The notes under the pieces were generated by a model. The model was not told the DNA's origin, searched no databases, and saw only the letters and a list, made by a program, of their open reading frames with translations. DNA of 64,000 nucleotides from Ottowia testudinis (GTDB taxonomy: Bacteria; Pseudomonadota; Gammaproteobacteria; Burkholderiales; Burkholderiaceae_C), in assembly GCF_017498525.1 (NCBI RefSeq), contig NZ_CP071796.1:1116001-1180000 (forward strand), given 5' to 3'. The translations under genes were made by a program, and so were the position numbers. Below, piece after piece: positions 1-64,000 of this stretch (the stretch's first letter is position 1; every line of letters starts with the position of its first letter).

Positions 1-434
1 TGAAAGGCCAGACCTATCAGGTGCTGAACGTCGTGGACGGCAAGCTGGTGGAAAAAGAAGTGCCCATGCTCAACGCGCTGAACGAAGTGCTGCGCGACGA
101 CTACATCAAGGATTCAGTGGGCGGCGTGGAGCGCTGGAACCGCATCATCGATAAGGCCGGCATCCCGGTCAAACTGAAGGTGCCGCACAAGGCGTTTCAC
201 CGCAGCATCGGCTCGCTGGCCGGTGCCAAGATCAGCCCCGACGGCCAGGTTGTCAGTCAGGCCGAATGGGACGCCAAGGCCAAGGAGTGGCTGCCCACAC
301 CCGAAGATCGCGCCTATGTGGCCAGCCTGATGGGCCGCGTGGTCGAGCCCGGCAAGTTCGCCGGCTGGATCGCGCCGCCGGTGATGGGCATCAACCGGCA
401 GCCGGTCGATTTCGAGTACGTGCGGTTTAACTGA
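1..434 (+). CDS. boxB: Benzoyl-CoA 2,3-epoxidase subunit BoxB, 3' end (partial)
   Basis: The C-terminal roughly 144 codons of BoxB, the di-iron oxygenase component that epoxidises benzoyl-CoA in aerobic benzoate breakdown. The reading frame is already open at base 3, so the gene begins outside the window. The ending with PPVMGINRQPVDFEYVRF and the EWLPTPEDRAYVASLM stretch is characteristic of this family as I know it. The reductase partner boxA follows on the same strand after 141 bases, which supports the call. Only the tail is visible, so the iron ligands cannot be checked. Confidence 0.88.
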   Translation, partial: KGQTYQVLNVVDGKLVEKEVPMLNALNEVLRDDYIKDSVGGVERWNRIIDKAGIPVKLKVPHKAFHRSIGSLAGAKISPDGQVVSQAEWDAKAKEWLPTPEDRAYVASLMGRVVEPGKFAGWIAPPVMGINRQPVDFEYVRFN

Positions 435-445
435 ACGCTTGAATA

Positions 446-556
446 CCGGACGCGAAGGGCGCAAAGGATTCGCGAAGGACGCAAAAGGAAAACCAAAAAA
501 TTTCTTTTTGAATTCTTTTGCGTCCTCTGCGAAATCTTTGCGTCCTCTGCGTCCGG
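446..556. repeat. Imperfect inverted repeat between boxB and boxA
   Basis: Two arms of about 45 bases face each other around an A/T-rich centre. The left begins ccggacgcgaagggcgcaaa and the right is close to its reverse complement, ending tttgcgtcctctgcgtccgg. The same motif occurs again at 23343-23429. It fills most of the boxB-boxA gap, so a transcript would carry a long hairpin that could affect mRNA stability or relative expression. I read it as a dispersed REP/MITE-like element. Confidence 0.75.
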
Positions 557-575
557 CTGTTTTGGATTTTTCACC

Positions 576-1856
576 ATGACCACCACCTTCAAGCAGCACC
601 TGATCGACCCCGAGATTTGCATTCGCTGCAACACCTGCGAATCGATCTGCCCGGTGCAGGCCATCACGCACGAAAGCCGCAATTACGTCGTGGATGCGGC
701 CAAATGCAACTTCTGCATGGATTGCATTTCGCCTTGCCCCACGGGCAGCATCGACAACTGGCGCCTGATGCCCCAGACGCAGCCGTACACGCTGGCCGAG
801 CAGTTCGGTTGGGACGATTTGCCAGCCGAAAAAACGCCGGAGCAGTTGGCGGCCATGGGCGTGGCCGAAGGCGTCACGGTAACGGCGGATGATGCGGCAC
901 CGCAGGCGCAAACCGATGCTGCACCCGACCCAACCGGCCAGGCGCCGTTCAACCCATCGGCCTACAACGCCACGCTGCCGCCCTGGTCGGCCGCGCACGC
1001 CTACACCAACCTGTACGGCCCGCGCGCCGCCGAGGCGTTCGTCACCGCCACCGTGGTCGGCAACGTGCGCGTGACCGAGGTGGGCACCGAGTACGACACG
1101 CACCACCTGATGCTGGACTTCGGCGCCATGCCGTTCCCGGTGCTGGAGGGGCAATCCATCGGCATCATTCCGCCTGGCGCCGACGCGCAGGGCCGCCCGC
1201 ACCACCCGCGCCAGTACAGTATCGCCAGCCCGCGCAACGGCGAACGCCCGGGCTACAACAACATCAGCTTGACCATCAAGCGCGTGTTGCAAGACCACCA
1301 GGGCAACGCAGTCCGCGGCGTGGCCAGCAACTACCTGTGCGATTTGAAGGTGGGCGACACGGTGCAGGTCACCGGGCCGTTCGGCACCAGCTTTTTGATG
1401 CCCAACCACCCGCGCAGCCACATCGTCATGATCTGCACCGGCACCGGCTCGGCGCCGATGCGGGCCATGACGGAGTGGCGCCGGCGCCTGCGCAAGAGCG
1501 GCAAGTTCGAGGGCGGCAAGTTGATGCTGTTCTTCGGCGCCCGCACCAAGGAAGAGCTGCCCTACTTCGGCCCGCTGCAAAGCCTGCCCAAGGATTTCAT
1601 CGACATCAACTTCGCCTTCAGCCGCACACCAGACCAGCCGAGGAAGTACGTGCAAGACTTGCTGCGCGAGCGCGCCGCGGACCTGGCGCCACTCTTGCAG
1701 GACGGCAACACGCACACCTACGTCTGCGGTCTGAAAAGCATGGAAGAGGGCGTGGTGCTGGCACTGCGCGACGTGGCGCGTGGCGCCGCGCTGAACTGGG
1801 ACGAGATTGGCGCGCGGCTCAAGCGGGAAGGGCGGTTGCACCTGGAGACGTACTGA
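576..1856 (+). CDS. boxA: Benzoyl-CoA 2,3-epoxidase reductase subunit BoxA
   Basis: 426 aa reductase that passes electrons from NADPH through FAD and two [4Fe-4S] clusters to BoxB. The N-terminus carries two ferredoxin motifs, C15-x2-C18-x2-C21-x3-C25 and C44-x2-C47-x2-C50-x3-C54. A linker of about 80 residues leads to a ferredoxin-NADP reductase module with RQYSIASP (FAD binding) and [10 protein letters not shown] (nucleotide binding). The C-terminus [11 protein letters not shown] is typical of BoxA. It follows boxB on the same strand. The start ATG at 576 is the first in frame and lies just after the inverted repeat. Length is normal and no defect is seen. Confidence 0.93.
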
Positions 1857-1887
1857 GCACGCGCGGGCACGGCACTATGTTTGCTGC

Positions 1888-1940
1888 TTTTATGATAGCT
1901 TCCAGCGCTTTCTGGGCAAGCGCAAAACGTCAATTTGGCA
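1888..1940. repeat. Degenerate comamonad hairpin repeat
   Basis: Contains tatgatagct, then ccagcgctt and caagcgcaaaac, recognisable as a decayed copy of the hairpin element found throughout this window (clearest copy at 27111-27172). It lies downstream of boxA. Confidence 0.5.
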
Positions 1941-2061
1941 TTAAGAAAACGGCTTTTTCGATCGAGGCTTGAGGCGTTCCAAAAAAAGAGCTGGCTCGCC
2001 AAGGCTGGCTGACTCTGTCAATAAGCGCTCTCGGCGCTTCCCACGATGAAACGGTGAATGC

Positions 2062-2250
2062 CTACTTGGTCAGAATGAGCTTGCCCTGGCGCGTCTGCTG
2101 CAGCCGGTAGACGGCGCCGTTGTGACTGATTTCAATCGCCTTTCGGCCCTGCAACAGCTGGGCGCTGGGCAGTGGCGCGGGCGGCTGCGCTGGGGGCATG
2201 CGCAGCAGCGTCTCGGGCGCCGGAGATACATCGATGCGTGGAGGGGTCAT
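2062..2250 (-). CDS. hemP: Hemin uptake protein HemP
   Basis: 62 aa small protein with the family's C-terminal signature: a basic residue pair, ISHNGAVYRL, then QTRQGKLILTK as the last residues. The HemP family is linked to haem uptake operons; its precise role is poorly defined. The start at 2250 is preceded by an AAGGAG ribosome site, which excludes longer upstream starts in the same frame. It is the last gene of tonB-exbB-exbD-hemP and begins 16 bases after exbD ends. Length is normal for the family. Confidence 0.88.
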   Translation of the reverse strand: MTPPRIDVSPAPETLLRMPPAQPPAPLPSAQLLQGRKAIEISHNGAVYRLQQTRQGKLILTK

Positions 2251-2266
2251 GCGCGGCTCTCCTTCT

Positions 2267-2680
2267 TCATGGCTTGGGCGGCTCGGTGATGAACCCAATC
2301 TTCTTGAGCCCGGCCTGCTGCGCCGCGGCCATGGCCTGGGCCACGCGCTCGTAGCGCACGTCCTTGTCGCCCCGGATATGCAAATCCGGCTGCGGCTGCT
2401 TGCCCGCCTCGGCCTGCAGGCGCGCGGGCAATTGCTCGTCGGCGATCTTGTCCTCGCCCAGCCAGTAGCTGCCATCGGCTTGTACCGACAGGCGCACCGT
2501 CTCGGGCTTGACCACTTCCATTTCGTTGGCCGCCTTGGGCAACTCCACGTTCACGGCATGCTTCATGACGGGCACGGTGATGATGAAGATGATCAGCAGC
2601 ACCAGCATCACGTCGATGAACGGGACCATGTTGATCTCGCTCATCACCTCATCGGTGCCGTCGGCAATGAATCCGGCCAT
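2267..2680 (-). CDS. exbD: Biopolymer transport protein ExbD
   Basis: 137 aa inner-membrane protein of the TonB energising complex, anchored by one N-terminal helix with a periplasmic domain. After MSEINMVPFIDVMLVLLIIF the conserved membrane Asp is present in FIDVML, the residue that carries proton-motive force coupling in this family. The C-terminal part with DLHIRGDKDVRYE matches ExbD/TolR. It starts 5 bases after exbB stops, so the two are surely co-transcribed. The TonB partner encoded upstream is broken here. Confidence 0.93.
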   Translation of the reverse strand: MAGFIADGTDEVMSEINMVPFIDVMLVLLIIFIITVPVMKHAVNVELPKAANEMEVVKPETVRLSVQADGSYWLGEDKIADEQLPARLQAEAGKQPQPDLHIRGDKDVRYERVAQAMAAAQQAGLKKIGFITEPPKP

Positions 2681-2685
2681 GGTGC

Positions 2686-3402
2686 TCAGGCCTTCTTCAT
2701 GGCCACGACGTTGCTGTCGCTGCTGGCGATGGTCACGCGCGCGCCGGTCACGTAATAGGCATGCAAGTCGTGCGCGAAGCGCCCCAGCTTGGCCAGAATG
2801 TGCTTGTTGCCGCGCACCAGCGCGTTGTAGCCCAGCACGGCGGGAATCGCCACGGCCAGGCCCATGGCGGTCATGATCAGCGCCTCGCCGATCGGCCCGG
2901 CCACCTGATCGATGCTGGCCTGGCCGGCCGAGCCGATCTTCATCAGCGCGTGATAGATACCCCAGACGGTGCCGAACAGCCCGACGAAGGGCGCGGTGGA
3001 GCCGACCGAGGCGAGGATGGCCAGCCCCGCCTGCAGTTGGCCCGTGGCGTCGTCAATGCTGTTGCGAAGGGTGCGCGAGATCCAATCGCTCACGTCCAGC
3101 GAATCGTGCAATTGCGCCTGGGTGGCGCGGTGGTGGGCGGCGGCTTCGCGGCCTTCGATGGCCAGCTGGCGAAACGGGTTGGCGTCTTGGGGCGTCAGCT
3201 TGGAGAGCCCCTCGGCCATGTCGGACGAGTGCCAGAAGCTCTCGATTTGCGCGGCCTGGCGCTTGGCGCGCACCACGTCCAGGGCCTTGATCAGAATCAC
3301 GATCCACGAGGCCAGCGACATCAATACCAGCGCCGCGAACACGCCGCGCGTGACCCAGTCGCCCTGGGTCCAGACATGCAGCAGGCCGAATTGATTTTCC
3401 AT
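2686..3402 (-). CDS. exbB: Biopolymer transport protein ExbB
   Basis: 238 aa from ATG 3402; a MotA/TolQ/ExbB proton-channel protein with three membrane segments. Visible features are the first helix (VFAALVLMSLASWIVILIKAL), the conserved LASVGSTAPFVGLFGTVWGI segment and the third helix with MTAMGLAVAIPAVLGYN. The length fits the family. The start codon directly abuts an IS200-type relic, and no good ribosome-binding site remains upstream. The frame is open through the relic into the TonB C-terminal domain as far as 3696, so ExbB might be made as an extension of TonB remnants or be poorly translated. Confidence 0.92.
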   Translation of the reverse strand: MENQFGLLHVWTQGDWVTRGVFAALVLMSLASWIVILIKALDVVRAKRQAAQIESFWHSSDMAEGLSKLTPQDANPFRQLAIEGREAAAHHRATQAQLHDSLDVSDWISRTLRNSIDDATGQLQAGLAILASVGSTAPFVGLFGTVWGIYHALMKIGSAGQASIDQVAGPIGEALIMTAMGLAVAIPAVLGYNALVRGNKHILAKLGRFAHDLHAYYVTGARVTIASSDSNVVAMKKA

Positions 3403-3515
3403 CCCAAGGTTCAAACCACCGGCTTTGAGCCGGTGAGCTTTAGCTCGATGATGTTGGGATGGACTACAGATACGGCAGCCACACGGTCTACCAGATTGAA
3501 TACCACTTTGTGTGG
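3403..3515 (+). mobile_element. IS200/IS605-type left end with first codons of tnpA (relic)
   Basis: On the plus strand MDYRYGSHTVYQIEYHFVW (ATG at 3459) matches the N-terminus of IS200-family Y1 transposases. It runs for about 19 codons and then passes directly into tonB sequence. Upstream lies a perfect hairpin at 3417-3435 (8-bp stem caccggct, 3-base loop), the kind of subterminal structure these elements carry at the left end. The rest of the element, including the HUH and catalytic Tyr motifs, is gone. Its presence between tonB and exbB removed the 3' end of tonB. Confidence 0.72.
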
Positions 3516-4077
3516 GTTCGTCCAGGCGATCAAAGCCGCTGGAGCGCTGGATGCGGGCGTCCTGCGCGCGGCCATCGGGGCCGATCAGCACGCGCACGAC
3601 CACGCGGCCGGTTTCACCCAGGCGCCGGCTCATGGCCGGGTAAGCCGGCCTGGGGTTGTTGAGGTAGGCCGCGCTGGATGACGGCTGCACCACCACCGGC
3701 GGCGCGGGTGGCGCTGCTGGCGCGGGGGCGGGTGCGGCCGGGGTTCCATCACGGGTGCTGGCGCCGTGGGCGGCACCACGGGGGCGGCCGGCACGGCGTC
3801 TTGCACCGCCAAGGGCTGTGGCGCTGGCGCCGGACGTGGCGCGGGGCGCGGGCGAGGCGGCACCGGCGTGGGGGCCGCGCTAAGCGGAGCGTACGCAACG
3901 AGAGAACGTCAACGGATTCATCAGTACGTATGGTGGCGACGCAGATGTGGACAACAGACAGGTTATTTTTTATATGTGTATAAGAGGCAGGTGCATCAGC
4001 ACCACACTGCCGGCAATGACGGCGTAACGGCCTGAAGAGTGCACGGCGCGAGGAGCGGGTAGGGAGGGAGCAGACAT
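3513..4077 (-). pseudogene. tonB: TonB energy transducer, disrupted
   Basis: Three pieces of one tonB gene are recognisable. The start (ATG 4077) encodes MSAPSLPAPRAVHSSGRYAV and the beginning of the membrane anchor, then breaks off at about 3991. A proline-rich spacer (SAAPTPVPPRPRPAPRPAP) lies at about 3745-3882 in one frame. After a frameshift near 3740 the C-terminal domain follows in another frame (YLNNPRPAYPAMSRRLGETG, then FDRLDE), ending at an IS200 relic about 35 residues early. Between the first two pieces is foreign-looking sequence. The product cannot span the envelope as encoded. Either the gene is dead and another TonB serves exbBD, or part of the damage is an assembly error. 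Confidence 0.82.
3883..3990. other. Foreign insert inside tonB with Tn5 mosaic-end-like sequences
   Basis: About 108 bases that read as neither tonB nor any local repeat, with a base composition unlike the flanks. Bases 3972-3990 match the 19-bp Tn5 mosaic end at 17 of 19 positions. Bases 3942-3961 match the mosaic end plus one flanking base at 17 of 20, preceded by a tggtggcgacg stretch that resembles a transposase-based library adapter. Both lie in the same orientation. It may be unremoved adapter from sequencing or a decayed transposon end. Confidence 0.6.
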
Positions 4078-4136
4078 GATAGACACGCGGCGCGCGGCCA
4101 CGAAGGCGCCGCATACGATGCTTGGGATGTTCAGTG

Positions 4137-4229
4137 TCAGCGGCGAAGCACCCACGCCAGCGCCGCCGCGACCAGGGCCAGCGCGCCCAGGGCCGCCAGG
4201 GCGGGCGTGAAGGCGGGCAGGCTGTTCAT
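4137..4229 (-). CDS. 30-aa hydrophobic micro-protein
   Basis: ATG 4229 overlaps the bfd stop codon by the sequence ATGA, so it is likely translated by coupling. The product starts [20 protein letters not shown], continues with an alanine-rich hydrophobic stretch and ends WVLRR. That gives a single membrane segment with a positively charged C-terminus. It sits between bfd and tonB in the iron cluster. I know no named family for it. The coding case rests on overlap, composition and position only. Confidence 0.5.
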
Positions 4230-4450
4230 GCGCCGGCCTGAGTGCCGTGGCCCGCCGTGCCGGCGTTGTACAACGCCGCGATCGGGCGGTTGGCGCTGCA
4301 TTGGTCGACCAGCTCGCGCGCGCAGCCTTCGCAGCAGCCGCAGCAGGTGGCCACGCCCAGTTCGAGCTGGATGTCGTCAAAGCTCATGCCGGCATGCGCG
4401 TGGCGGACGATATCGCGGTCGGAAACCCGGTTGCAGACGCAGACGATCAT
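4226..4450 (-). CDS. bfd: Bacterioferritin-associated ferredoxin
   Basis: 74 aa [2Fe-2S] protein that reduces the iron core of bacterioferritin to release Fe2+. It begins [11 protein letters not shown], with the first Cys pair as CxC, and has the second pair within [11 protein letters not shown], the spacing expected for Bfd. ATG 4450 is chosen over the TTG three codons upstream because an AAGGA site lies at suitable distance. A Fur-type box 40 bases upstream predicts iron-repressed expression. Bacterioferritin itself is at 7198-7677. Confidence 0.9.
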
Positions 4451-4492
4451 GGTGACCAAATCCTTGTGTTAATCAAGCGACAGCGTGATGTT

Positions 4493-4511
4493 AAATGAGA
4501 GTCATTCTCAT
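4493..4511. promoter_or_regulatory. Fur box upstream of bfd-tonB-exbBD-hemP
   Basis: aaatgagagtcattctcat (with a flanking t) is a near-perfect palindrome of AATGAGA and TCTCATT arms, matching the Fur 7-1-7 pattern. It is about 43 bases upstream of the bfd start, so it probably covers the promoter of the minus-strand iron cluster. Confidence 0.8.
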
Positions 4512-5130
4512 TGTCAATGGCTATGTCGTCGATAGGGTGATGTGGTGGCGCGCCCGGCGTGAGTGGGCACTGCACGTTATTTCATGCCGTGCAGTGCAAA
4601 CGGCGTGCCCGGTTCACCTTTCCCAAGGAACAAGGTGTCAGCTCTGCCGATCACCTGACGCCGCATCCGAGAGGTCTTTTGAGTCCTTCGCACCCGGTTT
4701 TCAGGTGCCGGCGTGGTGTTCAGCCCGCGTCGCCGAGGCATGGAGGGAATAGCATGAAAAATGCCTCCCGCGCTTTTCTATCAAGCGCGAGCAGCTCCGA
4801 AAAACATAGCAATCCAGATGGGCGTTGAGCGGCCTTCGGACCTTGGATAGCGTGGCCTGGTTCCTGCACCGGTTTGAGCAGCTTGCCGCCTGCGTCCGCT
4901 AACCCGGATATTTCATCGCAGCGGCGTCCAGCGCGCCCCGCAACGGGATGCATGGTGGTGCGGCGTGGCGCCGCAGGGGCTCACTGCCCCAGCAAGGCTA
5001 GGCGCCCGTTGTGGGGGTGCGTTGGATGTCGGGTGTTTTGGCAAGATCCAAATTGGATTCGCCATCAAAACGGTGCTTCAAGAAGGAAACGTCCTGCAAA
5101 AACATGGTCACGGTGAAACATCCGGGCTAG
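4512..5130. other. Intergenic stretch without a recognisable gene
   Basis: Between the bfd Fur box and the MFS gene side I find no credible coding sequence. The stretch holds the inverted repeat at 4567-4597 and a comamonad hairpin copy at about 4762-4811 (cgcttttctatcaagcgcga then gcagctcc). Short open frames here lack ribosome sites or family features. Confidence 0.55.
4567..4597. promoter_or_regulatory. Perfect 10-bp inverted repeat
   Basis: gcactgcacg and cgtgcagtgc face each other across 11 bases. There is no T-run, so it is not an obvious intrinsic terminator. An operator or a stable RNA hairpin are both possible. It lies in a long gene-free stretch. Confidence 0.5.
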
Positions 5131-5217
5131 GGTGCAGCCGCTCGAGGCCATCGCCATTTCCAGCTCGTTGCGCAGCAGCCGCAGCATGCGCGCCACGCCC
5201 AACGCATCGCGGCGGCG
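5131..5217 (-). pseudogene. Relic of an FMN-dependent alpha-hydroxy-acid dehydrogenase C-terminus
   Basis: In one minus-strand frame the sequence reads DALGVARMLRLLRNELEMAM then ASSGCT. This resembles the last long helix of the lactate/glycolate oxidase family (a GV.R.L.LL..E...AMA..GC pattern). An in-frame stop lies directly upstream at 5218-5220 and there is no start or active-site region, so only a fragment remains. Short length makes this tentative. Confidence 0.4.
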
Positions 5218-5246
5218 TCAGGCGGGGCGCCGGTATCGGCGCGGGT

Positions 5247-6479
5247 TCAGCCGCCTTGAACGGCCCGCGGCTCGGGGGCGCGCAGCGCGTGCCGATGCCG
5301 CAGCGCCGTGGCGGCGACACTCAGCGCCATGGCGGCCAGCACGGCCCCGAGCGCGTACCAATGCATTTGATCCACATGGTGCGTCGCCAGCAGCCAGGCG
5401 CCGCCCGCCGCCCCGACCGCCTGTCCGCCGTACATGGCCGAAGCGTTGAAAGACACCGTGGCGCTGGCCGCACCGGGCGCGAAGCCCACCAGCCGCGACT
5501 GCTGGGCGGTGTTGGCCACGAAGATGGCCAGCGCCCACGGCGCCACGGCCACCCAAAGCAGGCCAGGCACGCGGGTCAGCGGCCACATCAGCAGGCTGAG
5601 CGCGATGGCGGCCAGCGCCATCAGCAACATCCGCTCGGCGCCCAGCCGGTCGATGTGGCGCGAGGCGACGGCATTGCCCACGAAGCTGAGCACGCCGAAC
5701 CAGGCGAACAGCAGGCTGAGCTCGGCCGGCCCCAGGCCCAGTTCGTCGCGAAAGAAGGGGGAAAAGTACGCCAGCAGCATGAACTGGCCGCCAGAAAACA
5801 AGGCGCTGCACAGCACGCACAGCATCAACATGGGGTTGCGCACCAGCGACGTCCAGGCGCGCAAATCCAGGGGTGGCGGCCGAATGCCCGAAGGCATGGC
5901 GCGGGACAGCCAGATGGCGCTGATCAAAGACAGCACGGACAGCGCGGCAAAGGTAGCCCGCCAGCCAAAATGGTTGCCCGCCCACGCCGACAACGGCATG
6001 CCCAGCACCGATGCGGCCGACCAGCCCAGAAAAACGTAGGTCACGGCTCGGCCGCGTTGATGGGGCTGGGCCAGCCAGCCGACGCAGGCCGCAGCCTGTG
6101 GCGAGAACAATGCGGGCGCCAGCATCGACGCCAGGCGAAGCGGCAGCAGCACGTCAAGGTTGGGCGCCAGCGCCTCCAGCAGGTGCAGCACCGCGTACCA
6201 CAGCATGCACAGCGTCAGCAGGCGCCGCCGATCCCATTGGCCGACCAGGGCCGCCAGCAGCGGCGCGGCGACGCAGATGGTCAGCGATGCACCCGAAATC
6301 AACACACCCAGGTCGCTGGGCTCGGTGTCGAGCGCGCGCGCCATGTCGCGCAGCGTGCCGGCCACGACCATCACGCCGCTGCCGATGACGAAATTGCCGA
6401 ACAGCAAACTGTTCAGAAAGGGGCGCGTCAGTGGCGGAGGCTTGTCGGTGCAAACATGGCGTTGCTCCTGGGGGGGCAC
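5247..6479 (-). CDS. MFS transporter (DHA1/AraJ-like)
   Basis: 410 aa with twelve predicted membrane segments. The first begins FGNFVIGSGVMVVAGTLRDM, and the loop after segment 2 has GQWDRRRLL, the MFS motif A position. The architecture suggests an exporter of drugs or metabolites; the substrate is unknown. The only in-frame start near the beginning is GTG 6479, without a convincing ribosome site. An AGGAG followed by ATG sits slightly downstream but in the wrong frame and stops after ten codons, so either there is a short leader peptide or a frameshift near the start. Confidence 0.82.
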   Translation of the reverse strand: MPPQEQRHVCTDKPPPLTRPFLNSLLFGNFVIGSGVMVVAGTLRDMARALDTEPSDLGVLISGASLTICVAAPLLAALVGQWDRRRLLTLCMLWYAVLHLLEALAPNLDVLLPLRLASMLAPALFSPQAAACVGWLAQPHQRGRAVTYVFLGWSAASVLGMPLSAWAGNHFGWRATFAALSVLSLISAIWLSRAMPSGIRPPPLDLRAWTSLVRNPMLMLCVLCSALFSGGQFMLLAYFSPFFRDELGLGPAELSLLFAWFGVLSFVGNAVASRHIDRLGAERMLLMALAAIALSLLMWPLTRVPGLLWVAVAPWALAIFVANTAQQSRLVGFAPGAASATVSFNASAMYGGQAVGAAGGAWLLATHHVDQMHWYALGAVLAAMALSVAATALRHRHALRAPEPRAVQGG

Positions 6480-6684
6480 GTTGGATGGTCCCTGAATTAA
6501 TACCTTTGTGTCTTTTTATCACCCGAATAGGCGGGGCCGAGGCGTCGCCATCTACTGAGGGGGGTAAATAAGTCACGCGGCTCAGCGAAAAGTTCGAACT
6601 GGGAGCGTAGGCGGCAAGGCATCGAGGAAACGCGCGAGAACCGGGCAGCGCTTGGTGGCACCGGCAAGCCCAGGGCAGGCTTAT

Positions 6685-6864
6685 TTAGATACCCAACACC
6701 ACAGTTGGCAGGCCGATGCCGCCGGCAGGCGCCGAATCGCGCACGGCGACGGCGGACAGCGTGCCGGCCACTGGCGCGTCCGGCGGTGTTTGCGCCAGCG
6801 CCGCCGTGCCGAGCGATCCCGCCAGCAGCATGGCACCCAGCGGCAGCAGCCTGCTGCCGGTCAT
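6685..6864 (-). pseudogene. Truncated TonB-dependent receptor: signal peptide and plug start only
   Basis: 59 codons from ATG 6864: a signal peptide (MTGSRLLPLGAMLLAGSLG, cleavage after ALA), then a TPPDAPVAGTLSAVAVRDSA segment like the TonB-box region of siderophore receptors, then a stop. The remaining 600-plus residues are absent; MFS upstream sequence follows. I infer a deletion relic. A small secreted protein cannot be excluded but is less likely. Confidence 0.55.
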
Positions 6865-6871
6865 TTTTGAG

Positions 6872-6934
6872 TTTGCTATTGAATGAGGAGCTGCTTGCGC
6901 TTGATCAGCAAGCGCTAGCGGCGAAAATGACTTG
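6872..6934. repeat. Comamonad hairpin repeat
   Basis: ttgctattgaatgaggagctgcttgcgcttgatcagcaagcgctagcgg: a good copy of the dispersed element, with arms gcgcttg and caagcgc. It lies in the 5' leader of the receptor relic. Confidence 0.75.
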
Positions 6935-7150
6935 AAATCTAGATCAACGGACATGGCAGGGGCCAGCAAAGTAAGGAGAGAACTTCGGCTGACTGCCTGG
7001 GCGCAAACGTGGGGGCCAAACTGCCCTAACGGCGCCATTCGCTGGCTTGCAATGAAGCCGCGAATTCCGGCTCTAAACAAGAATGATTGTGATTGAGTGT
7101 GCTGTCGGGTTGTGGCGGTTGTCAGGCGGCCAGGCCGGATGCACGAGCAC

Positions 7151-7173
7151 AAAAAAAGGGCCTTTCGGCCCTT
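7151..7173 (-). terminator. Rho-independent terminator of bfr
   Basis: Read on the minus strand: gaagggccgaaaggcccttt then a T-run. The stem is aagggcc/ggccctt with a short loop. It begins 25 bases after the bacterioferritin stop. Confidence 0.85.
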
Positions 7174-7197
7174 CGCAGTCGCGGCGCAGCGGCGCTT

Positions 7198-7677
7198 TCA
7201 GCTGCTCAATTCGCCCATTTGGCTTTGCAGGTAGTTCTGCAGGCCGACTTTGCCGATCAGCTCGATCTGCGTTTCCAGAAAGTCGATGTGTTCCTCGGTG
7301 TCGTCCAGGATGCTCTCCAGCAGGTCACGCGAGACGTAGTCGCGCACGCTCTCGCAGTGGGCGATGCCGTCCTTGATGGTGGCTTGCGCGGCTTGCTCCA
7401 GCTTCAGGTCGCAGGCCAGGATTTCGGGCACGTTCTCGCCCACCATCAGCTTGCCCAAATCCTGCAGGTTGGGCAGGCCGTCGAGCATGAAGATGCGGTC
7501 CATCAACTGGTCGGCGTGCTTCATCTCGCCGATGGATTCCTCGTATTCCTTCTGGGCCAGCTTGTCGAAGCCCCAGTGCTTGAGCATGCGGTAGTGCAGA
7601 AAGTACTGGTTGATGGCCGTCAGCTCGTTCTTGAGCTGCGCTTGCAGGTGTTCGATGGCTTTGGGATCGCCTTTCAT
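7198..7677 (-). CDS. bfr: Bacterioferritin
   Basis: 159 aa haem-containing ferritin that stores iron as a 24-mer. The N-terminus MKGDPKAIEHLQAQLKNELT and the segment EESIGEMKHADQLMDRIF match the family, with the ferroxidase E/H ligands in NELTAINQYFLHYR and EMKHAD and the haem-ligand Met near DRIFMLDG. The start at 7677 follows AAGGAG with 7-base spacing; a longer frame upstream is ignored. A terminator follows the stop. It works with bfd at 4226-4450. Confidence 0.95.
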   Translation of the reverse strand: MKGDPKAIEHLQAQLKNELTAINQYFLHYRMLKHWGFDKLAQKEYEESIGEMKHADQLMDRIFMLDGLPNLQDLGKLMVGENVPEILACDLKLEQAAQATIKDGIAHCESVRDYVSRDLLESILDDTEEHIDFLETQIELIGKVGLQNYLQSQMGELSS

Positions 7678-7779
7678 GGTGGTACTCCTTGTGGGTGTAA
7701 ACGAAAGCATTCTAGGGAGCGCGCGCGCCGGCGCAAACAGCGGGGTATTCGCAAGGCCAACGCCTGGCGCGCCGCCGCG

Positions 7780-8697
7780 TCAGCGCTTGTTGTAGCTTTC
7801 GATCGGCTCGTCGTTGGGCTTGGCGAACAAGGCCTTCAACTCGTCAGACAGCGGCAGGTTCAGCGCCACGTTGCGCGGCGGGATCGGCTGCATGAACCAT
7901 TTGTCGTAGTGCTTGGCCATCTCGCCCGAGGCCATCATGGCCTTCAGCTCGCCGTCCACCGCCTGCTTGAAGGCGGGGTCGTCCTTGCGGAACAGGATGG
8001 CGATGGGCTCGGATTGCAGCGACGTACCGGTCAGCTTGAACTGCTTGGGATCGCGCGAATTGGCGACCACGCCGGCCAGCAGGTTGTCGTCCAGCACGAA
8101 GGCGGCGGCGCGGCCGGTTTCCACCGCCAGCAGGCTCTCCAGGTTGTCCTTGGTCTGCATCATGGTGAGCTTGATGTCGGCGTCGCGCTCCAGCTTGCGC
8201 AGCAGTTGGACGGCGGTGGTGCCGGTGGTCACGGCCACAGTCTTGCCGTCCAGCTGCTTCCAGTCGGTGATGCCTGAATCAGCCTTGACCGCCATGCGCA
8301 CCTGGCTCAGATACGTGGTCATGCCAAAGGCCACCTGCTGCTGGCGCGTGAGGTTGTTGGTGGCCGGGCCGCAGCCGATGTCCACGGTGCCGTTTTGCAC
8401 CAGCACCATGGTGTTTTGCGGCGTCATGGCGAAGTATTCGAGCTTGGCCTGCGGCGCCAGCTTGCGGATGATGCGCTCGCACAGCTCGACGTGGTAGCCG
8501 GTGAAGCTGGCATTGGCGCCCAGCGCATAGGCCATGGGCGGCGAGGCCTCGCGCACGCCCAGCACCGCTTTGCCGTTGCTGCGAATCTTGTCCAGCGTGC
8601 CGCCGGCGGTTTGCGCCAGCGCGGCGGACTGCAGCGCCAGCAGGCTGCCCAAGCCCAGCGCCAGGGCGAGCGGGTGAAAACTTGAAAAAGTGGCCAT
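7780..8697 (-). CDS. Amino-acid ABC transporter substrate-binding protein (GltI-like)
   Basis: 305 aa periplasmic family-3 binding protein. The signal peptide ends LQSAALAQ. The mature start GTLDKIRSNGKAVLGVREAS and the later GPATNNLTRQQQVAFGM stretch fit glutamate/aspartate binders. ATG 8697 has AAGGAG upstream; the longer frame is not needed. No permease or ATPase gene is adjacent, so it must work with a transporter encoded elsewhere. The ligand is inferred from family resemblance. Confidence 0.82.
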   Translation of the reverse strand: MATFSSFHPLALALGLGSLLALQSAALAQTAGGTLDKIRSNGKAVLGVREASPPMAYALGANASFTGYHVELCERIIRKLAPQAKLEYFAMTPQNTMVLVQNGTVDIGCGPATNNLTRQQQVAFGMTTYLSQVRMAVKADSGITDWKQLDGKTVAVTTGTTAVQLLRKLERDADIKLTMMQTKDNLESLLAVETGRAAAFVLDDNLLAGVVANSRDPKQFKLTGTSLQSEPIAILFRKDDPAFKQAVDGELKAMMASGEMAKHYDKWFMQPIPPRNVALNLPLSDELKALFAKPNDEPIESYNKR

Positions 8698-8789
8698 GGT
8701 GTTGTCTCCTTGAAGTTGTGGCGGAACATGGCAGTATGCCGTGTCGGCTGTGGCCGACGTGACCCGACACACGCGCCCCACCGCACGCC

Positions 8790-10592
8790 ATGCCGACCGA
8801 GACAAGCATCCAGATTCACCCACGCCGCCCACGCCACCAGCTCAAAGGCCGCCAGCCCACCGGCGCCGCCCGCGCCGAGGTGCGGGCGCTGATCGGCGCG
8901 CCGCCCGCCGAGGGCCACCGGCGCGACCGGCTGATCGAACACCTGCACGCGCTGAACGACCACCACGGCGGCCTGTTCGAGCGCCACCTGGTGGCGCTGG
9001 CGGCCGAGATGCGCCTGTCAATGGCCGAGGTGTATGAGGTGGCGAGCTTCTACCACCACTTCGAGGTGCTGCGGGACGATGCCGTGGCGCCCCGTCTGAC
9101 GGTGCGCGTGTGCCAGTCCTTGAGTTGCCAGCTGGCGGGCGCCGAGGCGCTGCTGGCGCGTTTGCCCGCGCTGCTGGGCGCCGGCGTCAAGGTGGTGGCC
9201 GCGCCCTGCCTCGGCCGCTGCGAGCAGGCACCGGCGGCGCTGGTGGGGCAGCGCGCGCTGGGGCAGGCCACGGCGGACGCCATCGTTTCAATGTCAAATC
9301 GGCCTCTGGCGCAGGTGGGGAAAGCGCAAGCAGCTCCTGAAGTCATAGCGTTCGAGCGCTACCGCGCGGCTGGTGGTTATGCACTGGCGCAGGCGGTGGC
9401 GCGCGGCGAGCGCGATGCCGAAGGCGTGATCACCGCGCTGGAGCACGCCGGCTTGCGCGGGCTGGGCGGCGCGGGCTTTCCGGCCGGGCGCAAGTGGCGC
9501 ATCGTGCGCGGGTTTGCAGCGCGCGCCGCCGAGCGCCGGGCCGCCCCCAGCGAGGCGACGGCCCCCTCGGGGGGCAGCGCAACACGCGAAGCGGTGGAGC
9601 GTGGGGGCGCGTTGATGGCAGTCAACATCGACGAAGGCGAGCCGGGCACCTTCAAGGACCGTTTCTATCTGGAGCGCGACCCGCACCGCTTTCTGGAAGG
9701 CATGCTCATCGCCGCGCACGTCGTGGGCTGCGAGGCCGTCTACCTCTACCTGCGCGATGAATACCCCGAATGCCGCGCCATCCTGACCCAGGCCATTTTT
9801 GACCTGCAAGCCGCACCAGAACTGCGCGGGCAGCTCCCAGAAATAGAGCTGCGGCGCGGCGCCGGCGCCTACATCTGCGGCGAGGAGTCGGCCATGATCG
9901 AGTCGATCGAAGGCAAACGCGGCGAGCCGCGCCTGCGCCCGCCCTACATCGCCGAAGTCGGCCTGTTCGGCCGTCCGACGCTGGAGCACAACTTCGAGAC
10001 GCTGTATTGGGTGCGCGACATCCTTGAAAAAGGCCCCGAGTGGTTTGCCAGCCAGGGGCGCCACGGCCGCCAGGGCCTGCGCAGTTTCAGCGTCAGCGGG
10101 CGGGTCAAGCAGCCCGGCGTCAAGCTGGCGCCGGCCGGCATCACGCTGCGCGAGTTGGTCGATGAGTACTGCGGCGGCATGGCCGACGGGCACGAGCTGT
10201 ATGCCTACCTGCCCGGCGGCGCGTCGGGCGGCATCTTTCCGGCCAGTCTGGCCAATGTGCCGCTGGATTTCGACACGCTGCAGCTGCACGGGGGTTTCAT
10301 CGGCAGTGCCGCCGTCATCGTGCTGAGCGACCAAGACAAGGCGCGCGATGCGGCGCTGAACATGATGCGTTTCTTCGCCGACGAGAGCTGCGGCCAGTGC
10401 ACGCCTTGCCGCGTGGGCACCGTGAAGTCGGCGCAGCTGATGGCGGCGCCGGTGTGGGATCTGGAGACCTTGAACGACCTCGCCACGGTGATGGTCGACG
10501 CCTCGATCTGCGGGCTGGGCCAGGCAGCGCCCAACCCCATGCGCTGCGTGCAGCGGTATTTCGCGCATGAAGTGCAGGAGCGGCGGCCATGA
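8790..10592 (+). CDS. fdsB: NAD-dependent formate dehydrogenase, fused gamma/beta (NuoE-NuoF-like) subunit
   Basis: 600 aa fusion. Residues 1-165 are a NuoE-like [2Fe-2S] domain with CQSLSC near residue 108 and CLGRC near 141. A linker follows, then a NuoF-like domain with GLGGAGFPAGRKW (near 225, FMN/NADH), GAYICGEESAM and ESCGQCTPC (near 532, [4Fe-4S]). This is the diaphorase half of a soluble formate dehydrogenase that reduces NAD+. The stop overlaps the fdsA start as ATGA. Two sections look like repeat DNA that became coding: the linker (9291-9350) and a loop at about residues 250-273 (9540-9609). Confidence 0.9.
   Translation: MPTETSIQIHPRRPRHQLKGRQPTGAARAEVRALIGAPPAEGHRRDRLIEHLHALNDHHGGLFERHLVALAAEMRLSMAEVYEVASFYHHFEVLRDDAVAPRLTVRVCQSLSCQLAGAEALLARLPALLGAGVKVVAAPCLGRCEQAPAALVGQRALGQATADAIVSMSNRPLAQVGKAQAAPEVIAFERYRAAGGYALAQAVARGERDAEGVITALEHAGLRGLGGAGFPAGRKWRIVRGFAARAAERRAAPSEATAPSGGSATREAVERGGALMAVNIDEGEPGTFKDRFYLERDPHRFLEGMLIAAHVVGCEAVYLYLRDEYPECRAILTQAIFDLQAAPELRGQLPEIELRRGAGAYICGEESAMIESIEGKRGEPRLRPPYIAEVGLFGRPTLEHNFETLYWVRDILEKGPEWFASQGRHGRQGLRSFSVSGRVKQPGVKLAPAGITLRELVDEYCGGMADGHELYAYLPGGASGGIFPASLANVPLDFDTLQLHGGFIGSAAVIVLSDQDKARDAALNMMRFFADESCGQCTPCRVGTVKSAQLMAAPVWDLETLNDLATVMVDASICGLGQAAPNPMRCVQRYFAHEVQERRP
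9291..9350. repeat. Comamonad hairpin repeat read in frame within fdsB linker
   Basis: tcaaatcggcctctggcgca followed by gcgcaagcagctcctgaagtcatag corresponds to the reverse orientation of the dispersed element. It encodes the linker between the NuoE-like and NuoF-like halves. Confidence 0.6.
9540..9609. repeat. G/C-rich repeat inserted in frame in fdsB
   Basis: Contains the hairpin gccccctcggggggc (9561-9575) bounded by ccgcccccag and gtgggggcg. This resembles a 'cctcggggggcagcgca' intergenic repeat I associate with comamonad genomes. It encodes a low-complexity loop (PSEATAPSGGSATREAVERGG) not expected in NuoF-like proteins. Confidence 0.6.
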
Positions 10593-13579
10593 GTGCAGTT
10601 TTCAAGCCAAATCAGCCTTCGGTGCTTGTGCAGCAAGCGCGGGCAGCTATCGAATTTGAACTGGACGGACGTGTCGTACAAGCGCAGGGGGGCGAGACCA
10701 TCCTGCAGGCCGCCGAGCGCCACGGCGTCGCGATTCCTCGCCTCTGTTACACCGACGGCCTGCGTGCCGACGGCAACTGCCGCGCCTGCGTGGTCGAGAT
10801 CGAGGGCGAGCCCACGCTGGCGCCCAGCTGCTGCCGCGCCGTGCAGCCGGGGATGAAAGTGAAGGCGAGCAGCGAACGCGCGCGCAAGTCGCAAGACCTG
10901 GTGCTGGAGCTGCTGTTGGCGGAGCTGCCGGACGAGGGCTTCAAGTGGAACGACGCCGATATGTCTCCTTCCCCCGCTGGGGGAAGGCCGGGATGGGGGC
11001 TAGCCACGGTTGATGGGAATGCGGCGCTGGCCCCCACCCCAGCCCTCCCCCAATGGGGGAGGGAGCAAGAGGTCGGCCCGCACGGCGAACTCACCCAATG
11101 GGCCGCGCAGCGCAGCATCCACGTGCGCGAAGCGCTTCAAAATTTGCAGCGCGAGCAGCCCGCCGCCGACCTCAGCCACCCCGCCATGGCCGTCAACCTG
11201 TCGGCGTGCATCCAGTGCACGCGCTGCGTGCGCGCCTGCCGCGAGGCGCAGGTCAACGACGTGATCGGCTACGCCGGCCGAGGCAGCCACGCGCGCATCG
11301 TGTTCGATCTGGATGACGCCATGGGCGCCAGCAGCTGCGTGGCCTGCGGCGAATGCGTGCAGGCCTGCCCGACCGGCGCGCTGATGCCCAAAACGCACAT
11401 CGGCCCGCAAAAGGTCGACCGCAGCGTCGATTCGGTCTGCCCGTTCTGCGGCGTCGGCTGCCAGATCACCTACCACGTGCGCGACGAGCAGATCGTCAGC
11501 GTCAGCGGCCGCAACGGGCCGGCCAACGCAGGGCGGCTGTGCGTCAAGGGGCGCTTCGGCTTTGATTACGTGGCCAGCCCCGATCGCCTGACGGTGCCGC
11601 TGATCCGCCGCGCCGATGCGCCGAAGGACGTGGCGCACTGCGAAACGCACCCCGACTGGCGCCGCGTGTTCCGCGAGGCGACTTGGGACGAAGCACTCGA
11701 CCTGGCCGCCGGCCGACTCAATGCCCTCAAGGCGCGGCATGGCCCCAAGTCGCTGGCCGGCTTTGGCAGCGCCAAGGGCAGCAACGAAGAGGCCTACCTG
11801 TTCCAAAAACTGGTGCGCACCGGCTTTGGCAGCAACAACGTCGACCACTGCACGCGTCTGTGCCATGCGTCCAGCGTGGCGGCGCTGCTGGAAGGGGTGG
11901 GCTCGGGCGCCGTGAGCAACCCGGTCAGCGATGTGGCGCATGCCGAGTTGATCTTCATCATCGGCTCCAACCCCACGGCCAACCACCCGGTGGCCGCCAC
12001 GTGGATGAAGAACGCCGCCCAGCGCGGCGCCAAGATCGTGCTGGCCGACCCGCGCATCACCGACATCGCGCGCCACGCCTGGCGCGTGCTGCCCTTCAAG
12101 CCGGGCGCCGACGTGGCCATGCTCAACGCCCTGCTGCACGTGATCGTGAACGAGGGGTTGTGCGACGAGGCGTTCATCCGCGATCGCGCCGACAACTTCG
12201 CCGCGCTGGCGGCCAACGTGCAGGGCTACAGCCCCGAGGCGATGGCGCCGATCTGCGGCATCGCCGCCGACACGCTGCGCGAGGTGGCGCGTGCCTACGC
12301 CACCGCCAGGTCGGCCATCATCCTGTGGGGCATGGGCGTGAGCCAGCACGTGCACGGCACCGACAACGTAAGGGGCCTGATCGCGCTGGCCACCTGCACC
12401 GGCCAGATCGGCCGCCCCGGCACCGGCTTGCACCCGCTGCGCGGCCAGAACAATGTGCAGGGCGCCAGCGACGCGGGGCTGATCCCCATGATGTTTCCCA
12501 ACTACCAGCGGGTGGACAACGGCGCCGCGCACGCTTGGTTCGAGGATTTCTGGGGTACGACGCTGGACGATGAGCCCGGTTACACCGTGGTCGAGATCAT
12601 GCACAAGGCGCTGGCGCCCGAGAGCGATCCGCACAAAGTACGCGGCATGGTCATCATGGGCGAAAACCCAGCCATGAGCGACCCCGACCTGAACCACGCG
12701 CGCCACGCGCTGGCCTCGCTGCGACACCTGGTGGTGCAGGACATCTTCCTGACCGAAACCGCCTGGCTGGCCGACGTGGTGCTGCCCGCGTCGGCCTGGC
12801 CCGAAAAGACGGGCACCGTGAGCAACACGGATCGCATGGTGCAACTGGGGCAGCAAGCGCTGACGCCGCCGGGCGAGGCACGGGCCGACCTGTGGATCAT
12901 CCAGCAGCTGGCGCAGCGCATGGGTTTGGGTTGGAGCTACGAAAATGATAGCTGCTCGCGCACGTTGGACAAGCGCCAGAGCCAAAATTCGTCTGAAACC
13001 TATCATGGGGTGGCGCAGGTGTACGACGAAATGCGGCGCGCCATGCACGGCGCCATCGCCGGCATCACCTGGGAGCGCTTGCAGCGCGAGGGCAGCGTGA
13101 CCTACCCGTGTCTCAGCGCCGACGACCCCGGCCAGCCGGTCGTCTTCACCGACGGCGTGCCGACGAAAAACGGCAAGGTGCAACTGGTGCCCGCCGACAT
13201 CATCCCGCCCGACGAGCTGCCCGACGCCGATTACCCCATGGTGCTGATCACCGGCCGACAGCTCGAACACTGGCACACCGGCGCCATGACGCGCCGCGCC
13301 AGCGTGCTCGACGCGCTGGAACCCGCGCCGACCGTGTCGATGCACGGCCATGACCTGGCGCGGCTCGGCCTGCAGGCGGGCGGCACGGCGCGCGTGCAGT
13401 CGCGCCGGGGCGAGGTCGAGCTGATGGTGCGCCGCGACGACGGCACGCCGCCCGGCAGCATCTTCATCCCGTTCGCCTACCGCGAGGCGGCCGCCAACCT
13501 GCTGACCAACGCCGCGCTTGATCCGTTCGGCAAGATCCCGGAGTTCAAGTACTGCGCGGTGCGGGTGGCTCCGGCTTGA
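10589..13579 (+). CDS. fdsA: NAD-dependent formate dehydrogenase alpha subunit (molybdenum, Cys type)
   Basis: 996 aa catalytic subunit oxidising formate to CO2. In order: a plant-type [2Fe-2S] domain (CYTDGLRADGNCRACV), a His-Cys region, two [4Fe-4S] motifs (CIQCTRCVRAC, CVACGECVQAC), a further cluster motif CPFCGVGC, then the bis-MGD catalytic domain. The likely Mo-ligand Cys is in NVDHCTRLCHAS near residue 421. The C-terminal molydopterin-binding domain has TGRQLEHWHTGAMTRR. The start overlaps fdsGB. It is longer than usual because of a repeat-derived insert at about residues 125-160 and another near 785-800. No fdsC or fdsD is adjacent; fdhD lies 4 kb on. Confidence 0.93.
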   Translation: MSAVFKPNQPSVLVQQARAAIEFELDGRVVQAQGGETILQAAERHGVAIPRLCYTDGLRADGNCRACVVEIEGEPTLAPSCCRAVQPGMKVKASSERARKSQDLVLELLLAELPDEGFKWNDADMSPSPAGGRPGWGLATVDGNAALAPTPALPQWGREQEVGPHGELTQWAAQRSIHVREALQNLQREQPAADLSHPAMAVNLSACIQCTRCVRACREAQVNDVIGYAGRGSHARIVFDLDDAMGASSCVACGECVQACPTGALMPKTHIGPQKVDRSVDSVCPFCGVGCQITYHVRDEQIVSVSGRNGPANAGRLCVKGRFGFDYVASPDRLTVPLIRRADAPKDVAHCETHPDWRRVFREATWDEALDLAAGRLNALKARHGPKSLAGFGSAKGSNEEAYLFQKLVRTGFGSNNVDHCTRLCHASSVAALLEGVGSGAVSNPVSDVAHAELIFIIGSNPTANHPVAATWMKNAAQRGAKIVLADPRITDIARHAWRVLPFKPGADVAMLNALLHVIVNEGLCDEAFIRDRADNFAALAANVQGYSPEAMAPICGIAADTLREVARAYATARSAIILWGMGVSQHVHGTDNVRGLIALATCTGQIGRPGTGLHPLRGQNNVQGASDAGLIPMMFPNYQRVDNGAAHAWFEDFWGTTLDDEPGYTVVEIMHKALAPESDPHKVRGMVIMGENPAMSDPDLNHARHALASLRHLVVQDIFLTETAWLADVVLPASAWPEKTGTVSNTDRMVQLGQQALTPPGEARADLWIIQQLAQRMGLGWSYENDSCSRTLDKRQSQNSSETYHGVAQVYDEMRRAMHGAIAGITWERLQREGSVTYPCLSADDPGQPVVFTDGVPTKNGKVQLVPADIIPPDELPDADYPMVLITGRQLEHWHTGAMTRRASVLDALEPAPTVSMHGHDLARLGLQAGGTARVQSRRGEVELMVRRDDGTPPGSIFIPFAYREAAANLLTNAALDPFGKIPEFKYCAVRVAPA
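10598..10659. repeat. Comamonad hairpin repeat forming the 5' end of fdsA
   Basis: tttcaagccaaatcagcctt, then gcttgtgcagcaagcgcggg and cagctatcgaatttgaa: the element in reverse orientation. It encodes residues 4-24 of FdsA, just before the conserved ferredoxin domain. Confidence 0.65.
10963..11067. repeat. Palindromic repeat inserted in frame in fdsA
   Basis: tctccttcccccgctggggg at one end and ccctcccccaatgggggagg at the other form matching hairpins with a spacer. This is the type of 'ccctcccc..ggggaggg' intergenic repeat seen in many proteobacteria. It encodes about 35 low-complexity residues (SPSPAGGRPGWG ... TPALPQWGRE) between conserved parts of FdsA. Confidence 0.7.
12941..12992. repeat. 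Comamonad hairpin repeat read in frame within fdsA
   Basis: gaaaatgatagctgctcgcg, cacgttggacaagcgccaga, gccaaaatt: a clear copy in forward orientation inside the coding sequence (protein ENDSCSRTLDKRQSQNS). It lies between conserved catalytic-domain segments. Confidence 0.7.
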
Positions 13580-13592
13580 CGCGCGTACCGGC

Positions 13593-13921
13593 TCAGCGGC
13601 CCCTGCCGTTGGCGTCGGTCACGTGCGCGGTGCCGCTTTTGCGGGCGAACAGGCACAGCAAGCGGACGAAGCGGTTCTTCATATGGGGGCCGGGTGGCGG
13701 CCCTGCACCAGCAGCGCGGTGTAGCTGGCGCCGTCGCTGAACGAGGCCGGCTTGCCCAGTGCCTGGGCTGCCTTCAAACCGCTGGCGGCGGTGCAGGTCT
13801 TGAGCACCGCCTGATCGTGCTTTTGCCAGGGCTCAGACGTCGAAGCCAACGCGGGCGCAACCGCCAGGGGGGCAGCCAGGACACCGGCGATGCGGTGCGT
13901 GAGCGATCGTTTGCGGTTCAT
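13593..13921 (-). pseudogene. Small secreted protein, frameshifted
   Basis: The start (ATG 13921) encodes a signal peptide ending PALAS, then WQKHDQAVLKTCTAASGLKA and SYTALLVQGRHPAPI before a stop at 13679. One base off, the next frame continues directly as HMKNRFVRLLCLFARKSGTA to a stop at 13593. Together these look like a complete small periplasmic protein with a (Y)TALL..G...P.HMK..LCLF pattern. The shift falls in a run of five C, so a single base deletion (real or a sequencing error) explains it. I know the pattern only as a conserved hypothetical of Burkholderiales. Confidence 0.65.
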
Positions 13922-14065
13922 GGCACTCTAGTCCTGTGTTTGACAAGGAGATGTGCATCTTCGCCATGCTCATCGCACCGGCTTGTCAGCCAAATACCGC
14001 CCGCGGGGGCACGGTGCACACCGCGCCGCGACCCCGGCATCACGGCACATCACCCGCCGACCGCC

Positions 14066-15217
14066 TCAGGTGGTCTTGAACGCCGCCGCCGGCATGGCGG
14101 CGGCCCCGCCCGCGCCAGACGCCGCCAGGGCGACAAACCGGCCCAGTGTGGACATGAGCTTGGGCACGTCGACCGGCTTGCCCAGGTAGGCGTCGCAGCC
14201 GGCGAACTTGCCGCGGATGCGGTCGAACGGCGAGCTGCGGCTGGTCAGCATGATGATGGCGGGCTCGCGCTGGCGCACGTAGGTGTGCTTGAGCGCGCGG
14301 CAGGTGTCGTAGCCATCGATGCCGGGCATCATCACGTCCAGCAGCACGCAGTCGAAGCCGCGCTGGTCTTCCTTGAAGGCGATCAGCGCCGCTTCGCCGC
14401 TGTCGGCCTCGGCCAGTTCCAGACCGGCGTTGGCCAGCACATGGGCCAGGTGGCGGCGTACCGCCAGACTGTCGTCCACGATCAGCACGCGGGGCTTGCG
14501 TTGCGTGCGCGCCGGCGCGGGCGACGGCGTTGGCGTGGCCAGGCTCAGCATTTCGCCCAGCAGCGTGGGCAGGCGCACCCACGGCACCGGGCGGGGGATG
14601 ACGTGTTCGCCCTCCGGCGCCGGGCCACCGCCCAGCCAGACGATCGGCAGGTCGTCCATCCACGGCATTTGCAGGCGCTGGCGCATGGCCTCGGTGTCAC
14701 CGGCCAGCATGACCACTTCGGCAAGGGCCGCCTCGTGCTCTTCAAGCAAGGTCAGCGACACCCGCTGGCGTTGCGACAGCGCGGCGGCCGCGCGCAGCAA
14801 TTGCAGCTCGGTGCCTTTGAGTCCGCCCGCATACACGCGCAGCACCGTGGCATCGGCGTGGTATGCCGGCACCGGGCCAGCCTGGTCGGTCAGGGCTTGA
14901 AGCGCGGCCTCGGTGTTGGCGAATTGCAGGCTGGACGGTGCGTCGCCCAGGGTAGAGGGCGCCGTCGCCGTCGCTGGCGGGGCGCCAGCACCCATTGCGC
15001 CGCCAGGCGCCGGGGTGGTTTCAAGCATCAGAAGCCGGCGCTCCAGCAGGCGGTCAATCACCGGCGCCGCGGATGGGCCCATCATCTCGCGCAGGGCATC
15101 GGCGGATCGGTGGCCATTGGCCAGAATCAGGATTTGCCGCTCCAGTCGGTCAAGCACGGCGTCGCGTTGTGCCAACGCGGCCGCTCCTTCAGGGGTTTTT
15201 CGCAACAGCATGATCAT
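14066..15217 (-). CDS. Response regulator with C-terminal receiver domain
   Basis: 383 aa. Residues 1-60 form a helical region (RLERQILILANGHRSADALR) like those seen in putative regulators of Comamonadaceae. A middle region of unknown fold with Ala/Pro linkers follows. A CheY-type receiver lies at about residues 243-365: VLIVDDS (acidic pair), VLLDVMMPGIDGYD (phospho-Asp), MLTSRSS (switch Thr/Ser), LGKPVD (Lys). There is no DNA-binding output domain, and having the receiver at the C-terminus is unusual. No histidine kinase is adjacent. The signal and target are unknown. Confidence 0.82.
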   Translation of the reverse strand: MIMLLRKTPEGAAALAQRDAVLDRLERQILILANGHRSADALREMMGPSAAPVIDRLLERRLLMLETTPAPGGAMGAGAPPATATAPSTLGDAPSSLQFANTEAALQALTDQAGPVPAYHADATVLRVYAGGLKGTELQLLRAAAALSQRQRVSLTLLEEHEAALAEVVMLAGDTEAMRQRLQMPWMDDLPIVWLGGGPAPEGEHVIPRPVPWVRLPTLLGEMLSLATPTPSPAPARTQRKPRVLIVDDSLAVRRHLAHVLANAGLELAEADSGEAALIAFKEDQRGFDCVLLDVMMPGIDGYDTCRALKHTYVRQREPAIIMLTSRSSPFDRIRGKFAGCDAYLGKPVDVPKLMSTLGRFVALAASGAGGAAAMPAAAFKTT

Positions 15218-15459
15218 GGGCCTCTACAGCATCTCGATCGCACCACGCGGTGCCCTCGCCTTAACGTCAATTGTTAATCGTATTTTTTTGCGGTCAAGTG
15301 GCGTGGCAATCCTGGATGCCGGAAAGCTCGAAACATGCCGGATTTGCGGTGGTGAGCCATCCTCGAACGGGGCGTCGCACTTCGGCAACAATCCGGGCGG
15401 GCCGCAAGGAGGCTGCTTGGCCTTCATGCCCCGTTCGCCAGCCGCGCTTGGCGCGCACC

Positions 15460-16255
15460 ATGTCACCGTTGATCACCCGTCGCCACACCCAGCGCCTGCG
15501 GCAAATGTACCGCTCGGCCGGCTGGCCCATGCTCGACGTGCTGGAGGCCGAGCTGCTGGCCGCTGGCCTGCTGGAGCGCGAGCGCGGCGCCTTCGGTGGC
15601 GAGACGCTGCGCGTCACCGATGCCGGCGTGGCCGCCATCAGCCAGTCGGCGGTGCGCCGCCGCGGGGCGCTGTCGAGCCACGAGGCGCTGGTGGGCCGCG
15701 TAACCGGCGAGATGACGCGCGCTGGCCGCATCGCCTGGCGCGGGCTGTCGGTGCGCGTGCCGCTGCCGTATCAATTTGACGAAAAAGAGGCTGTGGCGCC
15801 CGCCCATCAAGCGCAAGCAGCTCTCATAAATGAAGCGCCCGAGGCGAAGGCCGGCCCGCGCACGCTGGCTCATCGCCTGCCCCGATGTCTTTTCGGTGCG
15901 CCACACCAGCGTGGAGGCGTATCTGGAACCGGTGGTGCACGAGATCAAGGTCAGCCGCGCTGATCTGCTGGGGGATTTGAAGCGGCCCGACAAGCGCGCC
16001 GCCTACCTGGCGCTCGGCGGGGCCTGCTGGTATGTGTTAGGCCAGGACGCGCGCGGCCGGCCGATTGGCAGCGCCGACGAGGTGCCGTCCGAATGCGGCG
16101 TGATGCATTGCGAGGGCGGACGCCTCATCGTCGCGCGTGCCGCCCCGCGCCGGCCAGTGGAGCGGCTGCCGTTCGCCGTGTGGATGGCGCTGGCGCGCGC
16201 CACGCCGCTGCTGCCGCCGGACGATGGGCAATGCGAACTGGTGGATGCGCGCTAG
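15460..16255 (+). pseudogene. PD-(D/E)XK-nuclease-like (MmcB-type) protein split by frameshift at a repeat
   Basis: The N-terminal half (ATG 15460, MSPLITRRHTQRLRQMYRSA) looks like a winged-helix region and runs through WRGLSVRVPLPYQFD. It then meets a hairpin repeat at 15771-15832. The C-terminal half continues in the next frame with ACPDVFSVRHTSVEAYLEPV, HEIKVSRADLLGDLKRPDKR and ACWYVLG up to 16255. PDV(F) and HEIK give a D...ExK pattern typical of this nuclease fold. The repeat insertion and frame change coincide, so I infer the repeat broke the gene. Function is unknown; a DNA-repair role is only a family guess. Confidence 0.65.
15771..15832. repeat. Comamonad hairpin repeat inside a broken gene
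   Basis: tcaatttgacgaaaaagagg, then catcaagcgcaagcagctct and cataaatgaag. It is the dispersed element in reverse orientation, placed exactly where the reading frame of the surrounding gene changes. Confidence 0.7.
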
Positions 16256-16311
16256 CTCCTGCACGCGGACGGTGACGGCGCCATCGGCGCCGCCCGGTCC
16301 CGCACCCATGA

Positions 16312-16371
16312 AGTTTGAACTTTTATGCCGCCAGCGCCCGTCCAGAGAGCGCAGGCAGCTATCAAAAACGT
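16312..16371. repeat. Comamonad hairpin repeat
   Basis: gtttgaacttttatgccgcc, then gcgcaggcagctatcaaaaa. It separates two convergent genes and ends immediately before the stop of the minus-strand hydroxylase gene, so it may serve as its 3' hairpin. Confidence 0.65.
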
Positions 16372-16372
16372 A

Positions 16373-17584
16373 TCATCGGCCGCCCGCCAATTGCGCCGCG
16401 ATGGCGTGCTTGAATGGCGTCAGGCGCTCGGCCACCCGCAGCGCGGTGTCGCGCAACAGGCGCGCCGGCCGCGCCTCGGCGGTGTACAGCGTGGCCACCA
16501 GGCGCGTGGCCTCGTACAGCGGGCGGGTGGCCAGGCGGTGCGTGCGCTGGTAGCGCGCCAGCGGCTCGGGCGCGCCGATGTCGCGGGCTGCGGCGTGCGA
16601 CTGCAGCAGCTCGCGCGACAGCGCCTCGACGCTCAGCAGCCCGAAGTTGAAGCCGTGCGCCGTCACCGGGTGCATGCCCACCGCCGCATCGCCCACGCAG
16701 GCAAAGCGCGGCGCCACCAGGCGGTGCGGGTACACGCCCACCAGCGGGTAGGCGTGGCGCGTGCTGGTCAGCCGCATGGCGCCCAGGCGGGTGTCGAAGC
16801 GGCGTGTGATCTGGGCGCTGAAGTCGTCTTCATCCAGCGTGAGTAGCGGCTCGATCTGCTGGTGCGGCAGCGTCAGCACCACCGAGGCACGGTGCGCGCC
16901 GGTGGCCGGGTCGCCGTTCATGGGCAGCAGCGCCAGCGTCTGGCCGTGGCCAAACCATTCCCAGGCCACATGTTCGTGCGGCAGCTCGTGCGTGACCTGG
17001 CACACCAGCATGCTGCGGCCAAAGTCGTGCATGGCCGCGCCAATGCCCACCGCGCGCCGCGTGGTCGAAAAACGGCTGTCGGCCGCCACCAGCAGCCGCG
17101 CCCGGTGCGTGGCCCCGCCGGCCAGCGTGACTTGCGCCGCATCGGCGTTCACGGCCACCTGCGTCACGGCTTCGCCCGCCAGCAGCGTGATGTCGCAGTG
17201 CCGCACCATGCTGTCCTGCATCGCCTCCCACGCCGCGCGGCGGATCAGGTGGTTGGACACCAGCCAGCCCAGCTCGCTGCGCGCCGCCAGGCCGTGGCCG
17301 ATCACCAGGGCGAAGGGCGATGGCCCGTTCATCACGCGCGCATCGCGCAGCGGTGACAGCGCGGCGGCGTCGAAAGCCTGGATGCGGTCCCACAGGCCCA
17401 GCCGCCGCAGGGTGGCGGCCGAGGGCTGGGTCAGGGCGATCTCGCGTCCGTCGAAAGCCGGGCCGGCGATGGCCGCTTGCGGCTGCTGCTCGACGATGCC
17501 GATGGACAGGCCCTGGCCCGACATCGCCTGGGCCAGGCACAGCCCCGCAGGGCCGGCGCCGCTGATGAGAAGGTCGAAGTGCAT
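16373..17584 (-). CDS. ubiM: UbiH/COQ6-family FAD hydroxylase, probably UbiM
   Basis: 403 aa class-A flavoprotein monooxygenase that would hydroxylate a ubiquinone precursor. The FAD-binding GAGPAGLCLAQ is at residues 9-19, and the second FAD motif appears as CVGDAAVGMHPVTAHGFNFG near 290. In the UbiH/F/I/M group the MHPVTAHGFN variant and length fit UbiM, the broad-acting hydroxylase described in neisserial and comamonad species, but UbiH-like paralogues are possible. It is monocistronic here and convergent with the broken nuclease-like gene. Confidence 0.75.
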   Translation of the reverse strand: MHFDLLISGAGPAGLCLAQAMSGQGLSIGIVEQQPQAAIAGPAFDGREIALTQPSAATLRRLGLWDRIQAFDAAALSPLRDARVMNGPSPFALVIGHGLAARSELGWLVSNHLIRRAAWEAMQDSMVRHCDITLLAGEAVTQVAVNADAAQVTLAGGATHRARLLVAADSRFSTTRRAVGIGAAMHDFGRSMLVCQVTHELPHEHVAWEWFGHGQTLALLPMNGDPATGAHRASVVLTLPHQQIEPLLTLDEDDFSAQITRRFDTRLGAMRLTSTRHAYPLVGVYPHRLVAPRFACVGDAAVGMHPVTAHGFNFGLLSVEALSRELLQSHAAARDIGAPEPLARYQRTHRLATRPLYEATRLVATLYTAEARPARLLRDTALRVAERLTPFKHAIAAQLAGGR

Positions 17585-17748
17585 GGCGGGGCAGGGTAGC
17601 GGCCCGCGCGCGGTAGGGATTTGATGCCCATCAACCCGGTGGTGCGCGCTTCAGGCGGCGGCAGGGGGCATCCACCTGCGCTGGCGCGGCCTTTGCCCGT
17701 CGGACCTGGGGGGCTGCCGGCACCGCACCCGCCTGCCATACTGGCCCC

Positions 17749-18594
17749 ATGTTGCCCCGCCTGACCGCCGCGCGCGCACCGCTCACCGAGCGGGTGTTGG
17801 CCATCGACGAACATGCGCGGCCGATTGAGGTGTCGATTCCCGCCGAGCGCGCGCTGACGCTGTACGTCGACCAGCGCGAACTGGTCACGCTGATGACGCT
17901 GGGCGCGCACCCCGAATGGCTGGTGCTGGGCTACCTGCGCAACCAGCGCCTGATCGGGGCGCTGGACGAGGTTGAATCGGTCACGGTGGACTGGGACGTG
18001 GGCGCGGCATCCGTCAAGACGCGCCGGGGCATCGATCGCATGGCCGAGCGCACCGCGCAGCGCGTGGTCACCACCGGCTGCGGACAGGGCAGCGTGTTCG
18101 GCGACCTGATGGCCGATCTGGACAACATCCGCCTGGACGGCGCCACGTTGACGCAAGACCAGCTGCACGGCCTGCTTGACGCCATCCGCCGGCAGGAGAG
18201 CACGTACAAATCCGCCGGCTCGGTGCACGGCTGCGCGCTGTTCCATGGCCAGCACATGCTGATCTTCGTCGAGGACGTGGGGCGCCACAACGCCATCGAC
18301 ACCATCGCCGGCTGGATGTGGCTGCAGGACGCGGCCACGCAGCGCGGCGGCGACAAGGTGTTCTACACCACGGGCCGCCTGACCAGCGAGATGGTCATCA
18401 AGTCGGCGCAGATGGGCGTGCCCATCGTCGTCTCGCGCAGCGGCATCACGCAGATGGGCCTGCAGGTGGCGCGGCGGCTGGGCTTGTGCGCCATCGGGCG
18501 GGCGGTGAACACGCGCTTTCTTTGCTACAGCGCGGCCGAGAGGGTGGTGTGGCAGCCAACGACCAACGGCTTCGCCAAAGGCACGTCGTTATGA
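17749..18594 (+). CDS. fdhD: Formate dehydrogenase sulfurtransferase FdhD
   Basis: 281 aa protein that transfers sulfur from a desulfurase to the molybdenum cofactor of formate dehydrogenase. The conserved TTGCGQGSVFG (around residue 108) holds the sulfur-carrying Cys in a CxxG-like context; many homologues have CxxC. SAGSVHGCALF, EDVGRHNAID and FYTTGRLTSEMV are further family blocks. It would mature FdsA, encoded 4 kb upstream on the same strand. ATG 17749 is the first start after an intergenic gap. The stop overlaps a lipoprotein gene start. Confidence 0.92.
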   Translation: MLPRLTAARAPLTERVLAIDEHARPIEVSIPAERALTLYVDQRELVTLMTLGAHPEWLVLGYLRNQRLIGALDEVESVTVDWDVGAASVKTRRGIDRMAERTAQRVVTTGCGQGSVFGDLMADLDNIRLDGATLTQDQLHGLLDAIRRQESTYKSAGSVHGCALFHGQHMLIFVEDVGRHNAIDTIAGWMWLQDAATQRGGDKVFYTTGRLTSEMVIKSAQMGVPIVVSRSGITQMGLQVARRLGLCAIGRAVNTRFLCYSAAERVVWQPTTNGFAKGTSL

Positions 18595-18995
18595 AAAATC
18601 GCCTGCTCATTGGCGGCCAGCCGCTCAGGGTGGCGGAGGCGTCAACTTTATTTAAGCGTGTGAATACGGTGGTTTTGTGCATTGCGGGGGCTTCGCTGCT
18701 GGCTGGATGTGCCACGCTGTGCACCCGCGAGCCACCGGCGGGCAAGGACGGCTGTGTTTATCAGTTTTCGGACGAACAAATCATGATGCTTCACCGCACG
18801 CCATCTGAAGAAATCCAATCGGAGGCCAGCGGCAAAGTTTCCCGGCCTGTTACCGAAGATGATGCTTATGAAATCTGGCGAAAGAGTTGCAACTATTATG
18901 TCAGGTGGCATCAAAAATCACGCCGACACGAGGGCATCATGACCACTATTTATGATCGTCAAGGCCAGTTTGTTCATTTTATTTATGAAGATTAA
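18591..18995 (+). CDS. Hypothetical lipoprotein (paralogue 1)
   Basis: 134 aa; ATG 18591 overlaps the fdhD stop. A hydrophobic segment leads to a lipobox LLAG-C, followed by ATLCTREPPAGKDGCVYQFS. The rest is polar, with CNYYVRWHQKSRR and a C-terminal FVHFIYED. The first 20 residues are not signal-like, so an internal GTG near 18660 may be the true start. It shares a DGCxYxFSxEQ block and a CNY block with the next gene, so they are paralogues. Base composition is more AT-rich than the neighbours, suggesting transfer. Function unknown. Confidence 0.65.
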   Translation: MKNRLLIGGQPLRVAEASTLFKRVNTVVLCIAGASLLAGCATLCTREPPAGKDGCVYQFSDEQIMMLHRTPSEEIQSEASGKVSRPVTEDDAYEIWRKSCNYYVRWHQKSRRHEGIMTTIYDRQGQFVHFIYED

Positions 18996-19425
18996 TGCGT
19001 TTTCTGCTGCTGGTGGGCTAACCTCGATTTACCCTGCGTGGCGCATTGTGTTGATGCTTTTGACATTGTCTGGCTGTACCGTTTTGTGCGGACCAGCAGC
19101 GGAAAGAATGCCGCTTGCGGAAGATGGTTGTCGTTATATTTTTTCAAACGAGCAGGTGCTGGCGCTTCGTGATCAAATCGTGCGCAATCGCCATTCGCAT
19201 GCTCAGCACCAGGATCCTGTTAAAAAATATCAATTCATTAAAACGGAAAATTCGGAGTCCGGGCAGAAATTCCACTATGAGGATGATTATGTTAAATACG
19301 TGATTCAGCGTGATAATTGCAACTATCGTATATTTTCTTCGTCAAAAAGGCGTGTCGTGGGTGCGCACGATACCTTTATTTTCGATGGTGCGGGCGATCT
19401 TGTCGGCGTGGTTCCGGGCCGATGA
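18985..19425 (+). CDS. Hypothetical lipoprotein (paralogue 2)
   Basis: 146 aa from ATG 18985, overlapping the end of the previous gene by 11 bases. It has a membrane segment ending LLTLSG-C as lipobox, then TVLCGPAAERMPLAEDGCRY, IFSNEQVLALRD and a later RDNCNYRIFSSSKRRV block. Shared spacing of the Cys residues with the upstream gene indicates a tandem duplication. It is AT-rich for this region and is followed 36 bases later by an IS110 transposase on the opposite strand. Function is not recognised. Confidence 0.65.
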   Translation: MKINAFSAAGGLTSIYPAWRIVLMLLTLSGCTVLCGPAAERMPLAEDGCRYIFSNEQVLALRDQIVRNRHSHAQHQDPVKKYQFIKTENSESGQKFHYEDDYVKYVIQRDNCNYRIFSSSKRRVVGAHDTFIFDGAGDLVGVVPGR

Positions 19426-19461
19426 TCAAGGGCTGGAGCCCGGTAGATACCGTCTTGCCTG

Positions 19462-20445
19462 TCAAGCGGTATTTACCAAATCTGCCCGATAAGGCTGCTG
19501 GTGCTTCCACACGCCGAAGCACAGATGCACCAGCTTGCGCATGGCCGCGCCCAGCGCAGCCATCTTGGGCTTGCCGTTGGCCAGCAGCCGCTCGTACAGA
19601 GCCTTCACATGCGGGTTGTATCGAGTGCCCACCACCGCTGCCATGTACAACGTGGCTCTGAGCTTGGCCGGCCCCGCCTTCGACAGCCTCGCCCTGCCCA
19701 GGAGCGAAGAGCCCGACTGCCGCTCAACAGGCACCAACCCCAGATAAGCGGCCAGTTGCTCGGCGGTGTCGAAACTGCGGCTGCGCAGCAGACTCAGCAT
19801 CTGTGTGCTGACCTTCTCACCCACCGCAGGGATGCTTTGCAGAAGTTGCTCATCGCCCTTCAGATCCGGGTGGCTGTCAATGTGCCGATCGATCTGCCGC
19901 TCAATGTCCTTGAGCTGCTGCTGCAAGAAGGCAATCGAGTCCTCCAAGGACGACTGCACCAGCACCACGGGCTGGCCGGCCTGTTGCTTCTCCAGCCGGT
20001 TGCGCTCACGCCGCAAGTCCTGGGCGATCGCCTCGCGCCGGCTTAGCAAGGCCTGCAGCACGCGCACATGCGCGGGCGGGGGCGTCCAGGCCGCCGGTTG
20101 CACCAGCAGCCCGTAGCGCGCCAGCACGGCGCTGTCCACGCCGTCGGTCTTGGTGCGAATGCCCAGGCCCCGGGCAAAGTCACGCACCTGCGCCGGGTTG
20201 ACGATGGACACCCGGATACCGGCATCGAACAGGGCGCAAGCAGCGGCTTCGTGATAGGCACCAGTGCCTTCCAGAATGGCGTGAACGCCGCTCAAGGGCT
20301 GCGTGGGCCAATGCTGTTGCAGCCAGGCCAGCAACTGCGCAAAGCCGGCGGGCGAGTTGGGCACCACCTTGGTGCGGCTGCGCTGCTCAAAGAGGACACA
20401 GACATCGAGTTTGGCTTTGGCCACATCAATGCCGATGGAGAACAT
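19462..20445 (-). mobile_element. IS110-family transposase
   Basis: 327 aa from ATG 20445. The N-terminal DEDD (RuvC-like) domain shows IGIDVAKAKLDV, LEGTGAYHEA and TDGVDSAVLARY. The C-terminal transposase_20 domain has LLQSIPAVGEKVS and AAYLGLVPVERQSGSS, which includes the Ser typical of the family. The frame is intact, so the element may be active. IS110 elements usually lack terminal inverted repeats, and I did not find clear ends. A longer frame starting at 20484 is possible but has no better support. Confidence 0.9.
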
Positions 20446-20729
20446 GGGTTGATTCCTCGCTATTGAAAACAATGACAACAACAAATCATCGAATCACCTG
20501 CTCACCCCACTTGCCTTGTACATACAGGGTCAAAGCCCTTGGCTACCGTTCAGTGTCAATGACCGGTGAACGAAGAAGAAGCAAAGGGCGTCATCTACGG
20601 ATCAAAGTCCAGGCTTTAAGGCTGGGTACACGCTCTCTTTGCTTCGAGGGGAAAGATACAAGGTTGGGGTGAATGCAATGAACCCCAACATCGGCGGCTG
20701 GCGCGCCCGCCATGCGCTAAGGTTCGCTC
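20446..20729. other. Non-coding flank of the IS110 transposase
   Basis: About 280 bases with no recognisable gene. In this family the upstream non-coding end can encode a guide (bridge) RNA, so part of the stretch may belong to the element. No conserved structure could be verified by eye. Confidence 0.4.
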
Positions 20730-23252
20730 ATGAACGCTTCTATCTGGCAACTAGGCTGGCGCACCCTGTGGCGCGACTTGCGATCGGGCGAATTGCGGCT
20801 GTTGATGGTGGCGGTGACGCTGGCGGTGGCTGCGTTGACGGCGGTGGGGTTTTTCTCCGACCGGCTGCAGGGCGGCCTGCAGCGCGACGCGCGGCAGCTG
20901 CTGGGCGGCGATGCGGTGGTGGTCAGCGACAACCCGCCTACGCCCCAGTGGACCGAGCGCGCCGGGCAGCTGGGCCTGCGCCATGCGCTGACGCTCACCT
21001 TCCCCACGATGGGCCGGGCGCCTGAGGGCCAAGGCGGCGCCACGCGCTTGGTGGCGCTGAAGGCGGTGGACGCAGGCTATCCGCTGCGCGGTCAGCTGCG
21101 ATTGGGGCGTGACGCGGCCGACCGCGATGGACAGCCCACGCAGGCCATCCCGGCGCGCGGCACCGCGTGGGTCGACGCCGCGCTGCTCGAATCTCTGGCG
21201 CTGCGCACTGGCGATACGCTGCTGCTGGGCGACGCCAGCTTTCGCATCGCCGAGCTGATCGCGCTGGAGCCCGATCGCGGCAGCGGCTTCATGACCTTCG
21301 CCCCGCGCGTGATGCTCAACGCCGCCGATCTGCCGGCGACCGGCCTGGTGCAGCCGGCCAGCCGCATTACCTATCGGCTGGCGCTGGCGGGCGATGACGC
21401 CGCGGTGCGCCAATACCAGACCTGGGCAGAGGCGGAGCTGAAGAAGCCCGAGGTGCACGGCGTGCGCCTCGAATCGCTGGACGGCGGCCGTCCCGAGATG
21501 ACGCGCACGCTGGATCGCGCCGAAAAGTTTCTCAACCTGGTGGCGCTGCTGGCGGCGCTGTTGTCGGCCGTGGCGGTGGCGCTGGCGGCGCGCGGCTTTG
21601 CGGCGCGGCACCTGGACGATTGCGCCATGCTGCGCGTACTGGGCCTGCCGCAGCGGGCCATCGCCGGCGCCTACACGGTCGAGTTCGTGCTGGTCGGCCT
21701 GGCGGCCAGCGCGGCCGGCGTGCTGATCGGCTACGCGGTGCACCACGTCTTCGTGCTGCTGCTGGCCGGTTTGGTGGAGGCCAGCTTGCCGGCGCCCAGT
21801 TTGTGGCCGGTGCTGTTTGGGCTGGGCATTGGCCTGACGTTGCTGATCGCTTTCGGCCTGCCGCCGGTGCTGCAACTGGCCCAGGTGCCGCCGCTGCGCG
21901 TGCTGCGGCGCGACGTGGGGGCGCTCAAGCCGGCATCGCTGGCGGTGCTGGGGCTGGGCGTGGCGGGCTTTGCGGCCTTGCTGCTGGCGGTCAGTTCGGA
22001 CTTGACGTTGGGCCTGATCGCGGTGGGCGGCTTTGCCGGCGCGGCGGCGGTGTTCGCGCTGCTGGCCTGGGTGGCGGTCAAGGCGCTGCGCCGCGCCGTC
22101 AACGAACAGACGGCCCCGCGCTGGCTGGTGCTGGCCACCCGGCAGCTGTCGGCGCGCCCGGCCTACGCGGTGGTGCAAATCAGCAGCCTGGCAGTGGGCC
22201 TGCTGGCGCTGGTGCTGCTGGTGCTGCTGCGCACCGACCTGATCGCCAGCTGGCGCCAGGCCACGCCGGCCGATGCGCCCAACCGCTTCGTCATCAACGT
22301 GATGCCCGACCAGGGCGAGGCGTTTCGGGCCACCTTGAAGGATGCGGGCGTGACCAAGCTGGACTGGTACCCCATGTTCCGCGGGCGGCTGGTGGCGGTC
22401 AACGGCAAGCCGGTCAACCCCGACGACTTTGCCGAAGAGCGCGCGCAGCGCCTGGTCGACCGCGAGTTCAACCTCTCGCACGCGGCCGAGCGGCCACCCC
22501 ACAACGAGATCAGCGCCGGCCGCTGGCAACCCGGCGAGGCGGGTGCGGTGAGCGTGGAAGAAGGCCTGGCCAAGACGCTGGGCCTGAAGCTGGGCGATGC
22601 CATGACCTTCGACATCGCCGGCACGCCCGCCACGGGCAAGATCGCCTCGCTGCGCAAGGTCGACTGGGCGTCGATGCACGTCAATTTCTTCGTCATGTTT
22701 CCGCTGGCGGAAATGCCCGAGATGCCCATCACCTACATCGCGGCCTACCGTGCCCCCGAGCAAGTGGGCTTCGACAACGCGCTGGTGCGGCAGTTTCCCA
22801 ACATCACCAACGTGGACATGAGCAGCACCATCGCCCAGGTGCAGCGCGTGCTGGACCAGGTGATCCGCGCGGTGGAATTCCTGTTCGGCTTCACGCTGGC
22901 GGCGGGGCTGATCGTGCTGTTTGCCGCCGTCAGCGCCACGCGCGAGGAGCGCGCGCGCGAGTTCGCCATCATGCGGGCCGTGGGCGCCTCCAGCCGGCTG
23001 CTGGCGCAGGTGCAGCGGGCCGAGCTGCTGGGCGTGGGCCTGCTGGCCGGCTTTCTGGCCAGCGTGGTCGCCGTGGGCGTGGGCTGGGCCATGGCGCGCT
23101 ACGCCTTCGAGTTCGAGTGGCGCGCATCGCCCTGGGTGCCGCTGGCCGGCAGCGCCATCGGCGCCGTGCTGGCCCTGGCGGCCGGCTGGTGGGGCCTGCG
23201 CGAAGTGCTGCGCCGCCCGGTGGTGGAGACGCTGCGGCGCGCGGCGGAGTAG
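20730..23252 (+). CDS. FtsX-like ABC transporter permease, YbbP type
   Basis: 840 aa inner-membrane protein with two FtsX domains. A first helix (RLLMVAVTLAVAALTAVGFF) is followed by a large periplasmic domain, then clusters of helices at about residues 265-470 and the last three at about 710-835. EERAREFAIMRAVGASSR is the characteristic FtsX cytoplasmic signature. Homologues work with a small ATPase (YbbA) and sometimes the esterase TesA; none is adjacent. Substrates are unknown, with lipid or lipoprotein handling a family-level guess. The stop codon lies inside an inverted repeat. Confidence 0.88.
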   Translation: MNASIWQLGWRTLWRDLRSGELRLLMVAVTLAVAALTAVGFFSDRLQGGLQRDARQLLGGDAVVVSDNPPTPQWTERAGQLGLRHALTLTFPTMGRAPEGQGGATRLVALKAVDAGYPLRGQLRLGRDAADRDGQPTQAIPARGTAWVDAALLESLALRTGDTLLLGDASFRIAELIALEPDRGSGFMTFAPRVMLNAADLPATGLVQPASRITYRLALAGDDAAVRQYQTWAEAELKKPEVHGVRLESLDGGRPEMTRTLDRAEKFLNLVALLAALLSAVAVALAARGFAARHLDDCAMLRVLGLPQRAIAGAYTVEFVLVGLAASAAGVLIGYAVHHVFVLLLAGLVEASLPAPSLWPVLFGLGIGLTLLIAFGLPPVLQLAQVPPLRVLRRDVGALKPASLAVLGLGVAGFAALLLAVSSDLTLGLIAVGGFAGAAAVFALLAWVAVKALRRAVNEQTAPRWLVLATRQLSARPAYAVVQISSLAVGLLALVLLVLLRTDLIASWRQATPADAPNRFVINVMPDQGEAFRATLKDAGVTKLDWYPMFRGRLVAVNGKPVNPDDFAEERAQRLVDREFNLSHAAERPPHNEISAGRWQPGEAGAVSVEEGLAKTLGLKLGDAMTFDIAGTPATGKIASLRKVDWASMHVNFFVMFPLAEMPEMPITYIAAYRAPEQVGFDNALVRQFPNITNVDMSSTIAQVQRVLDQVIRAVEFLFGFTLAAGLIVLFAAVSATREERAREFAIMRAVGASSRLLAQVQRAELLGVGLLAGFLASVVAVGVGWAMARYAFEFEWRASPWVPLAGSAIGAVLALAAGWWGLREVLRRPVVETLRRAAE

Positions 23253-23322
23253 GGTGGGCATTCATGCCCGCGTGGGTGCGCAAAGCGGGGTCAAGCAGCG
23301 TGGGCACAAGTGCCCACCCTAC
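23249..23322. repeat. Inverted repeat at the end of the permease gene
   Basis: Arms gtagggtgggcattcatgcc and, reversed, gtagggtgggcacttgtgcc with a spacer of about 30 bases. The left arm includes the TAG stop of the permease gene. The arms look like a dispersed 'gtagggtgggca' repeat; as RNA they would form a strong 3' hairpin. Confidence 0.7.
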
Positions 23323-23342
23323 TGGGCCGAGCAGCCCCACAG

Positions 23343-23429
23343 CCGGACGCAGAGGACGCAAAAAATACAGAAAACCTTGGCCTGTTTCTTCTGCGTCTTC
23401 TGCGAAACCTTTGCGTCCTCTGCGTCCGG
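23343..23429. repeat. Second copy of the boxB-boxA type inverted repeat
   Basis: Starts ccggacgcagaggacgcaaa and ends tttgcgtcctctgcgtccgg, the same ends as 446-556, with a divergent centre. Confidence 0.75.
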
Positions 23430-23447
23430 TTGTTGGTATTTGCAATC

Positions 23448-23500
23448 CTATTGATAGCTCCTCGCGCTTGCCATACAAGCGCAAACACCACTTTTGACCA
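23448..23500. repeat. Comamonad hairpin repeat
   Basis: cctattgatagctcctcgcg, cttgccatacaagcgcaaac, accacttttga: forward copy. It forms the third repeat in a row between the permease and nucleotidase genes. Confidence 0.7.
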
Positions 23501-23591
23501 TGAACCCTCCTGGTGGGCATGACACCGCACGGTCAAGCCACTGTCACGCGCGCGGGGCAGCATGCGGCTTTTCCTCAAGCTGTTTTGACCC

Positions 23592-25643
23592 ATGCACACC
23601 GCCCCCTTTCTGCCCTCCCGCCGCCTCATGCTGTGCAGCCTGACTGCGGTGGCCGCGGCCGCGCTGATCGCCTGCGGCGGCAGCGACGACAACACCGCCC
23701 CGGCCGACCTGGCCGGCAGCAGCGCCACGCTGGCCGTGCTGTCCACCACCGACCTGCACTTCAACATCCGCAGCTACGACTACTTCAAGCTGGCCGATGA
23801 CCCCAGCTACGGCTTCGAGCGCACGGCCACGCTGATCCGCACGGCGCGCACCGAATTCGCCAACACCCTGCTGGTGGACAACGGCGACACCATCCAGGGC
23901 ACGGCGCTGGCCGACAACCAGGCGCAGGTCAGCCCGCTGCCGTGCAATCAGCAGCTGGCCATGTACAAGGCGATGGCGGTGCTGAAGTACGACGCCGGCA
24001 CGCTGGGCAACCACGAATTTAACTACGGCCTGCCGTTTCTGAACCAGGTGCTGGGCGGCGGGCTGAACGTCGCCGGCGTCGACGCCACGCAAAAATGCGC
24101 CGGCGCCGGCCTTCCGATGGCGCTGGCCAACGTGGTCAGCGTGAAAAGCGGCCAGCCGCTGGTGGCGCCCTACCAGATCGTCGAGCGCACGCTGTCCGCC
24201 ACCGACAAGGACGGCAAGCCCGTCACGCTGCCCATCAAGGTGGGCGTGATCGGCTTCACCACGCCCGGCATCCTGAACTGGGACAAGCGCTGGGTCGAAG
24301 GCAAGCTGCGCATCGACGGCGCGGTGGAATCGGCCAAAAAATACGTGCCCGAGCTGCGCGCCAAGGGCGCCGATGTGGTGGTGGCCCTGCTGCACGGTGG
24401 GCTGGACGCATCGCCCTACCAGCCGACGATGGAAAACCCCGGCCTGCACCTGGCCCAGGTGCCCGGCATCGACGCGCTGGTAATGGGCCACCAGCACGGC
24501 GTGTTCCCCGACCGCGGCGCCAACCCCGGCTACAAGCAGCCGGGCGTGGACAACGCTGCCGGCACCGTCCAGGGCGTGCCGGCCGTCATGCCCAGCTCGT
24601 GGGGCAAGGCGCTGGGCGTGATCGCGCTCAAGCTCAAGTGGGACGGCAAGGCCTGGGCCATCGACAAGGGCGCGACGAAAGTCGAGGCGCGCAGCACCGT
24701 CACCGGCAAGGACGCGGCGGGCAAGACCACCTACGTCGCCGCCGATGCCGCCGTGGCCGCCGCCGTGCAGGCCGAGCACCAGGCCGCCATCGCCTACGTC
24801 AAGACGCCCATCGGCAACACCGACTTCCGCATGAGCACGCTGCTGGCCGACGTGGGCGATCCGGGCGCGATCCAACTCGTCAACCAGGCGCAGCAAGACT
24901 ACGTGAGCCGCTACATCCAGGCCAACCTGCCGCAATACGCCAGCCTGCCGGTGCTCAGCGTCAGCGCGCCGTTCAAGAGTGGCTTCCAGGGTCCGGTCGA
25001 CTACACCGACGTGGCTGCCGGCCCGCTGGCCATCAACAGCGCCGCCGACCTGTACCTGTACCCCAACACCGTGTACGCGGTGAAGGTCAACGGCGCGCAG
25101 ATCAAGGACTGGCTGGAGGCCGCCACGCAGCGCTTCAACCAGATCGACCCGGCCAAGACGGCGCCGCAGCAGCTCATCAGCAGCTTCCCCGGCTACAACC
25201 ACGACATGTTCACCAGCCCCGACGTGCAGTACGAGGTGGACGTGACGCAAGCCAAGGGCAGCCGCATCAAGAACCTGACCTACAAAGGCCAGCCCATGGG
25301 CGCGGCGCAGGACTTCGTCATCGCCACCAACAACTACCGCGCCATCAGCGGCAAGGGCTTTCTGCCGGTGCTGGATGGCTCGTCCACCATTTACGCCAGC
25401 CCCGACGCCAACCGCGACGTGGTCATCAGCTACATCAAGGCGCACCCGCAGGTCACCCGCGCCGCCAACGGCAGCGCCCGCAGCTGGCGCCTTGCCAAGA
25501 CGCCCACCGCCGGCAAGGTACTGTTCAGCGCCGGGCCGGGCGCGCTGGGCGTGGCGCAGGCGGCGGGCCTTACCAATATCGCGCTGGAGCAGGCAGACGA
25601 CGGCACGGGGCGTTCGGTGTATTCAATCGACCTGGGCAAGTGA
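23592..25643 (+). CDS. 5'-nucleotidase / 2',3'-cyclic phosphodiesterase family lipoprotein
   Basis: 683 aa metallophosphoesterase. The signal peptide ends AAAALIA-C, a lipobox, followed by a GGSDDN linker. The catalytic domain shows STTDLHFNI (metal D/H), NGDTIQGTAL, GTLGNHEFNYG, LLHGG and MGHQHGV, the metal-binding blocks of this family. The C-terminal 5'-nucleotidase domain spans about residues 400-650 and includes the substrate-binding region with FPGYNHDMF and TNNYRA. It would release phosphate and nucleosides from nucleotides outside the cytoplasm. CpdB-like activity is likely, but 5'-nucleotidase specificity cannot be separated by sequence reading. Confidence 0.88.
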   Translation: MHTAPFLPSRRLMLCSLTAVAAAALIACGGSDDNTAPADLAGSSATLAVLSTTDLHFNIRSYDYFKLADDPSYGFERTATLIRTARTEFANTLLVDNGDTIQGTALADNQAQVSPLPCNQQLAMYKAMAVLKYDAGTLGNHEFNYGLPFLNQVLGGGLNVAGVDATQKCAGAGLPMALANVVSVKSGQPLVAPYQIVERTLSATDKDGKPVTLPIKVGVIGFTTPGILNWDKRWVEGKLRIDGAVESAKKYVPELRAKGADVVVALLHGGLDASPYQPTMENPGLHLAQVPGIDALVMGHQHGVFPDRGANPGYKQPGVDNAAGTVQGVPAVMPSSWGKALGVIALKLKWDGKAWAIDKGATKVEARSTVTGKDAAGKTTYVAADAAVAAAVQAEHQAAIAYVKTPIGNTDFRMSTLLADVGDPGAIQLVNQAQQDYVSRYIQANLPQYASLPVLSVSAPFKSGFQGPVDYTDVAAGPLAINSAADLYLYPNTVYAVKVNGAQIKDWLEAATQRFNQIDPAKTAPQQLISSFPGYNHDMFTSPDVQYEVDVTQAKGSRIKNLTYKGQPMGAAQDFVIATNNYRAISGKGFLPVLDGSSTIYASPDANRDVVISYIKAHPQVTRAANGSARSWRLAKTPTAGKVLFSAGPGALGVAQAAGLTNIALEQADDGTGRSVYSIDLGK

Positions 25644-25682
25644 GCGCGGGCAGCGGGTGGCAGGGCGCCGCCCGCTATCGTG

Positions 25683-25730
25683 TCAATAGCTGCTTTCGTA
25701 CGCTGGACGGCCGCAAAAGCCGTTTTTGAT
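25683..25730. repeat. Degenerate comamonad hairpin repeat
   Basis: tcaatagctgctttcgtacg, ctggacggccgcaaaagccg, tttttgatg. The loop side is altered but the element is recognisable. Confidence 0.55.
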
Positions 25731-25767
25731 GCCCAATCTCAGCCCCGTGGCGCGCCGAAATTAGAGT

Positions 25768-25806
25768 CCGCACTCTGTAGGCGAACAACGATAGTGCGGG
25801 TTTTTA
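25768..25806 (+). terminator. Probable terminator after the nucleotidase gene
   Basis: ccgcact and agtgcgg pair across an 18-base loop and are followed by gttttta. The stem is only 7 bp with a long loop, so strength is uncertain. Confidence 0.5.
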
Positions 25807-25842
25807 CCTAAACCTTTTGCGTTCATGTGGTTCACTTGATCC

Positions 25843-27087
25843 ATGAGTGACACCACCCCCAAAACCATCCATCTGGCCCTGCAGGGCGGCGGCGCGCACG
25901 GCGCCTTCACATGGGGCGTGCTCGACGCGCTGCTGCTGGACGGCCGCCTGCGCTTTGCCGGCATCAGCGGCACCAGCGCCGGCGCCGTCAACGCCGTGGC
26001 GCTGGCGCACGGCTGGGCGCAGGCCGTGGCCGACAAGCAAGACCCGCACGAGGGCGCGCGCGCCGCGCTGGCCCGCGTGTGGGGCAAGGTCATGGACCTG
26101 GGCGCCGCCAGCGAAAGCACCGCGCGCCTGACCAAGCTGATGATGGGCGCGCTGCCCGGCGCCTTCACCAAGTTCTCGCCCTACCAGACCAACCCGCTCG
26201 ACTACAACCCGCTGCGCCAGCTGATCGAGGCCGAGATCGACTTCGACCGCCTGGCCAGGCTGAAGTCGCCGCGCGTCTTCGTGGCCGCCACCGACGTGGA
26301 AACCGGCCGCGCCGAAATCTTCGCTGGCCGGCGGCTGACGGCGCAGGCCGTGATGGCCTCGGCCTGCCTGCCGCAGCTGTTTCAGGCGCCCGAGATCGAC
26401 GGCAAGACGTACTGGGACGGCGGCTATTCGGCCAACCCGGCGCTCGGGCCCCTGGTGGAAATGGGCGAGACCAGCGACATCCTGCTGGTGCAGATCAACC
26501 CGCTCAAGCGCGCCGGCAAGGCCACCACCGCCGCCGAGATCACCGACCGCGCCAACGACCTGACCTTCAACGCAAGCCTGATCGCGCAGATGCGCACCAT
26601 CGCGCTGCTGAACGACGCCGTGGCACGCGGCATCGTCGGCGAGGGGCTGAAACCGCTGCACATGCACCGCATCGACGGCGGCGCGGCGCTGGCCGAGATG
26701 CCGGCGGCCAGCAAGATATCGCCCCAGCGGGCCACGCTGGAAAAGCTGTTCGAACTCGGCCAGGCCAGCGCCGCCCGCTGGCTGAAGAAGCACTTCGACG
26801 CCGTCGGCGAGAAGGGCACCGTCAACCTGAAGCGCGACTACGGCGACCCGCTGAAACTGAACTTCGAACCCGCATCCGACGCTGGCGGCGAATCCGGCAC
26901 CGACGACGGCGGCCCGGACGAGGCCGCCCTGCAGCGCTTTCGCTGGTCGCCCGAAGAGCAGCGCACGGCCGCGGACGTGGCCAACCAAGCCGCCGCCGCG
27001 GCGGTGCGCGCCGCGGGCGGCCAGGTGGCCGAGCGCGAGGAGGCCGTGCCTGCGCTCGACACCCAAGCCGCCGTGGCGCAGGCGTGA
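25843..27087 (+). CDS. Patatin-like phospholipase family protein
   Basis: 414 aa lipid acyl hydrolase. All three catalytic signatures are present: the oxyanion-hole glycine stretch LQGGGAHGAF (residues 13-22), the nucleophile Ser in GTSAG (near 46) and the partner Asp in WDGGY (near 190). No signal peptide is seen, so it is probably cytoplasmic or delivered by another route. The C-terminal 100 residues are Ala-rich and variable. In this group some members act on polyhydroxyalkanoate granules and others on phospholipids; sequence alone does not decide. Confidence 0.86.
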   Translation: MSDTTPKTIHLALQGGGAHGAFTWGVLDALLLDGRLRFAGISGTSAGAVNAVALAHGWAQAVADKQDPHEGARAALARVWGKVMDLGAASESTARLTKLMMGALPGAFTKFSPYQTNPLDYNPLRQLIEAEIDFDRLARLKSPRVFVAATDVETGRAEIFAGRRLTAQAVMASACLPQLFQAPEIDGKTYWDGGYSANPALGPLVEMGETSDILLVQINPLKRAGKATTAAEITDRANDLTFNASLIAQMRTIALLNDAVARGIVGEGLKPLHMHRIDGGAALAEMPAASKISPQRATLEKLFELGQASAARWLKKHFDAVGEKGTVNLKRDYGDPLKLNFEPASDAGGESGTDDGGPDEAALQRFRWSPEEQRTAADVANQAAAAAVRAAGGQVAEREEAVPALDTQAAVAQA

Positions 27088-27110
27088 CAGACGTTCGACG
27101 GCGTGGATTT

Positions 27111-27172
27111 ACTATAAAAAATATAGCTGCTTGCGCTTGATGGACAAGCGCTAGCGCTCTTTTTTGTCTTGA
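27111..27172. repeat. Comamonad hairpin repeat, best copy
   Basis: actataaaaaatatagctgc, ttgcgcttgatggacaagcg, ctagcgctcttttttgtctt. Stem gcgcttg/caagcgc with a T-run on the plus strand makes it terminator-like for the patatin gene. Used here as the reference copy. Confidence 0.85.
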
Positions 27173-27214
27173 TCTGATCCTTCGTCTTCGGGCGGTCGAT
27201 CCACCTCCGCAGGA

Positions 27215-28999
27215 TCAGTTCGGCCGCTGGGCGAGCCCACGCAGCCAGGCATCCACCTCGGCCTGGAAGGCGGGGCTGACGACCGATTGCGGCTCCGAGC
27301 GCTCGGCTTTTTCTGCTTCGGCCAGCTTGGCCGCCATGGCTTTCGCGGCTTCGGGCTTGGCCTGGGCCGCCGCTGCTTCGGCCTGCTTGGCGCGCGTGGC
27401 GGCGTCGCGCGCTTCCCACTCCTGCACCAGCTTTTGCGCGCGCTGGAAGGCGTCGGTCAAAGTAACGGCCTCGCTCAGCGATTCCTTGAACAGCGCGCGC
27501 CCGAAATAGGTGAAGTCGTTGTCGTCGGCGCAGCCGAAGGATCGCCGGTCGGCCTGCGCCGAGGCGATCACCCAGGTACGTTCGCCCTGCAGCGCGGGGA
27601 TGAAGCCGCCGGCGTAGCACGCCGACACCACCACGACCTGGTTGCGGATGCCCGACGCCTTGAGAAGTTCGCCCAGGCGCGCGGCGGGCAGGTCGGGCAG
27701 CATCAAGCCCTTGGCGCCCAGCGACAGCTCGTGCGTGCTGGAGCCGTGGCTGGTCAGGTAGACAAACAGCAGGTCGCGCTCGCGGTCCATCTTGCCCGCC
27801 AGCGCGGCCAGGGCCAGCTCGATGCTGTGCGCCGTGGCCAGCGGCAGGCGCTCGGCGCTGCTGCGGCTGTTGACCAGGCTGACCGAGCGGCCGCGCGTGT
27901 CGAAGCGGCGCGCCATCAGTTCGTCGACAAAGGTCACCTCGCGCCGGAACACCTCTTGCCGGCCATCGCCCGCCACGTACAGCGTGTACAGGCGCGGCAC
28001 GCCCGGTTCGCTGGCCTTGAGCTGCTCGAACTGGCGCTGCAGCAGCGCGTGCTGGTTGTACAGCGTCAGCTCGTTGTTGCGCGCGGCCACCTCGCGCGTG
28101 TCGTCGAGCGTGCCGTCGCCGGCTTCGCCCAGGTACTTGCCGGCGCGCCAGTAGCCGGCTTGCTGCGTGCCATCGTCCCGCATCAGCACGCCCTGGCCGT
28201 CGGGCTCGCCCGCGGCGAAGCGGCCCTTGAGCAGCTCACCATTGGCCCGGCGCAGCTCGCCCTTGCCGTGCGCGCGGTTGCCTTCAACCTCCCCGATGTA
28301 GACGGCGCCGTCGGCGAACTCGATGCGCGCCGGGCTCTCCACGCTGCCGTACGAGAATTTGCCGCGAATCACCGCCTTGTCGGCGCGCGTCAGCACGCCA
28401 TCGCCGTGTGGCGTGCCGCCCATCAAAGGGCCTTCGTAGCGGTCGCCCGACTTCCAGGTCACCACGCCGGGGCCGGTGGGCTGATAGCCTTCGAACACCG
28501 ACTCGATCGCCATGCCGTTGGCGTAGGTCATGCGGCCCTGGCCCGACGGCTGATCGTTCTTGAACTGACCTTCAAACAGGGTGCCTTCGCCGAACGACAG
28601 CTTGCCGCGGCCCTGCATGCGGTTGTCCACGAACTGACCCTGATAGACCACGCCGTCCGGGCGCTTGAGCTTGCCGTGGCCGTTCATGGCGCCGCGCTTC
28701 ATCTGTCCTTCGTACCGGTAGGCGGGGTCGACGATGCGCCCCTGGCCGTGCATGAAGCCGTTGACGAAGCCGCCTTGGTACCAACGTCCCTTGCCCCAGT
28801 CGATGCGCCCTTGCCCGTGCAGCTTGCCATGGCGCAAGGGGCCACGGTAGCGGCCGCCGTCGGGCAGATCGATGGTGGTGGCGGTGGCCGGCGTGCCTGG
28901 CGCGCCGGCGGCGTGCAGCGGTGCGGCGCTGGCCAGCCACAGTGCCAAGGTCACGATCAGAAAGGGCGAGCGAGAGGTTTTGAAACCTGAAGAGGTCAT
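27215..28999 (-). CDS. Exported MORN-repeat / C13 (legumain-like) peptidase fusion
   Basis: 594 aa. A signal peptide ends PLHAA. Residues 45-300 contain at least eight MORN-type repeats (YxGxxxxGxxxGxGxxxxxxG, e.g. YQGGFVNGFMHGQGRI and YEGQMKRGAMNGHGKL). From about 330 a caspase/legumain-fold domain follows with the catalytic His in YLTSHGSSTHEL (near 417) and the Cys in VVSACYAGGF (near 461), matching peptidase family C13. The C-terminus is a Lys/Ala-rich predicted helix. MORN repeats often bind lipids or proteins, so the repeats may target the peptidase. It is a single gene with no partner in sight. The substrate is unknown. Confidence 0.85.
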   Translation of the reverse strand: MTSSGFKTSRSPFLIVTLALWLASAAPLHAAGAPGTPATATTIDLPDGGRYRGPLRHGKLHGQGRIDWGKGRWYQGGFVNGFMHGQGRIVDPAYRYEGQMKRGAMNGHGKLKRPDGVVYQGQFVDNRMQGRGKLSFGEGTLFEGQFKNDQPSGQGRMTYANGMAIESVFEGYQPTGPGVVTWKSGDRYEGPLMGGTPHGDGVLTRADKAVIRGKFSYGSVESPARIEFADGAVYIGEVEGNRAHGKGELRRANGELLKGRFAAGEPDGQGVLMRDDGTQQAGYWRAGKYLGEAGDGTLDDTREVAARNNELTLYNQHALLQRQFEQLKASEPGVPRLYTLYVAGDGRQEVFRREVTFVDELMARRFDTRGRSVSLVNSRSSAERLPLATAHSIELALAALAGKMDRERDLLFVYLTSHGSSTHELSLGAKGLMLPDLPAARLGELLKASGIRNQVVVVSACYAGGFIPALQGERTWVIASAQADRRSFGCADDNDFTYFGRALFKESLSEAVTLTDAFQRAQKLVQEWEARDAATRAKQAEAAAAQAKPEAAKAMAAKLAEAEKAERSEPQSVVSPAFQAEVDAWLRGLAQRPN

Positions 29000-29084
29000 G
29001 GTCGATGCCTGAGGAAAGCGCTGGCAGCGAGTGTAGGTGCCCGAGAATGCGGCACTAAGATCACGCCATGGATTTTGCGTGATT

Positions 29085-29143
29085 CGCTATACAAAACGTA
29101 GCTGCTTGCGCTTGTTCTGAAAGCGCGATAGGCCTTTTTGATC
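29085..29143. repeat. Comamonad hairpin repeat forming a globin gene leader
   Basis: tcgctatacaaaacgtagct, gcttgcgcttgttctgaaag, cgcgataggcctttttgatc. The globin start codon follows immediately at 29144. Confidence 0.75.
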
Positions 29144-29545
29144 ATGAACCCCACAACAGCAGACTCGGTGCCCGCAACCCCTTTCGAGGGCATCGGCGGC
29201 GAGCCAGCGGTGCGCGCGCTGGTCGAGCGCTTTTACGACCTGATGGACCTGGAGCCCGGCTATGCCGCCGTGCGCGCCACCCACGGCAGCACGCTGGATG
29301 ACGCGCGGCAAAAGCTGTTCTGGTTCTTGTGCGGCTGGCTTGGCGGGCCGCGGCATTACATCGAACGCTTCGGCCACCCGCGCCTGCGCATGCGCCACCT
29401 GCCGTTCGCCATCGGCATCAAGGAACGCGACGAGTGGCTGGCGTGCATGGACCAGGCCATGCGCGAGACCGGCGTCGATCCGGCGCTGCGCGAACGCCTG
29501 GCGCACAGCTTTTTCCAGACCGCGGACTTCATGCGCAATCAATGA
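29144..29545 (+). CDS. Group II truncated haemoglobin
   Basis: 133 aa. The family's FEGIGGEPAVRALVERFYDL start, the KLFWFLCGWLGGP helix and HPRLRMRHLPFAIG, with the proximal His in the RMRH block, are all present. Group II globins bind O2 or NO and are linked to nitrosative stress. The start is ATG 29144, directly after a hairpin repeat; a TTG two codons earlier is less likely. The repeat occupies the place of a normal leader, so translation initiation may depend on it. Confidence 0.88.
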   Translation: MNPTTADSVPATPFEGIGGEPAVRALVERFYDLMDLEPGYAAVRATHGSTLDDARQKLFWFLCGWLGGPRHYIERFGHPRLRMRHLPFAIGIKERDEWLACMDQAMRETGVDPALRERLAHSFFQTADFMRNQ

Positions 29546-29599
29546 ATCCCGCTGAGCCGGCCTGCGGCGGCCGGCCGTTGTCCTTACGATCCGCGGGCC

Positions 29600-31210
29600 A
29601 TGGCCGTGTCTGCCCTTTCTTCAACCCCCGCTGATCCGGCACGCCCCGCCGTGCCGCCCTTCGCGCGCGCGCCGTCCATGGGCGCCGCCATGTGGGCGGT
29701 GGTTGCGTGGGTCACCGCGTATGCGCTGGTGCGCGTGGCGCTTTCGCCAGCGCTGAAGTGGGATTACGGCGAACAGATGCTGTGGTCGCAGCAGCTGGCT
29801 TGGGGTTATGGCGCGCAGCCGCCGCTCTACACCTGGTTGCAATGGGGTGCCAACGCCCTGTTCGGGCCGTCGGTGCTGGCGCTGGCGGCGGTCAAGGGAT
29901 GGCTGATCGCGCTCACGATGCTGTTCTGGATGCTGGCAGCGCGCGTGGTCATGCCGGCGCCGTGGGCACCGGCGGCGGCGCTGGGCACCTTGCTGCTCCC
30001 GGTCAGCTTATGGATCGGCATTCGCGATGTGACGCACACGCTGCTGGTGTCGTGCACCATCGCGGCGTTCTGGTGGCTGCTACTGCGGCAGTTGCGGCGG
30101 CCTTCACTGGGTGGCTTCGTGGCACTGGGCGTGGCGATGGCGGCGGCCGTGCTGTCCAAGTACAACGCGGTACTGGTGATCGGCGCGGCGGCGCTGGCGG
30201 CGCTGTCGCTGGCGCCCACGCGCCGCGCCTTGCTGTCACGCGGCTGGCCATGGGCGCCGTGGCTGGCCGCTGCCCTGCTGGCGCCGCACGCGGCGTGGTT
30301 GCTGGGGCACTGGGACATGGCCAGCGCCGACACATTGGAGAAATTGCACCGCGGCGCACACGCATCGGGTGGCTGGCTGCGCGATGTGGTCACCGGGCTC
30401 GCCAGCCTGCTGCCGCTGCTGCTGGCCACGCTGCTGCCCTGGGCGCTGGCGCTGAGCTGGGCTTTTGGCCGGGGCATCTGGCGCCGCGCGGCCTTGCAGC
30501 CGGCGGCTGGCGATCAGGCGCCGCCCGCCTGGCTCGGTGCCTTGCTGTTGCGCCATGTGCTGTTGGTGTTGGGCGGTTTGCTGGTCATGGTGCTGCTGGG
30601 CGCGACACGGTTCGACGGCCGCTGGCTGCACCCGCTGCTGGCGTGCGTGCCGGTGCTGGGGTTTGCGTGGTGGATCCGGCAGCCACCTGATGCGCGGGCG
30701 CGCCGTCGCTGGCTGGGCCTTCTGGCGACGCTGGCCGGGGTGGTGCTGGCGCTGCCGGCAGTCGATACCTGGCGCGATGCGCGGCGCGGCGCGCCGGAGC
30801 GTTTCAATTGGCCGGTGGATGCCATGGCGCGTACCTTGCGGTACGCCGGCTACGACGGCCGCAGCCTGATCGTGGCCAACCACATGACGCTGGGCGGTAC
30901 CTTGCGCACCGTCTTTCCGGCGGCGCGGGTGGTGGCGTGCGACGCTTCCGACGATGAAGGGCTGGTCTGCATGGCGCGCGCGGTGCAAGGCGCAAGGCGC
31001 GCGCGGCAGGGTTGGCTGCTGGTGTCGGCCGACCATGAGGCGCCGCGCGAATGGTGGGCCGCGGCGGGGGTGATCGAGGACGCTAACGTGGGCGCGCTTC
31101 TCCAGCGGCATTGGCTGGCTTATCGAGGTGCTGGCCCCCATATGGTGCCGATGCGTTTTGACTTTCGCTGGCAGCCACCGGCGCTAGCGGTGGCTGATAC
31201 GGAGCGTTGA
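29600..31210 (+). CDS. Glycosyltransferase family 39 (ArnT/PMT-like) membrane protein
   Basis: 536 aa with about ten to twelve membrane segments. The N-terminal loop has LKWDYGEQMLWSQQLAWGYG, with the acidic residue in the place used by GT39 enzymes for catalysis, and QPPLYTWLQ. SKYNAVLVIGAA and LHPLLACVPVLGFAW are further family-like segments. It ends in a soluble periplasmic domain of about 130 residues. It should transfer a sugar from a polyprenyl-phosphate donor to lipid A, protein or a glycan; the acceptor is unknown. No polymyxin-resistance genes are adjacent. Confidence 0.82.
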   Translation: MAVSALSSTPADPARPAVPPFARAPSMGAAMWAVVAWVTAYALVRVALSPALKWDYGEQMLWSQQLAWGYGAQPPLYTWLQWGANALFGPSVLALAAVKGWLIALTMLFWMLAARVVMPAPWAPAAALGTLLLPVSLWIGIRDVTHTLLVSCTIAAFWWLLLRQLRRPSLGGFVALGVAMAAAVLSKYNAVLVIGAAALAALSLAPTRRALLSRGWPWAPWLAAALLAPHAAWLLGHWDMASADTLEKLHRGAHASGGWLRDVVTGLASLLPLLLATLLPWALALSWAFGRGIWRRAALQPAAGDQAPPAWLGALLLRHVLLVLGGLLVMVLLGATRFDGRWLHPLLACVPVLGFAWWIRQPPDARARRRWLGLLATLAGVVLALPAVDTWRDARRGAPERFNWPVDAMARTLRYAGYDGRSLIVANHMTLGGTLRTVFPAARVVACDASDDEGLVCMARAVQGARRARQGWLLVSADHEAPREWWAAAGVIEDANVGALLQRHWLAYRGAGPHMVPMRFDFRWQPPALAVADTER

Positions 31211-31381
31211 CGGCTGGCCGCCATCGCCGCGATAAAAATAGCAATCAGGCTGGGTTGGCCAAAGGCGTTATTCAGTGAAAGCGCTGGAACAACGCCGGAT
31301 GGCGCAACGCTGACCAGGGTGCGTCCGGCCAGCGTGCGCTGATGGGCGATCGTTCGCGCCCCCAGCGCCGTCTGGCGCCCA

Positions 31382-32029
31382 TCATGTCCCCGTTCGGGCG
31401 GTGGCCAGCAGCACCAGCAGTGCGCCAGCGCCGCCTTCGAGCGGCTTGGCCTGCACGAAGGCCAGCACTTCTTTCTTCTGAATCAGCCAGCCGTGCACCT
31501 TGGCCTTGAGTACCGGCGTTTTGCCGGGCGAACCCAAGCCCTTGCCGTGCACCACGCGCACGCAGCGCACGCCGGCGCGCTGCGCCTCGCGCAGGAATTG
31601 GCCGAGCACATCGCGCGCTTCGTCGGTGCGCAGGCCGTGCAGGTCGATCTGGCGCTGCACCGCCCAATGGCCGCGCCGCAATTTGGGCAGCACGTCGGAG
31701 CCGATGCCGGGTTGGCTAAAACTCAGGTGTTCGTCCACCTGCAGCAGCGTGCTGGCGTCGAACTCGTCCGAGATCGCCTCGCGCAGCACGGCCTGTTCAT
31801 CACGCTGCCACTGCAGCGGCTGGGGTGCCACCGGAACCGGCGGGTGCGTGACGCGGCCATGCGCGCGCAGCGGTTGCGCGGGCCCGATGGCGCGTGCGAA
31901 CAAGTCCTGATCGGCGCGCGCCCTTTGCTCGGCCGCGGCGCGCTCGGCCGCCTGCCGCGCGGCCAGCGCCTCGGCCTGCGCGAGCTGGGCGCGGATGTGC
32001 TTCAGGTCTTGCAGCGACTTGGCCTTCAT
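31382..32029 (-). CDS. Smr domain protein
   Basis: 215 aa. The N-terminal 60 residues are a charged, Ala/Glu-rich helix. The C-terminal Smr domain (about 125-205) has [12 protein letters not shown] and [19 protein letters not shown], the nicking-endonuclease-like motifs of this family. Stand-alone Smr proteins act in DNA or RNA metabolism; one homologue group functions as a nuclease in ribosome rescue. It starts within the radC stop (ATGA overlap), so the two are co-transcribed. The exact substrate here is unknown. Confidence 0.85.
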
Positions 32030-32703
32030 ACCATGCCTTGTTCGGCCATCGACAAGGCCGCGCCGGGCGCCACGATGACGTGATCCACCACGCGCACGTC
32101 GACCAGCGCCAGCGCGGCCTTCAGCGTCTGCGTCAGGGCTTCGTCGGCGCGGCTCGGCTGCACGCTGCCGCTCGGGTGGTTGTGCGCCAGCACCACGCCA
32201 CTGGCGTGGTGGTGCAGGGCGCGCAGCACCACCTCGCGCGGGTACACGCTGGTCTGCGTGAGCGTGCCGCGAAACAGCTCTTCCAGCGCGATCAGGCGGT
32301 ATTGGCTGTCAAGAAACAGCACCGCGAACACCTCATGCGGGCGCCCCGCCAGCTGCAACTGCACGTAGTCCTTCACCGCCTGCGCCGAATCCAGCGCCGC
32401 GCGTTCGCGCAGCTGCTCGGCCAGCGCGCGGCGCGCCAGTTCAAGCACCGCCACCAGCTCGGCCCGCTTGGCGCTGCCGCCCAGGCCCTTGAAGCGCTTG
32501 AGGTCGTCGGCGCTGGCGTGCAGCAATCCAGCCACGCCGCCGAATTGCGCGAGCAACTCGTGCGCCATTTGCAGCACGCCCCGACCCGCCGTGCCGGTGC
32601 GCAGCAGCAGCGCCAGCAGCTCGGCGTCGCCGAGCGCGCTGGGGCCGCGCGCGAGCAGCTTCTCGCGCGGACGGGAATCGGGGGGAAGGTCTTTCAAGGC
32701 CAT
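32026..32703 (-). CDS. radC: DNA repair protein RadC family
   Basis: 225 aa JAB1/MPN-domain protein. It starts [20 protein letters not shown] and has a helix-hairpin-helix region followed by the JAMM-like metal motif [14 protein letters not shown]. Despite the name, a role in DNA repair is unproven. It is divergent from slpA with a 56-base gap and is translationally coupled with the downstream smr gene. Length is as expected. Confidence 0.92.
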
Positions 32704-32759
32704 CGGGCGCGTCGGCGCAGGGGCTTTCTACAATCGAGGGCAGTTTATCTGGGACATGC

Positions 32760-33203
32760 ATGACCACCGTCGAACCGGGCTCTTTTCTGACCCTGCACTA
32801 CCGCCTGAGCGGGCCGCAGGGCGACGTTATCAACACTTTTGGCGGCAAGCCGGCCACGCTTTCGCTGGGCGCGGGCGAGCTGGCGCCTGCCATTAAGGAG
32901 CGGCTGGTCGGCCTGGCCGAAGGCGCGCGCGCCACTTTCGAGCTGCCCGCGGGCACGGCGTTTGGCGAGCGCAATCCCGACATGATCCAGTGGCTGGCGC
33001 GCAAGGAGCTGGACAGCCTGGGCGATCCCGGCGAGCGCTACGCCGTAGGCGATGTGATTCACCTGCCCACGCCCGACGGCCAAGGGCAGTTCGCCGCCGT
33101 GGTGCAGGCCGTGCGCAACGACGGCGCGCTGCAGCTCGACTTCAATCACCCGCTGGCCGGCCAGCCGGTGACGTTTGAAGTCCAGGTCATCGGGGTGCTG
33201 TGA
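32760..33203 (+). CDS. slpA: FKBP-type peptidyl-prolyl isomerase, SlpA/FkpB type
   Basis: 147 aa with an FKBP fold interrupted by an insert-in-flap domain: [36 protein letters not shown] and the C-terminal [19 protein letters not shown] are standard for SlpA. It isomerises prolyl bonds and may chaperone. It is directly followed by ispH with a 1-base overlap (TGATG), a conserved order in proteobacteria. Start ATG 32760 is supported by length. Confidence 0.92.
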
Positions 33204-34171
33204 TGAACGCCGCTGAAATCCTGCTGGCCGAGCCGCGCGGCTTTTGCGCCGGCGTCGACCGCGCCATCGAAATCGTCGAGCGTGCCATCGCCAAGTTCGG
33301 TGCGCCCATCTACGTGCGCCACGAGATCGTGCACAACACCTATGTGGTGAACGATCTGAAGGCCAAGGGTGCTATCTTTATAGAAGCGCTCGAGGACGTG
33401 CCGCCCGGCGCCACGCTGGTGTTCAGCGCGCACGGCGTGCCCAAGTCGGTTGAGCGCGAAGCCGAACAACGGGGCTTTCGCGTGTTCGACGCCACCTGCC
33501 CGCTGGTCAGTAAGGTGCACGTCGAAGTGGCAAAGCTGCACAAGGAAGGCTACGAGTTCATCATGATCGGCCACAAGGGCCACCCCGAGGTCGAAGGCAC
33601 CATGGGCCAGCTCGACGGCGGCATCCACCTGGTCGAAGACGTGGCCGACGTGGCGCGCGTGCAACCCGCGCAGACCGGTAAGCTGGCCGTCGTCACGCAG
33701 ACCACGCTGTCGGTGGACGACGCGGCCGAGATCAGCGCCGCCGTCAAGGCGCGTTTTCCAAACGTGCGCGAGCCCAAGCAGCAGGACATTTGCTACGCCA
33801 CGCAGAACCGGCAGGATGCGGTCAAGCTGCTGTCGCGCGAGGTGGATGTGGTGATCGTCGTCGGCAGCCCCACCAGCAGCAACAGCAACCGCCTGCGCGA
33901 AGTGGCGATCAAGCTGGGCACCGACGCCTACATGGTGGACAGCGCGGACGAATTGCAGCCCGAGTGGATCGAAGGCAAGGCGCGCATCGGCCTGACGGCA
34001 GGCGCATCGGCGCCCGACATCCTGGTGCAGCAGGTCATCGACCGTCTGCGCGCGTTGGGGGCGCTGTCGGTGCGCAAGCTCGACGGCATCGAGGAGACGG
34101 TGAAGTTTCCACTGCCCAAGGGCCTCAAACTCGACCAGCAGGGCGAGTCGCAACTGGGCCACATGAGTTGA
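33203..34171 (+). CDS. ispH: 4-hydroxy-3-methylbut-2-enyl diphosphate reductase
   Basis: 322 aa; last step of the MEP isoprenoid pathway, giving IPP and DMAPP. The three cluster Cys are seen in [23 protein letters not shown] and [17 protein letters not shown]-type proton relay context EGTMGQ (Glu of the TxxE region) and [10 protein letters not shown] are present. ATG 33203 overlaps the slpA stop and is preferred over the GTG one codon upstream. No defect is seen. Confidence 0.96.
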
Positions 34172-34182
34172 GCAGAGTACTT

Positions 34183-35607
<1,425 letters not shown>

Positions 35608-35652
35608 TCAACGGAACGCGGTGATAGAATTCCCGGTTCGACACGAAACACA

Positions 35653-35742
35653 GGAGAGGTGGCAGAGTGGTCGAATGCGCCGGACTCGAAATCCGGTATG
35701 CGGTTTACCGCATCGAGGGTTCGAATCCCTCCTTCTCCGCCA
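35653..35742 (+). tRNA. tRNA-Ser (anticodon CGA)
   Basis: 90 bases including an encoded CCA. The acceptor stem ggagagg pairs with cttctcc, the anticodon arm is ccgga-ctcgaaa-tccgg with CGA at the anticodon position, there is a long variable arm (tgcggtttaccgca) and a ggttcgaatcc T-arm. It reads UCG. Accessory DNA starts right after it, making it a plausible island boundary. Confidence 0.96.
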
Positions 35743-35744
35743 GT

Positions 35745-35772
35745 AAGTCCTTGTTTTACAAGGACTTTTTTC
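35745..35772 (+). terminator. Intrinsic terminator after tRNA-Ser
   Basis: aagtccttg/caaggactt stem with a five-base loop and a run of T, starting 3 bases after the tRNA. Confidence 0.88.
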
Positions 35773-36014
35773 TTTTCCGGGTAAAGCCCCACAGTACGCG
35801 GGCTCCCGCGGGCAGGCGTTTTCTCTGTCCGCTCTTTCTGCCCATACTTCCCTGCATCCAAGCCCGCTTTCTCAGTGGGCTATTTTTTTGCTACCGATAG
35901 CCGTACCCGCGTCGGATCTTCAGGCGAAGCGTTGCCCCTCGCTTCGGCTACGCATGAACGCCACAAGCCCATCACGGATGGGCTTGTTGGTCTAAACAGC
36001 GTTGGATGCAAACG
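35773..36014. other. Gap between tRNA-Ser and the recombinase gene
   Basis: About 240 bases without a gene. It contains a hairpin at about 35971-35993 (caagcccatc acg gatgggcttg), possibly a terminator for the minus-strand recombinase operon. If the island has a left attachment site it should be in this stretch, but no repeat could be paired by eye with the far end. Confidence 0.45.
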
Positions 36015-37736
36015 TCAGCCCATCCACAGCACCCGGCGCTGCTCATCCCAATCCATTGGGAGCGGCGACATCCGTAGAAGCCGATCGGCACTCAAGCTCG
36101 CCGGGTGATCGCCTGAGCCGATGCGTTTGACCAGATCTGGTGCCATGAACCCCAGATACATCACCCGCGTCATCCAACTCATCGACACCCCTTGTGCCTT
36201 CGCCAACTCTGCCGTGCTGCCCACCTGACCCGTCAGCAACTGATGCACCGCCCGATGCGCGCGCTGCAAAAGCTGCACCAGATGCTGATCCGGCTGGCTA
36301 CAAGCCCGTTGTGCTGCTGATTCATCTGAGCTGGCATCGACCACCAATCGCATCGCCATCCCGCAACGCCTGAGCTGGGCTTGAACGAACCTATGTATCA
36401 CATGCTCGCTATCCGCTGCTGGTTGATCTTGCTTCCCTTCGATCAAAGCTCTCACCTGAATCTGCACATCGAGCTGAGCGTCCCCGATCATCACAGCCTT
36501 GAGAAGCCTCTGAATCACTGTGATCGTTTCAGCGCCATTGCTCGCCTCCAGCTGCGCTGCCCACGCCTTCGCCTGAGCCAGCGTCTGCCGGATCGTGGAG
36601 GGCGCCAGTTGCCCCAGCTGCTTCAAAGCCTGCAGCACCTCGGCTTCATTGCGCAACCACCGCACCAGCTCTTGCACCACCAGCGCCTCCAACTCCTGCG
36701 CCGGAATGCGCAGCACCTCGCGAACTGAGCCGATCTCCTCTTGAATGGCCTCCTGCACCTTCGTGCCGTGGATGTAATATCGATAGCGCTTACCCGCCTT
36801 GTTGGCATGGCTCGCGATCAGCGGGTTGCCATCCTCATCCCATACTAGCCCCGCGAGCAGACTCGGCTCCTTGGCATGCGTTCGCGTCTTTTGGCCCTGC
36901 TGGTTCGATTGAAGCTGCGCTTGCACCTCATCCCACAAGTCCTGACCCACGATCGCCGGATGGTTGCCTTCGTAGCTAGTCTCCTTGTGCGGGATCCGAC
37001 CGATGTAAATCGGATTGGACAGAATCCGGTACAGGTGCCCTCGACTGAACGGGCGATTGCCGCCCTGATCAGCTCGGTGGGTGTTTCTGGCTGGCGTGCG
37101 CCAGTCTCTGCGCTCCAGCTCGGCTTTGAGCCGACTCACGCAGCCCAACTCCAGATACAACTCGAAGATCGCCACGATCCGTTCAGCCTGCTCGGGCACT
37201 GGCACCAGCGTTCGACCCTCGGGCCGATAGCCCACCGGAGGAATGCCACCCATCCACAAGCCCTTCTGCTTGGACGCGGCAATCTTGTCCCGAATACGCT
37301 CGCCGGTTACTTCGCGCTCGAACTGGGCAAATGACAGCAGCACGTTCAGCGTGAGACGGCCCATGGATGTCGTGGTGTTGAACTGCTGGGTTACCGAGAC
37401 GAAGGACACCCCTTGGGCATCGAACAGTTCGACCATCTTGGCGAAGTCCGCCAGTGAACGCGTCAGGCGATCGACCTTGTAAACCACCACGACTTTGACC
37501 TTGCCCAGGGCAATATCGGCCAGCAGTCGCTGTAAGGCCGGTCGTTCGGTGTTGCCACCCGAGAAACCGCCGTCGTCATAAACACTGGGAACGGCTTTCC
37601 AGCCCAGCGCCTTCTGACTCAGTATGTAGGCTGCACAGGCTTCACGCTGGGCATCAAGCGAATTGAAGTCCTGCTCCAGCCCTTCTTCGGACGATTTGCG
37701 GGTGTAGATGGCACAGGGTAGCGAAACGGGTTTCAT
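36015..37736 (-). CDS. Large serine recombinase
   Basis: 573 aa. The resolvase N-domain has YTRKSSEEGL with the catalytic Ser at 15 or 16, the SLDAQREAC helix and VYKVDRLTRSL with the active-site Arg residues. A recombinase domain (PPVGYRPEG to NPIYIGRI) and a zinc-ribbon-like/coiled-coil region follow. The C-terminus has a helix-turn-helix-like QGVSMSWMTRVMYLGF segment. Such enzymes integrate or excise mobile DNA without accessory integrase. It is the last gene of a five-gene operon with ATGA/GTGA overlaps. It could drive movement of the surrounding island. Confidence 0.92.
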   Translation of the reverse strand: MKPVSLPCAIYTRKSSEEGLEQDFNSLDAQREACAAYILSQKALGWKAVPSVYDDGGFSGGNTERPALQRLLADIALGKVKVVVVYKVDRLTRSLADFAKMVELFDAQGVSFVSVTQQFNTTTSMGRLTLNVLLSFAQFEREVTGERIRDKIAASKQKGLWMGGIPPVGYRPEGRTLVPVPEQAERIVAIFELYLELGCVSRLKAELERRDWRTPARNTHRADQGGNRPFSRGHLYRILSNPIYIGRIPHKETSYEGNHPAIVGQDLWDEVQAQLQSNQQGQKTRTHAKEPSLLAGLVWDEDGNPLIASHANKAGKRYRYYIHGTKVQEAIQEEIGSVREVLRIPAQELEALVVQELVRWLRNEAEVLQALKQLGQLAPSTIRQTLAQAKAWAAQLEASNGAETITVIQRLLKAVMIGDAQLDVQIQVRALIEGKQDQPAADSEHVIHRFVQAQLRRCGMAMRLVVDASSDESAAQRACSQPDQHLVQLLQRAHRAVHQLLTGQVGSTAELAKAQGVSMSWMTRVMYLGFMAPDLVKRIGSGDHPASLSADRLLRMSPLPMDWDEQRRVLWMG

Positions 37737-38044
37737 GGGGAACTGTGCTTTCCGGTGTCAGAAGGCAGTCGGTTGCGGTCCACCCGGTAGCTGCGCAAGT
37801 GGTAGCGGCGATTCCCGGTTTCCCGATCCGGCTGCACTTCAATGTCCAGGGCAATCCAGCGCTGGCCGAGTCGAGAGACATACCCCCGCACCCAGCTGGC
37901 TTTCCAACCCGTCATCGAAACCAGCTCTGCCACATCCACCCCTTCTTCTCGAGCCAGCAGACGCAGCAGCAGGCGGAACTTGTGCACGGCACTGGAGCGC
38001 AGGCGGGGGTTGGGGGCATCAGGAATTCCCGTTCGAGGGCTCAT
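37733..38044 (-). CDS. Small winged-helix-like DNA-binding protein
   Basis: 103 aa, overlapping its neighbours by ATGA on both sides. The core KFRLLLRLLAREEGVDVAEL, SMTGWKASWVRGYVSRLGQR resembles the DUF3489 winged helix (TGW...SVRG), which also occurs three genes upstream. The C-terminus is basic and Ser-rich. I infer DNA binding, possibly as a partner of the recombinase. No characterised homologue is known to me. Confidence 0.7.
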   Translation of the reverse strand: MSPRTGIPDAPNPRLRSSAVHKFRLLLRLLAREEGVDVAELVSMTGWKASWVRGYVSRLGQRWIALDIEVQPDRETGNRRYHLRSYRVDRNRLPSDTGKHSSP

Positions 38045-38559
38045 GCTGATGCCTCCTCATTTCTCGGACGGACTATGCTGCCGGTGCCGCTCCTAGCACC
38101 TACCTTGCCCTTCAAGCCGAAGAACACCGGCCCCGACCACGGCGTGCCGGTGATCGCTTTGGCCACCGCGCTCAGGCTCTTGAATGTCTGGGTTTGATAG
38201 CGGTAACCCGACCCCGAAGCCAGCACCTCCACTTCATGGGTCACCCCTTGCCATTCCCGGATGAGCCGGGCATCCGGAGAAACGTTCTGCGTCTGTCCAC
38301 TGGCGCTCAGCAGCCGCCCGATCTGCCGCAGGGACTGTATCGGCGTAGGCGGCCGTTGCCCCTGCGATGCTGCCTTGGCTTGCATCTGCAGTTGCCAGCC
38401 CAACGCCAGTTTCAGGAAGGTCTGGCGCGAGCGTGCAGGCGCCGGGATGCCAAACACGTGTTCAAAGCGCTGGGCCAGTGCTTCGCGGTCCAGGTTTTCC
38501 AGCGCCTGTAGTCGCTCGGCGACTGGCGTCAAGGATGAATTCATCAACATCCTGCTCAC
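38041..38559 (-). CDS. DUF2924 family protein
   Basis: 172 aa. The block TFKSLSAVAKAITGTPWSGP then VFFGLKG is the DUF2924 hallmark. The N-terminal half (ARSRQTFLKLALGWQLQMQA) is also typical. Its role is unknown; the family nearly always lies next to serine recombinases of phage-like islands, as here. The start is GTG 38559, overlapping the DUF4124 stop as GTGA; internal ATG codons three and five residues later are possible. Confidence 0.85.
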   Translation of the reverse strand: MSRMLMNSSLTPVAERLQALENLDREALAQRFEHVFGIPAPARSRQTFLKLALGWQLQMQAKAASQGQRPPTPIQSLRQIGRLLSASGQTQNVSPDARLIREWQGVTHEVEVLASGSGYRYQTQTFKSLSAVAKAITGTPWSGPVFFGLKGKVGARSGTGSIVRPRNEEASA

Positions 38560-39077
38560 CGCCCCATCCGCGCCATCATGAATTCCTTGGTGCGCGTGAT
38601 GTCCTCAAAGTGGCGTTTGATGGTCGCCAGTTCCCCCATGGCCTGACGGGCATTCGTATCATCCTGCAGCAACTCCTGAATGCGCGTGCCAATCTGCACA
38701 TAGTCCCCGCCGGGCACCAGCTTGAGCATGAAGGCCTTGCAGGCTTTGTTTTCTGAAGGGGTGACTTTGAGCTCCCATTCGCAGTCGCGGCCCAGGACAC
38801 GGATGTGATCGAGCAGGGCCGAGACCTTGAGGATGTCCTGCTGGAAGCTGCCTTGCCAGGCGATGGGCTCGGGCGGAGGAGGGTTGCGCGCGGCAGTGGC
38901 CAGTTCCTGCTGGCGTTGGCGGGCCTTGGCATTGCGGTCATCCAAGGCTTTTTGTGCGCCGCTGCTGCAGGGGTGATCTTGGTACTGGATCTTGCCGTTG
39001 ACCGTGCAACGGTACACATCGGCGTTGACTGCCGTGCACAGGATCATGGTCAGGACAGCGAACAAGATGCGCTTCAT
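38556..39077 (-). CDS. DUF4124-type secreted protein
   Basis: 173 aa with a signal peptide (MKRILFAVLTMILCTAVNA) followed by the DUF4124 block DVYRCTVNGKIQYQDHPCSS. The remainder is helical and charged, with two further Cys (RDCEWEL, NKACKAF). The family is periplasmic and of unknown function. Its place inside a recombinase operon, overlapped on both sides (ATGA and GTGA), is odd for an envelope protein. ATG 39077 overlaps the upstream stop. Confidence 0.78.
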   Translation of the reverse strand: MKRILFAVLTMILCTAVNADVYRCTVNGKIQYQDHPCSSGAQKALDDRNAKARQRQQELATAARNPPPPEPIAWQGSFQQDILKVSALLDHIRVLGRDCEWELKVTPSENKACKAFMLKLVPGGDYVQIGTRIQELLQDDTNARQAMGELATIKRHFEDITRTKEFMMARMGR

Positions 39078-39529
39078 TGCGCACCTCCGGCCGTCGAAGC
39101 GGCTGCACCCTCCCGGATCCAATAGACGGTGCCCTGTTCACCGCGCTGGTGATCAACCACCAGCTGCAGCTTCTTGCGCAGCACGCCGCTGATGAAGCCG
39201 CGCACCGAATGCGCTTGCCAGCCCGACAGATGCATCAGCTGCTCAATCGTGGCACCGCTCTGGTGCTTCAGGGCGGTGATCAAGCGGGCTTGGGTGGTGT
39301 CGCGGGAAGCGGTGCTGGGTGCAGCCGCCGTGGGAGCGGCTGCGGTGCAGGACTGTGGTTTGGGGAGTGCCGGTTTCGCCATGGGCTTGCTGACCTTGGC
39401 TGGTACAGCCGCTGCAGGGTGAGCTGAGCGGGGCGGCTTGCTGACGGCGGGTTTGGCTGTGCGGGCCGAGGGCGGGGCTTTGGGCTTGTGGGTTTTACGA
39501 ACTGGCGGGGTGGTGGTTTTGCGAGTCAT
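39074..39529 (-). CDS. DUF3489 domain protein
   Basis: 151 aa. The first 85 residues are a basic, Pro/Ala/Lys-rich tail; the C-terminus is the DUF3489 winged helix (ARLITALKHQSGATIEQLMH, LSGWQAHSVRGFISGVLRKK, TVYWIREG). It is a presumed DNA-binding protein. It is the first gene of the operon, so its promoter should lie between 39530 and about 39680. ATG 39529 is preferred over the frame start at 39559. Confidence 0.85.
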   Translation of the reverse strand: MTRKTTTPPVRKTHKPKAPPSARTAKPAVSKPPRSAHPAAAVPAKVSKPMAKPALPKPQSCTAAAPTAAAPSTASRDTTQARLITALKHQSGATIEQLMHLSGWQAHSVRGFISGVLRKKLQLVVDHQRGEQGTVYWIREGAAASTAGGAQ

Positions 39530-39576
39530 GAGCGTGGCCTTTGAGGTGAACACCGGCACCGTGTCGGTGGGTCACC

Positions 39577-39610
39577 AGTAACGCTCTATGTCCTCTTACT
39601 ATCAAGTTGA
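39577..39610. repeat. Direct repeat, left copy
   Basis: agtaacgctctatg is shared (13 of 14) with 42763-42776 in the same orientation; the following 20 bases match less well. The pair brackets the module at 39686-42696. It could be a recombination site core or a shared promoter element. Confidence 0.45.
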
Positions 39611-39685
39611 TTCGCGGCGATGGCGTGCATCTTTTGCGGGGGGGCGGCGCTGTCCGACTACACCGTCACCCAAATCGGACAGGCT

Positions 39686-40777
39686 TCAGGATTCCTCGCG
39701 GGGATGAGCCAGCTGCTGGGCCATGGCTTCGATCACGTCGCGCAGTTCGAGTGGCTTGAGCCAGGGGGCAGGAATGACCGATGTTCCCCACTTCGCACCC
39801 AGCAACTGCCCGGTGATCGAGCCGGTCGAATCGCTGTCACCATCATGGTTAACGGCCAGCCGGAGTGCACCGGCAAAGTCACTGGCGCCCAGCGCACAGT
39901 ACAGCGAGATCGCCAGTGCTTCCTCGGCCACCCAGCCTTCGCCCAGCTGCGCCAGGGTGTTCGGGCATGACGGGCGATCTTGTGCCAGATCCACGGCTTT
40001 CTGGATGGCCTGCCGGGTTTCTTCAGTGTGAGGGTGATCCTGGAGCTGATCCAGTGCTGCTTCAACGGCTTGATCCAGCGTAGCGCCCCACACCAGATGC
40101 AACACCATCACGGCCAAACAGCCAGCTGTCCATTGGCCGGTGGGATGGCCATGGGTCAGAGCAGCTGCTTCTGCGGCATCTTGGAACGTCTTCTCAGCAA
40201 CTCCTGGCAGGTGCTCTCGATCCGAGATCAGCGCGGCATGCAGAAGCCCGATGGGCGCCACCCGCATCACCCCACCGCAGCCCTTGCTGTCGTTGCGGGC
40301 CGGATCGCCTGAACTTTGCATCTGCTGTAGCGCTTCCAGACAGGTGATGCCCGGAGCGCGCCGGGCAAACAGGCGCCGACGCCGGATCAGGCCGTCTTTG
40401 GGGCCGTATTGCTGCAATGCATGCGCCACCCCTTGCGTACGCAACCAGCGCTGGTAGGCATAGCCCATGACGGAAGGCGTGTGGCAGATGCCTTTGCTGC
40501 AGTAGCGCTGCCAGGCCTGCAGGATGCCCTCGGCGGTGAACAGGGTCATCTGGGTGTCGTCTGTGATGGCGCCGAGGCGGCCATAGGCGGGGGCGTAGTC
40601 CTGAATGCCTTCAGGGCCGAAGCGCTTGAGAATTTCTGCACGCGACATGAACTCCACCGGCGCACCCAGCGCATCGCCGACGGCACCGCCGAGCAGGCAG
40701 GCGCGGATGCGATCCGCGCGGGTGTCGGGGGATGGGTTTTGAAGAAGTTTGGGTTGAGGTGTTTGCGCGGAGGTCAC
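39686..40777 (-). CDS. ADP-ribosylglycohydrolase family protein
   Basis: 363 aa DraG/ARH3-like hydrolase that removes ADP-ribose from proteins or nucleic acids. Metal-binding motifs are present: GGAVGDALGAPVEF and the ITDDTQMT block near residue 70 and NHDGDSDSTGSITGQLLGA near 310, both Asp-rich as the family needs. Its start overlaps the stop of the upstream nuclease-like gene (ATGA). In a defence context such an enzyme could reverse toxin-made ADP-ribosylation or act on NAD-derived signals. A host housekeeping role cannot be excluded. Confidence 0.88.
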   Translation of the reverse strand: MTSAQTPQPKLLQNPSPDTRADRIRACLLGGAVGDALGAPVEFMSRAEILKRFGPEGIQDYAPAYGRLGAITDDTQMTLFTAEGILQAWQRYCSKGICHTPSVMGYAYQRWLRTQGVAHALQQYGPKDGLIRRRRLFARRAPGITCLEALQQMQSSGDPARNDSKGCGGVMRVAPIGLLHAALISDREHLPGVAEKTFQDAAEAAALTHGHPTGQWTAGCLAVMVLHLVWGATLDQAVEAALDQLQDHPHTEETRQAIQKAVDLAQDRPSCPNTLAQLGEGWVAEEALAISLYCALGASDFAGALRLAVNHDGDSDSTGSITGQLLGAKWGTSVIPAPWLKPLELRDVIEAMAQQLAHPREES

Positions 40778-41985
40778 AGGCTGTTGAAGATGTCAATGAG
40801 GGTGTGGGTGTGTGCCAGCCATTTGTCTGGTTTGACATAGGGGTAGCCTTTGAGCTGCTCGGCCGTAAAGTGCCAACCACAACGCTCTTGCAACTGTTGA
40901 ACCAAGCGCGTGAAAGTGTCTTGCATGGCCGGTGGACTGTTCGGGTAACACTCCAGGTTCCAGTAGCCAAAGGAGATTCCGATGGCCCCATCCGCACAGA
41001 GTTGAATGAGATTGCGTTTGGTCTGCTTGTGCGGCAGCACCAGATTGGCCGTCTTGAGAAATTTCCAATAAGGCTGATTCTCTTCGGGCGTATGTGACCA
41101 GGCATCCAGCAGCGTCTGTATGGCCGTCCGGGTCGCCTCGGGCAATGCGCCTTCTGCCAGAGCTGCCAGGAAGGCTTCTTCTCCGCCAGTGCTGCCTCCG
41201 CCCATGGCATTGACCACTTCCTGCCGGGATGCCCTTTTGGCGACCCGGGCCTGTTCGGTGTAGCCAAACACCCGCGGCACGATGATGCGCTGATCTTGGG
41301 GCAAGCCGGCTCCAGCACCCTCGGCCATCCGGTATTGCCGGGCTTCGACCAGCAGCACCTCGGTGGCGTTGAGCTGCTTGTTCAGAAAGTCGACCAGACT
41401 GGGAAGAGACGGAGGTGCCTCTTCCAGAAAGAAGATCAGCCGGATCTTGGCATCGCGCAGATTGGCCTGAACCTGCTGGAAGAAGGCCTCCGGGTCGGAA
41501 ACGGCGGTGTGGGTCGTGATCCAGCTCTGCAGGGCTTCAGAGCCCAAACTCTTCTCGGCCCGGGCACGCATATCCACTGCATCCCAGTAGTGATGCCCGT
41601 TGGCCGCGTATTCGATCATCTGGGCCACGACTTCCCGGCGGGAACGCGTGTCCAGCATGCGTTTGCATTCCACAAAGGTGGGAATGGCCAGGTGATCCAC
41701 AAACAGCACATCCAGGCTCCAGCGATCCACCCCATTGGTGGGATCGGGCACGGGCATTTCTTCCTGGATCAGCAGCCACCGGGGTGGATCGTCGGGATTG
41801 ATCTGCCGGCTGGGCAGCAGACCGGGGTGGCGCACCAGCAGGCTTTGCAGTTCGGCAGCTTCGTTGCGGCAGTGGTGCGGTGCCAAAGGCATCAGGCCCT
41901 GACTGCCGGCCAGAAAGACTTCGCCAGGCAAAGGGAGGGGGATAGTTGTAGACGGTGCAAACGGGATGGGTGAAGAAGTTTCCAT
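40774..41985 (-). CDS. Putative PD-(D/E)XK nuclease-like protein
   Basis: 403 aa, unnamed. Residues 45-145 fit a restriction-endonuclease fold: an acidic EAAELQSLLVRHPGLL helix, then RWSLDVLFVD (Asp) and IPTFVECKRM (ExK), followed by RREVVAQMIEYAAN helix. A conserved-looking second section (KIRLIFFLEEAP) and a C-terminal domain with KFLKTANLVLPHKQ and YPYVKPDKWLAHTH follow. It overlaps the ADP-ribosylglycohydrolase start and follows the 114-aa gene by 33 bases. I infer a nuclease effector; no activity is known. Confidence 0.65.
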   Translation of the reverse strand: METSSPIPFAPSTTIPLPLPGEVFLAGSQGLMPLAPHHCRNEAAELQSLLVRHPGLLPSRQINPDDPPRWLLIQEEMPVPDPTNGVDRWSLDVLFVDHLAIPTFVECKRMLDTRSRREVVAQMIEYAANGHHYWDAVDMRARAEKSLGSEALQSWITTHTAVSDPEAFFQQVQANLRDAKIRLIFFLEEAPPSLPSLVDFLNKQLNATEVLLVEARQYRMAEGAGAGLPQDQRIIVPRVFGYTEQARVAKRASRQEVVNAMGGGSTGGEEAFLAALAEGALPEATRTAIQTLLDAWSHTPEENQPYWKFLKTANLVLPHKQTKRNLIQLCADGAIGISFGYWNLECYPNSPPAMQDTFTRLVQQLQERCGWHFTAEQLKGYPYVKPDKWLAHTHTLIDIFNSL

Positions 41986-42018
41986 GGGATTGGCTGATGT
42001 CAGAAGATGGCAATGGAT

Positions 42019-42363
42019 TCAGGATGCGGTCACGCCCAGCGCATGCCACCGATCCAACTCGGAGGCCTTCAAGGGCGTGTGGTCGTGAAAGGCCAGTACC
42101 CGCTGCCGTATTGCGGAAATGAAGTCGGGGTGAACTTCGCTCGGATACAACATGGGCCAGCCTCTGTTGATACGGGAAATGGCGGCGTCCAGCGAAGGCA
42201 ACCAGGGCAGATCGACCGGGTCGCCCTGATCGGGCTCGTCCCAGATGCTGTGGCTGTGAACGCGAAACTGCCAGCCCGTAGGCAACGGCTGGCCTTCGAT
42301 CCGATAGCCACCGCCTTCGCCGGACAGGCGCAGGATGGTGTGGACGGGAGCGGATGCGGACAT
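42019..42363 (-). CDS. Hypothetical protein, 114 aa
   Basis: ATG 42363; sequence begins MSASAPVHTILRLSGEGGGY and includes GWQFRVHSHSIWDEPDQGDP and LDRWHALGV. No domain is recognised; acidic and aromatic residues are frequent and there is no signal peptide or membrane segment. It is first in the operon with the nuclease-like and ADP-ribosylglycohydrolase genes. A perfect palindrome lies 16 bases upstream of the start, so expression is probably controlled by the divergent XRE regulator. Confidence 0.7.
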   Translation of the reverse strand: MSASAPVHTILRLSGEGGGYRIEGQPLPTGWQFRVHSHSIWDEPDQGDPVDLPWLPSLDAAISRINRGWPMLYPSEVHPDFISAIRQRVLAFHDHTPLKASELDRWHALGVTAS

Positions 42364-42378
42364 GACGAGACAGAAACT

Positions 42379-42392
42379 CCAACTATAGTTGG
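42379..42392. promoter_or_regulatory. Operator-like palindrome 1
   Basis: ccaactatagttgg is a perfect 14-bp palindrome, placed 16 bases before the start of the 114-aa gene and between the divergent genes. Confidence 0.65.
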
Positions 42393-42421
42393 ACGACAAA
42401 TGTAGCCGGTTTGCCGATGCT

Positions 42422-42437
42422 GCTCACTTTAGTGGGC
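42422..42437. promoter_or_regulatory. Operator-like palindrome 2
   Basis: gctcactttagtgggc shares the ACT-xx-AGT core with palindrome 1. It ends 7 bases before the GTG start of the XRE gene, so a bound regulator would block its own initiation. Confidence 0.55.
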
Positions 42438-42444
42438 GCATCAG

Positions 42445-42696
42445 GTGGAGTTGGAAACCGGGTTTGGCAAAGTCCTGCGCAAACTGCGCGAGGAGCGTGA
42501 ATTGACGCAGGAGGCGCTGGCCTTCGAGGCGGGGATTTCGCGCAACTATGTCAGCCTGATGGAACTGGGGCAGAAGTCGCCGAGCTTGCGGACATTGCAG
42601 GCGCTGAGCAATGCGCTGGGGGTGTCACTGACCGTGTTGATGCAGCGGCTGGAGAGTGAGTTGGCGCAGGGGGCTAAGGCGGCGCGCAGGCGGTGA
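42445..42696 (+). CDS. XRE-family transcriptional regulator
   Basis: 83 aa, almost entirely an XRE helix-turn-helix: LRKLREERELTQEALAFEAG, ISRNYVSLMELGQKSPSLRT, then NALGVSLTVLMQRLE. Size and sequence resemble controller (C) proteins of restriction systems. The GTG start lacks a clear ribosome site and is close to a palindrome, consistent with a leaderless or autoregulated message. It is divergent from the nuclease-like operon, which it probably regulates. Confidence 0.85.
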   Translation: MELETGFGKVLRKLREERELTQEALAFEAGISRNYVSLMELGQKSPSLRTLQALSNALGVSLTVLMQRLESELAQGAKAARRR

Positions 42697-43206
42697 TTGG
42701 GTGTTGGGGCAATACGATGTTTGTTCATGAAGGTCACTGGCCGGGAGTCAAGGGGGGTCGGTAGTAACGCTCTACGGGGCAGAAATAGCAAGTCAAGAAA
42801 GCAAGCAGTGGCAGGAAGCTGACGGCAATTGCAGGCGCGTAGGGCTTCGGGGAGTCGAGTCTTTGAACTGCTGATAGGTTAGCGAGAGATGGGCCATAGG
42901 GTCGTAGCGCAGGCGCGGACACGAAAACGGTGCGGGAGACTGCTGCGCAGTGTCTGCAGTCCACCATCACCACCGGCCGAACGTACGTTGAAAGCCACCA
43001 AGCGGTCACTGGGCCATGGACGATGGCGGTGCAAAAAATCTAAACGAGGTGTAGCGGCCGCACAGAGTTGCCCTAGCCGTGCGTACCTTACTTAGCAAGA
43101 AGAATCTTATCCGCCCCGTTGAGCACAGGAGTCCCGCGTCAGGGGCAACAACACAGCCCTCTTGGAAGTTTCCACAGCGGCGGTTTTACTAAGACGGTCT
43201 GAAGAA
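42697..43206. other. Non-coding gap between the XRE gene and the ABC-3C operon
   Basis: About 510 bases, no recognisable gene on either strand. It holds the right copy of the direct repeat. The remainder has no repeat or clear hairpin that I could assign. Confidence 0.45.
42763..42796. repeat. Direct repeat, right copy
   Basis: agtaacgctctacg, partner of 39577-39610; see that entry. Confidence 0.45.
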
Positions 43207-45162
43207 TTAGCTCGCCGCTTCCGCCGGCCAGTCATCCGGGACAAGCGCAGGCGGCTTTGTCCAGGGCTCCTCGACCAAAGAGTCCTGAAACCATTGTTCG
43301 CGCAAATTCGCATGCTCAGTGACAATCAGTTGAAAGCCTGGGACGTCCTCCTGGGTGAACTTGAGCAACAGTTCGAACAACCGGCGCACCGCATCGAGAT
43401 CCGCGTCCTTTTCCGTCTTCTGCACCGAACCGTCGGCATCCCTGTAAACCTGCTCGGAGGGGAAGTAGACCTGGGTTGGTTGATCGATCAGCAAGAAGCG
43501 TGGAATTGGACGGTTGTTCTGCGCCGCGAATAGATGCAGGGCCAGCAGTGCCGACAGATGGTAGGCCAGATGGTTCTCGCCGCCGCCGGTCCGGCCCATG
43601 GGCACAGGACGCTCGGGTCGATCGAAGGTAATTGTCAACTGCGGCAGGTTGAGCCGTGCAGGGTAAGAACCGAATTCGGCGTTGAATTTTTGGATGTACC
43701 GAGACACCTGTGCGGAGATGTTACTGAGGATCGAGGTCAGGCGTTCGTTGCTGTCGTCGGCGCCGACCTGTTCCTCAAGTTGCTTCACTTTGTTGTTTAG
43801 ACGCCGATTCTCTCCTTCCAGTTTGGCAAGATCCTCATTCGGGAGGATCGTTTCCAGAAACAGGCTGATACGGCCGACGACGTGTGCGGCCGCGTTGTTA
43901 CGGTTGCCCATCTGGGCGATGACTTCGTTGGCCGAGAGCGCCGCGGATAGCTCCGCCTCCTTCTGCTTGATATCGCCCGCGATCCCGTCTGCCTTGCCGG
44001 TTAGTTCGGCTAGATAGGCTTCAAGCTTGGGGCGCTGGCCGGTGGCGATGCGCAACTCTTTGTCGAGCGATTTCAGCTCCTTAAGCAGGACGACGGCGAC
44101 AGGGGATTCCAGCGCTAAGTTTTGCTCGCTGAACGGCCATTGCCATTCACCGCTTTCGGGGTTCTTGGGCAGCGCCTTGATCGAGGCCAGCCGGTCTATC
44201 TGTTCGGCGGCTTCATTTTCGTAGCCGCCCGACCGCTTGGCGAACTGTCGTGCCGCATCGATCCGGGCCTGGGTATCACGGCGATCCTGACGCAACCGGG
44301 CCAGTTCATCTTCCAGAAGTGAAACTCGGCTGCCGTCGTCGTCTGGCACCGTTTCGGGCTTCCACGACAGCGCCAACCTCAATGCGTCAATGATCCCGTC
44401 GGCATTCGGGTTCTCGTCGGTATTGCCGATGACTCCGACCGTCTTTGCTTCCGAGTAGAGGCCGATAGCTTGTTCATGTGACGTATCGACGGTGTCGCGC
44501 GCCTGCTCCAGCTTCTTGTTGCTGATCCTCAGATCGCGCTGCGCTATGCGGAGCTTGGATTCCAGCTCGTAGCGATCGTGCGAGGAGATGCCGAGCAGGA
44601 TTGGCAGCGTGTCGCGGATCGCCTGCGGTTGGAACTGCTCGTTCTGCCGATAGAAAAGTTGGTCTTTGTTGGCAACCAGTCCCTGCTTCTGGAACAGGTA
44701 GTAGAACGTGTGCTTGACGTTCACATCGTAGCTGTCACGGCTGTGTTCAAGCGCAACTTCCGTGCGGTTCTCGGGAATGCCGAGCAGGCGCGACAGCAGT
44801 TCGACGATGCTGTCGTCGTCGGTATTGACCACCAGCTCTTTGAACTCGGGCACCAGCAATTGAACGCCCCTGCGCAGCATTGCAATGCTGCAGCTGGCGC
44901 CTCCGCCGGGCGGGGTCGGCTTGGCAACCAGCACCTGTTCTTTCTCGAACTGATAGATCACGGCGAACCAAGCCACCTTGTCGCGGATGATGCCTTCGGG
45001 GACGTTGAACGAGGAACGTCCCATGCAATATTCGATGATCTCGGAGAGCGCAGACTTTCCTGTGGAGGAGCGACCGGTTATGACATTGAGTCCGTCTACC
45101 TTGAACTGAAGGTCACGGCGCTGGCCGTCATGGCTGTAGATGTGGATGGAGCTGATCTTCAT
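43207..45162 (-). CDS. ABC-3C system ATPase (DUF3732, SMC/RecF-like)
   Basis: 651 aa. Walker A is GRSSTGKS (residues 30-37), and a signature-like GGGENHLAYHLSALLAL lies near 535 followed by Walker B FLLIDQP near 560. The middle 300 residues are coiled coil with two helical halves (e.g. LESKLRIAQRDLRISNKKLE). This is the DUF3732 ATPase of three-component ABC systems predicted to act in biological conflict. It overlaps the middle-component stop (ATGA), so the three genes form one operon. It is the sensor/motor candidate. The frame is intact. Confidence 0.9.
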   Translation of the reverse strand: MKISSIHIYSHDGQRRDLQFKVDGLNVITGRSSTGKSALSEIIEYCMGRSSFNVPEGIIRDKVAWFAVIYQFEKEQVLVAKPTPPGGGASCSIAMLRRGVQLLVPEFKELVVNTDDDSIVELLSRLLGIPENRTEVALEHSRDSYDVNVKHTFYYLFQKQGLVANKDQLFYRQNEQFQPQAIRDTLPILLGISSHDRYELESKLRIAQRDLRISNKKLEQARDTVDTSHEQAIGLYSEAKTVGVIGNTDENPNADGIIDALRLALSWKPETVPDDDGSRVSLLEDELARLRQDRRDTQARIDAARQFAKRSGGYENEAAEQIDRLASIKALPKNPESGEWQWPFSEQNLALESPVAVVLLKELKSLDKELRIATGQRPKLEAYLAELTGKADGIAGDIKQKEAELSAALSANEVIAQMGNRNNAAAHVVGRISLFLETILPNEDLAKLEGENRRLNNKVKQLEEQVGADDSNERLTSILSNISAQVSRYIQKFNAEFGSYPARLNLPQLTITFDRPERPVPMGRTGGGENHLAYHLSALLALHLFAAQNNRPIPRFLLIDQPTQVYFPSEQVYRDADGSVQKTEKDADLDAVRRLFELLLKFTQEDVPGFQLIVTEHANLREQWFQDSLVEEPWTKPPALVPDDWPAEAAS

Positions 45163-45647
45163 GGACGAATCCCGAAAGTCGTGTAAACGGTAGCCCGATC
45201 GGCGATGCGTGCAAATTCCTTTCCGATGACGCGTGCCACTTTCTGGCAGGCAACGGTTTCAACAGTTCCATTGACGCTCTTACGGACCTTATTGGGTATG
45301 GTCTGGATGCGACCGTCGTCTGCGACGTCGATGCAGCCCCTTTCCATCAGCAGACCGAACCCCTCGAAGGCATACGGCAGCATCTGCGTAACCCGGTCGG
45401 TGAAGCCCACCATGATTTGCTGATTCTTCTCCGCGGTCTTGAGCAGGTAACTGCGTGGACGGTTGGCGATCACCTCGCGTGAATCCTTATGCAGGCACAG
45501 TGGCAGCACAAGCAGCGACAGCGAAAATGGCATGCCGCGAGCGTCTTCTTCTTCGTAGCCGGTCATGGCGCGGAACAGGACCAAGCCGCAGAATGCAGGG
45601 TTGAACAGGTTCCGAATTTCAAAGGGGCGCTGATCCCATCGCTTCAC
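45159..45647 (-). CDS. ABC-3C system middle component
   Basis: 162 aa. RNLFNPAFCGLVLFRAMTGY, LSLLVLPLCLHKDSRE and FTDRVTQMLPYAFEGFGLLM match the compact helical/winged-helix 'three-component ABC system middle component' family. It is presumed to link the ATPase to the effector. Both ends overlap the neighbouring genes by four bases. No catalytic residues are expected. Confidence 0.88.
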   Translation of the reverse strand: MKRWDQRPFEIRNLFNPAFCGLVLFRAMTGYEEEDARGMPFSLSLLVLPLCLHKDSREVIANRPRSYLLKTAEKNQQIMVGFTDRVTQMLPYAFEGFGLLMERGCIDVADDGRIQTIPNKVRKSVNGTVETVACQKVARVIGKEFARIADRATVYTTFGIRP

Positions 45648-46867
45648 GAGGCCACTCCCAGCACATCGCCAAGGCGGTCGAGGAATCTGGGATGCCAGTA
45701 GACCTTCGGTTCGGGCGTGGCATCCGCTAGGATGTGGAAGCTGCCGCGAAGAACATAGGACTCCGTCACCCGTGCGCGAATGCGTAGGGATTCGATCTTT
45801 CCTGTCTCAAATTCCGCCCACCTGTAGAGGGTTGCGCCGGCTTCGCGCAGCGCCTCTTCCGCGCTATCGTCCGTCAGCTTCTCGAAAGCGACATCCTTGT
45901 AGCGCCCCCACTCATTGGTGAGGCGATCTTCGTACTCTTCAACTTCTCCCAGCATAAGCAGGTTCTCGCGCGCCCAGGCTGATCGTTGCTCGAACGCTCG
46001 GTAGTAATCCAGAATCGCGCTCCTGATCCGATTAGAGGAAATGCCGATCTCGCGAAGTTGCGCCACGAACAGGCGTGGGTCGGCGTCAGTGTCGATCTCG
46101 TCGGTGGGCACCTTTCCACGGAACGTGATAGGCAGGTTGTCCGCCTTGTATTCCTCAGAGAAGTTTGAGAGCTTGTCCGAGACTTCGTAGCCGAAAATCC
46201 CCTCCGGCTTGGCGCCAGTCAACTGCTTGATCACCGCATCTGTCCACCATCCCTCCAGCCGCTCGAAGACGAAAGCGCGGTGCTCTCGCCGGATGCTTCG
46301 CATGTGCTTATCTCTTATGAGCGCCGGGATGTCGCCGATGCGTGGGCTGCCATCGAAGATGAGGATGCGTTCGAGGAAATCTTGTTTTTCGGATTCACTC
46401 AGTTCGGCGAAGGCTATAGCGATCGGTGCGATAAGTTTTGATGTCGATCCAGCAAGTGCGTTATCCGCCAATTCGTTCAGCGTTGTCGTATCGCCGGCGG
46501 CGGCGGGCTGATCGGGGAGAAGGCGGGCAAGGAACGAGCCGGACGATACCGTGCCGGTGGTGAACAGAAAGAACCGTAGGTTCGATGCGGCGCGACCATC
46601 CCGCTTGTAGCGCGCCAGCCAGATGTTGACGGACTTCCAAAAATCCGTCGATAGGTCGGTCAATCTATCGCCAATTGCCTTGTGCTTGAGTGAACCCAAA
46701 GACTTGCCGCCCTGGCCGCCGACAAAGTCGAGGTCGTCGTCCTTTTCCAGGAAGACGGCAGTGTCTTCCGGCAATTGAAGCAGTTGTAGCAGGGCGAGAC
46801 GTGCCTGGTACATATATCCCAGACCCTGCTCACCGGCTGAAAACTTATCGGTGGACGCCTCCGCCAT
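45644..46867 (-). CDS. ABC-3C system effector with REase-like N-terminus and C-terminal domain
   Basis: 407 aa. N-terminal GLGYMYQARLALLQLLQLP, VFLEKDDDLDFVGG and GSLKHKAI give a restriction-endonuclease-like pattern (E, D..D, KxK), with DLSTDFWKSVNIWL as a following helix, as in Cap4-like dsDNA nucleases. The C-terminal 130 residues correspond to the ABC-3C CTD family. ATG 46867 has AAGGA upstream; a longer frame to 46924 is less likely. It is first in the operon. I infer DNA cleavage on activation by the ATPase. Confidence 0.78.
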   Translation of the reverse strand: MAEASTDKFSAGEQGLGYMYQARLALLQLLQLPEDTAVFLEKDDDLDFVGGQGGKSLGSLKHKAIGDRLTDLSTDFWKSVNIWLARYKRDGRAASNLRFFLFTTGTVSSGSFLARLLPDQPAAAGDTTTLNELADNALAGSTSKLIAPIAIAFAELSESEKQDFLERILIFDGSPRIGDIPALIRDKHMRSIRREHRAFVFERLEGWWTDAVIKQLTGAKPEGIFGYEVSDKLSNFSEEYKADNLPITFRGKVPTDEIDTDADPRLFVAQLREIGISSNRIRSAILDYYRAFEQRSAWARENLLMLGEVEEYEDRLTNEWGRYKDVAFEKLTDDSAEEALREAGATLYRWAEFETGKIESLRIRARVTESYVLRGSFHILADATPEPKVYWHPRFLDRLGDVLGVAS

Positions 46868-46993
46868 GCCAAAGTCCTTGTGCTGATACTCGGAAGGCAG
46901 GCACGACCGGATGCGCGATGGCACCGGTTCCCTCGCCCTCTGACTATGACTGAACCGCCTATGGATCCGGCCCTATGAAGTTTTCCCTTTTTA

Positions 46994-47862
46994 GAGCGGC
47001 TAACAAAACCGTTCAAGATTGCGAACGCAGATGACAGAGCAAGCCAGACTGAGCAGAGCCAGATGAATGTCAATACGACGCTCAAAGCGGGTACGCAGCT
47101 TGCCAAAGGCAGCCAGCCAGGCATGAGTGCGCTCGACAACCCATCGATGACGGCCCAGCCTGTCATTGCGTTCAACGCCTTTACGGGCAATGCGATCGCA
47201 AATACCCCGTCGCTTGAGATGGGCGCGGCAGCGCGCATAGTCGTAGCCCTTGTCCGCATGCAGCTTGTCCGGCCAGTGGCGCGGCCGGCCAGGTTTGCCG
47301 CGCACCGCAGGCAAGGCGTCAATCAGCTCCTCGAAGACTACCGAGTCATGGCGGTTGGCCCCGGTGACGCAAAAGATCAAGGGATGCCCCGGCGGTCTGT
47401 GATGATGTGGCGCTTGCTGCCAAGCTTGCCCCGGTCGGTCGGGTTGGCCCCCGTGTGCGGGCCCCCGGGGCTGGCTACGCTGGCCCCATCGATGCTGGCG
47501 CGGCTGAAATCCAGTTTGCCAGCTCCTCGCAGTTCGGCCAACAGCGCCAGATGCAGACGGTGCCATACGCCAGCGGCCTGCCAGTCGCGCAGTCGTCTCC
47601 AGCAAGTCATGCCGCTGCCAAAGCCCAGCTCTTGGGGCAAATGCTCCCAAGGCGTGCCTGTGCGCAGTACAAACAGGATGCCATTCAAAGCCCTTTCATC
47701 GCTGAGTCGGGGCCGGCCTCCTTTGGCACAAGGCTTGACTGCGGGCAACAGCGGCTCAATCCTTTGAACAGAGCCGTGCTGATCTCTTTGTTCCTGTTCT
47801 TGCCCATGCCCCATCAAACGCATACCGTGCAACGGGCGATGACAGGCTTTTGTTAGCCGCTC
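46994..47862 (-). mobile_element. IS5-family (IS427 group) insertion sequence, complete
   Basis: Terminal inverted repeats gagcggctaacaaaa and ttttgttagccgctc bound an 869-bp element, flanked on both sides by TTA (46991-46993, 47863-47865), the target duplication. Two overlapping frames on the minus strand encode the transposase: the first (start near 47814, with KPCAKGGRPRLSDERALNGI and the first catalytic Asp block SIDGASV) and the second to 47000 (CVTGANRHDS, KLHADKGYDY, RRWVVERTHAW). The IS427 group makes transposase by frameshifting, so the element may be active. It sits upstream of the ABC-3C operon and may supply or block its promoter. Confidence 0.9.
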
Positions 47863-48108
47863 TTAACATCGCCCCAAGGGAACATTCCGCGTAGGAAGTT
47901 CAGACTTCGCCGTGCCGGATCAATAATGCGTGTCCGACGTTGGTGATAGTAACAAACCGTCATAGCGCGGCGCTGTTCCGCTTAACATCTACGATGTAGA
48001 CGCTCAGGCCTCGAAATTTCACTTTTCCGTCAGTGCCTTGGCAAGCTCGAAGGAATTGAAGCCTGAACCGGCCCTACCCGACATCGCCCTTCCCCCGGCC
48101 TCCCACCT
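47863..48108. other. Non-coding gap between IS and terminase
   Basis: About 245 bases, no gene identified. It contains a small hairpin atctac-gat-gtaga. This DNA and the IS separate the ABC-3C operon from the packaging genes. Confidence 0.4.
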
Positions 48109-49692
48109 TCAAGCCGCCCTCTTTCCCTCCGCCCCCTCCCTCAGCCAGCGATGCTGCGTCCAGTGCCAGTTCGCCCAGTGCACCCCCATCACCGTCGCAT
48201 CCAGCTGATCATCAAAGCGCCCGTTTGGGAAACTCACCAGCTCCGCCGTAAACGGCTCAATCCAGCTGCTGTCCAGTTCAGGATGCTTCACCACTTTCAG
48301 ATAGCCCTTCTCCAACACCGGTAGCGTCCTGTACACCCGCAACTCCTTGCTGGAAGTCGGCTTGTCCGTGAACACCGATTTACCCTGCGCCTTGAGCTCC
48401 GAGATCAAAGCCGTCCCCACCGAAGTATCTTCAACCAAATACCGGAACTGCGGCCCGCGATCGCGATTGCCATACCTTCTTTCATACCCTCGCACAATCT
48501 CTTTAAGCGTCTCATAGTCCCAGCGCCCGCGCTTTACATCGATCACAAAACAGCCTTTCTGGCACACATACATAAAGACCAGCGCGCTGTAATCCGCCGT
48601 CTCCTTGGTCGAGCTGGCCGCATCAATGCACAACACCCAGGCATCGTTGCCAGGATCGGCGGGCAATTCAGACACCGTCTCGATCCACTTGGACTTGATG
48701 AGATGCCCCTGGGGCATCTGCGGCGCCTGCTGATACTGCGCGGCAAAGTTCCAGTCCCCCATCTGGTGCTTCAGATCCGCCAGCACCGCCTCATCTTCCA
48801 GCTTCGGATGCAGCAAGTCGCCTACCTGTCGGGTATGCGTCTTCACCTTCGACAGCGCAAACGTTTCTGTCTTTGGGGCAATGGCCGGCAAACACAGGTT
48901 CCTGAAGACCTGGGCTGATGCTTGCTGCCCTTTGGCGCTCTGAGGATCCGCAATCGAATCATTGGCGGCCACAGGCAGGCTGGACACCTTGTCTGCCTCC
49001 GCCTGCCCCTGCAGCAGATACCCCGTCAAGTCATTCACATGCAGGCGCTGCATCACCACAATCAACACCGAGTGCTTCTTGTCATCGAGCCGCGAATACA
49101 GCGTCTCCCCAAACCAGCGGTTCACCCGCTGCCGCTCCTTATCGGAAGCCGCATCCTGCGCCTTCAGCGGATCGTCCACGATGATGAAGTCCGCCCCCTT
49201 GCCCGTCAGGCTGCCACCGACTGACAGCGCCAGCCGGGCACCGCCCAAGCTGGTCCGGAACTCCCCTTCCGTCGACTTCATCGCCACCGTCTTGGGAAAC
49301 ACCTGCTTGTAGAGTGTTGACTCCACCAACCGCTTGAAATCCAGCGCCAGCGGCTTGGCCAGATCGTCCGAATAACTGGCTACGATGATTTTGGCCGTCG
49401 GGTCCATTCCCAGCACAAAGGCCGGAAACGCCACCGAGGTGATGAAAGACTTCAAATGCCGCGGTGGCACATTGATGATCAGGCGCCGGTGGGTGCCCTC
49501 GATACACCCTTCCAGGGCATGCGCCATGGCATCGATGTGCCAGTTCTCCATGAAGAGCTTGCCCGGATACAGCGTGGCAAAGGCCGCGCGCACAAAGGTC
49601 GGGAAGTCAGAGGCCAAAGCAGCCAGCGAGGCTTGCAGCTCGGTCACTTTGTTGGGCAGAGAGGAATCGAAGGGGGTATGGGTTGTAGTCAT
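48109..49692 (-). CDS. Phage terminase large subunit
   Basis: 527 aa packaging motor. The ATPase part has a Walker-A-like INVPPRHLKSF near residue 75 and Walker B FIIVDDPLK near 172. The nuclease part carries the Asp residues in CIDAASSTKETADYSA, VEDTSVGTALI and RFDDQLDATVMG. ATG 49692 follows AGGAG; a longer frame to 49887 runs through a pyrimidine-rich leader and is not used. It should cut and translocate phage DNA, but no portal, capsid or tail genes are near. It might package the island into helper-phage capsids. Confidence 0.9.
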   Translation of the reverse strand: MTTTHTPFDSSLPNKVTELQASLAALASDFPTFVRAAFATLYPGKLFMENWHIDAMAHALEGCIEGTHRRLIINVPPRHLKSFITSVAFPAFVLGMDPTAKIIVASYSDDLAKPLALDFKRLVESTLYKQVFPKTVAMKSTEGEFRTSLGGARLALSVGGSLTGKGADFIIVDDPLKAQDAASDKERQRVNRWFGETLYSRLDDKKHSVLIVVMQRLHVNDLTGYLLQGQAEADKVSSLPVAANDSIADPQSAKGQQASAQVFRNLCLPAIAPKTETFALSKVKTHTRQVGDLLHPKLEDEAVLADLKHQMGDWNFAAQYQQAPQMPQGHLIKSKWIETVSELPADPGNDAWVLCIDAASSTKETADYSALVFMYVCQKGCFVIDVKRGRWDYETLKEIVRGYERRYGNRDRGPQFRYLVEDTSVGTALISELKAQGKSVFTDKPTSSKELRVYRTLPVLEKGYLKVVKHPELDSSWIEPFTAELVSFPNGRFDDQLDATVMGVHWANWHWTQHRWLREGAEGKRAA

Positions 49693-49704
49693 GGGACGTT
49701 CTCC

Positions 49705-49768
49705 TGGGGAAAAATAGAAAAAAGAGAGAAGAGAAAAAAAACAGAGAAAAAAGAAGGAACAAAAGGAA
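49705..49768. promoter_or_regulatory. Purine/pyrimidine-asymmetric leader of the terminase gene
   Basis: The plus strand is almost purely A/G for about 60 bases (ggggaaaaatagaaaaaaga onwards), so the transcript has a long U/C tract before the terminase ribosome site. The composition is unlike anything else in the window. It may bind ribosomal protein S1 or allow polymerase slippage. Confidence 0.55.
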
Positions 49769-50137
49769 TCAATTGCCGGATTGCCCCTGACGTGCCAGAT
49801 AAGCCGCCAGCACTTCGGCCGGATCGAAGCCCAATGAGGGCTCAGAACCCGAAGAGGCGTCCAGGCCCCCGGTTCGTTTGAGCACATCCAGCAGGGTCAG
49901 CGTGGCTTTGGAGTCACCGGACAGAGCGCCACTGACCATGCGCTTGACGATGGCGTGCTGCCGGGTGATGGTTTTCTTGCGGCCGTTCTCGTTGACGGTG
50001 ATCTTTTGATCGAGCTCTTTGGTGAGCAGCGTCAGGAAGTTCTTCGAGCCTTTCGGGCGGCCCTTGGGATTGCCGGACTTGCCTTTCTGGAACTGGCTGT
50101 CTTTGGGTGGGCGGCGGTAGCCGATCTCGTAGCTCAT
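49769..50137 (-). CDS. DUF5681 protein (possible small terminase-like subunit)
   Basis: 122 aa. The N-terminus GYRRPPKDSQFQKGKSGNPK then GRPKGSKN is the DUF5681 signature, a basic DNA-binding-like motif. A helical region (QHAIVKRMVSGALSGDSKAT) follows. The family lies beside terminase genes in phage-like regions, suggesting DNA recognition for packaging. ATG 50137 overlaps the methyltransferase stop; terminase starts 76 bases downstream. Confidence 0.82.
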   Translation of the reverse strand: MSYEIGYRRPPKDSQFQKGKSGNPKGRPKGSKNFLTLLTKELDQKITVNENGRKKTITRQHAIVKRMVSGALSGDSKATLTLLDVLKRTGGLDASSGSEPSLGFDPAEVLAAYLARQGQSGN

Positions 50138-51567
50138 GCGGCACCTCCGTCCAGCTCGGTAGCGACCAGCTCGTTCGCCGAAACAGAAGCCACCGTTGTG
50201 GCAGAGACAGCCTGGCGTTGCTGCTGAACTTCAGTCCAGCTCTGCCCCGTGGAGGCCGAGACCGCCGTATTGCCGGTAATGCGCTGCCAACGCTGGATCG
50301 TGACATCCACGTACTTGGGCTCGTACTCGATCAACCGGGCCCGACGGCCGGTGCGTTCAGCGGCGATCAAGGTGGAGCCACTGCCGCCAAACGGATCGAG
50401 CACGATGCCCTTGCGGTGACTGCAATCCCGAATAGCGTCAGCGATCAGAGAAACCGGTTTGACGGTGGGGTGCAGCTTCAAAAGCTCTTGGTGCAGCGTC
50501 TTGAAGGAATTGACCCCGGGGTAATTCCAGACATTGGTGCGATAGCGACCGTGCTGGCCCAGCTCGAAGTTGTTGATGTGTTTACCGTCGCCCTTGCGAT
50601 AGACACACACCAGTTCATGCTGGGAACGGTAGAAGGTTCCCATGCCCCCGTTGTCTTTGACCCAGACACAGAGTTGGCGCATCGGGCCATACACCGGCAA
50701 TGCGGCTGCCTGCAACTCCGGCAGGTGGCGCCAGTCCATGCACAGGTAGTGAATCGAACCATCCTCGGAACAGGACGCCAGATGGCCGAACACGGTTTGC
50801 AGGAAGGCGGTGAACTCGGCAGAACTCATTTCACCCGAGGCCATGGCGAATTCGGCGTGCTGGACCGAGCCCTTGCCGCAGACATGACCGGCGATGGGCA
50901 CGTTGTACGGGGGATCGGTGAACACCAGTTGGGCCGATTCACGTCCTTCAGCCTGATTGCTACTCTGATCCAGCACAACAGAGTAGCTGTCAGCCTTCAG
51001 GGCATCGCCACAGAACAGGCGGTGCTCGCCCAGGATCCAGAGATCGCCACGAACGGAAACCAGCGGCACTTCCAGATCGGCAGGCTGCAAGTCGTCCGGG
51101 TTCGAGACAGGCTTTGGGGCCTCCGCCTCGAACATCAGGTCGATCTCGGCCGTGCTGAAACCGGTCAGCTCGACGGCAAAGTCGGTGTCGATCAGCAGTT
51201 CGAGTTCAGACTTCAACAGACCCGCATCCCATTTGGATAGTTCAGCAAGCTTGTTGTCGGCGAGAACGTAGGCGCGTTTCTGGGGGGCAGACAACCCGGA
51301 GAGCACGCGCCCCGGGATAGAAGTCAGTCCCAGAGCAAGCGCCGCCTGCACCCGGCCATGGCCGGAGAGAATGACATCGTGTTCATCGACGATCACCGGG
51401 GTGGTGAAGCCGAACTGGCGGATGCTGGCTTGCAGCTGGACCAGCTGGCGCTCGGAATGGGTGCGCGGATTGTTGGGCCAGGGGCGCAAACCATTTGGGT
51501 TGCGCTCCTGTAAAGGGCTTAGCTGCGCTGAACCCTCTGCAGCAGGATGCAGTGACGCGGTATTCAT
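50134..51567 (-). CDS. ParB-domain DNA methyltransferase
   Basis: 477 aa. Residues 15-125 are a ParB/Srx-like domain (NNPRTHSERQLVQLQASIRQ, VILSGHGRVQAALALG). The methyltransferase domain has the catalytic TDPPYNVP (motif IV) before the SAM-binding DPFGGSGST (motif I), the beta-class order of N6-adenine/N4-cytosine enzymes. Start ATG 51567 follows GGAGG; the frame extends to 51585. In phage-like elements such enzymes protect DNA. It begins the packaging operon. The target site is unknown. Confidence 0.92.
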   Translation of the reverse strand: MNTASLHPAAEGSAQLSPLQERNPNGLRPWPNNPRTHSERQLVQLQASIRQFGFTTPVIVDEHDVILSGHGRVQAALALGLTSIPGRVLSGLSAPQKRAYVLADNKLAELSKWDAGLLKSELELLIDTDFAVELTGFSTAEIDLMFEAEAPKPVSNPDDLQPADLEVPLVSVRGDLWILGEHRLFCGDALKADSYSVVLDQSSNQAEGRESAQLVFTDPPYNVPIAGHVCGKGSVQHAEFAMASGEMSSAEFTAFLQTVFGHLASCSEDGSIHYLCMDWRHLPELQAAALPVYGPMRQLCVWVKDNGGMGTFYRSQHELVCVYRKGDGKHINNFELGQHGRYRTNVWNYPGVNSFKTLHQELLKLHPTVKPVSLIADAIRDCSHRKGIVLDPFGGSGSTLIAAERTGRRARLIEYEPKYVDVTIQRWQRITGNTAVSASTGQSWTEVQQQRQAVSATTVASVSANELVATELDGGAA

Positions 51568-52051
51568 GGATGGGACCTCCTCCAAAGAAGCTGAGAGAGC
51601 ACGCCTTCAGCCTGGTTGAGGATCCGATCACCATGAGTCGCCCACGATCCGTCCTAGAGCATGCGGACGAAGCCAAGGGAAACGCAAAACCACGTGGATT
51701 GAGATGAATTTGTCAAGTCATCCAAAACTGGATAAAAAGACAGTCGCTCAAGCCAACGGCTTTGATCGGATCCCCAACCCCGCTGAGGGCGGATGCTCTG
51801 GTTAGGAACGTGGGTACATTGTGCCAAAAAACAGCTAAGTTGTTGTTATTGCTTGACAAAGAACAAAATAGTGCTTGGCGAAATTAGGCGAATTTTTGCA
51901 ACTGAGTGCAGAGCGAAAGTGGCCTAAAACCCCAAAGAGGGGCCACTTTCTGGCTCTGGCTGGCTACACGAGGATTGCCAGAAGATGCAAAAACGATAGC
52001 AAAATAATTTTTGAATAGTTGTATTATTGCAACATAATACCGAACTTCAAT
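51568..52051. other. Intergenic region with two inverted repeats
   Basis: About 480 bases without a gene. A perfect 10-bp inverted repeat at 51915-51950 (gaaagtggcc / ggccactttc) may be a terminator, though the T-run is weak. A second, at 52021-52040 (gtattat / ataatac arms), lies just before the transferase gene. The centre is AT-rich and may hold the promoter of the methyltransferase operon. Confidence 0.5.
52021..52040. promoter_or_regulatory. AT-rich palindrome upstream of the transferase gene
   Basis: gtattattgcaacataatac has 7-bp arms and ends 11 bases before the ATG at 52052, in place of a ribosome-binding site. Confidence 0.5.
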
Positions 52052-52822
52052 ATGGCCGCCATTGCTATAAGTGGCCGTAGAGCGCAGCGATGTCTCGCAT
52101 GGGTTGTAAGACTCTCCGCAGACGAGGCGGCGTGGGCCCGTCGCCTGCGCCAGCCCGCGGATGGCGTGCGCTCCGTGCGCACTCGCGCAGCATTGAGGTG
52201 GCTGCTGGGTGAACGGCTCGGCGTGCCGGCGCCCGATGTTCCCCTGGGCACCGGCCCCTGGGGGCGGCCCCGGCTGGCCAGCGGCACCGGGCCCGATTTC
52301 AATGTCTCCCATTCGGGCAACTGCGTGCTCATCGCCCTGTCGGAACGCGGACTCGCCGTGGGCGTGGACATCGAGCGCATCGATGCCACCCTGCAAGGCA
52401 CGCCCGCGGAACGCGCCGCGCTCGAAGCGCTGGTGCTTTCGCACCGCGAGCAATCCATCGCCCCCGCGGCGCGCCCCGCCTTCCCTACCGTCTGGACCGC
52501 GAAGGAGGCGGTGCTGAAGTGCCTGGGTGTCGGCGTGGCAGAGCACCTCGCCGCGGTTTCCCTGGAAGAGGCGCTGGTCGCGCCGTGGCCCGTGGCCCGA
52601 GGCCCCGCAGACGCAGGTGGGCGGCCTCCCCAGGATGCCCCGGCGTCGGGCCGCCGCATCCGGGTGTGGATGGAGGGGGCGCTGCAGGGCTTCGGTGTGC
52701 AGGCATGTACCTTGGCGGCGCCTGGGGGGTATGCCGCTGCCCTGGCCTGGTCGGACCCCCTGGGCTGGCCGCCGGGAATGCAGATTGCCCAGAGCAGGGC
52801 CGGAGCTTCCACGTCCGGCTAG
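52052..52822 (+). CDS. 4'-phosphopantetheinyl transferase superfamily protein
   Basis: 256 aa Sfp-type enzyme that activates carrier proteins using CoA. Motifs FNVSHSGNCVLIAL, VGVDIERID (metal Asp/Glu) and WTAKEAVLKCLG are all present. The C-terminal 90 residues are less conserved. No polyketide or peptide synthetase genes are adjacent. The start at 52052 lacks a clear ribosome site; an upstream in-frame ATG at 52019 is possible. Whether it belongs to the island or the host is not clear. Confidence 0.83.
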   Translation: MAAIAISGRRAQRCLAWVVRLSADEAAWARRLRQPADGVRSVRTRAALRWLLGERLGVPAPDVPLGTGPWGRPRLASGTGPDFNVSHSGNCVLIALSERGLAVGVDIERIDATLQGTPAERAALEALVLSHREQSIAPAARPAFPTVWTAKEAVLKCLGVGVAEHLAAVSLEEALVAPWPVARGPADAGGRPPQDAPASGRRIRVWMEGALQGFGVQACTLAAPGGYAAALAWSDPLGWPPGMQIAQSRAGASTSG

Positions 52823-53159
52823 TTGCTATTTTTTATGAAGCAAAAGATTCAATGAATACGTCGGTATGAGCACATTGCCATGCCGCTACGGAGCGGGGCA
52901 ACGCCAAACTTGCAGCAAGGAGCGCCCATGACAACCCCCAAGGCCACCCGTACCCCCTGGGTTTCCCCCGGCCGAATCCCATCCTACGCCGCCTCCGCAG
53001 GCCAGCGGCCTCCAGGTGCAAACCGTCGAAGAAGACACGCTCGACAGCGCCGTGGAGAAAATTCCCTGCCAGCGACCCCGTCTCGGTGGTCAGCACTAAG
53101 GCCGTGCCGTCCCATGGCTCCGGCGACAGTGAAAACAAGCCGCGCTGACGGCACCGCGG
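52823..53159. other. Debris region without recognised gene
   Basis: About 340 bases between the transferase gene and an IS3 relic. Open frames exist on both strands but show no family features, and I assign nothing. Confidence 0.4.
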
Positions 53160-53517
53160 CCGTGGGGCGGAGGAGCCTGCCAGTCTCAGGCCCTGGCGTT
53201 CGCTCAAACCCAAGCCCTGTAATTGCCGTACCACCTCGCGACACGCCGCCACGGCGGTCACTTTCCCCTGAGTACCTCGCGCATGGCGTCGATTCCAGCA
53301 TTGAGTTGGCCAGCAGCTTCTTTAGCTTCGTGTTCTCGGCGTCGAGCGCCTTCAGGCGCTGCGCATCCGACACGCTCATGCCGCCGAACTTGGCCTTCCA
53401 AGCGTATTAGCTGCCCTCACTGACGCCGTGCTTGCGGCATAGGTCCTTGACCGGTAGTCCAGCGTCAGCCTCACGCAGAAAGCCAATGATCTGTTCCTCT
53501 GTGTAGCGCTTCTTCAT
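53160..53517 (-). pseudogene. IS3-family transposase relic (orfA with nonsense codon, orfB start)
   Basis: orfA starts at ATG 53517 with MKKRYTEEQIIGFLREADAG and LPVKDLCRKHGVSEGS, then TAA at codon 37 (53407-53409). It reopens with YAWKAKFGGMSVSDAQRLKA and the leucine-zipper-like ENTKLKKLLANSM. A piece of orfB (ACREVVRQLQGLGLSERQGL) follows in another frame. The DDE catalytic core is missing. It is a dead element. Confidence 0.8.
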
Positions 53518-53586
53518 CAGTCCGATCTCCATTTCGGGTTGATCGGACTCTAGAACTACTTGCTACGAATCTCGGGGGCAGCGCAG

Positions 53587-53626
53587 GTGTTCGCCCAGAA
53601 TCCAGAGATCGCCACGAACGATAACT
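53587..53626 (-). pseudogene. Fragment of a second ParB-type methyltransferase gene
   Basis: 36 of 40 bases match 51021-51060 of the intact methyltransferase, in the same orientation, encoding RGDLWILGEH. Two differences are synonymous, which suggests a diverged homologue rather than a recent copy. It lies between the IS3 relic and the epimerase gene. Confidence 0.65.
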
Positions 53627-53663
53627 AATGGAAGGGTCGCGTTGAGGCGACAACAATAGGCCA

Positions 53664-54701
53664 TCAATCAGAACGCGCGCTTGAATCACCAGATTGAGTT
53701 TTGAAGAACCGCGCCATCAAGGCGCGGTCATTGGCTTTCCATGCGTGGTAGGGCTCTGACTGGGTGAGCAGCCACTTCTTGACGATGCCGCTGACCAACC
53801 GGGTGGCACAGCGTCGAAATGGCGAAATGGACTGGTGCAGCACCTGGAAATGGCTTTCCACGGTGTCGCGCTGGAAGTGCAACACGTCTTCCAGCACATC
53901 GCTGTCGGCATAGTAGCCACAGTGAAAGTTGTGCTCGGCAAAAGCATGCGCGGGGAAATCGACCTTGCCCAACCCAAAAGCGCTGAATGAGCGTTGCAAG
54001 AATTCATCGAAACGAATGCGGCAGGCTGGGCCGCCACCCAAATTGAAAATACGCTGCCGCAAGGCGGCGCGCTGGTCGATGGCGTGCACCAAGGCGCGCG
54101 CGGTATCGGCGGGTGAGCAGATTTCCAGCGGCGTGGCCAGCGGCATGTGGAACATCAGCTTGCCCACCTGGTGGTTGTCCAGTCCCATGATCGCAGTGAG
54201 GCGGAAAATGCTCCAGTCCAATGAGCAGGCCTGCACCAGCGCCTCGGCCTTGATCTTGGTTTTGGCGTATTCATCACCCACACTGGCTTGCAAAGGATCG
54301 CCCACACGGATCCACGGCGTGTCGATGCGGTCGCCATACACCGAAATCGACGAGGTGTAGACCAAAAACGCATCGGGCGAATTTTTTTGCAGGCCCGCGA
54401 TCACGTTGGCCGTGCCCTGCACATTCACCTGCTCAGCCAACGCGGGCTTGTCGTCGGCCACCGGCGGAATCAGCGCCGCCACGTGCAACACCACGTCTTG
54501 CCCCGCGCAGGCGGCCGCAACAGCCTCGCCATCGGTCAGATCGCCCCACACGGTGCGGATGCGGTCGACGTGTGGCGCCAGCACCTTCTCGGCGTGGGCC
54601 GAATGTTTTTCAAACACCGTGATGGCGTGCGGCGTGCCCAGCAGTTGCTGTAGCACCTCGCCGCCAACGGCCCCGGTGGGGCCGGTAAGCAAAATGCGCA
54701 T
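53664..54701 (-). CDS. NAD-dependent epimerase/dehydratase (extended SDR)
   Basis: 345 aa. The start MRILLTGPTGAVGGEVLQQL holds the Rossmann TGxxGxxG motif. The catalytic triad region shows TSSISVYG (Ser) and YAKTKIKAE (YxxxK). The C-terminal 100 residues are unlike sugar epimerases of known use. Start ATG 54701 matches the Rossmann start; the longer frame to 54842 overlaps a Fur box. It probably acts on a nucleotide sugar or a small carbonyl compound. It is the first host-like gene after the island. Confidence 0.84.
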   Translation of the reverse strand: MRILLTGPTGAVGGEVLQQLLGTPHAITVFEKHSAHAEKVLAPHVDRIRTVWGDLTDGEAVAAACAGQDVVLHVAALIPPVADDKPALAEQVNVQGTANVIAGLQKNSPDAFLVYTSSISVYGDRIDTPWIRVGDPLQASVGDEYAKTKIKAEALVQACSLDWSIFRLTAIMGLDNHQVGKLMFHMPLATPLEICSPADTARALVHAIDQRAALRQRIFNLGGGPACRIRFDEFLQRSFSAFGLGKVDFPAHAFAEHNFHCGYYADSDVLEDVLHFQRDTVESHFQVLHQSISPFRRCATRLVSGIVKKWLLTQSEPYHAWKANDRALMARFFKTQSGDSSARSD

Positions 54702-54823
54702 GGTGAGTACTTTTGGTTTCGTTGTGGCAAGCATCGCACGTTTGGCAAAGCCGTTGTCCGCAACCCGCTGTCTATCTTGATCCCGCACACGCTGTTCTTC
54801 GGCGCAGCAAGTTTCATTTTCGC

Positions 54824-54842
54824 AAATGAGAATTGTTATCAT
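54824..54842. promoter_or_regulatory. Fur-like box upstream of the imelysin operon
   Basis: aaatgagaattgttatcat fits the Fur consensus with a few mismatches. It lies 142 bases upstream of the imelysin gene and about 120 bases upstream of the divergent SDR gene. Confidence 0.65.
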
Positions 54843-54983
54843 CTATGTTCCATGAGGTCCACCGGGGGAGGCAGCACGACATCCTTCTGCACCCGTGTGA
54901 CCCGCCCCGCGCATTGCGGATCGCCACTGGATGTGGCGACGCATGCCGCGGTTCCCGAATCTCAACTTTTGCGGAGTTTGCAC

Positions 54984-56147
54984 ATGCGCATTCGCAGCTT
55001 TTTCCTTGCCTTGACCATCGCTTTTCTTCAGGTCTCGACATCCGCGTCGGCGGCCCAGCCGGACGTGAGCATGACCACCGTGGCCAGGCATTACGCCCAG
55101 CTCGTACACGCCAATTACGCCGACACCCTGGCCGCGGCCAAGGAGATGCAGGTGTCGATCAACGCCTTTGTGGACGCGCCCTCGGCCGACGGGCTGGCCG
55201 CCGCCAAGAAAACCTGGCTGGCCGCGCGCGAGTTCTACGGCCAGACCGAGGCGTTCCGCTTCTACGGCGGGCCGATCGATGACGACAAGGGCCCCGAGGG
55301 GCGCCTGAATGCCTGGCCGCTGGATGAGTCCTACGTCGACTACGTGCAGGGCAAACCCAAGTCGGGCTTCATCAACAATCCCAAGTTCAAAATTACCAAG
55401 GCCAATCTGGCCAGGATGAACGAGCGCGGCGGCGAAGAGAACGTCAGCACCGGCTGGCACGCCATCGAGTTCTTGCTGTGGGGGCAGGATTTGAGCGAGA
55501 CCGGGCCGGGCAACCGCTCGTTCGAGGATTACGTCGATGGCAAGACCGCCAATGCCGACCGCCGCCGCCAATACCTGCGCGTGGTGACCGAGCTGTTGAT
55601 CGACGACCTCACCGCCATGACGCGCGCCTGGGCGCCGGGCGGCAAGAGCTACGGCGCGCGCTTTGTGCAAGGCGGCAAGGAATCGGTGCGCAAGATCATC
55701 GTCGGCATGGGTTCGCTCTCACGCGGCGAGCTGGCCGGTGAGCGCATGGAGGTGGCCCTGGCCTCGCAAGACCAGGAAGACGAGCACTCCTGCTTTTCCG
55801 ACAACACGCACCGCGACATGGTGGCCAACGCGCTGGGCATTCGCAACGTGTGGCTGGGCCAGTACCAGCGGCGCGATGGCAGCACCCTGCGCGGCCCCGG
55901 CGTGCGCGACCTGGTGGCCGCGGCCGACGCGCCGCTGGCCGACAAGACCACCGCGCAGCTCGACGCGTCGCTGAAAGCCACCGAGGCGATCCAGGCGCCG
56001 TTTGACCGCGAAATCATCGGCGGCAAGAACGCGCCCGGCCGCCAGCGCGTGCAGGCGGCGGTGGACAGCCTGACGGCGCAGTCCAAGCTGCTGGTCGATG
56101 CGGCCAACGCCATTGGCATCCAGAAGCTGACGCTGGTTCAACCATGA
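54984..56147 (+). CDS. Imelysin family protein (iron-linked, periplasmic)
   Basis: 387 aa. A signal peptide ends STSASA. The imelysin hallmark HxxE is in GWHAIEFLLWGQDL near residue 157, and the second block AFRFYGGPIDDDKGPEGRLN is typical of the family. Such proteins (IrpA, EfeO-like) are iron-repressed and act at the envelope in iron uptake. Start ATG 54984 gives a proper signal peptide. The stop overlaps the next gene (ATGA). A Fur-like box lies upstream. Confidence 0.88.
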   Translation: MRIRSFFLALTIAFLQVSTSASAAQPDVSMTTVARHYAQLVHANYADTLAAAKEMQVSINAFVDAPSADGLAAAKKTWLAAREFYGQTEAFRFYGGPIDDDKGPEGRLNAWPLDESYVDYVQGKPKSGFINNPKFKITKANLARMNERGGEENVSTGWHAIEFLLWGQDLSETGPGNRSFEDYVDGKTANADRRRQYLRVVTELLIDDLTAMTRAWAPGGKSYGARFVQGGKESVRKIIVGMGSLSRGELAGERMEVALASQDQEDEHSCFSDNTHRDMVANALGIRNVWLGQYQRRDGSTLRGPGVRDLVAAADAPLADKTTAQLDASLKATEAIQAPFDREIIGGKNAPGRQRVQAAVDSLTAQSKLLVDAANAIGIQKLTLVQP

Positions 56148-57628
56148 GCAGGCGCTGGGCACGCGCTGCATGTGCTCTGTTTATCGCAGCTGCCGGCGCA
56201 GGTGGGTGGCTGGCCGCAGCCGGATCTGATGACCCATTGGGCATCCAGACCGGCGGCGCTGTCACGGTGCACGCGACGGGACGCAACGCGTTCTCGTTTC
56301 CGTTCGTCAACCTGGACGACGCCGAGCGCACGCGCTTTGCCATCGGCAATTCGTTCTTCCGCCGCAATTGGGTGGAGGCACCGGCCTCGACCACGGCGCG
56401 CGACGGCCTGGGGCCGCATTTCATCGCGCGCTCTTGCGGCGGCTGCCATGTGCAGGACGGGCGCGGCGCGCCGCCCGATTTCAATCGCCGGCTGGGGCCG
56501 CACGATGAGCCCACCGTGGCGCTGCTGATGCGCCTGTCGGTGCCCGGCCCGGCCGACCCCAAGGCCGGCGTGCGGCCCGAGCCGGTGTATGGCGACCAGT
56601 TCAACAACGCCGCCGTGCAGGGCGTCAAGCCCGAGGGGCAGGTGCGCATTCAGCGCCGCCCGGTGCAGGGGCGCTTTGCCGACGGCACCCGCTACACCTT
56701 GCAGCAGCCCACGTACACCCTGACCGATCTGGGTTACGGTCCGCTGGCGCCGGGCGTGATGCTCGGCCCGCGCATCGCGCCGCAGCTGGCCGGCGTGGGC
56801 TTGCTGGAGGCCATTGACGAGGCCGACATCCTGGCCAACGCCGCCGCGCAGGCGGCAGCGCCCGGCCCCATCAAAGGGCAGCCCAACCGCGTGTGGGACG
56901 CCGTGGCCGGGACCGAGCGCATCGGCCGCCTGGGCTGGAAGGCCAACGTTGCCAGCATCGCGCACCAGACCGCCGGCGCCTTTCTGGGCGACATGGGCAT
57001 CACCAGCCCCGTGTTTCCGCACGAAGCCTGCACCGCCGCGCAGGCCGATTGCCTGGCCGCCCCGCACGGCGGCGGCAAGCGCGGCGGCGCCGGCGGCATC
57101 GTCACCGCCGCGCAAGCCAGCGCCGCGCAGCCCGAGATCGACCAGGCCACTTTTGACGACGTGGTGTTCTACCAGGCCACGCTGGCGCCCGCTGCCCGCC
57201 GTGGCGCCAACGACCCGCAGGTGCTGCGCGGGCAGGCGCTGTTTGCCCAGGCGCAGTGCGCCACTTGCCACCGGCCCAGCTACATCACCCAGGCGGGGCC
57301 GTTTCCACGCCTGACCAGCCCCAAGGCTAATGGCCAGCGTATCTGGCCCTACACCGACTTGCTGCTGCACGACATGGGGCCGGGCCTGGCCGATGGCCGG
57401 CCCGACTTTCAGGCCAGCGGCAGCCAATGGAAAACGCCGCCGCTGTGGGGCATTGGCCTGATCCGCGACGTCAACGGCCACCAGCGCCTGCTGCACGACG
57501 GCCGCGCCGACGGCGTGCTGGAGGCCGTGCTGTGGCATGGCGGCGAAGCCGAAGAGGCCAAGCAGCAGGTGCTGCAAATGAAGCGCGCCGACCGCCAGGC
57601 GCTGGTGAAGTTCGTGGAGTCCTTGTGA
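56144..57628 (+). CDS. Di-haem oxidoreductase (DUF1111/thiol-oxidoreductase-like)
   Basis: 494 aa. An N-terminal membrane anchor or signal is followed by two c-type haem sites, SCGGCHVQDG near 102 and CATCHRPSY near 373. FNRRLGPHDEPT and LLHDMGPGLADG are typical of this family, often written as DHOR. Located between two imelysins, with overlapping ends, it likely handles iron redox state during periplasmic uptake. Both CxxCH motifs are intact. Confidence 0.88.
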   Translation: MSRRWARAACALFIAAAGAGGWLAAAGSDDPLGIQTGGAVTVHATGRNAFSFPFVNLDDAERTRFAIGNSFFRRNWVEAPASTTARDGLGPHFIARSCGGCHVQDGRGAPPDFNRRLGPHDEPTVALLMRLSVPGPADPKAGVRPEPVYGDQFNNAAVQGVKPEGQVRIQRRPVQGRFADGTRYTLQQPTYTLTDLGYGPLAPGVMLGPRIAPQLAGVGLLEAIDEADILANAAAQAAAPGPIKGQPNRVWDAVAGTERIGRLGWKANVASIAHQTAGAFLGDMGITSPVFPHEACTAAQADCLAAPHGGGKRGGAGGIVTAAQASAAQPEIDQATFDDVVFYQATLAPAARRGANDPQVLRGQALFAQAQCATCHRPSYITQAGPFPRLTSPKANGQRIWPYTDLLLHDMGPGLADGRPDFQASGSQWKTPPLWGIGLIRDVNGHQRLLHDGRADGVLEAVLWHGGEAEEAKQQVLQMKRADRQALVKFVESL

Positions 57629-58698
57629 AACTCTTTTCATCCCGATCCGCCCGCGTGTGCGCCGCGCTGGCCGCCGCCTTGCTGATGCCGCTGGCGATGG
57701 CGCAGCCGGCGCCCAGCGTCGCCGTGCCGTTCTACACCCCGCTCGATATGGCCCAGGGCCTGCGCCAGCACTGGAGCCCGCCGCTGGCCGCGCGCTTTGC
57801 CGCCAGCGCCCAGGCGCTGCCCACCGCCGTGCAGGCGCTGTGCGATGCGCCCGCTGCCCAGGCCGCGCCGCGCCTGCAAGATGCCCGTGCCGCCTGGGTG
57901 CAGGCGGTGCAGGACTGGGACCGTTACGCCAGCGTGCCGCTGGCCGCGCTGATCGAGCGGCGCGCGCTGCGCCAGCTCGACTTCATGCCGCCCCGGCCGG
58001 CGCTGATTCGCCGCGCCGTCGCCCAGGCGCCCAGCGGCGCGGCCGGCATGGAGCGCGTGGGCACGCCGGCCAAGGGCCTGCCCGCGCTCGAATGGCTGCT
58101 GTGGCAAGCCAGCCTGGCGCCCGCCACCCCCGAGTGCGCCTACGCCGTGCAAGTGGCTGCCGATATTGGCCGCGAGGCAGTGCAGCTGAACACCGCCGCC
58201 GATGCCGCCGCCAGCGCCGAGCCGACGCCGGAACAATCGAGCGCCGCCTTTGCCGAGCTGCTGAACCAGTGGGTGGGCAGCGTCGAGCGCCTGCGCTGGG
58301 CGCACATCGACAAGCCGCGCCGCGAAGCCGCCAGCGGCGCCAAAAGCGAGCCGCCCCACTGGCCGCGCGCCGCCAGCGGCCACACGGCGGGCAGCTGGCG
58401 CGCGCACTGGCAGGCGCTGAAGCAATTGGCCGTGATGAGCGGCGCCGCGCCCGCGCCGGGCCAGGGCGTGGTCACGCTGGAAGCCTATCTGCGCGGGCGC
58501 GGCCTGATCGCGCTGGCCGACCGCTGGGCCGACCGTATCGCAGCCACCGACCAGACCATGCAGGCCATCGACCCGCGCCAAGGCGCCACGCTGGACAAGG
58601 CCGTCAAGGCTCTGGCGCAAACCAAGCGCATGGCCGAAGACGAAGTGGCCAGCGCGCTGGATGTGCGCATGGGTTTTTCGGATGCCGATGGGGATTGA
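57625..58698 (+). CDS. Second imelysin family protein
   Basis: 357 aa from GTG 57625, which overlaps the stop of the oxidoreductase gene (GTGA). A signal peptide ends LAMAQ. KGLPALEWLLWQAS near residue 155 matches the family region around HxxE, but His is replaced by Pro here (LPALEW). The sequence is otherwise helical with Ala/Arg richness. It is a divergent partner of the upstream imelysin, usual in these operons. Confidence 0.83.
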   Translation: MKLFSSRSARVCAALAAALLMPLAMAQPAPSVAVPFYTPLDMAQGLRQHWSPPLAARFAASAQALPTAVQALCDAPAAQAAPRLQDARAAWVQAVQDWDRYASVPLAALIERRALRQLDFMPPRPALIRRAVAQAPSGAAGMERVGTPAKGLPALEWLLWQASLAPATPECAYAVQVAADIGREAVQLNTAADAAASAEPTPEQSSAAFAELLNQWVGSVERLRWAHIDKPRREAASGAKSEPPHWPRAASGHTAGSWRAHWQALKQLAVMSGAAPAPGQGVVTLEAYLRGRGLIALADRWADRIAATDQTMQAIDPRQGATLDKAVKALAQTKRMAEDEVASALDVRMGFSDADGD

Positions 58699-58746
58699 AT
58701 TACGGTCAAGCCTGCGGGCATTGCAGACCCGTGGGGGTTTTATTGG

Positions 58747-59907
58747 ATGACACGCCCTAAAAGCCGGCCCCGCCGGCACCTGCTGTGCGCGGGCCTGCTG
58801 GCCGCGCTGCCCGCATCGGCGCGGGCCACGCCCATCGCGCCCATGCCGCTGGCCGCCACGTGGGCCGCAGCCGATGGCAGCTACCACGCGGGCATTCTTT
58901 CGCTATCAAATAGTGAGCTAGTTGGGCAATCAACACGTGGACAAAGGCCCCAAAACACCATTGAACTGCCTACCCGCGCCCATGCCGTGCTGCCGGCAGC
59001 CGATCGCTCGCTCATCGTCGTCGCGCGCCGCCCTGGCGACTGGCTGCTGCGCTGGCGGCCCGGCAGCAGCGCCGAACCCGAATGGGTGTGGGCCGGCGCC
59101 GACCGCAGCTTCAACGGCCACGCCATCTTCAGCGCCGATGGCGCGCGCCTGTTCACCACCGAAACCGACGCCGCCACCGGCGCCGGCCTGATCGGGGTGC
59201 GCGACGCGCGGTCGCTGCGCCTGTTGGCCGAATGGCCCACGCACGGCATCGACCCGCACGAACTGCTGCTGGACGCCGGCGGCCAGCTCATCGTCGCCAA
59301 TGGCGGCGTGCCCACGCAGCCCGAAACCGGCCGCGCCCGGCGCGATATGTCGCGCATGGATTCGTCGCTGGTGCGCCTGCATGCCACCACCGGCCAGCGC
59401 TTGGCCCAGTGGCGCCTGCTCGATACGCGCCTGAGCCTGCGGCACTTGGCGCGCATGACGGTGGCCGGCAAGCCGCACATCGGCATCGCCCTGCAGGCCG
59501 AACACGACGACCCGGCGCAGCGCGCCGCCGCCCCGGTGCTGGCGCTGCTCGATGGCCAGCAACTGCGCACCTGCGCTGCGCCGCCGCTGGCGGGCTACGG
59601 CGGCTCCATCGTGGCGTGGCAGGGCCAGTGGGTCGTCAGCTGCCCGCGCGTGCACGGTGTGGCGCGTTTTGACGCAGGCGGCCGCTGGCTGGGCCAGCTG
59701 GCATTGACCGAAGCTTGCGCCCTGGCGGTGGCGCCCACTGACGAGACCTTGTGGGTCGGTGGCCGGGAGCGTGCCGCGCTGTACCATGCGCGCCACGCCA
59801 GCACGCACCATGCGCGCCACGCCAGCACGCACCATGCGCCGGGGCTGCGGCTGGACAACCACTGGGCGCCTTGGCCGCACGCTGGGCAGGGCAGGGCGCG
59901 TGCATGA
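58747..59907 (+). CDS. DUF1513 family protein
   Basis: 386 aa. A twin-arginine-like RPRRHLLCAG at the N-terminus precedes a signal segment ending ARA. The body is a predicted beta-propeller (GHAIFSADGARLFTTETDA, GIDPHELLLDAGGQLIVANG), as in DUF1513. It is the fourth gene of the imelysin operon, beginning 48 bases after the previous stop. A decayed hairpin repeat (58901-58955) and a 24-bp tandem repeat (59785-59832) are inside the coding sequence. Function is unknown, iron-linked by context. Confidence 0.84.
   Translation: MTRPKSRPRRHLLCAGLLAALPASARATPIAPMPLAATWAAADGSYHAGILSLSNSELVGQSTRGQRPQNTIELPTRAHAVLPAADRSLIVVARRPGDWLLRWRPGSSAEPEWVWAGADRSFNGHAIFSADGARLFTTETDAATGAGLIGVRDARSLRLLAEWPTHGIDPHELLLDAGGQLIVANGGVPTQPETGRARRDMSRMDSSLVRLHATTGQRLAQWRLLDTRLSLRHLARMTVAGKPHIGIALQAEHDDPAQRAAAPVLALLDGQQLRTCAAPPLAGYGGSIVAWQGQWVVSCPRVHGVARFDAGGRWLGQLALTEACALAVAPTDETLWVGGRERAALYHARHASTHHARHASTHHAPGLRLDNHWAPWPHAGQGRARA
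58901..58955. repeat. Comamonad hairpin repeat read in frame within DUF1513
   Basis: cgctatcaaatagtgagcta, gttgggcaatcaacacgtgg, acaaaggccccaaaa: a degenerate copy encoding part of the LSLSNSELVGQSTRGQRPQ segment. Confidence 0.6.
59785..59832. repeat. 24-bp tandem repeat, two exact units
   Basis: Two head-to-tail copies of catgcgcgccacgccagcac plus gcac, followed by a partial third. They encode HARHASTH twice near the DUF1513 C-terminus, giving a His-rich segment. Confidence 0.85.
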
Positions 59908-59929
59908 GACACGCCGATCGCATGCCACC

Positions 59930-59988
59930 ACGCTATTGAATAAAGAGCTGCTTGCGCTTGATCTACAAGCGCTGTGGCGGTTTTTGAT
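59930..59988. repeat. Comamonad hairpin repeat
   Basis: cgctattgaataaagagctg, cttgcgcttgatctacaagc, gctgtggcggtttttgatg. It lies just after the imelysin operon and could act as its terminator. Confidence 0.75.
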
Positions 59989-60109
59989 GCCTCATGGTGT
60001 CCACCGTTGTTGCCGTCAGCCTGCGTCCCATGCCGCGGAGGTCGCTGCCAACGCCAACGCAGTGCGGTAACCCACAAGTCCACAAAAACCAACAACCTTC
60101 ACCTAAGTT

Positions 60110-60128
60110 ATTGCGAATCATTCTCATT
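60110..60128. promoter_or_regulatory. Fur box upstream of DUF4198-siderophore receptor genes
   Basis: attgcgaatcattctcatt is a standard Fur-type sequence in betaproteobacteria. It lies 380 bases upstream of the DUF4198 start, so the leader is long. Confidence 0.75.
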
Positions 60129-60508
60129 GTATTTATGATCCACCCACCGCCGATGCACTTCGTTTGAGTCGGCGCCCCTTTCATCGTGGGGACATCAAAG
60201 GAAACTGAAGATCCTGGATGTCATTTGCCCAGCCAGCGGTTCATTCCGGTTAGCCAGGTTCTTTTTTTGAGCGCACCCCGCCGCTCGCCTGCCTGCGTTG
60301 ACCCAGCCGCCCATGTCTGCACGATTTCCTGCCGTCGTCTCGCCCGCCCAAGGGCCTTGACCGTCGGCCCGCGCCGCGCCAACTGAGCGCGCCGCGACCC
60401 ATCCCCTCCTGCCTTCGCGGCCTATGCCGCCAAGCCGCCGCACGCCTCCGCTTCGGCTGGTGGCGGCGCGGTTCCCACATTTTTTCCTCAACTGCCGAAA
60501 GCCCCGAC
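60129..60508. other. Long leader between Fur box and DUF4198 gene
   Basis: About 380 bases with no recognised gene or riboswitch. If the promoter is at the Fur box, this is an unusually long 5' untranslated region. Confidence 0.4.
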
Positions 60509-61234
60509 ATGAAACATCCGTTTGCCGCCCTGCTGCTGATCTGCGCCGCCACCGGCGCCCATGCCCATCACGTCTGGCTGGAACAAAACGCCCAGGGCGC
60601 CGTGCTGCACTTCGGCGAGTTCGGCGACAACCTGCGCGAGACCTCGCCCGGCCTGCTCGACAAGTTTCCCGGCCCGGTAGCGCGCAAGCTGGGCCCGAAC
60701 GGCGAAGCGCCTGTCGCGCTGAAGAAGGGCGCCCACGGCTTTGTGCTGAATGCGCGCGCTGGCCAGGGCGAAACCTTGCTGGTCGAAGAGCGTGCTTACC
60801 CCACGTCCGAGCGCAAGGAGGGCGAGGCCACGGTGCGCAGCGTGTACATGCCCGCCGCGCGCCTGGCGGGCGATCTGTCGGCGCACCAGCCGGCGCTCAC
60901 GCTCGATCTGGTGCCCACCGGCACGCGGCAGGGCGAAGCGGTGGAGTTTCAGGCGTTCTACAAGAGCCAGCCGCTTCCCAAGGCCAAGGTGGAGGTGGTC
61001 ACGCCCTCGGGCTGGCGGCAAGAGCGCCATACCGATGCCAGCGGCAAATTCAGCGTGCCGCTGCCTTGGAGCGGCCCTTATGCGCTGGAGCTGTCGCACC
61101 GCGACAACCAGCCCGGCGAGCGCGCCGGCGGCGACAAGTACGACCGCGCCAGCTACGTGACCACGCTCACCGTGTACCAGCCCACGGGCATCGCGCCGCT
61201 GCCGGCAGGGCCGGCCGCGCAGCCGAACAAGTAA
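60509..61234 (+). CDS. DUF4198 family periplasmic protein
   Basis: 241 aa. The signal peptide ends TGAHA, followed directly by HHVWLEQN, whose His residues would sit at the mature N-terminus. The C-terminal half is Ig-like (PKAKVEVVTPSGWRQERHTD, FSVPLPWSGPYALE). DUF4198 proteins are linked to metal (nickel, cobalt or iron) uptake and often accompany TonB receptors. It precedes the receptor by 37 bases on the same strand and probably shares its Fur-controlled promoter. Confidence 0.85.
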   Translation: MKHPFAALLLICAATGAHAHHVWLEQNAQGAVLHFGEFGDNLRETSPGLLDKFPGPVARKLGPNGEAPVALKKGAHGFVLNARAGQGETLLVEERAYPTSERKEGEATVRSVYMPAARLAGDLSAHQPALTLDLVPTGTRQGEAVEFQAFYKSQPLPKAKVEVVTPSGWRQERHTDASGKFSVPLPWSGPYALELSHRDNQPGERAGGDKYDRASYVTTLTVYQPTGIAPLPAGPAAQPNK

Positions 61235-61271
61235 GCCGCGCCCTGAGCGCCGACCACGAGGAGGAAGTTCC

Positions 61272-63419
61272 ATGCCAAAAAGCCATCGTCCGCGCGCCAA
61301 TAAAGCGGGGGAAGCTATTGATTCGATAGTGGGGACACCATTGCGCCGCATCAGCGCCGCCGTGCTCGCGCTGTGCATGGCCAGCGCCAGTACGGCCCAG
61401 ACGGCTGCCACCGAAACCGCCCCAGCCGAGGCCACGTTGCAAGAGGTGAACGTCAAATCTCAGGCGGTGCGCGAAACCGCCACCACGCCCGTTATCGGCT
61501 ACCGCGCGCGGCGCGCCACCACCGCCACCAAGACCGACACGCCGCTGGCCGAAACACCGCAGTCCATCACCGTCATCACGCGCGACCAGATGACGGAGCA
61601 AGGCATGGCCAACCTGCAGGACGTGCTGGGCTACGCCGCCGGCGTGCGCTCCGATGCGTATGGTGTGGATTCGCGCACCGACTCGGTCAAGGTGCGCGGC
61701 AGCAATCCCGACACGTACCTGAACGGGCTGCGCGACAGCTTTGGCTACTACACCAGCACCGTTCGGCCCGATCCCTACACGCTGGAGCGCATCGAAGTCC
61801 TGCGCGGCCCGGCCGGCATGCTGTTCGGCGCCGGCACGGCAGCGGGCGTGGTCAACCTGATCGGCAAGCAGCCGCAGTTCGAAGCCCAGCGCGAGATTGG
61901 CCTGCAACTGGGCAGCTTCAACCGCAAGCAGGCGCAGTTCGACTTGACAGGGCCCATCAACGACCAATTGGCTTGGCGGCTGGTGGGGCTGGCGCGCAAG
62001 TCTGGCACGCAGGTCGACCATGTGCCCGACGACCGCGCACTGCTCATGCCCTCGCTCACCTGGCGGCCCAGCGCGGCCACGCAATTCACCGTCGATGCAC
62101 TGTGGCAAAGCGACAAAACAGGCAGCACGGCGCAGTTCTTTCCGTGGATCGGCACCGTGCTGCCCAGCACCCACGGCCGGCTGCCCACGCACCGCTTCAT
62201 CGGCGAGCCCAGCGACCGCTACGACAGCGAACGCCGGCACATCGGCTGGCGCTTCGAGCACGCCTTCAACGACCAGTGGCGCGTGCGGCACAACCTGCGT
62301 TACTCGCACAACCAGAACGTGGGCGTTTACCACTGGGCCGATTTTTCGACCATCGTGGGCGGCTGGGGGGCCGACCCGATTGGCCAGCGCGTCATCGGCC
62401 GCAAGCTGAGCGACACCAACACCAAGACGCGCATGCTGTTGCTCGACCAGCACCTGCAAGGCCGGTTCTCGACCGGCGCGCTCCAGCACACCGTGCTGGC
62501 CGGCATCGACCATGCGCGGCAGGATGAGCAGACTTGGCGCGCCGTGCGCCGCCCCAGCACCATCGATGCGTGGAGCCCCGTGTATGGGCGCATCACCCCC
62601 GGCGTGGCGCGCACCCGCTTGCCTGACACCCACCAGCGCAACACTGGCGTGTATCTGCAAGACCAGATTCACTGGCAAAACTGGATTTTCGTGGCTGGCC
62701 TGCGCCATGATCGCGCCAGTTCTGGCGTGCAAGGCAAACCCGACGCCATCACCAGCGCCACCACCCACCGGCTGGGCGCGATGTACACCACGCCCTCGGG
62801 CTGGAACCCTTACCTCAGCTACGCCGAATCCTTCACCCCCCAAGCGCCGCGCGGCAGCGTCAGCTTCAAGCCGCTGCGCGGGCGGCTGTGGGAACTGGGC
62901 CTGAAGTACGAGCCGCCGGGCCAGGCGCTGGCCTTCAACGCCGCGCTGTACGACGTGCAGGAGAAAAACCGCATCCAGTCGCCGCAGCCCGACGTCTACA
63001 ACCAGCTCGGCAAAACGCGCACGCGCGGGTTGGAACTGGAGGCGCGCGGCGCCGTGGGCCGCCACCTCGACGTGCTGGGTCACTACAACCTCACCGACGC
63101 CGACGTGCAGTTGAGCGGGGTGCCCAAACACCAGGCCACCGCCTGGGGCGTGTACCGCTTCAATGCGTCGCGCAGCCTGGGCTGGTCGGTCGGCGCGGGC
63201 GTGCGCTGGATGAGCGCCTTCCGCGAACGCACCGGCCCGCGCGTGCCCGCCACTGCGCTGGTCGATTTGATGCTGGCCTACGACACCGAGCACTGGCGCG
63301 TGGCGCTGAACGTGGCCAACGCCGCCGACAAGACCTATGTCTCCACCTGCCTGTCGCGCGGCGACTGCTGGTGGGGCGCGCGCCGCACGGTGCTGATGAG
63401 CGCCACCTATCGCTTTTGA
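61272..63419 (+). CDS. TonB-dependent siderophore receptor
   Basis: 715 aa outer-membrane receptor. After a long N-terminus (about 45 residues to ASTA) come the TonB-box region (ATLQEVNVKSQ), the plug domain (LAETPQSITVITRDQM, VRGSNPDTYLNG, ERIEVLRGPAGMLFG) and a 22-strand barrel ending VLMSATYRF with the terminal Phe. AQFFPWIG and other loops do not point to a specific siderophore. It depends on TonB-ExbBD for uptake. A start nearer the signal core is possible, as the first 25 residues resemble repeat-derived sequence. Confidence 0.93.
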   Translation: MPKSHRPRANKAGEAIDSIVGTPLRRISAAVLALCMASASTAQTAATETAPAEATLQEVNVKSQAVRETATTPVIGYRARRATTATKTDTPLAETPQSITVITRDQMTEQGMANLQDVLGYAAGVRSDAYGVDSRTDSVKVRGSNPDTYLNGLRDSFGYYTSTVRPDPYTLERIEVLRGPAGMLFGAGTAAGVVNLIGKQPQFEAQREIGLQLGSFNRKQAQFDLTGPINDQLAWRLVGLARKSGTQVDHVPDDRALLMPSLTWRPSAATQFTVDALWQSDKTGSTAQFFPWIGTVLPSTHGRLPTHRFIGEPSDRYDSERRHIGWRFEHAFNDQWRVRHNLRYSHNQNVGVYHWADFSTIVGGWGADPIGQRVIGRKLSDTNTKTRMLLLDQHLQGRFSTGALQHTVLAGIDHARQDEQTWRAVRRPSTIDAWSPVYGRITPGVARTRLPDTHQRNTGVYLQDQIHWQNWIFVAGLRHDRASSGVQGKPDAITSATTHRLGAMYTTPSGWNPYLSYAESFTPQAPRGSVSFKPLRGRLWELGLKYEPPGQALAFNAALYDVQEKNRIQSPQPDVYNQLGKTRTRGLELEARGAVGRHLDVLGHYNLTDADVQLSGVPKHQATAWGVYRFNASRSLGWSVGAGVRWMSAFRERTGPRVPATALVDLMLAYDTEHWRVALNVANAADKTYVSTCLSRGDCWWGARRTVLMSATYRF

Positions 63420-63540
63420 CAGCGTCCGCAGCGCCCAGACCGCCCATGCCCCTTTTACACCGAAGTTTCATGCCGAAGCGACCGCTCATACACGGCGAGC
63501 CGCGCAAGGTGCTGCTGACGGCGCAATACACGTGGTAGCG

Positions 63541-63597
63541 GTGTTTTACAAGGCAAATCAGCCGTTTGTCCAGGTATTTCAAGCGCAAGAAGCTATG
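63541..63597. repeat. Comamonad hairpin repeat forming the leader of the DUF3649 gene
   Basis: gtgttttacaaggcaaatca, gccgtttgtccaggtatttc, aagcgcaagaagctatg: a reverse-oriented copy whose end supplies the ATG start at 63595. Confidence 0.6.
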
Positions 63598-63915
63598 AAA
63601 AAAGAAGCAAACCGGCGCGCCACCCGCCGCTACCGCCTGGGCGTGGCAGCGCGCGCGCTGGCCGCCATCGGCGGCGGTTACGCATTGAGTGCGCTGGCCA
63701 GCGTGGCGCTGGCACTGTGGCTGCCGGTGGCCCGGGCCGAGGCGGTCACGTGGGGGCTGCTGGCGGCTTTCGTGGTGTATCCGCTGGCGGTGATGTGGGT
63801 GTTTGCCGCCCGCAGCGCCGCGCGCGCCTGGCTGGGGCTGGCGCTGCCGGCGGCGCTGCTCGGGCTGCCGGTGGCGCTGCACCAGTGGGGCTGGCTGGCG
63901 AGGGCGCCGACATGA
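63595..63915 (+). CDS. DUF3649-type iron-uptake membrane protein
   Basis: 106 aa with three predicted membrane segments (ALAAIGGGYALSALASVALA, GLLAAFVVYPLAVMWVFAA, GLALPAALLGLPVAL). The RYRLGVAARALAAIGGGY start fits DUF3649 proteins found behind siderophore receptors. ATG 63595 is chosen because the upstream frame is repeat DNA. The stop overlaps the next gene (ATGA). A role in iron uptake is inferred from context. Confidence 0.75.
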   Translation: MKKEANRRATRRYRLGVAARALAAIGGGYALSALASVALALWLPVARAEAVTWGLLAAFVVYPLAVMWVFAARSAARAWLGLALPAALLGLPVALHQWGWLARAPT

Positions 63916-64000
63916 AGCCGCCGTCAAACCCCGCGCCGCCTGCGCAAGAACGTTGCCCGACCAGTGCCGTCCATCCAACCCGAACCGCCATGCGCCAAGG
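63912..64000 (+). CDS. Partial gene at window end
   Basis: ATG 63912 overlaps the DUF3649 stop. 29 codons are visible (MKPPSNPAPPAQERC...), rich in Pro, and the frame is open at the edge. A second in-frame ATG lies at 63990. In related loci a PepSY or DUF3325 gene often follows, but nothing here confirms that. Confidence 0.45.
   Translation, partial: MKPPSNPAPPAQERCPTSAVHPTRTAMRQ

What the first reader, a model, noticed from the sequence alone, without database searches (positions are those of the whole stretch)
9291..12992. Formate dehydrogenase genes carry at least five repeat-derived peptide segments
Within fdsGB and fdsA, hairpin elements at 9291-9350, 10598-10659 and 12941-12992, a C/G-rich repeat at 9540-9609 and a palindromic repeat at 10963-11067 are all read in frame, adding low-complexity peptides while cluster and active-site motifs stay intact. 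Intergenic repeats may be entering coding regions at permissive loops.
Basis: partly seen in the sequence, partly recalled or inferred. Interest (0 to 1): 0.65.

Follow-up and report, generated by a model that had tools for sequence, protein, structure and literature searches.

The report
Dispersed repeats captured inside formate dehydrogenase
Short DNA repeats that litter this bacterium's chromosome have landed inside its formate dehydrogenase genes without breaking the reading frame, at a few loop and linker positions, and related bacteria have filled the same positions with other repeats; similar intragenic repeats are known from Rickettsia and from REP-rich genomes.

Summary
Confirmed and extended. 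FdsGB (8790-10592) and FdsA (10589-13579) contain copies of three unrelated dispersed repeat families, read in frame. Family A (three copies) has 104 copies in a 464-kb sample of this genome, roughly 970 per genome. Family B (one copy) has 8 other matches below 1e-9. Family C is an inverted doublet; of 15 sampled copies only the two in fdsA have coding sequence on both sides. Decoys gave nothing at E<=0.01.

Orthologues show three clean additions: B +28 aa, C +36 aa, A at 12937 +17 aa. At 9291 and 10598 family A forms a linker and the FdsA N-terminus with little net gain. Cluster cysteines are invariant.

Across 119 orthologous loci the same loops are empty or hold A, B, C or other additions, many untraced. 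In four other genomes tested, the insert matched that genome's own repeats, three clearly. Family A also sits in frame in MetH and UvrA.

Best reading: in-frame capture of dispersed repeats, filtered by selection for tolerant positions, as with Rickettsia palindromic elements and intragenic REPs. What moves them is unknown.

The parts
8790..10592 (+). fdsGB, fused FdsG-FdsB (diaphorase) subunit of an NAD-dependent formate dehydrogenase, 600 aa
   Evidence: ORF; Pfam 2Fe-2S_thioredx, Complex1_51K, SLBB, NADH_4Fe-4S; best solved relative MeFDH1 beta; model pLDDT 85.0 matches 8j83_B, Z 42.1, rmsd 2.2, 524 aligned
10589..13579 (+). fdsA, catalytic subunit, 996 aa
   Evidence: ORF; Pfam Fer2_4, Molybdop_Fe4S4, Molybdopterin, Molydop_binding; best solved relative MeFDH1 alpha
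9295..9347 (+). family A element with a degraded hairpin, read in frame as part of the linker between the FdsG and FdsB parts (residues 169-186)
   Evidence: profile 37.0 bits; own-genome DNA search 35 matches including itself, 40 of 236 candidates scored; A sequence at the same linker in other genera; no clean net length gain
9535..9613 (+). family B element inserted in FdsGB (residues 249-275), net +84 nt
   Evidence: 59.4 bits; 9 own-genome matches below 1e-9 including itself; empty site 62 nt against 146 nt
10606..10660 (+). family A element forming FdsA residues 7-24 just after the start codon
   Evidence: 46.8 bits; residues 7-24; A hits there also in four other same-genus loci, two of them weak or partial; other genus members have a different N-terminus
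10965..11000 (-). family C element, left half of an inverted doublet, FdsA residues 126-138
   Evidence: 35.9 bits; mapping
11030..11065 (+). family C element, right half of the doublet, FdsA residues 148-159; the loop is +36 aa over the 12-aa baseline
   Evidence: 30.7 bits; mapping; loop lengths
12937..12989 (-). family A element in FdsA loop 2 (residues 783-801), net +17 aa
   Evidence: 41.9 bits; mapping; loop lengths; gap against MeFDH1 in the PDB alignment

Best explanation
The segments are copies of three unrelated families of short dispersed repeats that entered the fds genes and survived where they kept the frame, had no stop and fell in linkers or loops that tolerate extra residues. 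Shown: repeat identity, in-frame reading, empty orthologous sites, occupation of the same loops by different families in other genera, other genes hit by family A. Inferred: insertion from elsewhere in the genome followed by purifying selection; later decay and replacement that turn an insert into ordinary linker; that the loops are exposed. The peptide itself is most likely neutral ballast. Not known: what moves the elements.
For: Copy numbers and decoys. Orthologous empty sites. 26 of 120 FdsA sequences (119 loci plus window; one genome is there as two fragments) carry at least one A/B/C hit at E<=0.01 inside FdsA, 51 hits in all (17 A, 6 B, 28 C), in a few zones (N-terminus 7-24, 122-160, 351-356, 656-657, 778-807) apart from one weak hit at 173-187 and two L038 hits whose place is unsure. 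Parsimony on one quick 118-row FdsA tree built without the loops: at least 21 changes insert/none at loop 1, 7 at loop 2, 7 or 8 at the B site. Same process elsewhere: MetH carries the A insert at one site in 9 of the 18 genus sequences extracted, all in frame (96 nt in 8, 105 in one), while three have a 45-nt form; the PDB alignment shows the 17-aa gap; two A copies (29.8 and 26.1 bits) in UvrA, in stretches where the solved relative is shorter. A copies labelled non-coding are not more open than shuffles (0.46 against 0.444), so the frame seems kept by selection, not by design.
Against: At 9291 and 10598, and in NadD (L075), A sequence is read in frame with little or no net length gain, so simple insertion does not explain every case. 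Several other genera share A at the 9291 linker in the same orientation, as one old insertion would. Family B at FdsGB 249-275 has exactly +84 nt in five loci (window, L034, L039, L040 and the diverged L032), which could also mean one old insertion plus losses or allele exchange. 22 of 118 rows have loop-1 additions and 10 have loop-2 additions that match none of A, B or C; of these only two were traced (L187 and L046), and L046 (G107) has just one strong and one weak other match. No target duplication was recognised by eye. Gene calls for A copies rest on a home-made Markov caller; 7 of its 18 in-frame copies score under 30 bits. The linker copy is modelled with fair confidence (pLDDT 71-86), so it need not be floppy.
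Confidence: 0.85

Rival explanations
1. The segments are original protein sequence; the repeat-like DNA is chance or low-complexity GC-rich coding sequence.
For: The linker at 159-196 of FdsGB varies in length in all genera, so part of it may be native; NadD aligns without a large gap.
Against: Decoys give nothing at E<=0.01; many copies elsewhere; at three sites most orthologues lack the segments.
Confidence: 0.03
2. The inserts were each gained once long ago and now spread or vanish by homologous recombination of fds alleles between species, not by fresh insertion.
For: Patchy B site within one genus and in Acidovorax with the same net length; A in loop 2 and in MetH shared by several genus members; A in the FdsGB linker shared by several genera.
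Against: Different families and orientations fill the same loop, and in three of four other genomes tested the insert clearly matches that genome's own repeats.
Confidence: 0.2
3. The inserts are kept because they help, for instance an mRNA hairpin that pauses ribosomes between domains or a flexible linker for electron-transfer subunits.
For: Several lie between Pfam domains, and the same positions are refilled in several lineages.
Against: Most orthologues have 12-15 aa at the FdsGB and loop-2 sites; both orientations and several frames occur, so no common peptide; no compensatory pairs in 45 aligned A copies.
Confidence: 0.08

Closest known systems
Rickettsia palindromic elements (RPEs) inserted in frame in protein genes (Ogata et al. 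2000, 2002; not read, known here only as described in passages of PMC10969869 and PMC3733652)
   Same: Short dispersed palindromic repeats read in frame inside conserved enzymes, tolerated by the protein.
   Different: Comamonadaceae and relatives rather than Rickettsia; profiles of about 36-81 bases instead of about 150 bp (length as given in PMC10969869); shared sequence with RPEs was not tested; several unrelated families use the same loops.
Intragenic GTAG- and CGTC-tagged REPs (PMC3733652; passages and section 15 read)
   Same: Mostly intergenic palindromic repeats, some single or doublet copies inside ORFs, including double insertions in uvrA of O. terrae and Thioalkalivibrio, as family A seems to show in UvrA here; that paper also notes different REPs at about the same site of recB in two Xanthomonas species.
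   Different: Where the end could be located (42 of 45 copies), family A has ATAG in 21 and GTAG in 3; the paper's main text has no occurrence of Comamonadaceae, Acidovorax, Delftia or Burkholderia.
REPIN/BIME doublets and MITEs in general (names recalled)
   Same: Family C occurs as inverted doublets with a 28-29 base spacer.
   Different: No terminal inverted repeat or transposase link was established for A, B or C.

Membership tests
Rickettsia palindromic element (RPE) | In-frame insertion in genes for conserved proteins at function-compatible sites | tested here: met
   In-frame copies in FdsA, FdsGB, MetH, UvrA; that the proteins work is inferred from conserved motifs, not assayed
Rickettsia palindromic element (RPE) | Sequence membership in one of the RPE families | not tested
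   No RPE sequence was fetched
GTAG/CGTC REP | GTAG or CGTC tetranucleotide at one end of the palindrome | tested here: not met
   Family A only, one end, GTAG only: of 42 copies with a located end (of 45), ATAG 21, GTAG 3, other 13, none 5. CGTC and families B and C were not tested
GTAG/CGTC REP | Association with a RAYT tyrosine transposase flanked by the repeat | tested here: inconclusive
   Y1_Tnp genes exist; A copies within 6-6.5 kb around three candidates are about as dense as elsewhere
MITE | Terminal inverted repeats and target-site duplication | tested here: inconclusive
   Occupied and empty sites compared by eye at the B site and in MetH; no clear duplication
Structured RNA element | Covariation in a conserved stem | tested here: not met
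   Four predicted pairs in 45 A copies, none with changes on both sides (the stem is nearly invariant, so this is weak); no Rfam match at 9291-12992

The most novel reading that the evidence does not exclude
Particular protein loops act as recurrent landing pads: several unrelated repeat families of Burkholderiales enter the same few codons again and again (FdsA 122-160 and 783-807, FdsGB 249-275), with fixed net sizes, because insertion itself is directed there or because replaceable spacer cassettes are under selection.
Probability: 0.12. Interest if true: 0.75.

Novelty: new member of a known kind. Interest (0 to 1): 0.52.

Why it matters
In-frame repeat capture is best known from Rickettsia and from scattered REP cases. 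Here it is seen across a large bacterial family, and one enzyme offers a natural series: same loops, with and without inserts, filled by unrelated repeats in related species. That makes it possible to measure how dispersed repeats become protein sequence, and gives a map of insertion-tolerant sites in a formate dehydrogenase of biotechnological interest. It also warns that such peptides in databases can be repeat-derived.

Tried and rejected
Covariation of family A as an RNA: only four near-invariant pairs. Rfam: no match at the element sites. The idea that A is built to be translated: open-frame fraction about that of shuffles. RAYT association: not shown. FdsA structure prediction: mean pLDDT only 63.6; the inserts (1-17, 115-165, 787-804) are low but so are native stretches such as 190-228, 237-266, 411-442 and 618-642, so it is weak support. 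Literature: searches listed nothing on these families in Comamonadaceae; (a nine-letter motif) returned 278 papers of which only 20 were listed, all unrelated by title, so it says little. PMC186582 is not held. A first B model was built from copies in mixed orientation; it was redone and its decoys re-run and printed. In one search the loop-2 state of L035 was wrongly taken as empty (its ORF ends at 764) and was set to C from L036 of the same genome. Rows dropped for the tree: 118 of 120 kept, 116 different; 40 of its 113 inner branches have support under 80; the B site was scored on 113 rows, with L032 counted as filled by length alone in one of the two counts. L138, L172 and L038 were given their loop-1 labels by peptide pattern. 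For MetH, matches came from 26 of 29 genomes but only 18 sequences passed the motif search, and G012's A hit is weak (14.5 bits).

Full report
What is there. The window holds FdsGB at 8790-10592 and FdsA at 10589-13579, both open and with the expected Pfam domains. The closest solved relatives are the MeFDH1 subunits. In alignments of the window with 53 and 54 orthologues, cysteines that by general knowledge bind the iron-sulphur clusters (FdsA C53, C64, C67, C81, C207, C210, C213, C217, C250, C253, C256, C260, C284, C287, C291, C318; FdsGB C108, C113, C140, C144, C534, C537, C540, C574) and the HCTRLCHASS stretch at 420-429 are invariant.

The repeats. Profile searches in 464 kb of the own genome (window and 20 evenly spaced stretches) give 104 non-overlapping copies of family A at E<=1e-3, about 970 per genome by extrapolation. 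Reversed and Markov decoys give nothing at E<=0.01 for A, B or C. The family A profile has 53-56 positions around a conserved core GCGCTTG-n-CAAGCGC and AGCAGCTAT. Family B has 9 matches below 1e-9 in the whole genome, itself included, but no second copy in the sample. Family C has 15 hits in the sample: 8 with both flanks mainly non-coding, 5 with one flank mainly coding, and the two of fdsA with coding on both sides. The fdsA pair has the layout of doublets elsewhere: minus then plus, spacer 29 (window), 29 (L072) and 28 (L074). Family A is found in 57 of 150 genomes of the family (51 of 126 genera), with at most 32 copies scored per genome.

Clean additions. Three sites are plain inserts. 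FdsGB 236-278 is 15 aa in 103 of 115 rows and 43 in the window; at DNA level the empty site is 62 nt and the filled one 146 nt. FdsA 119-166 is 12 aa in 55 of 120 rows and 48 in the window; FdsA 780-808 is 12 aa in 94 of 120 rows and 29 in the window. Two sites are not plain additions: the FdsG-FdsB linker (9295-9347) has no fixed length (over 159-196 it is 61 aa in 24 of 115 rows and 38 aa, the window's length, in 14), and at the FdsA N-terminus the element sits in place of the MNAP-type start of many orthologues.

The same loops elsewhere. A, B and C models gave 51 hits (17, 6 and 28) inside FdsA across 119 loci and the window, in 26 of 120 sequences. They fall in five zones, apart from one weak hit at 173-187 (L034) and two L038 hits whose mapping is unsure because that ORF starts in loop 1. 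Family A lies in loop 1 of Acidovorax and of G038 and G112; C in loop 1 of the window's genus, of Variovorax sp. CF079, a Polaromonas MAG and G062; loop 2 holds A or C in the window's genus, C in G071, B in a Curvibacter and a Rhodoferax MAG. B also occurs at 656-657 and 778 in four loci and C at 351-356 in one. In FdsGB, B occupies 249-275 in the window, L031, L034, L039, L040, L197 and L172, with a fragment in L195, and A lies in the 169-187 linker in several genera. In all, 22 rows have untyped additions in loop 1 and 10 in loop 2; apart from the two just named these were not traced. On a quick 118-row tree built without these columns, loop 1 needs at least 22 changes among none/A/C/other (21 for insert or none), loop 2 11 (7), the B site 7 or 8. 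Parsimony cannot tell gain from loss, and 40 of 113 inner branches are weak.

Other genes. A home-made Markov gene caller puts 18 of 104 A copies in frame inside genes, 3 in one frame but with a stop, 3 between frames, 13 intergenic, 40 with one coding flank, 26 mixed and 1 between convergent genes; 7 of the 18 score under 30 bits. Reading frames used: antisense phase 1 seven times, sense 0 five, antisense 0 four, two others once each. Checked cases: MetH, where solved MetH lacks the insert (17-aa gap) and, among 18 genus sequences extracted, nine have the A insert at one site (one weak, G012), three have a 45-nt form and six have other lengths; UvrA, where two A copies lie in stretches longer than in the solved relative. 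NadD is a counter-example: the element peptide aligns without a large gap. Ten such proteins each gave Pfam families at E<=1e-5.

Mechanism. Best supported: dispersed repeats insert, and selection keeps those that leave the frame open and fall in tolerant positions. A copies labelled non-coding are not unusually open (0.46 against 0.444 for shuffles; 67 copies), so nothing suggests a design for translation. Origin outside genes is inferred from copy distribution and from empty sites. The mover is unknown; Y1-type transposase genes exist but show no clear link to A.

Known or new. PMC10969869 (passages) and PMC3733652 (passages and section 15) describe RPEs and REPs inside ORFs, among them double insertions in uvrA genes and REPs at about the same site of recB in two Xanthomonas species. 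So the kind is known. The searches, which cover open-licence papers only, listed no description of these families in Comamonadaceae. What stands out is the repeated filling of the same enzyme loops by unrelated families across genera.

Limits. The FdsA model is poor, so exposure of its loops is inferred. The FdsGB model is good (mean 85.0); it is low at 251-270 (63 and 50) in the B insert, but also at 1-20 and 361-390, and the A linker reaches 71-86. Two genus members have frameshifts at the B site, which may be assembly errors.

Noticed in passing
L071:17887-19998: UvrA with two in-frame family A copies (29.8 and 26.1 bits); PMC3733652 reports double REP insertions in uvrA of other bacteria, a striking parallel.
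   Followed up: partly
L031 (G026) and L038 (G001), FdsGB around residue 244: L031 has one extra base in a C run inside the B element, L038 lacks one base at the empty site, so both FdsGB frames break; the L038 FdsA ORF also starts only in loop 1. Real variation or assembly error is open.
   Followed up: partly
L030 FdsA loop 2; L197 FdsGB B site: Signs of nesting or replacement: L197 has about 30 extra bases at the B element, and L030 has a C element where other genus members have A.
   Followed up: partly
G000:C1:1415347-1415676 and 2448231-2448554 (L209, L210): Two proteins that look like REP-associated transposases (recognised from memory, below the Y1_Tnp cut-off); A copies nearby only at about background density.
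   Followed up: partly
G000:C1:149685-149841 and 2916351-2916503: Family B occurs as tandem pairs at two places.
   Followed up: no
L187:4807-4977: Ramlibacter rhizophilus FdsA loop 1 carries a further repeat family, none of A, B or C, with 62 match rows elsewhere in its genome.
   Followed up: yes
L133, L138, L140, L197 and L041, FdsGB linker: Acidovorax-group FdsGB linkers carry family A in the same orientation as the window, perhaps one old insertion now turned into linker.
   Followed up: no
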